A stretch of 64,000 bases of DNA from Rhizopus arrhizus (lineage: Eukaryota; Mucoromycota; Mucoromycetes; Mucorales; Rhizopodaceae): positions 3,100,001-3,164,000 of the forward strand of contig JAKZZE010000001.1 of assembly GCA_024220505.1 (NCBI GenBank), read 5' to 3'. Positions 1-64,000 of the stretch are shown one piece after another. Under the pieces are notes generated by a model that worked only from the letters and a program-made list of their open reading frames with translations, was not told the DNA's origin and ran no database searches. The translations under genes and the position numbers were made by a program. Position 1 is the first letter of the stretch. Every line of letters starts with the position of its first letter.

Positions 1-427
1 TAGCTACCACAGAAGTTGATTTGGGGAATACATTAGCCATAAAGAAGATGTCAAGAATAGATTGATGATTGCAAATATAAATGGCTTGTCCACCATCTTT
101 TCTGATATGTTCTTTTCCCTCAATAGTACAAGTGATACCGAGCATGCTTGAGAAAATAGTCTTATATACTCTGGAAACTGTCCAATTGATGAGATGTCTC
201 TTTCCAAAGATTGGTAAAATGATAGAAGCAATTACACCATAACATGCCGAGACAGATAAACAAAGCATTGAAACAACAGTTCGGTAGTAATAACCTCCTC
301 TTGTCTTGAATAAAGCTTGAAGTACAATAGGTGATATAATCCATGGAATAACCTTGGAAACTGAAACGACTATATCCTTGGGTTAAGAAACAATGAAGAA
401 ACAAAATTGGTACTTACCGGCTTTCAT
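1..427 (-). CDS. SLC1: 1-acyl-sn-glycerol-3-phosphate acyltransferase, N-terminal part (runs off left edge)
   Basis: Acylates lysophosphatidic acid to phosphatidic acid at the ER in glycerolipid synthesis. The spliced minus-strand reading starts M-K-A at the ATG at 427. Exon 1 is only 10 nt (418-427), followed by a GTAAGT intron ending at ATATAG (370-417), and exon 2 begins at 369. The translation then gives two hydrophobic stretches (around PWIISPIVLQALF and SMLCLSVSACYGVIASIILP) and the acyltransferase signature NHQSILD, an HX4D catalytic motif, at about residue 105. The rest of the protein, including the FPEGTRS block, lies beyond the window. The family and motif are clear; choosing SLC1 over a close AGPAT paralogue is inference. 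Confidence 0.82.
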
Positions 428-623
428 TTCGAGTTCCTTTTTTTTTTTTTTTTTTTTTTTTTTTTCCCCTTGAGATAAAAGATTAGTAAAAAAAAAAAAA
501 GTACGCCAGGTGTTTTTTAAAGTTATCTCGGCCAATCATTTGAAGTTTTTTGTTTCTGGGTTTAAATAAAGTGTCGCGAAAAAGAAAAAAAAGTCCATGC
601 AATTAAGAACATTTGTCTTTTGT

Positions 624-1435
624 ATGTTTAAAAATACATTTCAAGTACTATTAAAAAGAAAAGATAGAAAAAAAAAACATTTTATTCATGAAATATTACT
701 TTAGTCTGGATTTCTTTCCATTTTATATAGCTTAGGGTAAGCAAGCAGAAAAGGCTTATTTTCTTGTTATTAATACTTTAAAAGCAATGAACCATTGCAA
801 CTGTGGTCGTGTCATTTACCAGAAAAGACTGAAGAAGGAGAAAATGAGGACGCACATATTGAAAGAGTAGTTGATGATCATATCAGTTCTACAGTAATTG
901 AGCTTGCTTCTTCGAATTTATCCAACACATACATCACTTGTCCAGCACAAATGAACAAAACATTAGGCATAAAGCTACCATTTATTGTATTGGTTGTTAA
1001 GAGTTTAAACAAATATTTCTCTTTTGAGGTTGAATTATTAGATGACACGGACGAAAAGAGAAGAATCAGAGCTTCTAATTTTCAAGTAATTCAGTATGGA
1101 TAGCATTTAACGTACACAAATTAACCATGAGAATAGATTTCTACACGGGTTAAACCCTATATGGCTACTATGCCCATGCGTTTGGAGCTTGGCTGGAACC
1201 AAGTGATTATTAACTTGAGCGATTACGTGAAAAAGGCTTTTGGTACAAATTACAGTGAAACAAGTCGAGTTACTATCCATGCCAATTGCAGAATACGAAG
1301 AATTTATTTTACAGATCGATTGTATAATGAAGAAGAATTACCGGCAGAATTTAAACTGTTTTTACCCGTAAATATTCTAAATGTTTATGCATGTTCTTTC
1401 TAATGATTTCTCTATTTTAGATTGATAAAGCATAA
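624..1435 (+). CDS. CFAP20: Cilia- and flagella-associated protein 20 (CFAP20/BUG22, DUF667 family)
   Basis: Small conserved protein of ciliary doublet microtubules (inner junction), also kept in some non-ciliated lineages with suggested nuclear roles. Five exons join in frame: 624-644 (MFKNTFQ), 705-736 ([11 protein letters not shown]), 785-1085, 1137-1367 and 1421-1435, making 600 nt and 199 aa, against about 193 aa in animals. The text matches the family nearly end to end: [20 protein letters not shown], then the ASNFQ block, [20 protein letters not shown], and [17 protein letters not shown] followed by [12 protein letters not shown]. The stop lies 2 bp from the stop of the convergent NDK gene. 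Keeping an intact flagellar gene in a fungus without flagella is odd; identification is secure from conservation. Confidence 0.93.
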
Positions 1436-1437
1436 AG

Positions 1438-1991
1438 CTACTCCTTTTTAAAGAAGTCTGGAAAAAAGAATTCAATTTCTTTTCGTGCAGATTCATCAGA
1501 ATCTTTTAAAAACCATTGTCAATAATTAACGTAAAAGTCTTTTTTTGCTTATTTTTTTTTTTACCTGAACCGTGAAATGAGTTTCTTGTGTCTGTCAATC
1601 CATATAATGCTCTTAATGTATTTGGTTGATTTACTCTTGCTCTAATAATGCTATAAGAATCAAGTTGCTTGTTCATTTCATAAATCTACCTAACAGGATG
1701 AGTGGGGCCTATTAAACTACGCCATTCCTTAATTGCATTAGGGGCAGTTAATATTAAGGCTTGAAAAGGACCACTTGTCATATATCCACATAATCGATGA
1801 TAAAAAAATTTACCCTTGTGCTCTGCATAAAACTTTCCGGCCTGTTCTTCAGTCCAGAGAACATTGTTTTCTTTGATAATTTCTAAACCTTGATTAATAA
1901 TGGCTTCTTTTATTTTTGGTGGTAAGGCAGCGTTAGCACAAATATCAGGTTTTAAAAGAGCCAAAGTTAACTGTTTTGTTACTTGAAGCAT
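1438..1991 (-). CDS. NME6: Nucleoside diphosphate kinase, NME6-like
   Basis: Transfers gamma phosphate between NTPs and NDPs through a phospho-histidine. Three exons (1690-1991, 1565-1650, 1438-1502) give 453 nt and 150 aa. Conserved blocks in order: LTLALLKPD near the N-terminus, FYAEHKGKFFYHRL, MTSGPFQALIL, EWRSLIGPTHPVR, LRALYGLTDTRNSFHGSDS (carrying the catalytic His and split by the second intron), then SARKEIEFFFPDFF. The insertion pattern and the C-terminal EIEFFFPDF resemble the NME6 group more than the hexameric NDK-A/B group. The first ATG in frame is at 1991; the codon four residues upstream is TTG, so I did not extend. Its 3' end faces CFAP20. Confidence 0.88.
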
Positions 1992-2044
1992 AATTATAAA
2001 CAAGGGTAAAAAATGATGTGTGCTGTGATTTAATAATTATTTAT

Positions 2045-3518
2045 TTACTGTTCAGATAGCTCATAGTAGCCTTGTGAACTGTATTTTGCTTGATCTATTT
2101 TTTCATGAATAGCCCCACCTACTTTTTTAAAGATACTTGTTGTTGTTGTCGTTGATTCCGTTGTTGATTGCGTTAATATTTCTTGTGGATTGTTTCTTTT
2201 ATTTGGGTTTGTATAATCATAAGGTACAAACTTGGTATCTATTTCTTCCATATTATTTAGCTTTGTTTTAATAGAATGTGGTCTTAATGGTTCTTCTGTA
2301 AACAGTAACTCTTCCAATTCATGAATAGCGTCGTAATTAGGTGAATCTTTCTATGTTGTGGGTTAGTACAACAAAGCATAAAGCAAATAACCGCTATTTA
2401 CGTTGGGTATAAATGGTGGCTGTGCCTTTTTATATTCAAGTTGGTGCCAATCTATTCCTTGAAACCAAGAATGCGACTTTAGTAGCTCCACGCCTTGCTC
2501 ACCGTGACCTAAGCGATCTTTGGGTTGCTTGGTAAGTAACTAAAAAAACAAATTAAAAAAAAAATACATGTAGACTAATAGTACTTTACCCCTTTAATTA
2601 CTTGTTTGCACTCGGGTGATATATGAATATCTTCAGGAAATTCCAGTGAATTTTTTAAAATTGATTTTCGAACATCTTCATTTGTCTTTCCTTCAAAGGG
2701 TCTCTATACATAAAATTAAGAAGATCATTCTCTAGTGCGTACTTTAACAAACCTTGCCGAATAAAAGTTCATAAGTCATGACTCCTAAACTCCACCAATC
2801 AACATCCTCTGCGTACTTTTTATTAAGTAATATTTCAGGTGCCATATAAACCAAACTACCCGCTCTATTCTGACGATAAGGTTTTTGAGATGTTAATTGT
2901 GTTGCTACATTAAAATCGCTAAGATGTGCATGCCCTTTAGCGTCTAGCAATATATTGTCTGGTTTGATATCACTAATAATAATATCATATTAAATATGTG
3001 TGATTGTGAGTAAATACATGTGTGTAACTACCGATGAACTATTTTTTGTCGATGTATGTGACTCAAAGAAAGAATTAATTCTGCAACATAAAATCTGACT
3101 TGAAGTTCATTAAATGTTCCAAGCGAATTCAAATGAAATCGAAGATCACCTCCAAGCATAAGATCCAGTACCATAAAAATGTTTTCATCATCATGAAAAG
3201 CATATCGTAAATTGACAATCAAGGGGTGATTGATTAATTCCAATATAGTCCTCTCTGTCAATATATTACGAAATGCATTAAGCTCAATACATTTTGCTTT
3301 ACTAATGTATTTTAATGCGTATTCTGATAGACTGCTTTTATGTTGAACAATACGCACTTTCCCAAATGCTCCTTTACCAATCACTCGCAATAAGTAAAAG
3401 TGCCTTAACTGAACTTTTTTAAAATAAGTAAAAATAAACTGCAGTATTTTTTTTATTTAAGCATACCTTCTTCATCATCAAAATCGATATTTGACCCACA
3501 ACAACACAAAGCTCCCAT
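2045..3518 (-). CDS. Serine/threonine protein kinase, STK32/YANK family (AGC-like)
   Basis: Multi-exon kinase. The N-terminus MGALCCCGSNIDFDDEE offers Gly2 for N-myristoylation and three following cysteines for palmitoylation, so membrane anchoring is likely. Kinase elements in order: glycine loop GKGAFGKV, ATP lysine in YALKYISK, LGGDLRFHL, catalytic loop HRDIKPDNILL (split by an intron at about 2955-3030), metal-binding DFN instead of DFG (usual in this family), APE in MAPEILL, and DVDWWSLGVMTYELLFGK. The C-terminal tail contains ELEELLFTEEPLRP, like the YANK tail. At least six exons; ends at TAA 2045-2047. Substrates are unknown. Confidence 0.87.
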
Positions 3519-4642
3519 ACTATTAATAATTATAATAATAAAAATCTACAAAAAAAAAGATGTTTTAATTTAAAACAATTTCCTTTTATTAACGCTTTTT
3601 TTTTTTTCTTTTTACAAAGTCAGTTTAAAAACCAAGATCTGCGAAAGGTGCTCGCACTAAAAAAGGAAGTATATCGGAGTAATAACTGCAACTTTATTTT
3701 TAAAGTTACCTTGCACTTTAAATCTTTACTTCAATTTATACTTTAAAGAGTCGCAAACATGATCCTTTATACTTGTATTTGCTTGGGCATTTGGCAATAT
3801 ATCTTAATTATGTACTCTCTATTTCCATACTACTGGCAAGCTACATGTCGATATACGTGTCAATTTCTTTCTCTTTTTACAGTAGTTTTTTTTTTTAGCT
3901 GAATAAACAAATTCTACAAATATGCCTTCTTTTCAACGGCATGTTTAATTGATAGTACTGCTTTGGTTGCTGCAAATTATGCCTAGGTTAATCATCCTAG
4001 TTTATCTAGCCTTTTTTCATATGGTTTTACTAATGAGTAACCATACAGCTCTCACAAGATAATTTCTCAATCAGGACTGGAACTAGCAACTTCAGCTTTT
4101 TTTTTTTTTTAAAAAAAAAAAAGTACAAAGCAGTAGGCTTGAAGTCAACTTGCACCTTTTCTTTTGAATTTAGCTTTTATTTAAAAATAAAAATATAGAG
4201 TTAACATTTTAATAAAGGATAATACAAATATAGGATATAGATGCTGCTACCTTCTTTTTTGTATATTGTGACTTTTCAATGCTTTAATGAATAGCAATAT
4301 CATTGTTTATGTTGGATACATTTATATTAATGCTTAATAATATAAATTTATGAATTATGAACTTACTTCTCGTGTTTTAAAGCTATAGTCTATTAGCACA
4401 TAATCATTTAGAAAAAACTATCCCTGCCAACCCCTATCATGCTTGCTTCTTGAGATGTCTCACAAGTTTTACTAACACAGGCTCCTTATTGTTGATGGCT
4501 CACTATTTGACAAATTGGTATATAAAGTAAAAATCACGTACCAAACCAACCAACCGAGCTATATAAAAGTAGATTCTATTTTATGGCTAGAAAGGAAGCG
4601 AAAAGTGCCGAGATGATGACCCAAAGAGGAATCATATGTAAT

Positions 4643-4678
<36 letters not shown>

Positions 4679-4999
4679 GTAGATTGATGGTTACCTTCAA
4701 CCTCTGTATCTTAAAAATAAAAGGGGAGTTTGAGAAATGAAAGCCAAATGAACTACATATGTTTAAATTAATAAACTTGAGCTTAATCACCATATAAAAT
4801 AAAAGTAGACATTCATATTTTTATGCTGTTATACAATTTAGGAATGTTTGATCCAATTTGGTTCAAAGTGCTCGAACTGGTCGGACAAACAGATTGTGTA
4901 GATTTTTTTTTTTTCTTAGAAAAAAAAAAAAGAAGAAATGAACATATGCCTGTTCTTGAACGTTTAGAATGGTCATTCATTTATTGGTAAATATAAATA
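3519..4999. other. Intergenic, 1.5 kb, no supported complete gene
   Basis: AT-rich DNA between the kinase promoter and the CaaX micro-gene cluster. It holds homopolymer runs, including about 29 T at 4646-4674. A possible decayed CaaX unit at 4497-4720 is listed separately. A tRNA-like string near 4070-4110 was rejected. Confidence 0.6.
4497..4720 (+). pseudogene. Possible decayed CaaX micro-gene (relic)
   Basis: The segment at 4497-4526 (CACTA, TTTGACAAA, TATATAAAG) resembles the shared upstream element of the cluster. A short ORF starting ATGGCTAGAAAGG near 4583 runs into a GTAATG donor, a T-rich intron and a CTTGTAG acceptor at about 4681, but the joined frame stops immediately. A TGTATCTTA triplet run nearby could be a remnant of a Cys-aliphatic-aliphatic box. 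The resemblance is weak; I list it only because of its position at the cluster edge. Confidence 0.25.
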
Positions 5000-5013
5000 T
5001 CGAGTGATTTCAT

Positions 5014-5163
5014 TCACGAGATAACACAGCAAGATTTATTACTACTGAAATGGGTTAGTTTATACTTTTCGCTTAATTTATATCTATTGGAATATTACGG
5101 TTCATAACCAACAGGTGGAGGAAGGGCAGGAGAACACAAGGTTTGTTCAATTACTTTATCCAT
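5014..5163 (-). CDS. Tiny CaaX-box peptide precursor, copy 1 (ends CVIS)
   Basis: Two exons, 5099-5163 and 5014-5044, separated by a 54-nt intron with GTAATA donor, ACTAAC branch site and TTTCAG acceptor, encode 31 aa. Exon 1 contains SPALPPPVGYEP; exon 2 reads SNKSCCVIS and then TGA. C-V-I-S is a typical farnesyltransferase CaaX box. No signal peptide or membrane segment is visible. The ATG at 5163 lies 53 nt downstream of a TATATAAA box that belongs to the element shared with the other copies. I recognise no named family. Size, Pro-rich middle and terminal CaaX resemble fungal lipopeptide pheromone precursors; that role is inference. Exon structure rests on frame and splice signals only. 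Confidence 0.7.
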
Positions 5164-5207
5164 GTTTTGATAAGAGTAAAATTAAAAAAAAATAAAAATA
5201 AAAATGC

Positions 5208-5246
5208 TTTTATATAAAATCATATATGTTGTCAGTTAGTGGCTCG
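5208..5246 (-). promoter_or_regulatory. Shared upstream element and TATA box of CaaX copy 1
   Basis: On the minus strand reads CACTAACTGACAACATATAT, then TTTTATATAAAAG. Aligns with the elements of the other copies (TGRCAACAT, 10-15 nt gap, TATAAA). Confidence 0.6.
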
Positions 5247-5562
5247 TTGTTTTTTTTATTAATAAAAGAACGATGTGCTTGAAAGGAAACGGCCTTAAAG
5301 AACAATTTTAATTTGAGTCATTATCATAGCTGGTGAAACATGCTTTATAGTTGCTTCATCGTATGTTTTAACAAAATTAAAAGTCAACTAGAAGATAAAT
5401 TTATTCACTGGATCTCATTGTAGCTTAGGTTTGTCATCAAAAGATGAGTTTATGATCAAGTTTTTAAGAGAAAATAAAAGTTTGAGTAGTTTGAGTTATT
5501 TTTTAGGTTAATAAAGTTTGCTTATTTATTTAAGCAAAGAAATCTATTTCTTCTTCAAATAA

Positions 5563-5717
5563 TCATAGTATAATACATATAAGGCATCCAGTTTCCTTAC
5601 TATTGAAGTTTATTAGTCCTTGTTTATCTATTGACGTATAATATATTCTTACATTCTATCACTAGGTGGCGGGGTCATAAATGGAGCTCGTGAATTTAAA
5701 TCAGCCATGTTTTTCAT
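5563..5717 (-). CDS. Tiny CaaX-box peptide precursor, copy 2 (ends CIIL)
   Basis: Exons 5653-5717 and 5563-5599, with a 53-nt intron (GTAAGA donor, ACTAATAAAC, TTCAATAG acceptor), encode 33 aa from the first ATG; a second in-frame ATG lies at 5708. Exon 1 includes APFMTPPPSDR, exon 2 KETGCLICIIL followed by TGA. The box C-I-I-L ends in Leu, which favours geranylgeranyltransferase I over farnesyltransferase. The intron is phase 2, as in the sister copies. Read without splicing, the ORF would end three bases after the donor, a pattern repeated in several copies. Confidence 0.68.
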
Positions 5718-5753
5718 TTGAATAACAAGTCTATAGAAAGAAATAAAGGAGAC

Positions 5754-5790
5754 CTATTTATATTCAAGGCTATATGTTGCCAGTCGATCA
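5754..5790 (-). promoter_or_regulatory. Shared upstream element and TATA box of CaaX copy 2
   Basis: Minus strand GACTGGCAACATATAGCC, then TTGAATATAAATAGG. Nearly the same string lies upstream of copy 6 at 10854-10889. TATAAATA begins 46 nt before the first ATG. Confidence 0.65.
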
Positions 5791-6321
5791 GCCATTGTTT
5801 ATGGTAGAATTATCAATTTACACTGGGATTAATGAATCAAGTTAAGATAATCCAGCACCAAGACGTCAAGTATTGAATATCAACATCTACATGCTTTGAA
5901 AGTTGGATGCATGAAATAGTATTACATCTACCAGAACAGTATACATTGAGTACGAGAGGGCATATATCAAGAAAAGCAAGCAAAGAATTCATAAGGTGAA
6001 AGAGTGTCTTGAAGGAAAAAGTATGAAAAGTTGTAAACAGCTCAATACCCAACAGGATGAAATTTCAGTTGACTACCTTTCTTTTCGCTTTCACACGATA
6101 TGCTTTGTGTGCAATCAAGAAGCTATTCATGCTATTCAAATCAGTAAAGTCATAACTCTTGCTGGCTCATTGTTTGAACAATTCACAGAGAACAATTAGC
6201 AAAAACGACATTACGTCTTATTTAGCAACCCTTTTCAAGTTTTCAAAGTGCATAGACTGTTTATTAATGTAGTCAATGAAACTCAAAGAGCCATCTTCAC
6301 TTTTTTTTTTTTTTCAAATTA
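5791..6321. other. Intergenic within CaaX cluster
   Basis: Two antiparallel open stretches of 65-70 codons (5837-6052 minus, 5996-6199 plus) have no recognisable domain; the plus one lacks an ATG at its start. I see no further CaaX unit here. Confidence 0.5.
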
Positions 6322-6480
6322 TCAGGATATAACACAAAAAAAGCATCCACTAACCCGACGGCTTATAGAGTATTTATTAGTTATTACACCACAATTATCA
6401 TATAAATTAAATCCTTACTACTTGAAATCAGATGAATCAGCATAAAATATCAATTGGGTGTCTTCTTTTTTATTAATCAT
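6322..6480 (-). CDS. Tiny CaaX-box peptide precursor, copy 3 (ends CVIS)
   Basis: Exons 6422-6480 and 6322-6361 with a 60-nt intron (GTAGTA donor, ACTAATAAA branch region, CTATAAG acceptor) encode 32 aa starting MINKKEDTQL. Exon 2 is RRVSGCFFCVIS followed by TGA. A second acceptor 12 nt downstream (GGGTTAG) is also in frame and keeps the CVIS end. The start MIN-K is shared with copy 4. A TATATAAA box begins 57 nt upstream of the ATG. No known family. Confidence 0.68.
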
Positions 6481-6528
6481 ACGTCTCAATAAATTGGTTT
6501 AGACTTTAGAAATAGAAAGCATGCATGC

Positions 6529-6575
6529 TTTTATATAGTAGATAGGCCTGTTGTCAATTTAATTAGCTCATTGTC
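6529..6575 (-). promoter_or_regulatory. Shared upstream element and TATA box of CaaX copy 3
   Basis: Minus strand has AAATTGACAACAGGCC, then CTACTATATAAAAGC; a more diverged version of the common element. Confidence 0.5.
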
Positions 6576-6619
6576 TATAATGACATCATGCTTTTTTCAA
6601 CCATAATAAATTTGATTGT

Positions 6620-6950
6620 CTACTGTTTCTACAAAAGCTTGTGTATATAAACATGGGGTCATAGAAAACCTAGCAACTATTAAACACAATAAGCATAAAG
6701 AAGCACAAAGCATCAGCATACATTTCATCTACAGTTTGTCCAGCTCAACTAAAAGGGATATTTTCAAAATATTAAAGCTAGCAGAGATGAAGTTTTTATT
6801 TAAAAATGGAGCATAATCAAAAGTAGCCAATGACTATCTAGAGTACATTTGGAGAATGCCAAATAAAAAAAACGATATAGTATACAAGGATAAACACATG
6901 GAAATAAAAAAAAAATTGCATCAACTATTAATGCAGTAACTTGTTTGTTT
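6620..6950. other. Intergenic, nothing recognised
   Basis: An open stretch of about 65 codons on the plus strand (6616-6816) has no recognisable domain and no typical start context. No repeat or RNA gene seen. Confidence 0.5.
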
Positions 6951-6958
6951 TATAAAAT

Positions 6959-7109
6959 TCAAGATATAATGCAACAAACAGATTTACCGGATCTACAGTT
7001 TAAAACATAATTATTAGTAGTTGTATTTCAACTTTTGTCCAACTAAATTTTACATTTTGCTACCGAGGGGATGAAATAAAACGTTAGAGTTTATTTTTTC
7101 GTTTATCAT
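6959..7109 (-). CDS. Tiny CaaX-box peptide precursor, copy 4 (ends CIIS)
   Basis: Exons 7054-7109 and 6959-6992 with a 61-nt phase-2 intron (GTAAAA donor, ACTACTAATAATT branch region, AACTGTAG acceptor) encode 29 aa. Exon 1 starts MINEKINSNV and contains FHPLGSK; exon 2 is SGKSVCCIIS followed by TGA. As in copy 1, two cysteines sit together before the aliphatic pair. C-I-I-S should be a farnesylation box. The upstream element and TATA-like TATAAG lie about 48 nt before the ATG. Confidence 0.7.
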
Positions 7110-7151
7110 GCTAGATTTAATTGATTGTGTAAAAAGAATCAAATATGTGAA

Positions 7152-7186
7152 CTTATATTCAAGTTTGAATGTTGTCAATCAATGAT
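7152..7186 (-). promoter_or_regulatory. Shared upstream element of CaaX copy 4
   Basis: Minus strand CATTGATTGACAACATTC, then AAACTTGAATATAAG, aligning with copies 2 and 6 over both halves. Confidence 0.6.
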
Positions 7187-7201
7187 TTATTATTCAATAC
7201 T

Positions 7202-7236
<35 letters not shown>

Positions 7237-7466
7237 TAGTTGCCAGAGAGAACACATTCTCTTGAGTAAAAAGAATATTTTGATAGCTAAAAATTAAGTG
7301 TACTTTATCTCTATTCTTCATTTACAATAGAAATCACCTTTCAATTCCAGTAATTTTTGACTTCTAAAACTATGAAATTAATTATCAATTAAAAATCAAT
7401 TAAAAAAAAAAGTCTTTATTATTATACTGCTTTGATAACGTTTGCTCAACATGAACCTAAAGCTTT

Positions 7467-9010
7467 TTACAAATAATCATCTAAACGTTTCCTTTGACTA
7501 ACTCTACTAGATCTCCTAGTTCTTCCAACAGAAGATCTAGAATCACTTTCGATTTCCTCTAGCTTCATTGTACTTTTTTCAATGGGAGCAGTTGAAATAG
7601 GGTTGTTACCCAACACAGCGATTTCACTAGGTGCTATAGGTACTATATCCATACTTTGTTGACCTTCTTTTACTTTACTTGAACTCCCTGATCGTTTTCC
7701 TCTACGACTCACGCTTCTCGACTTACTTTTTCCGTTCTTTCTTTGGCTACCACTGGACGATCTCGAAGCAAAGCGATCCGGTCTTTGATCTGGATCAGAC
7801 ATTATATGAAGCTTTTTTTCCAAGGATTCCACGACAGGAGAAACATTAATAATTTCCTTCAAGTTGTTCTCTTTTATGGCCGTGATCAGTATGCTTGCAA
7901 GTAAAGCAGGCATAATATAAAATAATGCAGACTGGGATTTCTTGGTTAGGTGAGCTGCAAATATAGAGGCACCTGTTCCCACTGCATAAGCAACCATAGA
8001 TGTTTGATAGAATGGCTTTGGGAATTCCTCATCCCTGTTACCCGTCTTCCAAGCTCTACATTGATCAAAACGTAAACAATAAGCAATGAAGATACCTAAA
8101 ATATGAAAATGGTTATAAAAGAAGCAGCGCCCTTTTTATTTTACTACCTGGAATAATAATATCTATTATACTAAGCATCGTGAACAGTTGGTTTTCTTGC
8201 ACCAACCTGTTCAGAACAAATGTTTCTATATTTCTTGGCCATACAATGTTTGTTGGAGCACCAGAAAAGCTTTCGGAGATGTTGACGATGGTTTCTGCAC
8301 CAGATATCCACATGAAATCATGCAAAAGCACACCACACATCAAGATAAGCCCAGCCCAGAAGGAATCAACAGTAATAAATCCAACAATGTTAGTTATAAG
8401 GCAAATGGCAAATAGGTCACCAAGGATCCAGTGTTCTGTCATGATATAAGCTACAGTCAATGCGATGGAAAGAGCCAAGATGAGTAAATGGACTATGGTC
8501 ATATGGACCTGGCATACATCTTTTTCTTTTGGTTTAGTGAATGTGTTTAGACAATGCAACAAATCTACCTCTTCCTTGTCTACTAAAGCAAAATTTATAA
8601 TCACCAATCTTATCCAGCCACTTTCGAGGTATATTATTTTTAGCAATGAGTAAAATGGTATTTGAGAATAAAGCAGTGGATACTATGGATGTTGCTATGG
8701 TGATAGCTTCATTGATATATTCCGGACGAATGGTCTTTAATGCCAAATAAGTATAGAATATAGCAACAAATCCAATAACAGGAAAGAAAAGCGCGTGTCG
8801 AGTAGATATCACATGTGTTCTTTCTTCAGTCTCGTCTTCAAAGCCATTTTCAAACCGAATCCGTCTCCTTTTTCTTGCTGTTGGCTTTTGCATCATCCTT
8901 AGTGAAATGAATGATCCGATACAAATAGGCGTCATGGCGAGGATAAGTAAAGCCAAGGAAGCGCCTGAAAGCGTAAGTAATTGATCGGATGTATTAAAGT
9001 AATACGACAT
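7467..9010 (-). CDS. Signal peptide peptidase-like intramembrane aspartyl protease with altered active-site motifs
   Basis: Polytopic GxGD-type protease relative, expected in the ER. Starts MSYYFNTSDQ at 9010. Three exons: a 43-nt intron (GTAGAT, ACCAAAAG) joins SRQGRGR to EKDVCQVHM, and a second interrupts IDIIIPG/IFIAYCLRFD. About nine hydrophobic segments. Family landmarks: LHDFMWISG where most members have a YD pair (Y to H, Asp kept), LSIIDIIIPG in place of GLGD (Asp kept, glycines changed), and PALLASI for the PAL motif. Both catalytic Asp are therefore present, but the surrounding motifs diverge. The C-terminal 90 residues form a basic Ser/Arg-rich tail ending RKRLDDYL, longer than usual. 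It lies in the middle of the CaaX cluster; no functional link is shown. Confidence 0.85.
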
Positions 9011-9595
9011 GATTTACAATGAAAAGTACAGAGTAAAAAGAATAAAAAAAGAAAATTTAAAAGTAGAGATCATTGACGTCAAGATGTTCGCATAAATTTC
9101 ATGGTTATGTAAGGGCCAAGATGGTTTTCCTTTTTTAGAATAAAAGGTTCGTCATTTGAAAATCATACTAAAAATGATGTATTCGCCTCACGTCTAAATA
9201 TTTCAAAATAGAATCAGGTACGATCACTCTTTATAAGCTTCAATTTATCGCTTACACTAAGAATTTCTATTAAGAAATGTTGACATTGTATTATCGAAAG
9301 AAACAAAGCAGGAGAACAAATTCAAGTACTGCTTACGAACACAAGTTTGCTCTTATCCTTGTATCAATCTTCTACTCGATTGTTGTTCATGTATTGTTGC
9401 GAGTTGTCTTCAAGCTGCTTACAAACATCAAGCAGAGTTGTTATAGTGACAAAAAAAAAAGAGTACTATGCTGGCCTGTCAGTTAAGCTGGATATTTTGA
9501 GGACCATATAATGTCTCATATAAGAAACAAATCTTCTTTACTATAGTTCAATCCAAATGACCCAGTGCCCAATACGTTCATATCACAGAAACCTT
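9011..9595. other. Intergenic, nothing recognised
   Basis: Contains the 5' flank of the SPP-like gene. A 69-codon open stretch at 9277-9486 has a hydrophobic segment but no homology I can name. Confidence 0.5.
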
Positions 9596-10032
9596 TCATC
9601 TTGAGAGGCATGGAATGGCATAACTCGTATCCACATAGGTGTCAGCGTGTAACTCTCGTAGGATTCTCAAGTCAAGAACGGAGCCATGGGGTCCCAAACT
9701 CATTTTCAAAGGTAATTCTATTTTTGAGAATGTGGTCAGTGATGGTTGCGACGGATATTGTTTCACGATGAAGGAAATGAGTTGTACAGATCTACTGATC
9801 ATGTTCAGAAAGACACTGCCTAAGGAACGTTCAATCCTCTCACTTTAGAATAATTTGCTTTGTTTATTGCCACAGATGTCACATTCAAAAGTCGCATGGA
9901 CAAGCAATGTTTGATTCCTGGTTACTGCTTGTAATCAATGTCTGTTTTTAGCTCAGTGGGAGACTCTGGTGCCTGTGATGACTGCACGGCTGCGTTAACC
10001 GATTGGTTAGATATTTTGTCTGAAAGAGCCAT
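9596..10032 (-). CDS. Hypothetical protein, possible two-exon gene
   Basis: A start at 10032 in good context (CCATGG) opens MALSDKISNQSVNAAVQSSQ..., a low-complexity acidic N-terminus ending in IDYK. A GTAACC donor there and an AAAG acceptor about 80 nt on would join in frame to ERIERSLGSVFLNMISRSV... through LHADTYVDTSYAIPCLSR and a stop at 9596. The acceptor is weak and no domain is recognised. This could be a real short gene or chance open frames. Confidence 0.25.
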
Positions 10033-10390
10033 GGACAATGTACACTTGAATTTTCAAAGTGATATACCGGCAGCGGGAAACTCATAGTAAACAAAAAGAT
10101 TGTTTGGGAAAGTACATTATTTCATCAAAAACAATAACAACAAAGGAAATGCAAGGCTATTTATTTTATCTATAAAGTCTAAAGGGATTTGCATGGCTTC
10201 ACTGAACAGTAAATATAATGCTATGGCAGTTGCTTCAATTGACTGATATACTTTTTTTTGAAGAGAAGTAGAATATTTATAATACAAATATTAAAATAGA
10301 TCTTCAATTAGCTGAATACAAATAGAAACTAAAAATAAAAGTGTTCTTTTAGACGACCAACTCTTTGCGTTCAATTCGATAGACAATGAA

Positions 10391-10426
10391 TCACTGTTTT
10401 GTAGCATGTAGCTTCTAATATAAATA
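10391..10426 (+). promoter_or_regulatory. Shared upstream element and TATA box of CaaX copy 5
   Basis: CACTGTTTTGTAGCATGTAG, then CTTCTAATATAAATACA. Matches the copy 6 element at CACTG, CAT, CTT and AATATAAATA with equal spacing. Confidence 0.5.
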
Positions 10427-10474
10427 CACTCGTCTACTTGATTTCTTGAAGCTTTTGTCAGTCAACAAAGAAAT

Positions 10475-10620
10475 ATGAGTAACAACATAATAAATTCACA
10501 ATGTTCTTTTGAGCATAATTATACAAAAATGTAGTATTTTGATTGAATAAAGAGTACTTGTAGCTATAATTTGTAGAGATGATACTGTGTTATATTTAGT
10601 TTATCTTTTTCATTAATAAA
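10475..10620 (+). pseudogene. CaaX micro-gene, copy 5, apparently frameshifted in exon 2
   Basis: Exon 1 (10475-10530) encodes MSNNIINSQCSFEHNYTK and ends, as in sister copies, at AT before a GTAGTA donor; the ATG is 55 nt after TATAAATA. The acceptor TTTGTAG at 10576 joins to a frame reading DDTVLYLVYLFH with no CaaX box. Shifted by two bases, the same DNA reads Y-C-V-I-F, so a Cys-Val-Ile remnant is present out of frame. Likely a decayed member; an unnoticed alternative splice could rescue it. Confidence 0.45.
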
Positions 10621-10853
10621 CTGTCTAATAACTCTTGTATCTTTATCCTGAATTCTATCTTTTTTGTTCCCTTCATACCATTTATGTTAAAGTCTAAAAG
10701 TAATATTGAATACAGGAATAGTAAAGCAACTATTTATTTGATTGGGAACTGAAGCACTTTGATTTTATTGATCATTTATATGCCTTTTTATTTTTGTTAT
10801 ATTTTCTTAATGGCAATGATGAATAAAATCGGAATTTTATCAAGTATAATGAG

Positions 10854-10889
10854 TCACTGACTGGCAACATATGGACTTGAATATAAATA
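10854..10889 (+). promoter_or_regulatory. Shared upstream element and TATA box of CaaX copy 6
   Basis: CACTGACTGGCAACATATGG, then ACTTGAATATAAATATG. This and the copy 2 element on the opposite strand are the best-conserved pair; TATAAATA starts 53 nt before the ATG. Confidence 0.65.
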
Positions 10890-10934
10890 TGAATCTTTAT
10901 CTTTCTTTTCATCTATTTCATTATTCAAGTTAAT

Positions 10935-11083
10935 ATGGTATTTCCTGATCCTTTGCCTACCCCACCACCGAGCCCGGATGAGTAAGATTTGATGGTAGAG
11001 AATCAAAATAGAAATGTTAATTCTATAATTTGAACTATAGATTTGGTAGACACAGTTGTTGTATTATATCTCGACTATTTTAG
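10935..11083 (+). CDS. Tiny CaaX-type peptide precursor, copy 6 (stop lost after CCIIS)
   Basis: Exons 10935-10981 and 11041-11083 with a 59-nt phase-2 intron (GTAAGA donor, GAACTATAG acceptor). Exon 1 is MVFPDPLPTPPPSPDE, with the same Pro-Pro-Pro-Ser run as copy 2. Exon 2 reads FGRHSCCIIS, but the next codon is CGA where copies 1-4 have TGA, so translation continues R-L-F before TAG. The CaaX box is no longer C-terminal and should not be prenylated unless the tail is removed. Either a recently inactivated copy or a sequencing error at 11072. Confidence 0.55.
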
Positions 11084-11346
11084 AACAAATAAATCACAAC
11101 ATAAACTGTCCATCTATTTTTTATTTTATTTTGCTTATGACCAATAAATACATTTGAGGTAAATTGGCTATTGTGAGAAATAATAATAATAAAAAATGTC
11201 AAGGAAGCTTAATGATAATTCTACAATTTCGACAGTCTCTCTGAATAGGTGGGGGGGGGAGTAATCAAAGAGACGAGACAGATGAAAAAGATAGGATGAG
11301 ATGTGCTATATAAATTATTCAGCTTAAAAGAGCTTGAAGAAGGTGA

Positions 11347-11401
<55 letters not shown>

Positions 11402-11886
11402 GAATATCGCTCATTTCTATTGCCTTTTATGCACTATTTCAATAAATTGATTCATCAAGCGTACAAGTGAAACATTAACTGTTTGCTTTTATCAGAAAAG
11501 TAACCCTTTGTCTGTCTTGAGTTATTTTTGACCAATGTTTCACTATCGAAATGTTTAAAAAGTGTTTAGGAATGATGGATAAACTTATTCAATTCAATAT
11601 TTAAGAAAGCGATTTAACTTATAACCTTATTAATTTTATAACCTCTGTTCTTTAATAAATAATAAGACGCTTAAATATAAATATTCCATTGGCTGAATCA
11701 AATAACAAATCCCCTTTTTTAATATCAACGAATGAAATCAATCGTGTGGACAAAAAGATAACGTTTCAAATCTTTTTATTATTTTCGTATCACACACGAT
11801 GTCAAGGTTATCGGTCATCATTTGATGCAGAATATAAATAAAAAGAGAGAGAGAGAGAGAGAGAAAAAAGAGAAAAAAAAATGTGA
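11084..11886. other. Intergenic, with a 50-nt T run
   Basis: The run spans 11349-11398. No coding potential recognised. The 3' part is the 5' flank of the GATA-factor gene, with a GA dinucleotide repeat at 11847-11863. Confidence 0.6.
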
Positions 11887-12546
11887 ATGAGGGATTATTT
11901 CTTTCTGATGTACACACTTTACTCACAAGTATTATCAAATAACACTGACATCCTTAACACAATAAATAATCAACAACAAGAAGTATCTTGTATTCATCCA
12001 CTTCAAATCCTCTTGCCTTCTTCACCTAACCTATTCGTCTTGTCACCTTTCTTGATTGAAAATAAGAAAGAAGATAGCGATCAGCTTTCACTTCCTCCTG
12101 TCGAATCTTACGTTTATGAAAAAGAACAAGAAGAATTAAATAGTCTGACAGGTTCTGATGTCAATAGGCTTAATGAAGATGATTTGGATTGTGTTGATCA
12201 AAAGCAAGATATATCTTATGAAACTATTGATGATGAACAAGATTCTGATTGGGAAAAACCAAGTTTTAAAAGAATCAAGAAATCAAGACAGTTTGCATCC
12301 TCTTTAAAGAAGTCTATTTGCAGTGATACTGAATGTGATAATTGCCAAATAACAAAAACTCCTCTTTGGAGACGAAGTCCAGAAGGCAAGATTCTTTGTA
12401 ATGCATGTGGTTTATTCCTTAAACTTCATGGAGTCATTCGACCACTCAGTTTAAAATCCGACATCATCAAAAGAAGAAATCGGTCGGGAAGTACCACTGG
12501 TCGACATAAACGATCAAACAAGAAGAGATCTCAAAAGAAAGTCTAA
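11887..12546 (+). CDS. GATA-type zinc-finger transcription factor
   Basis: Single-exon, 219 aa. One GATA finger at about residues 149-173, CDNC-X17-CNAC with the core [20 protein letters not shown] (type IVa, 17-residue loop), followed by the basic tail [20 protein letters not shown] and a Lys/Arg-rich C-terminus. The [15 protein letters not shown] tail matches fungal nitrogen- and iron-regulatory GATA factors (AreA/Gzf3/SreA group), but one finger alone does not say which. The N-terminal half is acidic and unstructured. The main ATG at 11887 directly follows a minimal upstream ATGTGA (start-stop) at 11881, which could damp translation. Confidence 0.88.
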
Positions 12547-12686
12547 ATTCTTATTTTTTTTTTAATTCTCATCAATCATTCGTAAATAAAGTGCAAATGC
12601 AACATGAAATAATATCACATAAGTAGAACATGTATTTTTTGGTTATCTACAACACACAAACATTCAATAATCCACATTGTTTTTAT

Positions 12687-14631
12687 TTAACGCTTTTGTG
12701 TTTTCAACTTTTTAGCTTGCTTACTAGCATATTCAGCGTACATATCAGACAAGTCTTCATCATTTGCACCCACAGACATCTTTGATTTCCTTTCAGCATC
12801 ATATTTTGCACGAAGAGTGGATTCATCCAAGCCTTTTTCTAATTCACTTGGATCAATAGCCACTTCAACATTATCTGCTTTTCTTTTAGAAGGTACATTG
12901 GTTGTCTCATTCACTGCAGATAAATCATATCCATGTTGTGATCCCATAAAGCCACTAACTGATTTCTTAACCTCTGGAAGGACTTGATATAATTGTTTAG
13001 GTCCTTCATCCTCATCTCTCTTACGATCCTTGCGAAGTTCAATGTGAGCAGGTGTTTCTAATCCAGAGGCAACTGAAGCTATGCCAGAAGGTGTAGCCAA
13101 GCCATCAGCAATTTCTTGAGACACACCTGTCTCATCAACTTGTTCTTCTTCCTTTTCTTCTTCTTCTTCCTCTTCTTCTTCCTCCTCTTCCTCTTCTTCT
13201 TCTTCTTCGTATTCTTCCTCAGGTTCAAGTTCACCCCAAAGCTGTCTATCGATAGGTTCTACAATTTCAGGAGGAGCAGCCTCAGGTTGAGCAACACCAA
13301 ATACGTCACCATAAAGTGGACGATTGTATTCATCAACAGGAGGTCGACCCCAACCACCAGGATGGTACCCCCACTGAGCACCTTCTGGTATCGGTGCATT
13401 CAAACCAGGAATTTTAAGATTAGGATAACTTGGTGGAGGACCATAACGTTGCATGTTGATGAGCCATGGAGGAGGTGCCAAAGGAGGCATATTCAAAGCT
13501 TCTTTTAATTCACCAGACAGTTGGCCAGGCTTTTGTTCTTTTAATTTCGTTTCAAACTCTTTGCCTTCATAATACAGTTCGCCATGTATTGTAAATTTGG
13601 GCCTTGTTTGAAATCTGAAAAAGGCATCATGCAATTTTTGATAGTCAACGTCGAGTTTACCCATCCTAGGTGCCACTTTTTCTTTCATCTTTCCTCTTAG
13701 ACCTGCTGCATTTTCCTTTTCTCTGACTGCTTCACGCATTTCCATAATACCTGTATCCTTTATAAAGTCTAATAAAAAGTGAGTAAACTAAAGTCATTGG
13801 TTGAACCCTATGTGTTACCTGGAAGTTCCCATGGTGGTTTTTCAATACCGCGTTTTCCTTGAAGGTATTTACGCTTTTGACTCCAGTGTGCAGGAACAGG
13901 AACTGTATTGCGATATGATTTAAGTGAAATGAGCAATTTAGGGTCTGATGCAGTTACATCCCACCACTAATAACAATAAGTCTTATTGCTAAATAATAAT
14001 TCTATAAATTTACCTCTACAACTTCTGGCTTTTTCACAAGTTGTTTTAATTCAGCAACTGTCAAACGTTGTATCTTTTTAAGCTTCTTTTTAGATAAAGG
14101 CTGATCAGAGTCTTCATTCTCTTCATCTTCATTTTCTTCATTTCCATCTCCAAGTTGACTTTGTGATTTATCATGTACAGGAAATTCCTAGTTTTTTTTT
14201 TAAAATGTTAATTCAAAATGAAATCGGCTTTGTTTTATTAATCAAGAGTATTACTTACCTCTTCATTATCTTCAGGTTTTCCTGTTTGGAAGTGCTTAAA
14301 AATATCAGAAAATTGCTGCAAAGTATTTTCATCTAATCTTGACATGCCGTCCACTTTCTTTAACGTTGAAATATCAATCGGTTGAACAACATACTCAATT
14401 TCAACACCATCAAGTGATTCGTCCTTTTGCTGCTGCTTTTCTATTTCCTAAAAGTATACAGTAATTAGGCAACTGTGCAATGTAAAAAATTCAGATCATT
14501 ACTTTTCTTTGAGCTTCTTCTGCCAAACGTTGTTTTTTGCTCTTCTTTTTATTCCTTTTTCTTATTTTTAGTGCCTTTGAAGCTGCTTCATCCTTTTTAT
14601 GAATGTCAGCGGCTACTGCTACTTCTGTCAT
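12687..14631 (-). CDS. SF3B2: Splicing factor 3B subunit 2 (SAP145/Cus1)
   Basis: Subunit of the U2 snRNP SF3b complex that helps bind the branch-site helix. About five exons from ATG 14631 to TAA 12687. N-terminus is a Lys-rich coiled region (KKSKKQRLAEEAQRK). The DUF382 core follows: LTVAELKQLVKKPEVVE, WWDVTASDPKLLISLKSYRN, VPVPAHWSQKRKYLQGKRG, PPWELPDFI, then the PSP box around YPNLKIPGLNAPIPEGAQWG and GGWGRPPVDEYNRPLYGDVFG. A glutamate-rich run of about 25 residues sits at 13140-13220. The order and spacing are those of Cus1/SAP145. Confidence 0.93.
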
Positions 14632-15208
14632 TGTTTTAACTTTTGAAGCACAAGCAACAAAAAAAAAAAAAAAAAAAAAAAAAGGGCGTGAAAATATGAC
14701 GCAGATACAGTCACACTAGACTACGGGTAAAAAAAAACGAGCGGAGTTTGTGTTGAGAAATCATGCTTTACTACAGCACTTTTCATTTGTGTTTCCATCC
14801 CATATCGTATCTAACTGGCTGATTTTCATTTTATGTGAGCCATTATCAAAGTATAATTATCATGATTCATTGGATGCTTGTTAATAGCCTTTTCCAAATA
14901 GACCCATACCAGTTTTGTCTCTGGGTCATTTTAATAACTTGAATTATGATATTTTTTTATATAAAGTAGCACTGTTTTGCTGCTACCTCCATTTGTTTAT
15001 CTGGTTTTATTTGCAATACAGGATGTACACTAATTTCGCAAACACAAAATCTCCAGAATAAAGACAAAAGGTGCGGAACATTGCTCTCTGGGATGTCTTT
15101 AAATACTCCTCCCCTTTCCCCAATATCTCAGAATTATTCTTGTACTTTTCAAAGAAAAAAAAAACTTGCTGATAATCTGAAGGCAATATTCTTATAAAAT
15201 TCATGATT
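14632..15208. other. Intergenic, nothing recognised
   Basis: Includes a poly-A run at about 14661-14683 just upstream of SF3B2. No supported gene. Confidence 0.55.
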
Positions 15209-16000
15209 CCAGATTGTTATTATCGGCTAAATGAACTGTCACTTCTTCTTCATTGAGACTATTAGAAGAATTAACCTTTCTAGCAGTGTAAGATATCATT
15301 TTTACGCTTGAAACAAGAAAGATGTGCTTGCATAATTCAACTTGACCATGGTATGAACCACTAGAAAGATAGTTATTCTGACAAATATAATCAAAATTGA
15401 ATCAGAAAAAGATTCACATCTAAAAGACTCTTTCAAAGGAATACTTAAATTATTCTTCTGTACAAAACCAAACAACTTACATTATCTATATTTTCAGTGA
15501 CCATATAAATTGATTTATCAACAGCAATATCATTTGCTCTTTCTTGATAAAAACATTCTTTTTATACCAACACGTACAGCATCTTGTCGATAGTCTGCAA
15601 TACATTATGTAAAAAAAGACAAAGCCATTCTATCCATACAAATATTCCTAGTGCGACCAAAATAATAGATCCTAACTGGTTATCCTATGATTCAATATAG
15701 TTATTGATAACAAAGGCACTTATTCTACCAAGAATAAATCAATAATTTCCTTGTCTATATTAGTAACTGTAAAAGACAAAGAACCCTCCTGAAACTCAAT
15801 TTTAAAATAATAAAAGCTAGCAACATAACCGTTGCATCTAAAACAGTTCTAGGCGAGCACATGCTTATACAGTCTTCATTGTAGAATCGACAACTTTGAT
15901 ACCTGATCTTTTATCCTTCTCCCATGTTTTCTTCATATGTCAATGGTACAATGATATATTGATTCACCAAACACTTTACAAAGAGCAGATATTTCAGTCT
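15209..16000 (-). pseudogene. Decayed protein-coding gene of unknown family
   Basis: Segments of protein-like text continue across frames on the minus strand. From 5' to 3': WEKDKRSGIKVVDSTMKT, CSPRTVLDATVMLLAF, KIEFQEGSLSFTVTNIDKEI, ADYRQDAVRVGIKRMFLSR, a one-base shift, then ANDIAVDKSIYMVTENIDN and, after a GTAAGT...GTCAG segment, NNYLSSGSYHGQVELCKH to a stop near 15209. At least two frameshifts are needed, hence pseudogene. I cannot name the family. It may be a mobile-element protein, since a transposase relic lies nearby. Confidence 0.35.
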
Positions 16001-17209
16001 AGTTGCAATCAGTCATTATCTTTTTGACTGAAAGATTATTACCAGTAAAATCGTATTTTAGCTCATTGTAGAAAAATCACGTATAATGACCACTGAAAAG
16101 TAGAAGGTATTTAAATTTTGGAGCTTGAGGGCAATAAAGTATTTGACTCGCTTGTGTACAACAATTACGACGTAATTCAGCAAGTCACCTTCCATTTGTA
16201 ATATCCTATTTTGTACACACTTTCAATTTATAGAACAGACTAACATTATATACATTTTCTCTATAATTTAAGGGCTTTGTGAGAGTCCACAGAACTCCAT
16301 CACACAAACTATTGGATAAAAGACCGCTGCTATCTGGATAACAATCCCTTTTTCAAACGCTCCTTTCCTTCAGTTTCAATATCAGTTAAAGCTTAGATGG
16401 TAAGCCTATATATACTCATAGAAAATATACCAAACTCTATATTTTGCATTTCTATTTATATAGGCTTGAAGCTATTCGCGATATCTTGGGAATATAATAG
16501 ATGGTCTTGTGCGAACCAGGAATGATAGTCATTATTGAATTAGCAGATAGTATAATACAAACGTTGAAATAAAATCTGAAAGCGATTGTATGATCTAACA
16601 GTAATAAAATGAATAAGGTTTTTACAGTCTTGTATCACAGTAAAATGTTGCGATGTTAAAATAACAAATGGTTTAATATTAAATAGAGAAAACAATATGC
16701 TTTGATAGCTTGACTGCTCGAGATAATAATCATTAAATACGACGACCACTCTTTAACTTAATTGCACCCACCTTTTCAAGGGAAGTTCAAAACTTTATCA
16801 AACTACTACCTAATGTGTTCTCATGGTATTAGGCTATGATTGATATCTTATAATTTTTACCCTTTAATTATCGAAAAAATATATGATACATATTAAACTC
16901 AATTACTAAAAATCAAACAAATAATTGAAATTCATAAAGGTAAAGCACACTATTAATATCGACCAGAGATATGGAATAAATTCAAACGTTTTTATATAAA
17001 GTAGGTTGCGTGATCATTGATGTTATAGATATGGTCAATTTATCACCAAATTATTTCTTTCAAGCTTTATGAAGACAACTTCAGTGCTTCAAGATTAATT
17101 ATATTATTTTCATAAAACTTTATAATAGAGGTACATATAATAAGTAAGCACAGCATCAATTAAAGAAAAATATTCAAGAAAACCACAGTCCATATGTGGT
17201 CACTCAGAT
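16001..17209. other. Intergenic, nothing recognised
   Basis: AT-rich with no ORF I can support; a 69-codon stretch at 16540-16749 lacks recognisable features. Confidence 0.5.
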
Positions 17210-17520
17210 ATTTAGAGCGTTCTAAAAATGTTGAAAAAGAAAGACTTTTTGAGTTGGTTTATCCAAATGGCGTGAGTGTCCGTTCGGCTGTCTTGTGATT
17301 AAACATGAAACTACATGCTGCTAACAATGATTTCGAAAAAAGCAAAAGGATTTCATTGAAAGGAAATCTGGTAGTAGTAGACATGTAGGACGACTAATAT
17401 CAAATGCTGAACATAAAGAATTTCTTATTAATATGATTGACGAAAATACCAGTTCTTCATACTGGATGATATGATGGAGAGTTTTATGACACAGCTTGGG
17501 CAGTTCGATATTGGCAAATC
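17210..17520 (+). mobile_element. Tc1-like transposase relic (N-terminal HTH part)
   Basis: Plus-strand text in several frames resembles the N-terminal HTH region of the better-preserved elements in this window: ERLFELVYPNGVSVRSAV, then KKQKDFIERKSGSSRHVGRL and SNAEHKEFLINMIDEN (compare LNENHKMHLINFFDENPSAV at 25840 and LTEEHSKFIVDYIEKN at 63100). Frameshifts and stops throughout; no catalytic domain is left. Confidence 0.5.
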
Positions 17521-17601
17521 AAAGGAAAAAAAAAAAAATTATACGAGCTGAATTTTATTTTTGAGATTAACAGTTTGTGTATATCAAACAATTCTGATTT
17601 T

Positions 17602-20600
17602 TTATAGCTGTGGTAAAGCTATCAATAGTTTTTTCACAATACGTTTACCAGCGTGGAGATTTAATAAACGAATACGCTCGTTATGCAAATGAGCTTGATC
17701 AGAAGATTGTCCAAAGGGAATATGAATAGCTGGAGCATCACAAAACCTTTCCAAATAACGAACAGCAGGGATAGAACCACCTTCTCGAATATAAAGAGGT
17801 TTCATCTTCCATTCTTCCTCAATTGCTTTCTCTACCGCCTTAAAATATTTACTATTTAAATCACCAAGCCAGTACTCTGCTACACTTTGAATGTCAACAC
17901 GTATTTTGTTGTCTGAATTGCACTCGACAAACAACTGGTCGATGTAACCAGAAAACTGGGAGCATAATTCATATATGGATTGATCAGGTACTACTCGCAT
18001 ACTCACAGATGCCTTTGCACTTCTCGGAATGATGGTTGGATTATTAACAGACACATCTATTTTATGAACTGTCAATGTAGGGTATCTCCATCTGCGCATC
18101 AATTGCTGTTTTAAGTTCCGAGCATCTTGCTGTTCCTCGTTTACTTTTACCTTACACGGCATTGTCGATGATCGATTGATGGGACACATGATCGGATGAT
18201 GCGTTCTAGTGCTTGATTGAGCTGTTTTGGACGATTGCATCCATTCCACGAGCGGTTCATAGAGCTTTTCTTCAGCTTCTGTTACTGGCCTAACGTCTTT
18301 ATAAAAACCTGGTATAAGCACTTGCTTGTTGGTATCTATTAATCTTCCAAGCACATGAATCAAGTCAACTAACGGTTCTGATACTGCTCCTCCCTCAACC
18401 CCAGAATGCAAATCTGCACGCTCATTATGTATAGACACCGTGGCATGAACAACACCTCTTAGTCCGTATGTGATGCATGGAACATCCTCACCAAGCCAAT
18501 ATGAGTTACTTTAAAAAAATCATAATTATGAAGGATGCTTTTCATTGTAGCAAGCTACCTTGTGGCTTACCTTAGCAAAATCATATCAATCTCCTTAAAT
18601 AGTTCCTTTTGCTGGTTGACTGCTTCATAAAATCCTACGCTTCCACTTTCTTCTTCGCCCTCAATCAAAAACACCACATTGACATCTAACTGACCTTCTT
18701 TCAATAGCTCGCTCACAGCAAATATACAAGCAAGAATCGGCCCCTATTGATTACAAATTAGTGTACGTATATTCTATCAACTGACTCAACCTGCCTTATT
18801 ATCACTCGTACCCCTTCCATACAAGTATCCATTCTTGCCCGTCAATTGGAAAGGATCACTGCCCCACAAATCTTTTTCGTGTTCGACAGCAACGACGTCG
18901 TAATGACCATATATTAAAACAGTAGGAATCCGATGTTGGCCGTTGTTCTTACCACTGAATCTGCCGTATACCAAAGGATTACGACCCACAGCACCGGGTA
19001 TCATTCGACTGACGGCGCCCAACTGCCGAAGGACATTTTTGAGAAAGCGAGCCCCCCTTCTACATTCTTCCACATAATCAGGAGTACCACTGATGGTCTG
19101 GATGGCTATCCATTCTTTCAAGACGAACAACATGGTGTCATCAGATGACGCTGTCTCTTGAAGTGTTCCCTGGCTTGATTTTCTAAATGTGTCGGCAGAA
19201 ACATTTTTACTAGAAGATATGCTCCAAAACTTGATGCAGTGATCGCTACACCCTGAAATAAGATAATTTCCACGCGTAGTTAACGATAAGACAATGCCTT
19301 GATGGTCTGTTAGATGCTCTCTTAATTGAAACCCTTCATTCCACAACTTGATTGATCCATCAGCGGATGCACTTACAAATCCATTCCCTTTAATGGCTAC
19401 ATCTAACACATCATCCTAGAACACTTCTTTTTAGTATTATTTCTTTATTATGCTTTTCTATTACAGTATGTGCCATGACGGATCTAATCATTTGATGCTA
19501 ATGTTATGTTAGTAAATAACAATAAAAAAGAGAGACTGAATAGATACAAAAAAGAGCTACCGTTTCTAGGTCCCAAATCTATTCCATGGGCATGAGTATA
19601 AACATCTCTTTATGTGTAGATGTGGTACCTGAACATCGCCACCTTGTACACCACAAAACAAATAGCCATCTTCAGATAGAGCAAGGCACAGTACTCCTTT
19701 GTCTGAGCTTCCTCTTAAAGTATGTACGTGCTGGATGGAGCTTCCTAGAATAGACCATATCTTATATATATGAGTTATTGTGCCTTAAAAACTAAAGACT
19801 AATTTTTTTTTTTACTTTGATATCTCCATCACCAGAGCCACTGATTAATACTTCACTTTCGATATTAGGAATGCTTCTCGTATGCAATAAACAATAGACA
19901 TATCCATCATGAGCATTGCTACAAACATTTCTTTCTCTAATTACACGCGTGGTTACATTCCTGTCTTCCTCCCTAGGATGCTCATTCTGGTCAAAGAAAT
20001 TGATTGTACTTTCTTTTCTAAACGATGAAGAAATGGTAGGTATATCCAAGGCATGATCGTGCGTTTGAGGGTCAGTAAAGTCATACCACTAAAAAAAATC
20101 ATTTCTAGACAAAAAGCAAGCACTTTTTTTTTCACAATTTTACTTGAATGCTCGTGTTTTGACTCCCAAAGAATAAAAGATTATTTTGATCACAGTAAGC
20201 AACTGAAAAGATATCACCCACATCACGACAAGACTGAATAATGTACGTGCATGACAACGTTTCTGTATTCCAAACCCGAATCGTCCCATCACCTGAGCAA
20301 CTAAACAAGTACTTCTCGTCAGCTGATAGCGTCAGTCCCAGCACACTTCCTGTATGCCCTTTTAAAACCGTTTTGAGACTAAAAGTGAGAAGACACCACA
20401 CCTAGAGTTGTCATATAAATAATTCTTTCCTTTTCAATCTACAGGCGCACTTACATGTATCATTGAACTTTGACTTCCACTATACACGTATTGTTGGCTT
20501 GTGGCCAAGGATAGCACAGAATTATTATCTTCTTGTGATATAGTATGTATACAGTGTGCTGAGTTGGTGGGTCGGTTGTTTGCCAGTTGGGATAGATTAC

Positions 20601-20700
20601 CTTTTTTTGAAATGCAAAAATATTATTTGTTGCTACTTTAGCTTTTTGTAAGTATACCTAAAGGTCCTGAATCTCCTCCTTTATAGCCAATTGAGCCCAT
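17602..20700 (-). CDS. DUG2: DUG2-type glutathione-degradosome peptidase subunit (WD40 plus M20 peptidase)
   Basis: Part of the GGT-independent glutathione degradation complex in the cytosol. Starts MGSIGYKGGDSGPLG at 20700 and runs over about eight exons to TAA 17602. The N-terminal half has WD40 repeats, for example GHTGSVLGLTLSADEKYL/SGDGTIRVWN and GFVSASADGSIKLWN. The C-terminal half is an M20 metallopeptidase: YGHYDVVAV (zinc His and Asp), YGRGTSDNKAG, EGEEESGS (catalytic Glu), HNERADLHSGVEGGAVSEP, and FGQSSDQAHLHNERI. The fusion order WD40-M20 is diagnostic for Dug2. Introns are short; the ORF appears intact. Confidence 0.9.
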
Positions 20701-21900
20701 TTTTAGTAAAGACGTGAAAAACAAACAGAAAGCAAGAAAAATAAACAAGACGCTTTGATCCGTCTTTTAAGCTCAGCATCGTAATGCTTTAGTTTTTTTT
20801 AAATAAAGGATTTTATTCAGGTGCCGCAAGGCGTACATCATTACAAGTGGCAAACAGGGTACAGTCAGTTTGATTATTTGTATTTTGTTGCTACGTGATA
20901 AAATGATAAAAGCTTATTAACCCTCACTATATTTGTAGTATTTCCGATTACAATGTTTAATGTGTCCATCAGTCTCATAGGCTATGGGCATGTCTTGAAG
21001 TTGTACACATCTGTCAAGAGTTATGACCTTGCAAATGAATTTCAAGTTGAGCGATCAAAATCCACGTACTCTTTGGTTTCAAAATGGATTAGATAAATAG
21101 GTAACTGACGCAACTTATGAAACTATCGAGTTATCTTTGCTCTGTCGGCATCATATTTGCTGGTATATAGTCATCTGTGCTATCTGTATGTATGAGGCAT
21201 TGTACGCTGAAATCCAATTTGCTCGCAGCATTTTATGACATTGCCAGCTTAGACAATGATTATATTCAAACTTAAATTGATAAATACTGCTTTGATAGGC
21301 TTTTTGTCCTCTTGACCAGAGGCTTTATTATGAGAACGTAGTTTAGCCACCTTGGTGCCTTTTTTTGACTAGAAGGTGTTGTAGGATATGATTGGTTTGA
21401 ATAAATAGAAAAATTATTCAGATGATATGCCTCCACCGTGTAGACGTATTTTGGTTCCAAGGTGCTTATAAGGCATAATGAAGGCCATCAACATTCTTAA
21501 ATACTTTTCCTTCTAATGAAGATATATACCATACTTGGCTGTTACCGTCAGATGTGCTTTCTTGTTTGCAATTATGTGGCAAAATGGCGATGTAAAAGAA
21601 AAAAAGAAAAAGAAATATTGATGCAATAGATGCTTGAATTGTTCTTTCAAAGGTGTTTAGAAAAGCTCCTTTATTTTCAAGCATACAATTGTATATAAAC
21701 TGTATTGTAGTTGAACTAAATTAGGCATTCCTGCTACAATGTGTTAAAATTAACTGTTATTGATTTTGCCCTTTAAGATATTTTCGTAAAAGCAAACAGA
21801 CGAATGGGATAAAATCTAGCCATATTTGACCTGTGGCTTTTATTGGTCAAATTTCGTTTGAAGCTGGAATGCAATTAATGTGTTGCTACAACTGTTGATA

Positions 21901-21932
<32 letters not shown>

Positions 21933-22085
21933 AAAAAAACAGTACGGTATTTTTCCCTCGCATTTCCTTAAAAATAAAATAAAATAAACAATTGTAAGTT
22001 TAACGGTATTATAAAATAGAAAGGATTGTTAATGATGACTAAATGGTTTTTTCTTCTTTATTTATATTTAATGTTATAGTAAATC
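20701..22085. other. Intergenic, 1.4 kb
   Basis: Contains an interrupted poly-A run at 21900-21939. Open stretches at 21272-21460 and 21466-21684 (minus; the latter starts MLENKGAFLNTF and has one hydrophobic segment) are not recognisable and could not be joined convincingly. Confidence 0.5.
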
Positions 22086-22716
22086 ATGGTAAATATAATA
22101 ACAAGAAAAAAAGGAGGGCATAAAAAAGGAAGTGAAAGAGGGAAAAACTCCCTTTAACGCGTATACATTTACACAGCAAGTATTTATTCGTTTTCTAAAC
22201 TTTTGACTTTAGGATTTACCAGAGAACTGGATAGTACGTCACTCCCGCACATATAATAAAGATTACTATTACAACACTGTTACAAATGAATCCCGATGGG
22301 ATGCACCTGTTTTAAAGGGAGAACTCGAACGAGTACGAGCTAGTCATTTATTAATCAAAAGTAGAGAATCTAGAAGACCAAGCTCTTGGAGAGAAGTAAA
22401 TAAAAGATTGTCATTCTCTTGTATTTTCTGGATACTAATTCTGATACAGGAGCATATTACCAGATCAAAAGAAGAAGCTTTAAAGATATTGACGGATTTC
22501 CAACACAAAATCGAATCTGGTCAAGAAACTTTATCTGCATTGGCTACAAATTACTCAGACTGCACAAGTGCTAAGCGTGGAGGTGATTTGGGATACTTTG
22601 AACGCGGTCAAATGCAAAAGCCTTTTGAAGAAGCTACATTTGCTCTTCAAGTTGGCGAATTGAGCAAACCCGTTTGGACGGATAGTGGTGTCCACCTCAT
22701 CTTGAGGACAGCATAA
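22086..22716 (+). CDS. ESS1: Peptidyl-prolyl cis-trans isomerase PIN1/ESS1 (WW plus parvulin)
   Basis: Isomerises phospho-Ser/Thr-Pro bonds, notably in the RNA polymerase II CTD. Exons 22086-22088 (ATG alone), 22213-22395 and 22450-22716 give 453 nt and 150 aa. WW domain at residues 2-35: [20 protein letters not shown], then NESRWDAP. The parvulin domain runs [22 protein letters not shown] intron, then [29 protein letters not shown] and [10 protein letters not shown]. Basic residues for phosphate binding (KSRESRR) and the catalytic Ser-Asp in [16 protein letters not shown] are kept. The start is inferred because the only in-frame ATG before the WW domain sits directly before a GTAAAT donor. 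Confidence 0.9.
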
Positions 22717-25210
22717 ATAAAAAGGAACATAAATGCTTCATTTTTTGTAGCATGGAATTCAATAAAGTACCCTTTTTTCAGAGATTAAAAGCATTTATCT
22801 TTTGGTTTAACTTCAATTTTCTAAACAGTAATGTGCATGGAATTTAATATTTGAGTTATCAAGCAAGGGATGGGAAACCATAGATACATCAATATTGTAA
22901 CGTCTACAAAAGAAAAAGATATGAACCAAGTATTATCTTTATTATAGCAAACTCAGCACACTTTCATGGCCATTATCTTGCACACACTACGAGCACTTTT
23001 TTTTTTTTTTTTTTTGCTCAATCGTAGTACGATCGGATTGACCAATTCAGATAAAATCCTGCAGTTTTTATTACTATGTCTACTTGAAATAATAACTTGT
23101 TTTCTACGTTTCTGTAACTTCACTATTTACATAATAATATTTTTGAGAGAATTCTATACAAGCAAAGTTTTCTTCTAATCTGCTATTAATCTTAGAAGTA
23201 AGCATAGTGAAGCATTTCACTTATTAAAGCACTTTTCATAAACTAGACAAAAGGAAGAAGATTTTTATTCTTTCTCCCAAAATCCATAGGTATCTCTATT
23301 CTACTTTCCTTGTTCAGCATAAAGACTCTCGGAGAAGGGCATGATATTCATCAAATCTTAATTTCTATATCTAGTAAAATAAAATAGTCTGCTTATCGTG
23401 AGCAAAGGTAACGTATAATTCTATTTTGTTGATGATCCTAAGCATTCTATAATTGTATTGAGCCAAATGTATTTTTACGCTAATCGGTAGGTCAAACATC
23501 TTTGAAATCGTCAAATAGACGTTTTTGTTTGTTTGCTTTGTTGTAGGGTAAAATTCAAACAAATTTAATTGAGCTGCTATTTGTGCTTATGACATGTACA
23601 GTTTAGCGATAAGAATAAAATATAATGCTTTCGTTTTTTAGAAGCTTGCTTTAGTGTTCCTATCATGATGTCTGTACTGACAACAAATGTACCGAAGCAG
23701 GAACAATTGAATAAAAAGAAAAAGCAAGGTTTTATTTATTAGATTCTATACTGAGAGGATGCTGTTGTTACAACTTGGTAATAACGGTAAAGGTTTATAA
23801 TTATGCCAATTTTTTTTTACAGTGTTGCACATCAACAGAAATAAAATGGGATTATTTCTGTTATTCATTTCAATATACATCAAGCTTTATAGATAAGCTT
23901 GATTTCAGTTTATTCTGGAGTGAATAAAGTAAAACGATTTAAAACAAGTTTTTTGTATCAATTTTTAAGTTGTCTCTGTTTTGAATGAAGATTATAAATA
24001 ATATAGTTATCCAAATTATCTGATGTCTACTCAATAGAATAATGAGAAGTTTCATGTTCTTTATTAAGGAACAGAATCCACTATCAAAAGTCTTTGAATT
24101 TATAGTTTTCATCAATAGCAAAGACTGTTGATGCCATCGCCTATCTTTTAACAATTTTCTTCTTCTCTTTTTCTCTCTGCGTCTATGAACATCTAGAAAT
24201 ATATTTCTGAAATCAATCACTAGGTTAAAGCGCCCATAATATTTTTTTTATTTATGTGTTATAACAGGCTGCTTAACTTCTCATCTTAGCTTATCTGTAC
24301 CTACGACTTTTTATATTGTGAAGTCAGCTTGACACGTACGAAGGCTTCTCCTACAGTTGCGTGATGAAATCATCTTTCCAGCAAGTTATAGTGAATTGTT
24401 TTCCGAGTTTCCAAATCTTCATCCTCTCTTTAGCTACTGGCTAGATGTGAAAGTGCTTGGGTTAATCTTGCTTATTTCGGACATTGCTGTATCTATTCTT
24501 TTCATACGAGGGGCATCATGGATGAGTAAATGCAATGAAAACAAAACGATGATAAGGAAAAGGAACTCCTTAGAATAACAACAAATACAATCTTTCAATA
24601 GAATATCACATACTTCTATTTCATAAAACTTGTCAACCTATATTTCCCCTTTACAAATCTTTTATGTTTAGTAATACATCCCTTGATTGCCCAATTGTTC
24701 GTAATTGAAAATAAACTACAAGCACAAATTAGTCTCATACAAAATTATAAGCTAGAAAAATCCGTGCACCAATGAAATCATTTTTTTTCTGCTTTTAATA
24801 ATAATCGCAAAGCAAAAGTATATTTTGTCCTCCTTTAACCTTAATCTTTCAAATCTCATAACTTTCTTTACATGAACAAGTAAGCTTTTGTAAGTAATGA
24901 CTTTATGAATGGTATCTTGTGCGACAGGCTGTAGATAAAATAATCCCAGAATTTTTCTTTTGCCACAGTAACTTACAGACTTTGCTTTATGATTCCGTTT
25001 GAAAATCTCAGGAAGTGATGCAGTCCCCCTTTCTTTTGTCTCCTTTGATTTTTATAACATTTATAAACGATTCAATAGAAAATACAAAAAGCCAATTGGC
25101 TCTAAGCTTTTTTAGAAGAATGACCAAAAATAACATTTAATTCCGAGAAAAAAACAAGCTTTAGTGAAACATTCGAAAGGAAACTTTCCTTTTCTAATAA
25201 GCAAATGTAG
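22717..25210. other. Intergenic, 2.5 kb, no supported gene
   Basis: AT-rich with T runs (for example 22999-23015). Several open stretches of 60-90 codons (23371-23562, 23939-24220, 24357-24578) lack recognisable domains or good starts. The region leads up to the transposon inverted repeat. Confidence 0.55.
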
Positions 25211-25681
25211 TACTGTGCTTCCACTCTCAATTTACCGAATGTTTGAAAACCGCCCAGTTTTTTGAAAACTTTTGGACATTCATGTGAGGTTAAATCGCCC
25301 AAAAAAATGAGACTAATTTGGCCAAGTGTTTGAATCTAAGTTGCCCAGCTTTTCGAAAATAAATTGCCCACTTTTTAGAAATAATTAGACCACTTTTCAT
25401 ATTTTATTATTGTATCTATTGTGTTTTGAGATGAATTTCTTTTATGAAGATGGCAGAGGCGGGATCGTGGATGATTCTGGTAACGAAGTGGCTGCTTTCG
25501 TTGTAGATCTGTCCTTTCGATTAGCTAATTTGACGAATCTACATAAGCATATCAAAAATAAAAATTCATCGTAGAAAACAAAGAGCCAAAAGACACTGAT
25601 ATGCCGGAAGCATCCGTCAAGAAGGAAAGAAGCTCAACTTATAACATTTACACAAACGAAGATTGACTGATATTTCTTTTT
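25211..25681 (+). repeat. Left arm of a 0.47-kb inverted repeat (transposon 5' end)
   Basis: Matches the reverse complement of 28944-29415 almost base for base, with one mismatch near the outer tip and a one-base deletion near 25562. Carries subterminal repeats of the type CCCAGCTTTTCGAAAA and GCCCACTTTTTAGAAA, then the first codons of the transposase (MNFFYEDGRGGIVDDSGNEV). The deletion frameshifts this copy after HKHIKNKN, and a TGA follows NED. Confidence 0.9.
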
Positions 25682-26732
25682 CCTGCATGAAAAACTGATG
25701 AAACCCGCTGAGGCTGCTAAACTTGCCAACTTTAATCCAGAAACTGCAAGAAAGTGGAAGAGAGAGTACGAAAAAGACCCTGAGAAGAAGATGCCCTTCA
25801 AAAAGACGAATCGTACATCAAATAGAGCGCCAAGTCAACTAAATGAGAACCACAAAATGCACTTGATCAACTTTTTCGACGAGAATCCCTCAGCTGTTAT
25901 CCAGAATGAAGTCAAAAATTTAACCAAAAGCTTCAAAGGCTTGGAAATAAAGAAGAGTAGGATTGCTGAATTCATGAAAGAAGATTGCAATCTCGGTATA
26001 AAAGTTGTCACCCGCCATCCCAAAGCCAGAAATAGCCAGACGACTCTTGAGGCTCGTGCAAAATGGATTGAAAAATGGCAACAAAAAGGTTTACATTTCA
26101 TGCAGAATTGTGTCTTCCTTGATGAAGCAGGATTCGATGTAAATATGCGTCGTTCAAGAGGTTGTGCACAGCGTGGTAAACCAGTAATTGAAGAAACAAC
26201 TTCTGCGAGGGGTGTATCACATACAGTTATCGGTGCAATTTCAGCATTTGGTGTAGTGAATGTAAGCATGAGAGAGCCGGGTAATGTCAAGAAAAAAAGA
26301 GTTGTTGGTGCTAAAAAGAGAAAGGCATATGAGGATACTGTTGCTGCTATACCAAAAGGAACTACAGCTGGCCATTTTGTGCAATTCATCAGCGATACTT
26401 TAGACATTATGGATGAATTTTCTAACATGAAAGGATTTCATATTGTTATGGATACCGCTCCGATTCACTCTCGTGATGTCGTTGTCCCTATCGTTTTAGA
26501 AAGGGGTTACATACCATTATACCATCCTCCATATTCGCCTGAACTCAATCCTATCGAGATGTTTTGGAAAGTGCTGAAGGATCGAGTTAGAAGAGAGAAA
26601 TTGACAGATACAGAAAAACTTTCTTCAAGAGTAATTGAAGGCAGTGAGGATGTTCCTGTTGAACATATACAAAATTTCATCCAGCACTCCATCAATGTAA
26701 TCCCTAAATGCTTGAATAAAGAACATTTGTGA
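25430..26732 (+). CDS. Tc1/mariner-like DD34E transposase (N-terminal segment damaged)
   Basis: The main open part, 25698-26732, is 344 codons with HTH text (EAAKLANFNPETARKWKREY), a linker LNENHKMHLINFFDENPSAV, and a DDE_3 catalytic core: FLDEAGFD, VMDTAPIHS, and YSPELNPIEMFW with 34 residues between the second Asp and the Glu. The expected upstream part (MNFFYEDGRGG..., from about 25432) is broken by a one-base deletion and a stop at about 25665. The protein could restart at the Met at 25698, losing about 85 residues. The catalytic residues look intact. Family assignment is firm; activity is doubtful. Confidence 0.88.
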
Positions 26733-26759
26733 TCGTTTTAGTGTTTGGTTAAATTATTT

Positions 26760-26835
26760 TTTTAAAAGTGGGCACTTTACTTTCGAAAAGCTGGGACCTT
26801 CAGAAATAATTTTCACTGGCTGTTCGAAGTCCAAT
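26760..26835 (-). repeat. Right terminal inverted repeat of the Tc1-like element
   Basis: AAAAGTGGGCACTTTACTTT followed by CGAAAAGCTGGGACC mirrors the left-end motifs CCCAGCTTTTCGAAAATAAA and TTGCCCACTTTTTAG near 25347-25379. The basic element therefore ends here, about 1.6 kb long; the arm at 29.4 kb belongs to a second, inverted partial copy. Confidence 0.6.
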
Positions 26836-26939
26836 TCATGAATTTCAAGTGTTATTGAAAATTAGTATGTTAAATAGAGATATGGTTTAAGCAATTAATA
26901 AGCTGATTTTTGAGCGTTGAATTATATTTTCGAAGTGCT

Positions 26940-27330
26940 GGATGGTTACTTTGTTTGCAGTAATAACAATTCTACTTTGAAGTAATTCTGCATCTTGGAG
27001 ATTTATTGCGCCTAACCTTGCGTTTAACTAATGCCCAGAACTATTCGATTAGATTGAGTTCTGGTGAATATGGAGGAAGATATACACGCTTATAGCCTTT
27101 ATTTCTTTCATTAACCAAGTACCCTCTTTGTTTACTTGTCTGAATCAGTGCTTTATCTATTATAAAGTAGAATCCCTTCATCTCTTAATGCTTGTCTATA
27201 GTATCAATATCCAAAGTTTCCTGTAGAAAATGCAAACAATGCCCAGTTGTGGTGTCTTTTGGTTCCGCGTCTCTAGAAGTCGTATCAGGAGTTTTCGCTT
27301 TTTACCACTCTAGATTTCTCTTACCTTTGG
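26940..27330 (-). mobile_element. Second Tc1-like transposase relic
   Basis: Minus-strand translation contains PPYSPELNLIE, a stop, FWALVKRKVRRNK and further C-terminal text, with stops and frameshifts on both sides. It is a diverged DDE_3 relic trapped between the two inverted copies. Confidence 0.55.
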
Positions 27331-27559
27331 AGGTTGTTCTGCACGCGAATGCTCAGGTTTACAACCCCTAGGGATGGTAAAGTTGCCAACAATGATAAAA
27401 AAAGCTAATTATGACTATAAAAAATGACTCAATATTTATTCTACATCTTTAAATGTGCCTTTCCAAATTGGTTGTCTTAAAAGCTTAGCAGCGTTGGGCT
27501 GTTTGTTGTAAATTTTTCGCATGATTGTCTTTCTTCTTTGACCTCCACTTGATATTTCG

Positions 27560-28321
27560 GTCACAACAATACAATTCTCCTCTATAACGTAACTATTAGT
27601 GCAAAATCCAACTCTTTTGAAATTTGAGTACAAATCTTAAACTCGCTTAAAGCCTCCAAAAGATCACGTATTCCACCATTTTTAATTTCAAATATCGACG
27701 GAGGAATATGCATATCTTTTGCCTTCTCGACGACGGTCCAGGTGTCATCTACCAATGTTATTTTATATATATCTGCTTCAAGGCCCTCGCATAATACAAA
27801 AGGAATCGCTAAACGTTTAGCGTCTTGTAGGTTTAACTGGCTGCCCTTGATGTGATGCTTCAAGTGCAACCAATTGGGCATCACAGCTCTTTTTTGTCGG
27901 TATAATATTCACAGGGTTGTGGCTGTTTTGCAAATTCAACAATGGAAACCTCTTCATCTTTTTTATAACATCGGGAAATAAATCATAAATCCAATCTTGA
28001 CGGATAACCAGCTTCTGCACAAACGCCGCTTTTTGACTCGCCCCTATCAATGCAAGCAATTAACCAGCTCGTCATAGGTCACTTTCTATTTAAATAAAGC
28101 ACTTACCATAAAAGACGACAACCACTTTCTCTAAATACATTTTCTAATATTGGGCCAAATAACTTGACAACATAATCAGCCTCTGTATGGCGATCAGCTT
28201 TATCGTAGAGGTAATCATCAAAGAGCAATGTCTCCAATCTAACATTGACATGTAAGTAATCAGAAAATCCTAAAACTGAAAAAAAACCCCATTTGCACCT
28301 ATAAATAAACTCTTTTGACAA
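27560..28321 (-). pseudogene. Degenerate copy of mucoralean TEADYVVK gene family
   Basis: Exon-like pieces on the minus strand: RHTEADYVVKLFGPILENVF (28100-28200), a GTAAGT site, then FVQKLVIRQDWIYDLF, and SQLNLQDAKRLAIPFVLCEG with LVDDTWTVVEKAKDMHIPPS and GGIRDLLEALSEFKICTQIS. These match, from memory, an abundant uncharacterised protein family of Mucorales; a C-terminal part of the same type lies at 63319-64000. Frames shift between the blocks, so this copy is probably dead. Function unknown; its high copy number suggests a mobile or hitch-hiking element. Confidence 0.5.
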
Positions 28322-28330
28322 CGTTGTTCA

Positions 28331-28943
28331 CTGTGAGATTGTTGGACTTTCGGGTTTAGGTAGGTTTGATATATGTTTTTGAGATAAAGTTTTGGTAATT
28401 GAATAAAGTATTAGATAAAGTAAGATCCAAAAAGAGTAGATAATTCGAGTTATAAGTTCGCTTGTGTAGAGTGACCACCAGATCTTGTTAAGTAGATCAG
28501 ACTGAATTGAATAAAAGTAAAAGTAATAGGTAAAAGATAAAATAAAAAGAGATTACAATGAAGTATATGATTCAAGGGATTATTGGTTCTTCCTATTTAT
28601 AAAGTAAAAGAAGTATTTTGTTTCAAAGGAGATTTATTTGGATAAGGTAAGATAATAATAACAATGCTTGATAAATTGTTGATATTTATATGTTTTTGGT
28701 TTTCTTGATTTTATGTTTTTAGATTTTTGTGTTTTCCTTTGAATTGTGAATTTTGTTGAGTTTTTCAATTTCATTGAGTTATCCAAAATATTGAGGACAT
28801 GAACTTAGTTCAGGTCCGAACTTTCTTCGTCAAGTGGTACAGTTTGATTAAAAGAATTTCTATTTTCGTCACACCATAGTTCTTTCTTTTTCAATCTCTT
28901 CAATTACTTTCTTTAAAAATTTATCTTTGACTTTCTCTCTTTC
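28331..28943. other. Non-coding segment inside the transposon nest
   Basis: AT-rich, with short TAAAGTA-type repeats around 28380-28640. No gene recognised. Confidence 0.5.
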
Positions 28944-29415
28944 AAAAAGAAATATCAGTCAATCTTCGTTTGTGTAAATGTTATAAGTTGAGCTTCTTTC
29001 CTTCTTGACGGATGCTTCCGGCATATCAGTGTCTTTTGGCTCTTTGTTTTCTACGATGAATTTTTTATTTTTGATATGCTTATGTAGATTCGTCAAATTA
29101 GCTAATCGAAAGGACAGATCTACAACGAAAGCAGCCACTTCGTTACCAGAATCATCCACGATCCCGCCTCTGCCATCTTCATAAAAGAAATTCATCTCAA
29201 AACACAATAGATACAATAATAAAATATGAAAAGTGGTCTAATTATTTCTAAAAAGTGGGCAATTTATTTTCGAAAAGCTGGGCAACTTAGATTCAAACAC
29301 TTGGCCAAATTAGTCTCATTTTTTTGGGCGATTTAACCTCACATGAATGTCCAAAAGTTTTCAAAAAACTGGGCGGTTTTCAAACATTCGGTAAATTGAG
29401 AGTGGAAGCAGAGTA
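28944..29415 (-). repeat. Right arm of the 0.47-kb inverted repeat (5' end of an inverted transposon copy)
   Basis: Reverse complement of the left arm. Here the N-terminal transposase ORF is uninterrupted (MNFFYEDGRGG to KKERSSTYNIYTNED, stop at 28959), showing the unshifted sequence. The copy is cut off just inside the arm, so no catalytic domain follows. Confidence 0.9.
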
Positions 29416-29648
29416 AATGATGATGACTGGGCTTTATTGAGAGTTTTTTATATTAGCGGGATTTTATAAGCAATAAAAAAAGAGTACATAAACGATTTAC
29501 AGAATAAATTAGTGTACGGGAGAGGATTTAAGAAAAGAAAGGGGGTGGAATGGGCATATATAGTTCATATAAAGAAAAAGCAGCATGACCTTTATAACGA
29601 ATGTCTGGTAAGTGAGAGTAAGAATGAATGGATGGATAAATAAGTCTC

Positions 29649-30766
29649 CTATTGTCTTTGAATTAAATGAAACAGTTGTTCATTTTGATTAACATGGTGT
29701 TGATCCATTAATGTTTGAGGTGGCATATGAATGTATTGTTGCTGTGACTGTAAGGAAGCTACAGGTGTAGTACTCTCTTGATATTTCATCATTGGATGAG
29801 TCATGGATGAGCATAGATCATAATATAATACTGGCTCTTGCTTCTTAGTTGGTTGTTGTTGATATCTGCTATTTGCATAGTACGTTGTTATCGGAGTAGT
29901 TGTAGTTGTAGTGGTCGATGAAGGTGATACAGATGGATAATTATGAAGAACTCGGGATGCCGCTGCTGCTTCTGTGATCAAATGTCCTTGGGTGTTTTTC
30001 TTGGGTTCAACTTTATTTATGTCTTCCATTCTATGATTTGATTCTTCGGATGCTGCTGAACTACGACTGGATAAAGGAGAAGAAGGGGACGACGTTTCGA
30101 TGTGAGTCGTTGACTTTCTTCTTTTCGAACTACGCTCGTCCAACTGAGATAATAAATAGCTGTTTATCTTTTCCAATTCCTTTATTCTATTTTGCATGCG
30201 TTCTTCTTTTGTAATTGAGCCTTTGATATAGTCAAGTGTACGGTCAATTATGGTACTCTTAGAGTTTCGGCTGTCGTTTTGTAGGTTAGGAAGTGTATGT
30301 GCTAGTTGCTGAAATTTAGCATTCAAATTTTCACGACGAGCTCTTTCCGTAGCATTATGTTCAGCTCTTCTTTCAGCTTTTGATTGTAATTGTTTATTCA
30401 TACCACCTGAAGTAACTAAAGACTCTGAGCAATCAAACTGATTGTTTGTAAATCTATTTAAAGCTAAATTATATAGAAAATTAGTTTTTTTTTTCTTTTT
30501 TTTTCCATAAAAAAAAGTTGTATGATTATCATATTCTTACAAGAAGGTGGGATCGCAACATCTGGATTTTGGAATGAAGAAGATTGGAAATGAAGAGGTA
30601 AATCATATTGTTGTTGTGGCTGTGGCTGTGGTTGTGGTTGCTGACGATGAGGAACAGAAGCTGCAAATTGTAAGGGTATGTCAGTACGATAGAGCCCTGC
30701 ACTTGGATCAAATATTTGCTGAGATGGTGATTGAAAACTTGAAGAAAATAAATTATCTTGCGACAT
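29649..30766 (-). CDS. bHLH transcription factor
   Basis: Two exons: from ATG 30766 (MSQDNLFSSSFQSPSQQ) to a GTAAGA donor near 30541, then from about 30468 to TAG 29649. The bHLH domain reads AEHNATERARRENLNAKFQQ, a loop with NSKSTIIDRTLDYI, then a short leucine-containing coil (ERMQNRIKELEKINSYLLSQ). His, Glu and Arg at the canonical basic-region positions imply E-box (CANNTG) binding. Gln-rich N-terminus and Ser/Thr/Gln-rich C-terminus are typical activation regions. Targets cannot be inferred. The transposon arm ends about 230 bp beyond its stop. Confidence 0.87.
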
Positions 30767-33550
30767 TTAAAAGAGAGAAGGGAAAAAGAAAAGAAGAAAA
30801 AGAAGGCAATAATTTACCCTAATTTTGTACTGCCTTTTTATTGTTACATTTAAACTCGGTACATTACCAAGAATAGTGTTCCCGGTGACTGAATGCACCA
30901 AAAATAACATAGGAACTGTCGTCATTACAAAACATTATAGCCCAGACTGCATCCATAGTAACACAGAGTGAACCTGAGAGTCCCTGTGCGCCATTTGTTT
31001 TGAAGTAAAGTGATCTGTATTTTGAATAGGAATCTAGACAGTATTTATGGTATCGCAAACAATGCTTTCTTAATCACCAATCTAGACCTCATAATGCTCG
31101 CTTTACATAATAAATCCACCCCGTGATTTGGTCCCCTCTTTTTTTTGTTTTTTTTTGTTTTTTTGGCTCGTTCTCTACCCATGATCTTTTACGATGTGAC
31201 TAGAGAGTGGGATCCTTTTTCTTTTTTGTTTCAAGAACAAAGTGAAACTGTGTAAATAAAGGAGATCTTTTTAGGGGTTCCCTTTTCTGATAACTAACCT
31301 TAGTAGTCAACATAATTATCTTCTTTTTATAAAAAAAAATATAGACGTATTTGTGAGAATAGGATGTGTTTATGCAAAAAAAAAGAGGACGTGCGCCAAA
31401 TAATTAAAAATATATTTTGTGATATAATTAACTCTTGTTACTAGGACAACCTGCAACTTGGGATGGAAACATAGAGGTTACACAAAAACGATCAGGCCTA
31501 TTTTTTATAAAGAGCCAAAAAAGGGGAAAATATATAATTTATAACAAGATGACGTTCTTTAAATAAAGCATGATTCTATAAGCACACTGTAGCTTAATCA
31601 TGTATTAAAAAGAGCTTACATGTTCATGTTCTACAAGTCGGTGTTAACATTAATATGGAAAGAACTAAAAAAGGCTGACCCCATGACTTTATGTTACCGT
31701 ATTTCCAAATGAATTGGCGAATTCAATCTTTTTCTAAATAAATAACGTATTTATTAAAGGAGTCACACATTTAAGAGCAATGTGAACCAAAAGGAACAGA
31801 CTGTATACTATTGAACATACTAATCGAGATTGAGACTAATCCTTTTGAGAAAGGCGATCTACGACATTACATTAATAACTCATTTTTATTGATGGAAAAA
31901 TCATCAATTGTGACTCTTTGTAAACAAGAGAATACAAAAGTTGAAATGAAAAAAGCCTGCTTATAGCTTAAATTTCTAAAGATAGTGCTACATGAAAGCG
32001 TTGGAAGAGCAAAACTTGCATCGTAATGAAGTCCAGTCATTGACAAATCTCGGGAGGGTTGACTGATTACAAAGCTTACAGTGAAGTAGGCGACATCATA
32101 AAGACTGGGTTTTAGGCGAAACAAGCAATTTCCAAAAGCAGCCATCAAGATGTTGATAGTTGCGACAATGTCGCTGGCTATAGAACTTGCTGTATTAGGA
32201 ACAAACAAAATGGCTTAAATATGTAATTAATTCGTTGAGACAGCTAGTAGAAATCATCAATGGACAATCTTTTCTTACAGAAAACAATGGCTGTCTACAT
32301 GTAAAGTGCGCCTTTTACTCTTTCTCTTACATTAGCAGAACAATTTTTGATAAAAGTGGGTGTTTTTTTCTTAAAAAAATGGGGGAAAGGAACAATAGCA
32401 GAAGATGTATGTTTCTAATGACAGAAAGGTGCTCTTCTGAGAGCAATAGTAGGAGCAATAGAAACTGCAAGCATAAATAGCGTTTGTGTCTGCAAAAATT
32501 AAAGCTTCGTTACAACTGACAAATGTATCTGATTTTAGTGGATGACACTCTAAATTGGATTTCATGAAAAAAGTCCAATGAAGCTTTTTTTATAAAGGAA
32601 ACATTTGATAAGTAAAGCCAGTTTGTGTTCTTTAACAGAGCAAATAAACCAATAAAAAAAGATCTTTCAAGAATAAAACCTTACCTTGTTTACCTTATAA
32701 CAATAACAGAACTATTACCCATATAATCATTGAGAGAAAAATTCATATGTTTTGGTTCAAAAGCATTTTTTGATCACCTATCTCCTTCTGCATATTTACC
32801 TTTTCATACAGCACCATATAAACATCTTTGCTCTGACCTTTTTTTAAAAAAAAAGGTAAAAATGCAATTCTATATGTAATGAATCGTATGCGTCCCAATG
32901 TTTAAAGTTAAGAAATTAGTTGAACGTACAAAAGAGCCCCCTCATAAGAGTCTTGGGTTATTTGCTGCAACTAGATTGATAATATATCCGACTAGTCTTG
33001 AAGTTGTTTAATGAAAGTTAAAGTTGAAAATACTAAACTACAGTACTTTCTTTTTACTCCTTGAATGGTTCTGATTATCTTTTGTGCGTGCTATATATCT
33101 AGACTCATAAATAAGATTTATATTAACATGAACTAAAATAACAAGGAGAAAAAATGACGCGTATGTTAAAGGGAGAAATGTATAATGTAACACTAGGTTA
33201 AATCGAGCGTTTTATGAGTGGACCGTGCTTTTTAAAGAAAAAAAGAAAGAAAAAAAAAAGAAAAAAAAAGTTGCATTTTTTTTTATTGGTGAAGAGAAGA
33301 TAAAAAAATATATGTGATATATGATACATGCAAATATAATAATTTTTTTTTCTTTCTTAGTCCAATGTGTATAAAAATTGGGCAAAATAGATTTTTTAAG
33401 GAGAGACATAAATGTAAGGGCAATGTGTGAAAAATAAATAAAATTAAAAAAAAAGAGCATGCAAATGGAAGTAGTAGACAACTATATATGGTATAAAATG
33501 CGGATAAGAAAGAAGTAAAAACCCCAAATTGTTTTGCTTGAAATGTGAAA
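30767..33550. other. Intergenic, 2.8 kb, no supported gene
   Basis: Contains the 5' flank of the bHLH gene (TC/GA-rich) and long AT-rich DNA. The 113-codon stretch at 31867-32208 (minus) and others have no recognisable domain. No RNA gene seen. Confidence 0.55.
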
Positions 33551-34531
33551 CTAGTAAGCAGGCATAAAGTTGTTAAAAGTATTCTTGGATGAAACACTGT
33601 TAGTAGATTTATCCTTTCCGGTATGTCGGTGGATACGAATGTGTTGATTCAAGTTATCAGAGCGAGAGAAGCGCTTGGAACATGTTTGATAAGGACATTC
33701 ATAAGCTATATAAATAATAAATACTGTGTACTTGATAAGTTATAAAGATATCTTACGTTTTTCCAAAGTATGAATAGAACGAATATGACGCTTTAAATGT
33801 TCAGATCGCTTGAAAACTTTACCACATTCATCTTGATTACAAGTAAATACTTTTTGACCAGCAACACTGGGGCTGTTGGACACTCTACGGCCACGAGAGC
33901 GCTTTATGGGGCCTTTGGCAGCAGCAACCTTACTTGGACGGCGTGTGGGTGGAGGGCTAACGGACATAGAGCTCTCAACAGAAGAAGATGAACAGGCAGA
34001 GGAGGCTCTTTCACGAAAGATGCCATCAACATCTAAATTATCTGACATCAGAGGATGAAAGTTGTTGTTGTTGTTGTTGTTGCCAAAGTAAGCCTGAGGA
34101 GAGTACATGTCGACGGTAGGGTTGGCGTACATCAATGGAGAGCGATTACCAGCTTGAAGTGTGTTTGCCGAAAACCAGGGGTGAATGGCAGTTGGGTAGC
34201 CGTAATCGGATGAATAACTTAATTGAGGAAGTTCGACAAGAGTGCTTAAACGTCTTTTATCTGAATTATCAAGAGGGTGATGTTGATACTGATAATCTTC
34301 ATAACCACTCAAGGGACTAGGTGTTTGCTGCTCTTGATCAGAGAGGTTGGATTCACTAGAAGATAAGAGACCAGTGAAATAACTTGTACGACGGCTGTAT
34401 TCAATACTGCCATGACGTTGATAGTTGTTTAAGCATTGATCAATCTCGATTTCTTGTGAAGACAATTGAGCAGGAGAAGAAATAGTGGATAATTCAAATG
34501 AAGGTTGGAAAGCAGAAGTAGTGGAATACAT
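33551..34531 (-). CDS. C2H2 zinc-finger transcription factor, MSN2/4-like finger pair
   Basis: Long first coding exon (34531 to about 33759) joined by a GTAAGA...ATAG intron to the last exon ending at TAG 33551. The two C-terminal fingers are CNQDECGKVFKRSEHLKRHI and CPYQTCSKRFSRSDNLNQHI. The RSEHLKRH and RSDNLNQH helices match the contact residues of Msn2/Msn4 and relatives that bind AGGGG (STRE). The N-terminal 190 residues are Ser/Asn/Gln-rich, with a poly-Asn run. A 5'UTR intron (GTAAATAACC...ATATTTAG, about 34535-34591) lies just upstream of the ATG. Stress-response regulation is an inference from the fingers. Confidence 0.87.
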
Positions 34532-34891
34532 ATCTAAATATTTAAAGTTAACTTATTGTAAAATCGCGATTGTTAAAGGTTATTTACCAATAAAGAAATC
34601 TTTGTCTAAAAGCTCTTTTTTAAAAGTAGGGAAAGTAAATGGGTAAGTGAAAAGTGAATGAATAAGTATGTGAGCGTGTATACAAGAGACTTTGTCTTGT
34701 AAACTAAAATGAATGAATGAGATGAGGGAATAATAATGAAAAAAAAAAGTTGGTTGACTTTTTATATAACATTTCTTTAAATTATAATGCAACTGAACGA
34801 CTAAACAACTAAAAATAAACAAACCAATAAGAAGCTTTATTTTGTTTCCCCTTATTCGTGTATTGTAACACAAACCAAGAGAATTGGTCTT

Positions 34892-34942
<51 letters not shown>

Positions 34943-36408
34943 CCTCCTTATTCAATCTGTTTATTGTTTTTTTCTGTTATTTCTGAGGTTAATATTTCAA
35001 GCTCTATGAATTAAAAAGTATGCTTCTAGTATAAACATTTTACACTTTACCAAAACAAGAAAATATAAACCTTGTTATTTTCTTCTGTGAGAAAAAAAGG
35101 GGGAAAGCCAAAAGTGTATTGTTATCATGGCCTAAGCTAGCAAATTGTTTTCTTATAATCATTTTTAAGAATGCCAAAAGTAAAATAAATCATGCAATTG
35201 AACCAACTTCTCTTTCTTTCTTTTTTTGACTTAAAAAAAAAAAGAAAGGCTGTGCGCCTTTACGAAATCTAGAGGTTCTTTTACAAACCTTATCCCTTTC
35301 TATAAACATGAATTAAGATCTACAAAGTTCTCGATTGAGCATATTGTCAATTGCTTTAATTGACAAGAAGTCCCTTAATTGTGTTCTGTTTTGATCTGAT
35401 TACTTTATACATCACCAAATCAGAAAGGATGTTTAGACTCGTTAATTCGCATTTTTTAAGTAAAAGTAATTTGTACTACTAGCATTGTTATGATTGACAA
35501 GATTGCATCCTGTAATATGACGATCTTTTCATATAAACAATGCACTTCATTATACTTTACACGCATTTTTTATATAAATAAACATGTAAGCGTTAATAAC
35601 AAATATTTTTTGTGTTATTTAAAGTAGGAATTCAAAAGTAAGAGTATTCAAATCAACAAAGCAAAAAGTTAGTGAGGATTAGCTAAAGTTGGGAATGTCT
35701 GTTGCTTGTCAAATTGAGAAACTAAAAACGTGTCCACGGACATGTACAAACAAATAATATATAAAATCTTGTTTGCTTCTCGCATACATACATTTTGCAT
35801 ATCGTATGTCTCTACACACGAGATTTTTTCTTTTATTCTTTCTACATGTTTTCATCGCTTCTTTTAATACTTTTCCCCGACTGCTTCATGGTCCGTGTGT
35901 ATGCGCGTGCTTTATCAAATTCAACTTGAACACATGAAAGTTTCACTGTGAATAACAATAGAAAACAATGTTTGGTATTCTTATTCAACATGTACATAAA
36001 TGTATATCAACGCTTTTTTTTAACCCTCTCCTTCCTTTCTTCCTCCTCCACCCCTTTCCCCTTTGTATTCTCTCTCTCTTGTTTTTGTTGTTGTTGCCTG
36101 TTATACCAAATGGAAATAGCCCCAACCCTTCGAACGCAATTTTCTTTAACATTTTATTTTGTGGCCCTTTTCCAAATAAAAACAAAAATAAACATGAACT
36201 CTAACGTCAAAGGAAGCAGGATGATCGTGGTTGCCATGATACAACTTATAAAAAATGATGCCAAAGCATATCAATAAGATGCAGTTTACTCCCTATAAAT
36301 ATATACGACACAAAAAAATAACTAACATGAATCATTCCAACCACAAGCATATCAAAACGAAATTATACAAAGTATCTTTTTATTAGAAAAAATATTTCTA
36401 TTATATTA
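34532..36408. other. Intergenic, 1.9 kb, with 49-nt T run
   Basis: Includes the upstream region of the C2H2 gene (TATATAAAA at about 34758) and a T run at 34894-34942. The C/T-rich ORF-like stretch at 35948-36277 looks like low-complexity chance coding. Confidence 0.55.
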
Positions 36409-37356
36409 TTATTTATCCTCTTTTTGGCTCGTGTTCAGTAAACTAGATATGCGCATCATCAAGTCAGTGTGTTCTGGGTTAGGTTTAACATTGTCTTTTG
36501 ATTGAGGACGTCCTGCTGGTCGATGTCTATTATTGCCTTGAGTATTCCACATATCCGCTGCTGTCATTGAACGTTTGTTTGTATAATAATCCTGTGTTTC
36601 AAAAGATTCATAACCATTTAAAATGGCAACAGATGTGGATGCTCCTTTACGATTGGGTGTAACAACCACCCTTGGTTTTCCTTCTTCATCGATTTCTGCT
36701 TCCTGTACATAGAATGTACGCACCTTTCGATCCACAGCTGTCTTGAGTCCCAATGTATGTCTTCTAGGCAAATAGGCAACAACGCCGCCAACGCCTACTG
36801 CATGACCACTGGCACGTCTAAGCATGTTGAGTATACGGCCCTCAACAGGATAATCCCACTCGGTTTGATATTCTGAATAACTTGGTCCAACCACGCCTTC
36901 ACCCTTATCATTATCGCCAGTCACATTTACGTTGAGATACTCAAACACTTGCTCTGGAATGACTTGCTTGGTCACAAGTGCTGCCTTGAACTCAGGCGCC
37001 TTTTGCTTTTCAATCTTCCTCAAGAAACGTTGAAACTCGGCAGGGGTCATGGTGGCTATATTGTATTGAACCTGTTCTGATCGACTTGTAGGTTTTCGAG
37101 AATTAGGAAAGTTTTCTTTCCAGCGTTTGATAAATAGTACTTTACTTTCGCCAGAAACCCAAGGTGTCTGATGTTCGGCTGTATCTAACGATTTCACAAT
37201 GACATGTGGTGTACGAATCACTGTAGGTAAATTGCGCTTCAAACCCCAATCACCGATCTTTTTACAATCTTTGGGTGTTTTGTAGACTTGTTCTATTGTT
37301 TTATCATAAGATGCTAATCGAGAATGGCGTAATAGATTGGCAAAAGACTTTTCCAT
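36409..37356 (-). CDS. MRP51: Mitochondrial small-subunit ribosomal protein MRP51 (bS1m)
   Basis: Single exon, 315 aa, starting MEKSFANLLRHSRLASYDKT at 37356 (the three codons upstream begin with TTG, not ATG). The family text covers IGDWGLKRNLPTVIRTPHV, TPWVSGESKVLFIKRWKENF and TPAEFQRFLRKIEKQKAPEF, then GRILNMLRRASGHAVGVGGV. Conserved N-terminal and GHAVGVGGVVAYL blocks identify fungal Mrp51, which in yeast also contacts mRNA 5' leaders of mitochondrial transcripts. The N-terminus is weakly basic, as expected for import. Confidence 0.85.
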   Translation of the reverse strand: MEKSFANLLRHSRLASYDKTIEQVYKTPKDCKKIGDWGLKRNLPTVIRTPHVIVKSLDTAEHQTPWVSGESKVLFIKRWKENFPNSRKPTSRSEQVQYNIATMTPAEFQRFLRKIEKQKAPEFKAALVTKQVIPEQVFEYLNVNVTGDNDKGEGVVGPSYSEYQTEWDYPVEGRILNMLRRASGHAVGVGGVVAYLPRRHTLGLKTAVDRKVRTFYVQEAEIDEEGKPRVVVTPNRKGASTSVAILNGYESFETQDYYTNKRSMTAADMWNTQGNNRHRPAGRPQSKDNVKPNPEHTDLMMRISSLLNTSQKEDK

Positions 37357-37427
37357 CGTCAACAATTAATGTAACAGTTCAAAAAAAAAAGGAATAAGCA
37401 AGGGGACTTTAAACTCAGTTGAAAACT

Positions 37428-38641
37428 TTATTTGTATTTGGAGTCGTAGTAATTTGAAGCGGCAGATACAGCCATTTTTTGAAGTAGAGTTTGCTTCTTT
37501 TGCTTGGTACTTTCATCATCGTCTTCACCATCATCATCTGTACCTCTTTCCATAAACATTTTCACCATCTATCAAGCTGTTAATATTCAATTCAAACCAA
37601 ATAATCTATATTTTATATACCTCAGCAGCAGCGAAACCAGCAATGGCTTCCTTGGCTCCCTTAAAGTGAACATCTTCACCTTCTTCTTCTTTCTTAGCCA
37701 TGTAGTGCTTAACGGCTTCTACTGCGACAGCGCCAGCAATAATTTCGTAGCTCAAGTGAGATTTCTTTTTCTTGTAGACCTTTTCATGAGCCTTATGAAG
37801 TTCCTCTTCATTCAATACTCTTTGCTTCTGATCGTTGCCCCATCCAAACCAGCTTCCAAACCAAGCACTTAAGCGTGCACGCTTGCTGTCATCCTCATCT
37901 TCATCGGAAGAATCAAGTACTTTGGGTGGATCAGCCAATTGCAAGTCCCATAGTTGGTTGATGCCCTCCTCCTTGTTTTCTTTCTTTTCAAAGATCATGA
38001 TATCAGCCCCTTCTTCAGTATTGCTTTTGCGAATATCAACTACTTGATTAGGCTCAGAAAGAACATAGAGGTATTCATCCGAGTAACCGAAACGTTGGTC
38101 TTTAGCCTAAAAAATAGATACGTCATTAGACTTGTGTTACTGAAAATTCATTTCGGGAATCCATCCCGAAATGGTTACTTTACACTGTCTTCCGTCTTCA
38201 TTTTGTCGACATAGACAGCTTCTTCACCAGTAAAGATAGCTATTGTTCAAGTCAATATCTTTTTTCTTTTTTCTTTTTTCTTTTCTCTTTTACCCTTGAA
38301 TGTTTTTGCTTTGCCAATATCCAAGACCAGACCAGAAAATTTATTTGTCAAAAAACCTATGGAAACACATAAATACCTTTTTAATATAATTAGGGCCTCT
38401 TTGACTTTACCATCTTGATGAATCCATAATTGAGTATCTCTTTCAGGTTTTTGCTCTTTTTTTAAAGCAGTAACAACCTTTGATCCACTCTATAATTTAA
38501 GAGTAAATAAAAACCGCGTACATCTATAAAGCTTCTACTTACGCCAATAGGTTGACTGGTATCAATATCTAAAGCCATTCCATTTAACTTTGAAATAATA
38601 TAAAAGTATCCAATAGGAAAGGAATCTGTATCAACTGTCAT
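37428..38641 (-). CDS. Ricin-B lectin-like plus DUF3759 (CipC-type) protein
   Basis: Multi-exon protein starting MTVDTDSFPIGYFYIISKLN at 38641. Residues 1-150 look like a beta-trefoil lectin with QLW motifs (TQLWIHQDG, INQLWDLQL) and GMALDIDTSQPIG/GLVLDIGKAK repeats. An acidic linker (SSDEDEDDSKR) is followed by a DUF3759 region: HKAHEKVYKKKKSHLSYEII, AVEAVKHYMAKK, FKGAKEAIAGFAAAEVVKMF, ending near YYDSKYK at 37428. DUF3759 occurs in CipC, an antibiotic-response protein of Aspergillus. The biochemical role is unknown. The lectin-DUF3759 arrangement is clear from the translation; exon ends are approximate. Confidence 0.75.
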
Positions 38642-40256
38642 TTTTGTAGGAAAATGTATATATATAAAAAAAAAAGAAAATACAGAAAGGAAAATGCGAG
38701 AAGTAGATTTATATAGGATATAATTTGTACCACCCTCTGTCATACCTTGGAGCCCCATCCTTTCTTTCTATTCCAACGTAATTATACTTCTTTTGTCATA
38801 CTTTTATCAATACATGTCCTTGTATAATAGAAATTCTAAGTTCACTATGCCATCTAATTTGCTTCACACGCTTATTCTAGTGCATCAACTATACTAACCC
38901 TCTTTTTTTTTTTTCTTTATATTTTGCTTAGTATTCTACTCTATTTTATCGAGGCATAAGCTAATCTATTCAAGTCTATGTAGGCAGGCAAATGCAGTTC
39001 AAACAATAAATAATAGGATGCCTGGCTTGAACAAGCAGAGAAATATCTTAAACTTGCATTAATTTATGTATAGTATGTTTGTTTAATTTCAGGTAGGTAA
39101 GAAGCACTGTCAGGAACAAACAATCATCATTTTTTATTATATTGATTGGACAGACTCAATAATAGTGTAAAATGAATATTTGTGTTCTGTTTGAGTAATC
39201 ATTATTTATGCTTTTTTATCCCAAGTAAAGACATAAAATAATAAAGAGGCTTTATTGCTAGTCAAAATATTACTAAAAAAAAAAAAAATAGCATAAAAAA
39301 AGTCAATGATTTTAGACTAGAAAAAAAATAGAAATAGAGTTAGCAAAGTATCTTGCTACTTGGAGTCAGAGAACTATCGAAGGATTTCCGACAAACAAAT
39401 TTAATAATATGGTGAAGCACTTTAGTACTTGTTTTAAGCGTATTGACGCAATCTTTAACCGCTTTTAGAAAGCTCAGAGAAGAAATTACACCAGAGTTGG
39501 TAATGTTTCAAAGCTAATGATTTATACAACAAATTAATGCTTTTATGTACGTTATTAGGATATGGCTTTCAAGATTTGAGTAACGCAAGAAGTCCACGTT
39601 CATAAGACCATGACTGAAGATGAAGTGTGAAGATACAGACGAGGATGTATGCCCAAATCCTATTGACATAATGAAAGTTAGGTTATTAGAAACGAGTCGA
39701 TATGAATATGTTCAAGGAAGAGCTTGCTCTCTCGACTCATGTATACATATTTCCTATTAGGCTCCGATATACAGAAGAGACTAATAAAACTTTCCTTGAT
39801 CACTTTTGGGTTCCAGTTAACAATTTAATGAATAGTATTGATGAGCAAAGTATATTTATCTCACAGTCAAAATATAAATTTCACTCAACTTATGAGCATA
39901 AAATCTATTACTTGTTTATAAATTATACAGCTACAATTTACTAAAAAGCTCAAATATAAAAAACCGAGAGAAACTATTTATTTGTATTATTGATCATTGT
40001 ATTCACTTTTTTAATTCGTCTTCTTTTATTTATTTTACTAATTAAAAGCAATCATATTTAAATATAATCATTTTCTACAGTCAATTGGTTTAATTATGGT
40101 TGCCTTGTTATGATTCGTGTATTTTTTCTTGATAAAGAAAATGGTAAAGCATTTCTTTTGGATACAAACACAAAGTAAATCGGAGATCGCATTTATGAAA
40201 GTATAACCTATTTTTTCTCTTTTTTTGTTTTTGCTTTGTTTTGTTCCTTTAGTTAT
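38642..40256. other. Intergenic, 1.6 kb
   Basis: AT-rich. An 80-codon ORF at 39702-39944 (MNMFKEELALSTHVYIF...) begins with ATG but has no recognisable domain; upstream frames carry scattered protein-like text and may be a relic. Confidence 0.45.
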
Positions 40257-41569
40257 ATGACAGACAATAGAGTTCCTTCTCCACAAGATACTAGCTCTAA
40301 GCAACCGTCTCAAGAGCAAGTTGTATCTAATTCAAATGGAATGAAAAGGTCAAAGACAGTGCGTAATTTGAATTCAGCAAGTAACAAAATGAAAGGATTA
40401 TTCAAAACAAAGGAGAAAGCAAAAAAGGGCGAAAGAAGACCAAGTATAGCAAGCTCTATATCCCTTGGCCCTGGAGATCATAATAATTCAATAGGTAAGA
40501 TAAAATTAAAAATATCTTTCCTTTTATATATTCAAATAACTTTTCCCTGTGGAAAAACCTCCCTTTTGTAGAAAAAGAAAAAATGCCACCAATGATCACT
40601 GAACAAATAAAGGAAATGAATCCAGAAGATGAACAATTACACAATGAACTGGAACAATTAAATGAACTTATTGCATTGCGAACGTCTGAAATTCAAACAG
40701 AAAAAGCCAAAAAGGAAAAACTTCAAAATGAATTAGCAGAAGCGCAAAAGGCATATCAAGATAGAGAAACCGAATATGCTACTATTGAGCACAACTTTTT
40801 TGAACATACACGCATCATTCGAGCCACAGACGACGATCTCTCTACCATTCGTGATTCCTTCAAGTTACTTAAATACTCGATCGCTCGTCTCATCATGACT
40901 CTCAACAAAAAGGCAGATAAAGCAAGAGCAGCAGAAAAGTTTGTCAAAACTTGGCCACACTTGTCCATTTTGGAGCCTCAGAATGGTGAATTGGATCCTT
41001 CATTTATTAATTTGTTGTCAGAAAAACTGGTTCATGAACACCTTGTGAAATCGATATTTGTTGTACCCATTTATCCTGGATTGGGCATTAATGAAGCCTA
41101 TGATAAACTACATCACTGGCTTCAGGCTCATTCATCCGAATTTTCCGTTCGTTTACGCCAACAGATGGCAGCTGTTATTGCCAAAAGCAATAAAGAGAGT
41201 GAAATTCAAGTTACTGCTCAAAATGAAAAGCAAAGGATAGCAACGCAAATATATAATGATTTAGCCGATATTTACTATCCATTTTTGAAAGAGAACGATG
41301 CAGCAGTAGACGACGAAAAGAAATACTTTACCAAAATCTGTGATATTGTGGAAAAAGCACTCAAACTAGCTATTGCTATTAGAGGACAGGACGTAGATAT
41401 CACAACAGTAACTATTGAAGAGGGAAAACAAGAATTTGAAGAGGAGACCATGACAGAAGTAAAAGGCAGAACAAGCGGTATTGTTCGATTTTCGATATGC
41501 CCTACTTTTATAGGTGGCGATCCAGAACACGGTTTCCTTGAAAAGGGTAAAGTTGTTGTTTCCAATTAA
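40257..41569 (+). CDS. Unknown fungal coiled-coil protein with GGDxxHGFLEKGKV tail
   Basis: Exons 40257-40494 and 40572-41569. Basic, Ser-rich N-terminus (MKRSKTVRNLNSASNKMKGL), then a coiled coil at about residues 95-150 (LHNELEQLNELIALRTSEIQ), a helical middle with TWPHLSILEPQ and YPGLGINEAYDKLHHWL, and a C-terminus FSICPTFIGGDPEHGFLEKG. The last block recurs in uncharacterised fungal proteins I have seen but cannot name. No membrane segment or signal peptide. A further 5' exon is possible because CCTTTAG precedes the ATG. Confidence 0.7.
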
Positions 41570-41945
41570 AAATATCCCTCTCTAATTCCGTGTACCATTC
41601 GTGTATTTCTCTTTCTTTCTAAAATAAAATGACCAGTAAGTTGTTCAATCAATTAAATCCTAAAATGAGAAAAAAATTCGTGCAAATAAAATAAATTTAA
41701 CGTAGAAGCAGGAGCAAAAAATAAAATGAGAATAAGAGCAATAATGAGTACATATAATGAAAGAAAAACATTAGTAGGTAAAAAATAGGTGTTATACCAT
41801 TAACATGAAACTTACCAATTACTCGAAACCTACATTTAATGATGGAAGGTGCAACAACTGAATGTTAATAAACAAAGTACCAAGCTGTTTAAGTTCAAGC
41901 TTACCAAAGTGCATCTAGGGTAACACAACGATAACTGTGTTGGAA

Positions 41946-44090
41946 ATTACAAGGTTCTAAGTAAAACTCGTCGTTCCTCATTCTCTTCAGATCTTCTTCT
42001 AGTTGGGCCTCTTCTTTCAGCCCCAGTACGCTGAAGCCTCTCTGGTATTTCACCATTCAAGCGAAGGCTGCGAACAATATGAATCATATTTAGGCATGCT
42101 GCCAAATCCCGATTTCATAAACGTTCACGGAGCTCTTCAACACCTGAAATATTTTGTACGGTCAATTTGCAATTTTGATTTGTAAGGGACAAAAAAAAAA
42201 GTCAGCAAACAATTTTGGTAATTGTTGATCAGAGTATTTGATTACCTGAGTAAACCATGACAAATAACTTCAGGATTATTTCGTCTTTAATATGGTCGTG
42301 GATTCGGTATTCTCTTGAAGTTTGTCAGACTACAATTTTCACAAGAAGGGCAGCACTGGCTTGTTCGAAACTCATCAATCAAATACACCAAGAATCCATG
42401 CTTCTTCAGCAGCCTTCTGAATCCGACGCCTCACACAGGTTCTTGCTACCTGGTGTTTGGAGCGAAATAATTATTCATAAAAAAACAGCATCGTTTCCAA
42501 ACTTGCTTTTCAATTTGGCGACCATATCCTCGTTAACTTTCTGCCTTCTAATATACTTGGATAGTTTCAATTTTTGATACAAGGGATGAGTAGTCAAATG
42601 ATTAGTTATAGTTTCAGTGTAATGTCTTTGGAATAATTCAGTAATTAATGTACAGTTTCTAAGATATTCTTCAAAATTTTACGGAATTAAAGATTGAGAA
42701 TTTACAAGAGTAGCTTCAGCATTTTGTACTTCTTGTAGTTTAACGGCTTTACAGATACGACGATACTTTTTTATTTTTTTCCATCTTATCTTGGCAAGAT
42801 TTAGTGTATCTATATGTGCGTGGTATATCAGCAGTAGAGCTTTCATGTACACAGTACAAAAGGCTTCGTCTTCCAGGGTTAATGGTAACACGGCGCCCAG
42901 TAATTTCTCCATGTTGTTGAGCATCAAGGTCTGTTATGTAAGGCTCAGATTTTACAAAAGTGCTTTGAAGACCAATATATCGACGCTTTTTATCTTGTCT
43001 CTTTGTAAAGACTGTGACGCTCACACCATCTGTTTGAATTGTTCCACGAAATCGAAGCACACAAAGTTCTTGAGGTTTCAAAGCAGCAGAATTCATGTCA
43101 ATTATCCCGGCCCAGAGGTTCATTTTATTGATGCCATTAGTCCACCGACGTTCAAGAATATTTTGGCAAAGAATTTTACTGTTAATTGTTGCATGGCCGG
43201 GTATCTAGGTTCTGCGAAGAGGAAAACAATTGAAGATAGGTAATCTGAGAGCTTCAAATAAGCGAGCAAGCTGATAGAAGGCCATCATATGTTCACATAG
43301 ATTAACTTTAACATCATAATAAATGTTATTCTATTTGAATATGTATTGGACTGGATACGATGTCAAGATGGGAGTTAATGTCAGTAAAGCCTGGTTGTAA
43401 ATAGGGTCTTAAAAAGGAAGTTCGATAGAAGAAGGATCAATAATTCTGGAAGCTAAAATTTCTTTAAATTGTATTGCTGGAAGCGTGATTTGTTCATGTA
43501 TTTCTTTGGAAATTGCTTCGTTGTCCACGCCTTCTTCTTGCCTTTGTCTAATCAAGTCTATTTTTCTTTGACGAATTTGTAGTAAGGTATTGATTGCACG
43601 ACGAAAATGATTGTCAAAACAAGCTCCAATATTATTGGTATAAGCGGTATATATTTTCAGTCCTTCTATTGAAAATGATTGTTGAGCATATTTGAGTCCG
43701 GGACTTTCATAAGTAGTATTATCGAGGTATCTTTGAATGTATTGACCAATGAATATACGTCTGCGAGCTGTTGCTTCACCCACACGGCCACAACGATAAT
43801 GTACTAAGGATAACCATACTTCAGAAAAGAATTCCTTGTTAATGTAAGAGCCGATATCAAAATTGGCATCATATTGAAGTGCGCAGAGAAATATGAATTT
43901 AGATAAAGAATAAGGATGTGTTGTAGTAGTATGGGTGATGTTTACGAACTTCTCCAATCGCTTTCGATACTGCTCATTCCACCCAATACCGTCGATAGAT
44001 GATTTAACAGATAAAATACGATCACCAGAAGCAAAAGTCCAGTAGTACTCATGGTTCCAGCTGAAATACGCAGTTGAGAATCCACATTCA
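41946..44090 (-). pseudogene. Fanzor-like (eukaryotic TnpB/OrfB homologue) gene, inactivated
   Basis: Fanzors are eukaryotic RNA-guided endonucleases related to transposon TnpB. Blocks in order on the minus strand: FSWNHEYYWTFASGDRIL, YVNKEFF-type helices (LSLVHYRCGRVGEATARRRI), CFPLRRTW/ILERRWTNGINK, NLWAGIIDMNSAALKP, FRGTIQTDGVSVTV, the RuvC-I block TINPGRRSLLYCVHESS, then KKHGFLVYLIDEFRTSQCCP (zinc ribbon), FKRIPNPRPY, CHGLLR, and the RuvC-III block NRDLAACLNMIHIV before a TAA at 41946. Damage: RuvC-I has Asn where active relatives have Asp, TGA replaces the Trp before NRDLAAC, and several frameshifts occur. Confidence 0.75.
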
Positions 44091-44889
44091 TGATGAAGGT
44101 TAGTATCACTAATGAAATAAGAAAGATGTGAGAGACCAGCTTTTATTTTATATCAAGCATGATTTACCTGTTTGAATATGTATATAATTAACTCTGTCAC
44201 AAGTTAATAAGGTATGAATGTAGGATTGATAAAGTAAGAGAAAAAAGGAAATAACCGGGGGTTTATATAATGTTGTGATTTTTCCAAGTTAGTGACAACC
44301 AAATAAGTCGGAAGCAATAGAAATTTTTAGATAGAAGCAAGATGTTCTTTATTAAAGTGTGTTTTTTTTTGAAAGGGTTTAATCATAATTTCTTTGTCTT
44401 GAGATGCATAATACTCCGGACTTGCCAAAAGATCTATCATGTTGTGTTTCTATTGGATCATCTCCGTATTTGGTTTCTGTTCCTTTGCTCATAGAATCGA
44501 TATTGGCAGTATTTTTGGCCCTAGTATTACTTTGATTACAATCATTTTGATTAATATTATCAGCAATAACACAATGAATAGAGAAACAAAAGTTAGATAT
44601 TGAAAGGACTCAACAGAAACACATGTTAATAGGCTGTCAAAATATAGAATACCTGAACAAATATTCAAGTCATCAACCCCGATCCAAGAAATGAAGATGT
44701 AACTTCTCGAACTAGAAATAATAATCATGTACAAAAAATAATTATTTTTTTTCTATTAAAAAGGTCCTGTTACTTGAACTTATTTTGATTACCAATTCTC
44801 TTAAAGGATTACAATAGCATTGCTTATTTTTGTTATGGGCTATGCTTAAACAAAGCTAATGGCTAAACGCTCTGTAGAATGATATAAAA
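44091..44889. other. Intergenic between Fanzor relic and transposase relic
   Basis: AT-rich; an 81-codon hydrophobic stretch at 44489-44734 (minus) is not recognisable. Confidence 0.5.
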
Positions 44890-45430
44890 AATGAAGGGGG
44901 TTGCTGTGCTTTTGCATATGTACTCAAGATAATAACCATTTTGGGTGTTATCTTTCCTTATTGTGTAATAAACATCAAAGAAGACCAAGGGAACTAGTAC
45001 CTTCGAAGAAGAGAAAGGTAACAGGTGGTACTCAGGCTGTTGAAAATACTAAAGGTGGAACTGTCACAGGACACTATTTCAATTCCATTGCAAGTACTCT
45101 TGATATTTTGGATCAGCATGAGCAGTTTAAGAACAATTACATTGCTATGAGCAAGCTCCTATTCACAAGAATGCTGATATGAAAAAAATTGAGCAGCTTG
45201 GTTAAGGCTGTGTTTATTTTCCGGCTTAATCCTCTGAGTCAACCTAATTGAACAGTTTTGGTCAGTATGTAAAAGTAAGCTTAAAAGAAAAAGAACTTTC
45301 GCAGGAAAAGACATGATCGTCTAGAAATGAGGATGTGTGTAACAGAACTCTTTTGAACAATCTTCAAGGATTTTGTAGATATTCAGCTGCTAGATTCGAA
45401 GACTGTTTGAGCCGTAAGCTAATGTAGTAT
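44890..45430 (+). mobile_element. Tc1-like DD34E transposase relic (C-terminal part)
   Basis: Plus-strand pieces in different frames: RRPRELVPSKKRKVTGGTQA, GGTVTGHYFNSIASTLDILD, NNYIAM, then APIHKNADMKKIEQLG and a degraded PPYSPELNPIE region, followed by LQGFCRYSAARFEDCLSRKL. Compare VGAKKRKAYEDT...TTAGHFVQFISDTLDIMDEF at 26300-26410. Heavily mutated; the LINE inserted about 50 bp downstream. Confidence 0.6.
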
Positions 45431-45461
45431 CCTTTTTATTTGTGCAATTCATGCGCCAATA

Positions 45462-45475
45462 AATTTATGAATTTT
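45462..45475. repeat. LINE target-site duplication, left copy
   Basis: AATTTATGAATTTT, identical to 50877-50890. The final T residues merge with the complement of the poly-A tail, so the exact edge is uncertain by a few bases. Confidence 0.8.
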
Positions 45476-45601
45476 TTTTTTTTTTTTTTTGTAAAATAAT
45501 TTTGATTTTATTAAATAAAATTATATTTTAAAGTCACACATGCGCGGAGAGGTGGTACTTGATGAAACAGAATGCAGATAAATATTAGAAAAGGACGATA
45601 G

Positions 45602-48600
45602 TTAGTCAGAAGAAATAGGATGAAGGAGTCGTTCGATTAACGAGACGATCCTAGGAATAGATTTGTTAATATCAATTGTAGAGATAGGATTGATATTTTC
45701 AGTGCCATGAGACCAATATAAATTCCATTGTTGCCAGAGAATGGTGGAAATTATAGGGATATACTTGGAGCAATACCGTACCCAGTATGGCTTTTTCAGA
45801 GAGGTTAAAGTAAGAATCAGATCTTCAGGTGAGAAGTATAGATGAGGATAATAATGTGATAGGACTTGATGCCAGATGACTTGTTTTGGAGCACAGAGAA
45901 CCAGAAAGTGTTTAAACGAATCTTCCATAGAACCACAAAAGGAGCAGATGGGGGAAGATACGATAGTAAACTTGAATAAAAGATCTTTCGAAGGGATACA
46001 CTTTGAGAATGCACGGAAGAAAATTGTACGGGCTTGTGGATACATGATGGTACGCCAGAACGCTTTAATGTCGGCAGCACCAAATATGATCATAGATTCT
46101 CCAGTGATTTGATAGTGATTACGAAGAGTTTGAGGACAGAATTGGTACCATCGATGATTGGATTTCATTGTGGTAGCTAGGTGATGCATCTTCCACTCCT
46201 CAATTGTTGTAGCATTAGTTACAGGAGGTGCGACTATATGACTCCAAACAAAAGGCTTTAGTTTAACATTACGAGAGACAAGAATTTCATTGTAGAGGCT
46301 TTGACATAACCGTGGAAAACGAGAATATTCACCTTGTACTTTGAGCCTAAGTCTTTGTTGTGAAATGTCAAAGGTTAGAAACAGGTTGGCTGCATAATTG
46401 GCGTGTTTTAAAGTCCAGTGAGTGTATTCGGAGTCCTGACTAGAGGGATATGTGAGAAGATGTCTCAATGGCATTGCTAACAGTGTAGTGACGGGAACTT
46501 GATTCATTTGTATTTTACCGTCATCATTGAAATAATCAAACATTTCAAAGATTACCGGCCAGATGGACAAATGGCGAGGAGAGACAGGACTAATACGACA
46601 TTCTGTATTGTAGAACGGAAGCAGAGGAAAATCTTGTGAGTTTTTAAACTGAGATAAGTGATTGACCATGATAGGATACACAAACGAAGGATAGTCAATC
46701 GGATCAAGTAGGTAATTAAGCCATCGTTTTTGCAATAATTTATGTTGAATAATTGGATTTAGAACCTTCAGGCCACCATACTCGACCGGCATAAAGAGTA
46801 AAGTTTTCTTTAAGCGAGGGGATTTCTTTTGCCAAACAAATTGGTAAATAGCAGAGCCCAACCGTTGAAAGAATTTTTTTGTAGGTTGAAACAGCCTGAG
46901 ACAATACCAGAGTTTAGATAGAATAAGTATGTTCACTACAGTAACTCGACCTTGAATGGACAATTGTCGTTGACTATATATGGCGCATTGTTGATGGATG
47001 GTGCTGATCAGTGTATCTTCAAGGGCACCTCTTTGGTGAGAATTAAATGGAAAACGAAATCCGAGGTATCTAAGAATGCTAGCTGATCCATCATGATAAT
47101 AATTGGAGATGTTGTGAGAGTGTAGGACAGTAGTCCAATCTTCATCCAGTTTACCGTTGAGAAATATAGCTTCAGATTTATCTTCATTAAACTTAGCATT
47201 CGACACATCAGAATATCGTTGCATATGATAATGAAGTAAACCTAGTTCCTCGGAGTTATCAAGAAAAACACATATATCATCAGCATACGCTAAACACTTA
47301 ATAGTAGGAGTTGGGTTCACTGAAGGTACGGCCGGCGATTGATATCCAGATAAACCATCTTCTTGTAATAGGTGTAATAGAAAAGGTTCCAGAGCTAGGT
47401 TAAACAATAACGGTGATAGGGGATCCCCTTGTCTTAATCCACGTTGCTGAGTAATAGGATCAGTAAAAAAACCGTTAATGTTGACATAAACTTGATTTTC
47501 AAAAAAAAGAGTCAGAATGCAGGTGATGATGGTTGAGGGAAAGTGAAATCGTTCTAGTACGCGACGTAAATATAGAGGATGTACTCGATCATACGCCTTT
47601 TCTTGATCCAATAAGATTCCAACACCAGAATAATCCAATCCTCTACTTTCATCCAGAATCATTGATAGTGCAAATCCATTATCTCCGATAAATCTACCAG
47701 GAATAAATCCAGTTTGATAGTCATTTAATATGCTGTTCATCATTTTTCCTAATCGTTGGGCCAAGATTCTGGTAAAAAGTTTTGCATCGCAATTAATTAG
47801 TGAAATTGGTCGCCAGTTTTTCAATAATGACAGATCTCCCTTTTTCGGTAATAATCTAACACGGATATCTTGCCATGACGAAGGAAAAACACCATTTATA
47901 GCATCTTGATATAGTTGAAGAATGAGTAGCTCAAGTATTTCTAAATTGAATAAGAGTGATAGGTAGGGATATCCTAATCCATCTGATCCAGGACTGCTGT
48001 TGGCTGATAGCCTGGAGGCTTGAGATTGAAGTTCTTCCACAGAAATAGGTTCAGTCAGTATCTCTTGATCTTCTTTAGATAAAGTGTTTGTAAAGGTTAT
48101 TTCATCAAGATAATCCTGAATGTGATTATCTTCAACTTCGTCCTTGGTGTACAATTGGTTATAAAAATTTTGAGTAATATTATTCATAGAGTGACTATCT
48201 ACTCTGATAGTCGATGCCGATGAATCGGTATTGTTATGAAGTTCAGTGTTAGTACTGGTAGGTTCCCGTAATCCAGGTATGAACTGTTGTGCCGTGCGTT
48301 GATGATGTATATTTTCCAGGTACTTTGGTGATTTTTCCCCTTTTTCTCTCCATACCACGCCAGACTTCAGTGCTGCAATTTCCACTAGTTCTTGTTGTAA
48401 TGTGTCGATCATCTTGTCAATCTTGGGTAGAATTAAAAGTCGAGTTGCTATTGGTGGTTTAGATCTAAGAAACCTATTTCTTTTCCTCTCCAATTGTTTA
48501 AGTGCTGACTTTCTCCAAGAAACATGTTTGATTCCAAATAATTTAATCCACTTTTTGGTTACCTTTTTAACTTCTTCCCATAGAACCTGAGCATTCATCG

Positions 48601-49468
48601 TGATTAGATCTTTTTCTGTTTGATGAAGTAGCTCTGAAAGTTTTTGTTGTAGTTGTGCTTTAAACTGTGGATTTGATGCATATGATGGATTTCCCCGAAA
48701 TAAGCCTGGTCCTAGTTTTGAAGGTCCTAAATCTAAAGCAACGTGTAATATTGCATGATCTGACCATTGTGATTGTATATAATGTACCGAGTTATCAATA
48801 AGACGACTTTTAATAATCCCACCTAAATAAATGTAATCAATAGTAGAGGTGATGTTGGCTGTACGTTGAAATGTCGGTATGTTGTTCATAGAGTTGTGGA
48901 TCATACTATTAAAGAAGAAGTTTTCTAATAGAGATGTCCATGCTGTTGAAGTTTTAAAGAGACCTCGTTTGCTATCAATATCGCGCGCAAGATCGTAATT
49001 AAAGTCACCTGAGATAATCAAGTTATTCCAGGAAATAATGTCATTAAGTTCATATAGTAAAGTAACCATGGATTCAAAAAAAGAACGCCGCGCACCATTA
49101 GAATCCGCCGGGGCATAGACATTAAGAATATAGAATGGTTCATAGAAGTTGTGTGGATGGTGTACCTTACAGAGTAAGAATCGATCCGATGTAAAAATGT
49201 GATCGGTATGAATTTGAGTTAATATATAATTTGTGGAAAAGGAGACGATACCACAATAGTAAGTCCAAAATGTTTGTTGAGCTTGAAATTGAGTATCCAT
49301 AGAAGGAATAGTAGAAGGAGTGGCATGGGTTTCTTGTAAAGAGAGAATGTCGAACTGTTGTTCACGAAGATAACGAATATAAAAGGATTGTGTAGTTGCT
49401 GAAGAGGTTTTCACTAAACTGTTACTGTTTAGAGAACCATAATTGAAAGAGACATGTTTCTCTCTCAT
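45602..49468 (-). CDS. LINE ORF2: APE-type endonuclease and reverse transcriptase
   Basis: 1288 aa starting MREKHVSFNYGSLNSNSL at 49468. Endonuclease residues 1-240: DILSLQETHAT, NVYAPADSNGARRSFFESM, ISGDFNYDLARD, QWSDHAILHV. RT centre: LLPKKGDLSLLKNWRPISLI, GFIPGRFIGDNG, GILLDQEKAYDRVHP, QRGLRQGDPLSPLLFNLALE, CLAYADDICVFLD (catalytic YADD). C-terminal zinc knuckle-like CSFCGSMEDSFKHFLVLC. No internal stop. The A of its ATG is the last base of the ORF1 stop (TAATG), so translation probably depends on termination-reinitiation. Confidence 0.93.
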   Translation of the reverse strand: MREKHVSFNYGSLNSNSLVKTSSATTQSFYIRYLREQQFDILSLQETHATPSTIPSMDTQFQAQQTFWTYYCGIVSFSTNYILTQIHTDHIFTSDRFLLCKVHHPHNFYEPFYILNVYAPADSNGARRSFFESMVTLLYELNDIISWNNLIISGDFNYDLARDIDSKRGLFKTSTAWTSLLENFFFNSMIHNSMNNIPTFQRTANITSTIDYIYLGGIIKSRLIDNSVHYIQSQWSDHAILHVALDLGPSKLGPGLFRGNPSYASNPQFKAQLQQKLSELLHQTEKDLITMNAQVLWEEVKKVTKKWIKLFGIKHVSWRKSALKQLERKRNRFLRSKPPIATRLLILPKIDKMIDTLQQELVEIAALKSGVVWREKGEKSPKYLENIHHQRTAQQFIPGLREPTSTNTELHNNTDSSASTIRVDSHSMNNITQNFYNQLYTKDEVEDNHIQDYLDEITFTNTLSKEDQEILTEPISVEELQSQASRLSANSSPGSDGLGYPYLSLLFNLEILELLILQLYQDAINGVFPSSWQDIRVRLLPKKGDLSLLKNWRPISLINCDAKLFTRILAQRLGKMMNSILNDYQTGFIPGRFIGDNGFALSMILDESRGLDYSGVGILLDQEKAYDRVHPLYLRRVLERFHFPSTIITCILTLFFENQVYVNINGFFTDPITQQRGLRQGDPLSPLLFNLALEPFLLHLLQEDGLSGYQSPAVPSVNPTPTIKCLAYADDICVFLDNSEELGLLHYHMQRYSDVSNAKFNEDKSEAIFLNGKLDEDWTTVLHSHNISNYYHDGSASILRYLGFRFPFNSHQRGALEDTLISTIHQQCAIYSQRQLSIQGRVTVVNILILSKLWYCLRLFQPTKKFFQRLGSAIYQFVWQKKSPRLKKTLLFMPVEYGGLKVLNPIIQHKLLQKRWLNYLLDPIDYPSFVYPIMVNHLSQFKNSQDFPLLPFYNTECRISPVSPRHLSIWPVIFEMFDYFNDDGKIQMNQVPVTTLLAMPLRHLLTYPSSQDSEYTHWTLKHANYAANLFLTFDISQQRLRLKVQGEYSRFPRLCQSLYNEILVSRNVKLKPFVWSHIVAPPVTNATTIEEWKMHHLATTMKSNHRWYQFCPQTLRNHYQITGESMIIFGAADIKAFWRTIMYPQARTIFFRAFSKCIPSKDLLFKFTIVSSPICSFCGSMEDSFKHFLVLCAPKQVIWHQVLSHYYPHLYFSPEDLILTLTSLKKPYWVRYCSKYIPIISTILWQQWNLYWSHGTENINPISTIDINKSIPRIVSLIERLLHPISSD

Positions 49469-50847
49469 TAAATACTATTTGAAAGTGCTGGCTGAGACGA
49501 TTGCTCGGCCGGGAGTTCCTGTTGATTAGGAGAGCTCACATATGTTCTTAATTTTAAAGATGTCGATGCACTACTTGTAATGTTACTATCCACCTTGTCA
49601 ATATCGTCATCCACATCTTTCATTAAAATATCCACTTCCTCTGGGCTAATTTCTTGAACCGAATCAGTATCATCATCAGTGCTGGAATCCTCGTCATCAC
49701 CTTTAGGATCATAATCAGGATCATTCATTTCTTCGTCCTCTTTTTCCTCATCGTCACCTTCCTTGCTCTTCTCATGTAATGCTTCAAAAGGGTTGGATGA
49801 AAAGAAGGACTGGTCTTCTACTATTGATTGAGTCTGCGTGCCATTATATAAGGTTGTTGGAGACTTGGGTGGAGCCCATTGAGATTTGAGTAATTCGTGG
49901 GATGGTGGAAGTTGCGCAGTTGATTGACTATCGATGTCTTCTACCTGCTCAGATGAACGGTTGATCTTTCTTTGTTTCTTGAAAGGCTTAGTACCATTAT
50001 TTTTTGAGCGAGCAGGAGATGGACATTCCTTGGACATGTGACCATACTTGTCACAAGAATAACATAAAATACGTGCTTTGGATTTAGCACATTCATACTT
50101 AGTATGACCTTCTGAGTGGCAATAGCGACACCAGACAGGCATATCGGGAAAAGTGGCGTAACAAAATTCTTTACCACCGTTAAAGTAGATAATGTGTTCA
50201 AGCTTGTTAAATGAGTTAGCTTTAGGACGTTGAATAACTGCATAACCTAATCCTGTAAAGAAACCTCGAGATGATTCATATTTAAGTCCAAAATCCATAA
50301 TATTACCGAATTTGGATAAGGCTTCACTAAGTTCAGATGTAATCTGATCTTTTCCCAGAGGTGGAAGCTCAGACAAATTGAGTTGTACAACTTCACCCTC
50401 ACCTTCCAAGGCTTTACAGGGGAGAAGGCGGAGTCTAGAATCCTCATAATATACGCCTTGAGTAGTAAAAGATGTTCTTATGTCAGGTACTGGATATACT
50501 TCAAGATAACGTTCCTTATTTTTTCCAATAAACTTAATTCCATTAAAATTTCTGGCACCGCCGTATTGATCCGCAAGGTATTCTAGGTGCTGTTGTTCAG
50601 TAACATTGGGAACCTTCGAGATGTCGAGAAAAAACCCATTAGAGACACGGGCATGTCTCCAAATGGTAGAGCGAACAGTAGTGTCTGGTTGAGTGTTATC
50701 AGAAGTAGGATATCCGTTGGTTGAAGAATCTGTGGCGGCTAGATTCATAAGTGATGTTTTAGTTATGACTGTACGTTTGGCAACGTCTGAATAAGACCTT
50801 CCCTTCGGAGTTGAAGGTAGGTCTGATTTTTTATCGGGAAGAGCCAT
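49468..50847 (-). CDS. LINE ORF1: gag-like RNA-binding protein with two CCHC knuckles
   Basis: 459 aa starting MALPDKKSDLPSTPKGRSYS. An RRM-like middle (KFIGKNKERYLEVYPVPDIR, IMDFGLKYESSRGFFTGLGY) is followed by two tandem CX2CX4HX4C knuckles, CRYCHSEGHTKYEC and CYSCDKYGHMSKEC. A long acidic Ser/Asp/Glu tail ends QPALSNSI. Typical of ORF1p that coats LINE RNA. The start at 50847 is 29 nt from the element's 5' boundary. Confidence 0.9.
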   Translation of the reverse strand: MALPDKKSDLPSTPKGRSYSDVAKRTVITKTSLMNLAATDSSTNGYPTSDNTQPDTTVRSTIWRHARVSNGFFLDISKVPNVTEQQHLEYLADQYGGARNFNGIKFIGKNKERYLEVYPVPDIRTSFTTQGVYYEDSRLRLLPCKALEGEGEVVQLNLSELPPLGKDQITSELSEALSKFGNIMDFGLKYESSRGFFTGLGYAVIQRPKANSFNKLEHIIYFNGGKEFCYATFPDMPVWCRYCHSEGHTKYECAKSKARILCYSCDKYGHMSKECPSPARSKNNGTKPFKKQRKINRSSEQVEDIDSQSTAQLPPSHELLKSQWAPPKSPTTLYNGTQTQSIVEDQSFFSSNPFEALHEKSKEGDDEEKEDEEMNDPDYDPKGDDEDSSTDDDTDSVQEISPEEVDILMKDVDDDIDKVDSNITSSASTSLKLRTYVSSPNQQELPAEQSSQPALSNSI

Positions 50848-50876
50848 CTGTAACCTCTTTATTAGATTTCAAGACG

Positions 50877-50890
50877 AATTTATGAATTTT
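50877..50890. repeat. LINE target-site duplication, right copy
   Basis: AATTTATGAATTTT, identical to 45462-45475, directly beyond the LINE 5' end. Confidence 0.8.
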
Positions 50891-50973
50891 AAAAGATAAT
50901 CTGAATGAAATTATTTTCTGAGTTTGAATCAATTTTTATTTTTAAACTACATGAATTTTTTTTCTGAAGGTGT

Positions 50974-51875
50974 ATGAATAAATTTCGTTTATATCAATCT
51001 CTAAATGGCAATGACCCAATACCCAGCAACGGTAATGAAGAACTTTTATTTACAGTTGAACGAGAGAAGAAGCCTATACAGCATTTTGTATTATTGCCGC
51101 TAGGAAAAACAGGGGCAGGCAAATCTAGCTTATTAAATACAATGTTTGGCATTGATTTATTTAAAGCTAAACCTGGTGCAAGAGTAATAAAATGCAGATA
51201 ATGAAAACATGAATACTGACACTTCATTAGTCTGTTACAGAGAATATTACAGAGCGTACAGGTATTTGGATGATAGACGATGATATTCAAAAAATGATCA
51301 CAGCAGCAGACACACCTGGATTCGGTGATTCAATGCATCGAGATCAACAATTTAAAACTGATTTTCAAGATTACATTCAAGACATCAGTACGCGTCTAGG
51401 CATTGATGCTTTTTTACTGGTATTTCAATATGATTCTCCTTTAAATAGGTAAAAAGAGCATATTTAAGATAGTATTGGTTATTGACCTATTTTGAAAAGT
51501 GTTTTAAACATATTGGAACGTTTTCACGAAATGATGGCTGTTTTTGAGCCAAAGACCTGGTGGGATCATGTTATTCTAGTATTTACAAGAGTCGACTATT
51601 ACCCTAATCTCAAGTTTCCAACCAGCGTTCTTTATAAAAAGCAAAGTATATCCGAAGTGCTGATACCTGCCATACAAAAGAAATTTGAACTTCGTCAGCT
51701 ACCCAAATATGCCTTTATCAGTTCAAAACCACGCAACTGTTCACATTCTAAGAAGGGTCTTTGTGATTGTTCCGCTGTCAACAAGTATCATTTAGATCAA
51801 ATGAAGACACTGAAAGCGAGGATAAATACGGTTTGTGTAGAGAATGAGGCTAAAAGATGGAAATCATGTTTATAA
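50974..51875 (+). CDS. AIG1-type (GIMAP/IMAP-like) GTPase
   Basis: Three exons: 50974 to about 51191, about 51241 to 51449, and about 51499 to 51875. P-loop GKTGAGKSSLLNTMFG at about residue 45, switch region around AADTPGFGDS (G3 DxPG), then FVQYD-like AFLLVFQYDSPLNR, WWDHVILVFTRVDYYPN (TRVD as the G4 element) and CSHSKKGLCDCSAV near the C-terminus. About 210-230 aa, soluble, no coiled-coil tail. AIG1 GTPases are best known from plants and vertebrates; the fungal role is not established. The stop overlaps the 3' end of the convergent phosphatase gene by 6 bp. Confidence 0.8.
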
Positions 51876-53726
51876 AAATGATATGCGAAAAAACAAGATG
51901 GGACATCCAAATACTGCAATGAATCCAATACCAGAATAAACAATTAACTTGGTAACAATATCTACATCGTATCTAAGAGGTGCATCTTCAACTATTAAGA
52001 GTGAAGTAGGGTCAAACACCTCTTCTTCTTTCTCTGTCTGTCGCCCTCTTCGATAAGATAGTGTGCTTTCACGTTTTTCCCTTAAATCAATAGCTGATTG
52101 AATACCTATATGGTCGTGATCTGACATATTTCCTGACATTGAGTGAAAATCCAAAACAGACGGTACAGTACGAATACTTTCTCTGCGTAAGCTCTTGTAC
52201 GCTCTATATGTCAAGCATTCAGTATATGTTTGCTTTATTTGTTTGTTTACCTTGCGCCAATTTCAAATTTACGATGAGGAAGATTAAATACACGATAGAT
52301 AGGTGGTAAAATATAGTAACATAACCTTTTACATATAATACGCCAAATGAATAGGCAAGCAACGCCTATTTATAAAAGGTTAAGTATAACAGATATGATT
52401 AAATGGGCTATTTTAACCTGTAACCAGTTTAACTAATAGTAATAAAGTCGCCAAAATTCCCATATCTTTAGATAGAAAAGAGGAGGAAGTTCCTGCTTGG
52501 CAGTAATCTATATGGTTACATAACCAACTTCCTGGAATGACACCAATGACAACGCCCATGAAGCATACACTAATGGCATATGTGTAATTAGAGTATGTTC
52601 TTTTCTTTTCTTTTTCTTTTTTCTTACCTATCTTCAAAACATGGACACCTTTCCATTGGATCAGGACTAATCTTATTGTTAGTATTCATTGGATTCTTTT
52701 TTTAAAAAAAAGAAAAGGGGTTACTGAAGTGAGACGAGCATAAGACAAATTGGAATTGCCATAAACACTAAAAATTATGAGAGTTAACGCCCTCATTCAT
52801 CTATTCATTTTTACAAGTTATCTTATAGACGAAATTACCCCAATATGAATCGCTTATAAATAATGCATCAAGATGATCTTTAAAAGTCCATTGTATCCAA
52901 TAAACCAAATAAGCCAATACTGTTCCTCCCACACAATCTAATCCGATAAGTAAGTACTCATCTTCATACCAAGCACTACGTACCTGTTACTGAATGCATT
53001 CCACAATAAATTCTTCCAAATACGACGCTCGCAGCATAAAAGGTACAAGCAAGGAAAGAAATGAACCTTGCGGGCGATTCAGGGGTAAATTTTTCACATG
53101 CTACTGAAATAAAGAAAAGTGCAACGGAGACTGAATTCGTTGAATGGGTTGAAGGAAACCCGTACTCTAAGGCTACAGAAGGTGACATGGTCAATCGATG
53201 AACAGGTGGTGATAATGGTCTAGGAAGGCATAGAAAGTCCTATACTTATTATAAGGATTTCTTCGTTTCTTTTATCATCTGTTATCATTACTTTTAGAAA
53301 CCCAGACCAAAATACACCAGAAGCTGTCAAGAAACAAGCACTAAGCATACATCAGTATGTGTATGGGGAAAACAATAGATTCCTATATTCGTTTACTTTC
53401 TACCAAGTTCTGCATTACCAAACCAAATAAGGATAGGTAAAAATACCATGAAAAAAGTATGCGTTCCTAAATTAGCCGTCCATACAAAATAATTATCAAG
53501 CGCACTATTACGGATATGTTTCTAAAAGGACCATCAGAAAAACAATACTTTTCTCTTTTATAAATACCTGTAGAGAGGCTATAATGGGTGTTTCGTAACG
53601 AACAAAGGGTAATAATTTATTTCTTAGATTAGCTCTCCAACCCACGAAGACTGTGTTATAAAGACGATCGTCATGAGTGCCTGCATCAGCATCTACTTCA
53701 ATCGGTCGAAATGCTTTTCTTGTCAT
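51870..53726 (-). CDS. LCB3: Long-chain-base-1-phosphate phosphatase, LCB3/YSR3-type (PAP2 superfamily)
   Basis: ER membrane phosphatase that dephosphorylates sphingoid-base phosphates. About eight exons from MTRKAFRPIEVDADAG at 53726 to TAA 51870. PAP2 signature: KDFLCLPRPLSPPVHRL (KX6RP across an intron), EYGFPSTHSTNSVSVA (PSxH), and GRIYCGMHSVTD (RX5HX3D; the Asp comes from splicing at about 52930-52985). The DPMERCPCFED block in the middle is characteristic of the Lcb3/S1P phosphatase group. Several membrane segments (FFMVFLPILIWFGN, FISFLACTFYAASVVFG). The C-terminal exon has LDFHSMSGNMSDHDHIGIQS, also seen in fungal members. Confidence 0.88.
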
Positions 53727-54110
53727 TAAGAAACAAAAAAGGAAAGAGTCCCCTTTTTATATATATAAAAAAAAAGAGAGAGAATGCAAAAAGCTCTTTT
53801 TGATCTAGCGTGTATAGAAAATAGGTGGGTCCATAGGGAGCCTCGATTCCCCGATCCCATAAGCCAATGTTTCAAATAGCACAGTACGATGTGTGTATGT
53901 GTGTGAAATTTAGTTGAACTGTATGATAGTATACACGCATATCTATTTATACTTAAAGAGATAGCACAACATATGTTTTTTTTTTCTACCTTCAAAAAAG
54001 TGAGTTAATAATATAGCTCCCATGTCAGTACCTTCCATAATGTTGATATAAAACACACATGAATATTACACCTTCTGTTATAAACTTAATTTATCACACC
54101 AACATTTGTA

Positions 54111-54157
<47 letters not shown>

Positions 54158-54214
54158 CAACAATAGAGAAGGGTAAAGTTGCTTTTATTTTTTTTATAAG
54201 AGTGGGGGTATTCT
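53727..54214. other. Intergenic with 42-nt T run
   Basis: T run at 54113-54154 and a GTGTATGTGTGTG microsatellite near 53889. No gene recognised. Confidence 0.6.
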
Positions 54215-55168
54215 TTATGCAGCAGCACACGACATCCAAATACGTGTTTTATAAATCTTGAATAGTTCACGCACAAGTTCTCTAAAATCAATTCTCTGAG
54301 TGGCATGGAAATAGAATGTCAATTTACGACGGTCCCACTGATACTCAGCATCGACTACTTCCATTGGAAGTTCTTTTTGCTTAATCTTCCACTGACAAAT
54401 AGCCAAAGCTTTTTCTTCTTCTTTTTGTTTTGTTTGATAGCTGGTTAATTCTTGTTCATTTGCTTTACAAAATAATTGCTTAATATGCTTTTCTGTTGTC
54501 TTTTTCTTTTCTAAAATAGCCATCACCTTGCCTAGATCATAGCCTCTATCACCTTCAACAATGACATAATCGTCTATTTGAATTTTATCATTGTCTACAT
54601 AATAAAAATAGTCGATTCTATTAGATTTGAATAGAACTTGATAGATCTCATTAAACTTGACTTGATGTATCAATATTCCCTTTCCTAAGTGTTGGATATT
54701 TACGTCAATAGAACTTGGGTTAATCACAACTGGTTCCTGAAAAGGTGGTGTAGGAGGTCGATACACCTCTTCTCTGCATAAACAGTAAATAAAAGCATAA
54801 AGGATTTCAAACAATCAATTTTACCTATAATAATCTTCTTCTGAGGGGGGCCACGAGCTTGTAGGTGGTACTAGAGAATATCTTCTTGTATTCTTTCTTG
54901 GTTGAAAGTAATCGTCTAATGCTGCGGCAGTTGTATAAGGAATCATGCTATTACTTCTCTGACGTACAGCGGCCGATTCCTCTTGCTCCACTTTCCAAAT
55001 AGAGTCACTATTATTCCAAAGTGAATGCCAACTTATGCTTGAAGACCTAGTGGGAGAAAATAGCATGGATTCTGTTCCAATAGGTGGAGAAGGCAGTAAT
55101 GGTGGAATGTAATCACTACTAAAGACGTTGTTTATATATGGTACTTCTTCGTTTGTTTCGTTTGTCAT
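54215..55168 (-). CDS. PSP1 C-terminal domain protein
   Basis: Two exons (55168 to about 54824, about 54775 to 54215). N-terminal 120 residues are Ser/Pro-rich and disordered (RSSSISWHSLWNNSDSIW). The C-terminal PSP1 domain reads YYVDNDKIQIDDYVIVEGDR, GYDLGKVMAIL, a helical insert, then EVVDAEYQWDRRKLTFYFHA and IDFRELVRELFKIYKTRIWM. PSP1-domain proteins in yeast (Psp1/Psp2) act in mRNA-related processes; the exact role here is inferred only by family. The junction YYR|EEVYRPPTPP keeps the frame. Confidence 0.85.
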
Positions 55169-55342
55169 TCTTTTTATATAAAATAATAATAAAAAGAAAA
55201 TAAAGAAAAAGGAAAAAAAAAAGGAAAAAGGGAAAAAAAAAAGTTGTGTGATATTTTATGCAACTTTAAAAGGTAGCACATAAAATAACAAAAAAAAAAA
55301 GGAAACTGGGTTCGCCTTTTTTTTTATTCAATAACAATGAAC

Positions 55343-56780
55343 TTAAAGATCCTTCTTGAGAGTACCCATGAATTGGTGCTTTTCGGCAGGAGTTTGGAAA
55401 CGACCATGACCGAACTTGGAAGAAGTATCAATGAACTTGAGAGTGACCTTCTCAAGAGCAGAACGCTTGGTGTGAACAGTCAAGGACTTACGAAGGGTGA
55501 TAACACGCTTCTTGGCACCAGCACAACAACCCTTGATCATAACAAAGTCTTCATTAACTTCACCATAGTGAGGGAAACCACCCATGGGAGTGATTTGCTT
55601 CTCGGTCAAGTCATATTCAGTAGTACCAGACTTGGCATCAGCGCCGGTAGCAATACGGTAAATCTTCTTGTTAATTTCAGTACGGCGGTGGTAACCACGT
55701 TGACCAGCACGAGCAACAGAGTACATGACACGAGAAGGATGCCAGGCACCAATACAAGCAACCTTACGGAGACCACGGTGAGTCTTACGAGGCAACTTCT
55801 TGGTACCCCAACGGTGGGTGACACCTTCGAAACCGTGACCCTTGGTGGTAGCAATGATATCAATCATTTCATCTTGTTCAAAGATGGAACCGACAGTAAC
55901 TTCCTTTTCAAAGTGTTCACGAGCCCAATCAACCTTTTGTTCAACAGAACCACCGTTCAATTGGATTTCCATAATGTGAGCCTTGCGTTGATGAAGCTTG
56001 GCCTTGGAGATTTGAGTGTGAGCGATAACACGGACAACAGAACAATACTTCTTGATACGTTCCAATTCACGAGTGACATCCTTGGCACCTTCAGCATACT
56101 TTTGAGCATACTTGGTGAAGGCCTTCTTCTTGGAACGGTACCAGTTCTTGTAGAAGCGACGCTTGGCCTCTTCGGAAAGGTGTTCGGCCCAAACAGTGGT
56201 CAAAGAACGAAGACCACGGGGGGTCTCAACATAACCGACAACACCAACAACAACCATAGCAGGAGCTTCGATGACAGTAACGGCTTCTACAATTTCCTTC
56301 TTGTGCATCTCTATCATAATTGATTGTTGAGTATTTCCTGTCTTTTTTTCACTGTTTCATCAAAACTTACTGGAACCAGGACGCTCAAGATCACGGACAA
56401 TGTGAGTCATACCAGCCTTGTAACCCATGAAGGCAGTCAAGTGAACGGGCTTCTTAGCATCATCCTTAGGGTAAGCCTTAACACGACCGCGGTGGGATCT
56501 AGTTCTCTTACGGGGGCCGAAACCCAAGTGACCGTGACGGGGAGCTATATATTTGTGTTAAAAACATTGTGTTGCTTATATTCAGTGGTCAATCAATACC
56601 CTCGTATTTTCTAATGCGTTGCAAATTGAGAAGAAAAAAAAGTGTTGAATGTAATTAGTTGATTTAGTATATTGCATATCCATTTCATTTTTCTGATAAT
56701 TACCTGTGGGACTAAAAAAATGAAAGGAAAGTTTAGTAAATAGATGGATGGATGATTACATGATGTTGATATTTTACCAT
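55343..56780 (-). CDS. RPL3: 60S ribosomal protein L3 (uL3)
   Basis: Five exons give exactly 388 codons (387 aa, as in yeast): 56778-56780 (ATG only), 56704-56711 (8 nt), 56600-56610 (11 nt), 56371-56544 and 55343-56310. The joined start reads [20 protein letters not shown]. Further landmarks: [60 protein letters not shown] with the ribosomal peptidyl-transferase-contact loop (IGAWHPSRV), and a C-terminal [20 protein letters not shown]. The frame only works if both micro-exons are spliced in. Codon use is markedly more C/G at third positions than in neighbours, fitting high expression. It shares a 195-bp divergent promoter with VMA10. Confidence 0.96.
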
Positions 56781-56974
56781 TGCTGCTTGTTGTGTAGAAT
56801 AAAGAGGAGGATGAAGTGAACTTGATACCTTTCCTTCTTTTGTGAGCTGTCAGCCCGACAGCTTGAGTCGTCGTTTAAAATTTGTGGGTGTCATCATCCT
56901 AGGGAGTTTTAAATAATTGGTATCTTGAAACGTTTTGCTTGTTCCTCCTTCTTTGATACCAAACATTATTCCAT
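56781..56974. promoter_or_regulatory. Bidirectional promoter between RPL3 and VMA10 with 7-bp palindrome
   Basis: Only 194 bp separate the two start codons. AGCTGTC-AGCCC-GACAGCT at 56845-56863 is a perfect inverted repeat with 7-bp arms and could be a dimeric factor site. No clear TATA box is visible. Confidence 0.5.
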
Positions 56975-57278
56975 ATGGTAAATTACACAAGCAAGAAAGA
57001 AAAGAAAAAGGAATGCTAAACCCTAAATTTAGTCTGTCTCTAATTCTCAAGGTATTAATACTCTTTTGGATGCCGAACGTGAAGCAGCCAAGATTGTTCA
57101 AAAAGCAAAACAATGTAAGCTATATCAGAGGTTTTTATTTGTATAGCCCAATAGACTTATTTCTATATGATAGATCGTGTTCAACGCGCAAAAGATGCTC
57201 GTTTAGAAGCTACCAAAGAAATTGAAAATATCAAAGCACAAAAAAATGCAGAATATCAAAGCTTTGTTGCTCAGGTTT

Positions 57279-57353
<75 letters not shown>

Positions 57354-57563
57354 GAAATTATGAAAACCAATATGTTTTAATATCTGTTTCTATAGAACTC
57401 TGGACAATCAGATCAGAGTTTTGGTAAAGTAGACGAAGAAACTGAAAGTAAAATCCAAGAAATTCGTAATGCTGCAGCCAACAAGAAGCAAGATGCTCTT
57501 GAATTGATGTTAAAGTCCATTATGAATGTTGAAACTAAACCTCATATAAATGCTCGTGTTTAA
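56975..57563 (+). CDS. VMA10: V-type ATPase subunit G
   Basis: Peripheral-stalk subunit of the vacuolar proton pump. Exons 56975-56977 (ATG only), 57033-57114, 57174-57274 and 57396-57563 total 354 nt and 117 aa (yeast Vma10 is 114). Translation starts MSVSNSQGINTLLDAEREAA, then KIVQKAKQYRVQRAKDARLE, ATKEIENIKAQKNAEYQSF and ends NVETKPHINARV. A long amphipathic helix of the expected type. Intron 3 carries a run of 73 T at 57280-57352. Confidence 0.93.
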
Positions 57564-57871
57564 TAAAAAAGAAAGAAAGAAAGAAATACTTGGGATGTTT
57601 TTATAAAGGAAAATAAAACCTTTATTGACATAAAAATAGCTTTCCATTATTAGGTGCATTTTTACATAAAATATATGAATACATGTAAATAAAAGAGAGA
57701 AACATACAAGACTATACAAAACATATGTAAAGATATGAAAAAAAAAGAAGAAGGGTATGACATATGGCAGTATAAAACATATAAAAAGAAAGGGTATGTA
57801 TAATGTGTGTAAGGGATACTAAAAGGGATTGTATAATATAAATGAAAGTGATAAAAGGAAAGACATGGGGT

Positions 57872-59284
57872 TTAACGAGAAATAGGTAGATTGTGAGCTA
57901 AATCTTCAGGTCCTTTCATGATACTAATGACAACAGCAACAGACAATACGCTCAAAAATTTGCACCACTTTAATGTTGAGGTTGTTGCTTTATACATCAT
58001 GTCCTTCACAGGCTGAATAGGATTACCATGTTGTCGCTGTTGTTGTTGACGAAGTTCATGCATTGCACTTTCTATCTCCGAAAAAGGTCGACAACAAAGA
58101 TCAGGATTTCGAAGCAACAGATATAGATCTTCACAAAAGCCTCCATCATCAGCATCATTTTCAACGTCGTCTAAAAAGCTCATAGCTTCATCCAATACAT
58201 TACGTTCAGGATAAAGATGAGTATTCATATAATAAGACTGCAATGTCCAAATGTCCCTTCTTTTACTGTATTCATCTTCATCATCACCATAGGCTGAATC
58301 AGATTGGCCGTCTTGACTGAATGAGATACTATTAGATAAAGAAAACTCTTTAGGATAAAAGGCTGATCTATCTGAACTTGAAATGTCTGAAGCAGAGAAT
58401 ATACCGTCATCATCGTCATAGTTGTCATCCATATCATTTTTATTTTTGATACGATTCAACAGGTTCTTTCTGCGTAAAATACGATGACGTCTCCAAGCAA
58501 TTTGAGATACACTACCCACTTCAGAGGAAGTGGATGTGTCTATTTCTTCACCGTAGACACTTCCACAAAAACTACCAGCTCGGAAGCTGCGTTTTCCAGA
58601 TAGATCATAAAAAGGATTATCCTCTTCTTCATTGTCTTCATCTCCAACTGTACAAAGAATATGACGGAAATGCCAATCATTCTCAGCAACTTTCTCAGAA
58701 TCAACTTGACTTGAAGCGTTGATTACACTCTCTTGGTAACGACGTCTTTGATCCTTGACTCGTCTACGTCTTTTTTCCTTTTTTTGCTGGTTATCTTCTT
58801 GAGATACTTGGCCTGTTTTCTTTTCAAAAGTCTCACTGCTGATACTCGTAGCTCGTGTACTAGCACCTCCAAAGAATGAGGAAACGAATGAAAGGGAAGA
58901 AAACCTGGATAGGGTAGTGAAAGATGACAAACGCTCGTCTGGGATGATATCGGATGGTTCATTGTGAGGACAAATGAATCCATTCAATTCAACTTGATGC
59001 ATTTCAAGTCTCTTTTCTAACGTATCCATTTGTCGATTCATCTTTTGGACTCCTTCCTCGGTTACTTCTTCTGGCATGTTGGATATCGTGCTGATGGTGG
59101 CAGCTGTATCAGCACGAACGGTTTCCAATTGAGCTTGTAATTGAACTAACTGACGCATAACATCTTGTAGTTTTTCTTCGAGTAATCTACGTCTAAGGCG
59201 AGTGGTTGCACGTTGAATTAATTGTTTTCTAGATTCTGAAATATTATCCTCTTTAGGATGGTTGGACCAATTGTTTATTGTCAT
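57872..59284 (-). CDS. Unknown coiled-coil protein with C-terminal membrane segment
   Basis: Single exon of about 470 aa from the ATG at 59284 (MTINNWSNHPKEDN); the frame is open further upstream only through a non-ATG T-rich stretch. Residues 20-110 form a coiled coil (LLEEKLQDVMRQLVQLQAQL, MDTLEKRLEMHQVELNGFIC). The middle is Ser/Asp/Glu-rich and basic in places (KKEKRRRRVKDQRRR). The last 40 residues contain KWCKFLSVLSVAVVISIM, a probable tail anchor. I recognise no family; function unknown. Confidence 0.7.
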   Translation of the reverse strand: MTINNWSNHPKEDNISESRKQLIQRATTRLRRRLLEEKLQDVMRQLVQLQAQLETVRADTAATISTISNMPEEVTEEGVQKMNRQMDTLEKRLEMHQVELNGFICPHNEPSDIIPDERLSSFTTLSRFSSLSFVSSFFGGASTRATSISSETFEKKTGQVSQEDNQQKKEKRRRRVKDQRRRYQESVINASSQVDSEKVAENDWHFRHILCTVGDEDNEEEDNPFYDLSGKRSFRAGSFCGSVYGEEIDTSTSSEVGSVSQIAWRRHRILRRKNLLNRIKNKNDMDDNYDDDDGIFSASDISSSDRSAFYPKEFSLSNSISFSQDGQSDSAYGDDEDEYSKRRDIWTLQSYYMNTHLYPERNVLDEAMSFLDDVENDADDGGFCEDLYLLLRNPDLCCRPFSEIESAMHELRQQQQRQHGNPIQPVKDMMYKATTSTLKWCKFLSVLSVAVVISIMKGPEDLAHNLPISR

Positions 59285-61912
59285 TGTTTCTAAAATAGAA
59301 AAGAAGAAGAAAAGGGAAAAAAAAAAAAAAATGTAAATGATTTTCACTTTCTCTCTCTTTCGCTTTCACTCTCCTTTTATTTCTTTATTGGTATAATTGT
59401 CCACACAACTCCTCTCTTTTTATATATAAAAAAAGAACGCATTTATTTTCTTTTATGCCGCTATAAGCTCCCCTTCCTTCATCTTCTCCCCTTCTCTCTT
59501 TACTTCCCCCCCCTTTAATTATCCAAAGAAAAATGATTTTTTTTTATTGACGACAACTTACCATAGAAATGACTTGAACAATGTAGGATTGATAAAGAAA
59601 TAAAATAGTACAACTATAATAGAAAATTGAAATAAAGAATAAAATGAATAAAATGATATGCGATGAAGCTTGACCCCCTTGAATTCAAATGTATTCAATT
59701 GGACTGATATTTACAACTTCTTTCTTTAGAAACTAGAAAGTGTGGGGAGAAAGAAGGGGTGTAGGTCATATGTTCACCTGCGTTCATTTATAGCTTTCAG
59801 TGCATTCGTTTAACTCTAATCTACATAGACCCAATTAAAAGGCCGAGAAGCACGTTTTTTTATTATTATTGTTGTACCCCACATCAATGTTTGACATCTT
59901 ATTTGATGTATGCGTAACCATGTCTTAAGGAGGTTTAAAAGATGAGTTTGAAGGATGGTGAGATTAATGACGTTCGACATCTTTCATTCTTTTACATATT
60001 TTAATTTAATTCCAATTATACAATTCAATTATAAAAAGAACAAGAAAGAAAATGCTTGTGAATATATCCCTTCATCTCTTAAATTCTTGTAGTTGTATAT
60101 TGAGATAAAAATAGTAAACAACAACGTTTTTTTTTTTTTTTTTTTTTATTTTTTTTTTTTTTGTGGAAGAAAAAAAAGTATGATATTACACAGACAAGCT
60201 AAAAGATTATATTAAGCGTTTTCTTCTATGGTAAATCGAAATATTTAACAAGACCATCATAATACATTGTTAGACTCTTTTCTTTAGTTGTTATTTTCCG
60301 AAGAAATTTAAACATGTAGTTTTCCAGAGATTTAAGAAATAGCTTTAATTTGAATTTCTTTATTCTAGACTTATTGAAACATACTAATAGCATACATTAG
60401 CTGACAAAGAGTCACAAGGTAGCTATCCAAGGGAAATGGAAGTTGGGCAAATAGTGACCTTTAAATACTGAGCTTGTGAACATTTAAAGAAAGACATACA
60501 AAACTTAGTAAGTTACACGATAGCAACTATCCAGACATAATTCATGTAGTACACATTGTACCGGTATCTCAACATGCATAAAATGAGGAGCAAAACTAAG
60601 AGAGGAAAGATTTGATGAACCCAGAGTGCTTATTTCGGTTATAATTTAATTAAATCCATGGTTTATTCATAATTCTTACTTTTTGCTCAAATGAAACCTC
60701 ATACATCCATTGGTCAATAAGAACCACTGTAGCATTAGGCTTGGTTGTAAGATAAAAAAAAGAAAGATATACATGAGTCAGGCTGACATATAAAAACGCT
60801 ATAGCATGTACATTGCTGACGAATAAATGGATCATCTTGATTTAGACAAACAATACCATCTAAACGAATACATACAAGTCCTTCTGGTGAAAACTATTAA
60901 CAAACAAGGCCAAGAATACTTACAAACTAAATCTAAACTCAATACAGAGACAAGCATATGGCTGATGTTGCATCAAGAGAACGAACGCTTTCTAAAGACT
61001 GATTCTTATATTCAAGCTTATACATATTTCTATTAGTATTTTAATCTTGATAGATCTTTTCCACTTGTTCATGTGCATACAGCCAAAGATGATTACTTTG
61101 GAATGAGTACTACTAGATTCCTTAAATTGAATAGAAAATTATGGGAAACTAACATTAAATTTGGCAATTTAAGCTAAGTATTTGGTAATTTACAGTTCGA
61201 GCTGCTACCGGTTTTCAATAATCGGCCCTGTACTCATTACAGATTTGTATGAAATACAAGCGTTTATTAGCATAAAAACAGTATATAGCTTAGTTCTTAT
61301 TGTCTTTTATTCATGATACATGCTTGCAATATTCAGGAACAGCATTCTGTGAGTGTTTTTTTTAGCTTTATGTATGAAATACAATGATAAAACATACATA
61401 CGAGGTATATATTTGTGGATGAATCGTCACCAACTAGATAAGGATAGCCGTAGGATTGTTATATACTGATTAACAATTCAAAAATGTTGGAATGATTATT
61501 TAAGACAGTATTTATTCAACTCACAGAGCACATTGACGAAGGACATTAATGCATATGGAGTTATAGATACCCCCTTCTTTTTCATTAAACAGAGTATATA
61601 ACGATACAACTATGAAGAAATAAGCCAGTCGTATTTACGTAGTCTGCTTTTGGTCAGGGTCAAAATGAGAAGAACGAAATTAGGATTAGCTCCTTCAAAG
61701 ATTCAAAAATACTACAAATGTTAATAGTTTGTTGTATAGATTTCAGAACCTTACCAATCCATGAAAGCATGCAAACTATTGTTGTGTGTCTATTATCATC
61801 AAAATAATTGTTGTTTGTGAGTTTCCAATTTTATTGCTTTATAAAAAATTCCACAGTGTTATAATAGTAATAATCATAATAATAAAAGATCTACAAGTTT
61901 CACTAAGGCACC
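59285..61912. other. Intergenic, 2.6 kb, no supported gene
   Basis: T runs at about 60127-60163. A 69-codon ORF at 60827-61036 (MDHLDLDKQYHLNEYIQ...) starts with ATG and overlaps an antisense open stretch; neither has a recognisable domain. Confidence 0.5.
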
Positions 61913-62233
61913 TGTCATGTTTTGACATGTCAATAAGATACAGTCTTATCATTCTGGACTAAATCTTTACAAATGAGTTTGAGTAAGAATAGATCCTGAT
62001 AATTATCACTACCCTAAACAGCCAAGTTTCACTTTCATCTCAACAGTTGATTATTAACATCAGTTTATAAAATTTTTCTTCTACATGTCAAATCATATCG
62101 GTCGTAACTATCTTTTGTCATCTTATCTCAAGTCTTGCTCAACTAATATAAATAGCCTTGAAATCTTTCTTTAATAAAAGTATTCGACTTTAGAACTATT
62201 GTTCGGTCTCGTTAATTCTTCTTTATCCTATAT
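61913..62233 (+). repeat. Left arm of a long inverted repeat
   Basis: Pairs with 62357-62677 at nearly every base over 321 bp, around a 123-bp spacer. The outer tip reads TGTCATGTTTTGACATG and the inner end CTCGTTAATTCTTC. Confidence 0.92.
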
Positions 62234-62356
62234 TTAATACTTAAAACACTTCAGCACCTTTCCTCATGATCAATTGTTAATTTACCCACTTGTATGAACC
62301 GAATCAAAAAGTAAAGTTTACCAAAACGGTTTTTTCATACTGTACAAACTCAAGTT

Positions 62357-62677
62357 ATTTAGGATAATGAAGAATTAACGAGACCGAACAATAGTTCTAA
62401 AGTCGAATACTTTTATTAAAGAAAGATTTCAAGGCTATTTATATTAGTTGAGCAAGACTTGAGATAAGATGACAAAAGATAGTTACGACCGATATGATTT
62501 GACATGTAGAAGAAAAATTTTATAAACTGATGTTAATAATCAACTGTTGAGATGAAAGTGAAACTTGGCTGTTTAGGGTAGTGATAATTATCAGGATCTA
62601 TTCTTACTCAAACTCATTTGTAAAGATTTAGTCCAGAATGATAAGACTGTATCTTATTGACATGTCAAAACATGACA
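62357..62677 (-). repeat. Right arm of the long inverted repeat; includes transposase start codons
   Basis: Reverse complement of 61913-62233. Its distal 40 bases contain the ATGs of the transposase ORF (62638 and 62662), so the arm is the 5' end of the element and the left arm is an inverted duplicate. Confidence 0.92.
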
Positions 62678-63285
62678 ATGACGAGCAGGAGGAAATGGAA
62701 ATTGAGCATTTCAATTTGAGCAAAGAATGGATGGAGAAAATAAGGCGAATTGGGAATAATTCTCTATCATGCGTACGTGAATATATAGAAGTAGATTTAA
62801 TAGAGGAAGAGAATGAAGATTTTTTTAAAGATGCTTTTCTTTTCGCAAAGTCAATGCCGTTGAAAAAAAGACATACGGCTTTGAATGTTAAAACGAGAGG
62901 TTCTTACAGAAAGTATACTTCTAAACAAGTTGAGAAACTCTTCGACTTAATAATCGAAGAAAAATTTACGACAAAAGCTGCAGCTTTAGCCACTGGGATT
63001 AATGTACGCACTGCCCAGAATTATGTTAAAACGTATAACAATGATCCTGAGAGACGACTTCCAGGACCTTATTCTAAACCTCGTGGAAGACCTCGTGCTA
63101 AGTTGACTGAGGAGCATTCTAAATTTATAGTTGACTATATCGAAAAGAATATTACTGCTGTATTAGATGAGTTAAAGTTAAAACTTTGTGAGAAATTTGA
63201 GGGTTTGAAAATCTCTATTTCTGCCATTCACAGACATTTAGTACATAAGCATAACATTACGTTAAAGAAACTTGAAAAAATAAAA
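62638..63285 (+). pseudogene. Truncated Tc1-like transposase (HTH domains only)
   Basis: Open from MIRLYLIDMSKHDNDEQEEM through RKYTSKQVEKLFDLIIEEKF, AAALATGINVRTAQNYVKTY (first HTH), RGRPRAKLTEEHSKFIVDYI and ISAIHRHLVHKHNITLKKLE. Homology stops near 63285, before any catalytic Asp; the ORF then runs about 110 nt into antisense of the neighbouring gene and ends at 63396. It is a 5' fragment joined to foreign sequence. The same domain order precedes the DDE core at 25698. Confidence 0.75.
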
Positions 63286-63318
63286 CCATCATTCATTAAC
63301 ATAAATACATTTACAGCA

Positions 63319-64000
63319 TTAAAATCGAACGGGGCAACTTCGATTACGATCCTTTGTCGGGTCTGTCAAATCAATCAAATCAGTAAGTTTTACTGACGTT
63401 CGGTGTCTTTGCTGCATGATACTTGGTATATCTGACTTTTTACAGAATTTCCAAAAGACATGGCATACAAGTAGCAAGATATTCAAGTTTTTAAGGTTTG
63501 TGAAAACTGGAAGTTGTGCCAAGGAGGAAGGGAATTCAAGGTGACCGATCTCATACATAACATAAAGTCCATCATAGTCCAGTCTTGTTAGAAAAAATGT
63601 AATAGCAAATCCTATATTTACAAAATCAGCCACTCTCAAACACAAATCTATGGGTATAAATATAAGAAAATTGAATTACCGTGGATTTGAAATGAAATTG
63701 AAGACTCCAAGAGGTGCAAGTCAATAGCTTCCTTGCTAAAACAAGCGATTCTCGCCAAGTCCATACATAACGCCGCTTTGTTACATGTTGGTTCCGCAAT
63801 TTTGACTTCACCGTGTCCAAGGGTATCACTAAACTTTAGCTGGTCAACAATAGAAATTACAGCATCTGGTCTTAAAGGCAAACTGGAACTAATAGCTTTG
63901 TCTAGCCATCTTAACGATACTAATCTTTCTGAATCAGCAAGGACACAAGACAACAAAGAGTCGAAATAAGTATTCCAGAGCTCAGTTTCACTAATGGTGG
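63319..64000 (-). CDS. C-terminal part of mucoralean TEADYVVK-family protein (runs off right edge)
   Basis: Enters from the right edge in frame (TISETELWNTYFDSLLSCVL) and continues LVSLRWLDKAISSSLPLRPD, TLGHGEVKIAEPTCNKAALC, FSKEAIDLHLLESSISFQIH. A GTAATT...AATATAG intron (about 63611-63687) then joins to GFAITFFLTRLDYDGLYVMY, EIGHLEFPSSLAQLPVFTNL and TDLIDLTDPTKDRNRSCPVR before TAA at 63319. Unlike the copy at 27.6-28.3 kb, no frameshift is needed here. I know this as an abundant uncharacterised family in Mucorales; function unknown. Confidence 0.65.

What the first reader, a model, noticed from the sequence alone, without database searches (positions are those of the whole stretch)
5014..11083. 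Cluster of two-exon micro-genes encoding 29-33 aa peptides that end in CaaX prenylation boxes
Seen directly: four units (5014-5163, 5563-5717, 6322-6480, 6959-7109) each have a short exon 1, a phase-2 intron of 53-61 nt with good splice signals, and an exon 2 whose frame ends Cys-aliphatic-aliphatic-Ser/Leu-stop (CVIS, CIIL, CVIS, CIIS). A fifth (10935) has the same layout with CCIIS, and a sixth (10475) looks decayed. Without splicing most of the ORFs stop at or just after the donor, so ordinary gene finders would miss them. Established: short CaaX precursors are the form of farnesylated pheromones in ascomycetes and basidiomycetes. Inference: this is a multi-copy lipopeptide precursor family in a lineage known for trisporoid signalling, perhaps pheromone-like or another prenylated peptide signal. 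I know of no description of it.
Basis: partly seen in the sequence, partly recalled or inferred. Interest (0 to 1): 0.95.

Follow-up and report, generated by a model that had tools for sequence, protein, structure and literature searches.

The report
Hidden family of CaaX-tailed mini-peptide genes
A fungal genome carries a family of nine intact tiny genes, split by predicted introns, whose roughly 30-residue products end in the four-residue signal for lipid attachment; the peptides would be farnesylated and likely serve as lipid-tagged signals, in what appears to be an early-diverging fungus.

Summary
U1-U4 (5014-7109, minus strand) are two-exon mini-genes with phase-2 introns of 53-61 nt and peptides of 29-33 aa ending CVIS, CIIL, CVIS, CIIS. 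U5 (10935) keeps the layout, but its frame runs three residues past CCIIS: no terminal CaaX. U6 has none. All six share a promoter (TGRCAACA-like box, TATA box).

Whole-genome patterns found five more intact members at three other loci and one decayed copy: 12 copies, nine with CaaX. Only two (N1, N3) were found by promoter alone. Shuffles of the five new units gave CaaX models in 15 of 5000 and CCaaX in 0.

Three members and the decayed copy stand in tandem about 480 nt upstream of the farnesyltransferase alpha-subunit gene.

Farnesylation is predicted. Action as a-factor-like exported lipopeptides is my leading, unproven reading: no STE3-type receptor was found (no positive control), and all nine carry a second cysteine near the CaaX cysteine, as in dually lipidated Ras tails, which makes inner-membrane micropeptides a close rival. 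Transcription, splicing and conservation in other species are untested; the lineage is inferred.

The parts
5209..5250 (-). U1 promoter block (ACAAC..TGACAACAT..ATATAA)
   Evidence: TGACAACA box from 5234 and TATA box from 5215
5099..5163 (-). U1 exon 1 (MDKVIEQTLCSPALPPPVGYEP..)
5045..5098 (-). U1 intron, 54 nt, phase 2, CTAAC branch-like motif
   Evidence: splicing predicted
5014..5044 (-). U1 exon 2, ends NKSCCVIS-stop
5757..5798 (-). U2 promoter block
5653..5717 (-). U2 exon 1 (MKNMADLNSRAPFMTPPPSDR..)
5600..5652 (-). U2 intron, 53 nt, phase 2
   Evidence: splicing predicted
5563..5599 (-). U2 exon 2, ends GCLICIIL-stop
6530..6574 (-). U3 promoter block
6419..6480 (-). U3 exon 1 (MINKKEDTQLIFYADSSDFK..)
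6362..6418 (-). U3 intron, 57 nt, phase 2
   Evidence: splicing predicted
6322..6361 (-). U3 exon 2, ends GCFFCVIS-stop
7152..7193 (-). U4 promoter block
7054..7109 (-). U4 exon 1 (MINEKINSNVLFHPLGSK..)
6993..7053 (-). U4 intron, 61 nt, phase 2
   Evidence: splicing predicted
6959..6992 (-). U4 exon 2, ends GKSVCCIIS-stop
10846..10887 (+). U5 promoter block
10935..11083 (+). U5: exon 1 10935-10981, intron of 59 nt, exon 2 11041-11083; frame continues RLF after CCIIS, so no terminal CaaX
10383..10424 (+). U6 promoter block (box diverged: TTTTGTAGCAT)
10475..10601 (+). U6: decayed copy, no CaaX tail
   Evidence: whole-unit profile match to 10601

Best explanation
A family of nine intact mini-genes, four of them in this window, encodes by predicted splicing peptides of about 30 residues that end in a CaaX box (Cys-x-Ile-Ser, once Cys-Ile-Ile-Leu); they are predicted to be farnesylated (the CIIL one perhaps geranylgeranylated), trimmed and methylated at that cysteine, and likely act as exported lipopeptide signals in the manner of fungal a-factor precursors. 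Shown by sequence: the shared promoter, CaaX ends in frame, copy number, tandem arrays and decayed copies; tail codons vary mostly synonymously. Predicted: transcription, splicing and prenylation by the genome's own prenyltransferases. Inferred: N-terminal trimming, export, and recognition by a receptor that is not an obvious STE3. Turnover of copies with diverging heads, either Pro-Pro-Pro type or F-x-P-x-T-K type, on a constant lipid tail would give several distinct signals from one maturation route.
For: Gene reality: in 10 units the ATG lies 43-59 nt after a TATA-like box that follows a TGRCAACA-like box. N1 and N3 were found by the promoter pattern alone and end CCIIS and CCTIS. C11 was found by promoter and independently by tail. 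N2 was found by a whole-unit profile and M by tail, its promoter seen afterwards. Of the 30 places that came with DNA, 23 are not family and 0 of these 23 gave a CaaX model; of 23 places, 15 are not family and 0 of these 15 did. Shuffles of the five new units: 15 of 5000 CaaX, 0 of 5000 CCaaX. Tail codons of seven CC members: 69 synonymous (stop codons included) against 17 non-synonymous differences in 21 pairs. Machinery: three loci with prenyltransferase beta domains; N1, N2, decayed N4 and N3 stand in tandem upstream of the farnesyltransferase alpha gene on the same strand, about 480 nt from N3 stop to its likely ATG. Shortness and CaaX match a-factor precursors as described in PMC10569646 (passages); that such genes are often multi-copy is recalled.
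Against: No STE3 match in the genome, even at E <= 10 (no positive control). Mondo et al. (PMC5705715, section 10) state that Mucoromycotina lack all mating pheromone recognition genes of Dikarya. All nine intact tails have a second cysteine (CC in seven, CxxC in two), unlike the a-factors I recall. No receptor gene was recognised in the open frames I scanned near the clusters, which was not exhaustive. The promoter-only profile separates C11 and N1 (E 1.4e-7, 2.5e-6) from background but not N3 (0.16), N2 or N4 (1.1), and does not list M; the best unrelated place had E 0.3. M was chosen by its tail, so its tail conservation is partly selected. No expression, splicing or cross-species evidence. 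The farnesyltransferase alpha gene is a housekeeping gene and its adjacency may be chance.
Confidence: 0.4

Rival explanations
1. The peptides are intracellular micropeptides held at the inner plasma membrane by a double lipid anchor, farnesyl on the CaaX cysteine and palmitoyl on its neighbour, as in Ras tails. Their short heads would recruit or block partners at the membrane.
For: A second cysteine lies within three residues of the CaaX cysteine in 9 of 9 intact members, and a Lys or Arg lies within five residues of the cysteine pair in 8 of 9 and within six in 9 of 9 (sequences). No STE3 found. Five heads, counting U5, carry Pro-rich stretches of the kind bound by SH3/WW domains (recalled).
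Against: I recall no fungal family of such tiny membrane-anchored peptides, whereas short multi-copy CaaX genes are known as pheromone precursors (recalled). Head divergence and tandem copy turnover are more typical of signals.
Confidence: 0.35
2. The mini-genes make prenylation decoys that compete with Ras or G-gamma proteins for farnesyltransferase and so tune its output; the array next to the alpha-subunit gene would be a regulatory partner.
For: Tandem array directly upstream of the farnesyltransferase alpha gene; the CaaX tail is the part most alike among members.
Against: Three of four loci are elsewhere; the heads fall into two recurring types, more than a decoy needs.
Confidence: 0.07
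3. The second exons are broken-off tails of Ras or G-gamma genes, so the units are gene fragments without function.
For: CCIIS resembles the tail of yeast Ras2 (recalled).
Against: The four G-gamma tails that I read in this genome end in Met (CCSVM, CCTVM, CVLM, CIIM). The tail pattern search, which covers only this form of tail, gave 18 places: 7 family, 8 copies of one 18-mer (context identical in the two inspected), and 3 without the family promoter. Ras genes were not searched as such. Shared promoter and mostly synonymous tail variation speak against fragments.
Confidence: 0.03
4. Chance: short open frames and splice-like sites in AT-rich DNA.
For: The window has 34% GC, and a loose rule finds four unrelated CaaX models in the same 64 kb.
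Against: Shared promoter; recovery of CaaX tails at N1 and N3 by promoter alone; 0 of 5000 shuffles with CCaaX.
Confidence: 0.02

Closest known systems
Ascomycete and basidiomycete a-factor-type lipopeptide pheromone precursors
   Same: Very short precursors with terminal CaaX, easily missed by annotation (PMC10569646, passages); several copies (recalled)
   Different: Second cysteine near the CaaX cysteine in all nine; a predicted phase-2 intron just before the tail; no STE3 found; no Pfam match at E <= 1; link to a mating locus not tested
Trisporoid mating signals of Mucoromycotina
   Same: Would be a signal in the same kind of fungus, if the lineage is confirmed
   Different: Carotenoid-derived small molecules, not gene-encoded peptides (PMC5705715 section 10; PMC12111849, one passage)
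Ras-type double-lipid membrane tails (yeast Ras2, recalled)
   Same: CC-aliphatic-aliphatic-Ser with basic residues upstream
   Different: No GTPase domain; the whole protein is about 30 residues
G-protein gamma subunits
   Same: Small proteins with CaaX tails, some CC
   Different: Those read in this genome carry the G-gamma domain and end in Met

Membership tests
a-factor-type lipopeptide pheromone precursor | Very short precursor (under 100 aa) | tested here: met
   28-33 aa in eight members; M is 31 aa spliced or 49-60 aa unspliced
a-factor-type lipopeptide pheromone precursor | C-terminal CaaX | tested here: met
   9 of 12 copies; U5, U6 and N4 lack it
a-factor-type lipopeptide pheromone precursor | CaaX prenyltransferase in the genome | tested here: met
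   beta domains at three loci; alpha subunit
a-factor-type lipopeptide pheromone precursor | STE3-class receptor in the genome | tested here: inconclusive
   0 matches at E <= 10, no positive control, six-frame search without regard to introns
a-factor-type lipopeptide pheromone precursor | Sequence match to a known pheromone family | tested here: not met
   No Pfam family at E <= 1 for ten peptides and the 49-aa reading of M
a-factor-type lipopeptide pheromone precursor | Link to a mating-type locus | not tested
   the mating locus of this genome was not searched
a-factor-type lipopeptide pheromone precursor | Actual farnesylation, export and mating response | not testable with these tools
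   needs mass spectrometry and genetics
G-protein gamma subunit | G-gamma domain | tested here: not met
   No Pfam match for the peptides; G-gamma genes lie elsewhere
Ras GTPase | GTPase domain | tested here: not met
   No Pfam match
Dually lipidated membrane micropeptide | Palmitoylated cysteine near the farnesylated one | not testable with these tools
   Second cysteine present in 9 of 9; acylation unknown

The most novel reading that the evidence does not exclude
An early-diverging fungus, of a group said to lack Dikarya-type pheromone sensing, has its own multi-copy family of farnesylated peptide signals with two head types, one array sitting beside its farnesyltransferase gene, read by a receptor outside the STE3 class.
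Probability: 0.3. Interest if true: 0.92.

Novelty: new variant of a known kind. Interest (0 to 1): 0.74.

Why it matters
Peptide pheromone genes were looked for in an arbuscular mycorrhizal fungus, where STE3 and STE6 orthologues were reported, and not found (PMC3834313, passages). In Mucoromycotina the Dikarya recognition set was reported missing (PMC5705715). A family of CaaX mini-genes in what looks like such a genome, hidden by introns and size, gives a concrete list of peptides to synthesise and test, and a promoter-plus-tail recipe to search relatives. It would show either peptide signalling outside Dikarya or a new class of lipid-anchored micropeptides.

Tried and rejected
Protein database search with an alignment of the peptides: no candidate shared three words. 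The control with the window's SPP-like frame returned one hit, but full-length relatives were outside its length range, so neither call says much about conservation. STE3 search: no match, no control. G-gamma origin: rejected on tails. Ras-tail origin: no source of this tail form found. C18:692861, a promoter-like match with 3 mismatches, had no CaaX model and looks like chance. Tail matches at C41:373177, C7:613397 and C1:892757 have no family promoter. PDB profile search: four matches, all E > 0.9, to methionine aminopeptidase, treated as chance. Structure prediction was not run. Ten library searches showed no description of such a family in their listings; the library lacks most subscription journals.

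Limits of selection: N2 was found by a profile that includes the tail and M by the tail pattern, so only N1 and N3 are blind to the tail; C11 was found both ways. Of the 52 places only the 30 with DNA were scanned for CaaX. U1 also allows another splice model with the same tail, and N3 allows an intron of 58 nt instead of 49. M's spliced form rests on a weak donor. The first scan read loci in contig orientation and so missed the minus-strand units; it was replaced.
Full report
What is there. The window is C1:3100001-3164000 of an unnamed 50.3-Mb genome in 41 contigs. U1-U4 lie on the minus strand at 5014-5163, 5563-5717, 6322-6480 and 6959-7109. Spliced, they read MDKVIEQTLCSPALPPPVGYEPSNKSCCVIS, MKNMADLNSRAPFMTPPPSDRIKETGCLICIIL, MINKKEDTQLIFYADSSDFKYRRVSGCFFCVIS and MINEKINSNVLFHPLGSKISGKSVCCIIS. 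Each has exon 1 of 3n+2 nt, an intron of 53-61 nt starting GTA, and a CTAAC/CTAAT motif 10-21 nt before the 3' splice site. U5 on the plus strand (10935) has the same layout, but its frame ends CCIISRLF, so its CaaX is not terminal. U6 (10475, plus) has lost the tail.

A shared promoter. Aligning the units with their upstream DNA shows one promoter in all six: an ACAAT-like box, a TGACTGRCAACAT box (diverged in U6), then a TATA box; the ATG follows 46-56 nt after the TATA box in U1-U5. This makes them paralogous genes, not scattered open frames.

More members. The promoter pattern with up to one mismatch gave 52 places in the genome against 26 for the reversed control. Thirty came with DNA: seven are family members (U1, U2, U4, U5, N1, N3, C11), and none of the other 23 has a CaaX model. 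N1 is C1:3019961-3020109, MDIETVSLQAVTFSPSTKFNDKSCCIIS; N3 is C1:3017638-3017788, MKNGIIIDGLDFPEPPPRTGGGSKSSSFCCTIS; C11 is C11:819943-820090, MINEFTSSQVAFNPSGTKLGDKSCCVIS, which the tail pattern had also found. A profile of the six window units then found N2 (C1:3019147-3019298, MINKVAYTQTAYDPGPSYSTKLFPNGCCVIS) and gave E = 1.6e-23, 1.3e-13, 7.4e-11 and 2.3e-6 for C11, N1, N2 and N3 among the DNA then fetched. The tail pattern TGYTGYRYHATHTCNTRA gave 18 places against 2 for its control. Seven are family, including M (C1:370681-370830), which has the promoter and matches a profile built without it at E = 1.1e-8. M ends CCAIS either unspliced (49 aa from the second ATG, 60 from the first) or with a 54-nt phase-2 intron of weak donor (31 aa). 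A second promoter pattern gave 23 places against 12 for its control: eight family places, including the decayed N4 near C1:3018150, and 15 others without CaaX. A third gave seven places against one: six family members and one chance match. In all: 12 copies at four loci, nine with an intact CaaX. The lists are lower bounds, because diverged promoters escape these patterns.

Is it more than chance? Dinucleotide shuffles of the five new units gave CaaX models in 15 of 5000 and CCaaX in 0 of 5000. In the window a strict rule hits only U1-U4 among 300 TATA-like starts; a looser rule also hits four unrelated sequences. In the seven CC tails, codon differences over 21 non-independent pairs are 69 synonymous (stops included) and 17 non-synonymous; variable columns by codon position are 1, 2 and 5 of 6 (Fisher P = 0.03). 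Against me: a promoter-only profile separates C11 and N1 from background, but not N3, N2 or N4, and does not list M.

Neighbours. N1, N2, N4 and N3 run in tandem toward a gene on the same strand (C1:3015975-3017156, borders by eye) whose exons match the farnesyltransferase/geranylgeranyltransferase-I alpha subunit: PPTA repeats E = 2.7e-20, solved farnesyltransferase alpha chains E = 1.5e-27. Its likely ATG lies about 480 nt after the N3 stop. The PPTA search shows three loci over the cut-off and one weak match, of which I identified only this one further. The first cluster flanks an intramembrane-protease-like gene (7467-9010), one of three A22B loci. Whether the farnesyltransferase adjacency is meaningful was not tested statistically. 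Only selected open frames were scanned: 13 of the window, plus frames of L042-L044.

What it most likely does. X = Ser predicts farnesylation and X = Leu geranylgeranylation (general knowledge). The fungal genes this short with CaaX that I recall are pheromone precursors; PMC10569646 (passages) describes a very short protein with CaaX or CPAX as the only strict mark. So export as lipopeptide signals is my leading reading at 0.4. Against it, no STE3 was found, and PMC5705715 (section 10) states that Mucoromycotina lack Dikarya pheromone recognition genes. PMC12842992 (passages) finds STE3-like receptors mainly in Ascomycota and Basidiomycota, while a 2026 review, PMC13308352 (passages), says class II receptors occur in most early-diverging fungi. 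PMC3834313 (passages) reports STE3 and STE6 orthologues but no peptide pheromone gene in an arbuscular mycorrhizal fungus. The constant second cysteine points to a double lipid anchor on the inner membrane, the close rival at 0.35.

Lineage. GC of the window is 34%. A NAT10-like gene near the C11 member is nearest to Dispira (79%), Gigaspora (77%) and Funneliformis (79%) among named hits, but full-length proteins were outside the length range. Class C GPCR matches occur at four places.

Not in print, as far as searched: ten library searches, judged on listings and the passages named above. PMC8778642 (passages) mentions CaaX only for proteases.

Noticed in passing
C1:3015975-3017156 (L042:3975-5156, minus): Farnesyltransferase alpha-subunit gene directly downstream of the second CaaX mini-gene array.
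   Followed up: yes
window 7467-9010, minus: Signal-peptide-peptidase-like gene between U4 and U6; its two aspartate motifs read LLHDF and SIIDI, unlike the usual YD and GxGD (recalled). A stronger match to the family lies at C4:1020700 and another copy at C2:411787.
   Followed up: partly
window 11887-12546, plus: GATA zinc-finger factor gene next to U5.
   Followed up: no
L044:1376-2272 (C11), plus: Open frame that by eye reads like an OrfB/Fanzor-type nuclease near the C11 mini-gene; no Pfam match.
   Followed up: no
window 25698-26732, plus; 45605-49474, minus: DDE transposase frame and a long reverse transcriptase frame.
   Followed up: no
L043:3205-4187 (C1:3024205-3025187), minus: ABC ATPase gene pieces about 4 kb beyond N1, the far end of the second array.
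   Followed up: no
promoter blocks of U1-U6: ACAAT-like core resembling HMG-box sites (recalled) and a TGAGTCA site in U5; regulators untested.
   Followed up: no
C8, C11:59808, C15, C18 (three), C38, C39: Eight copies of one 18-mer matching the CaaX tail pattern by chance inside what looks like a repeated element (two inspected).
   Followed up: partly
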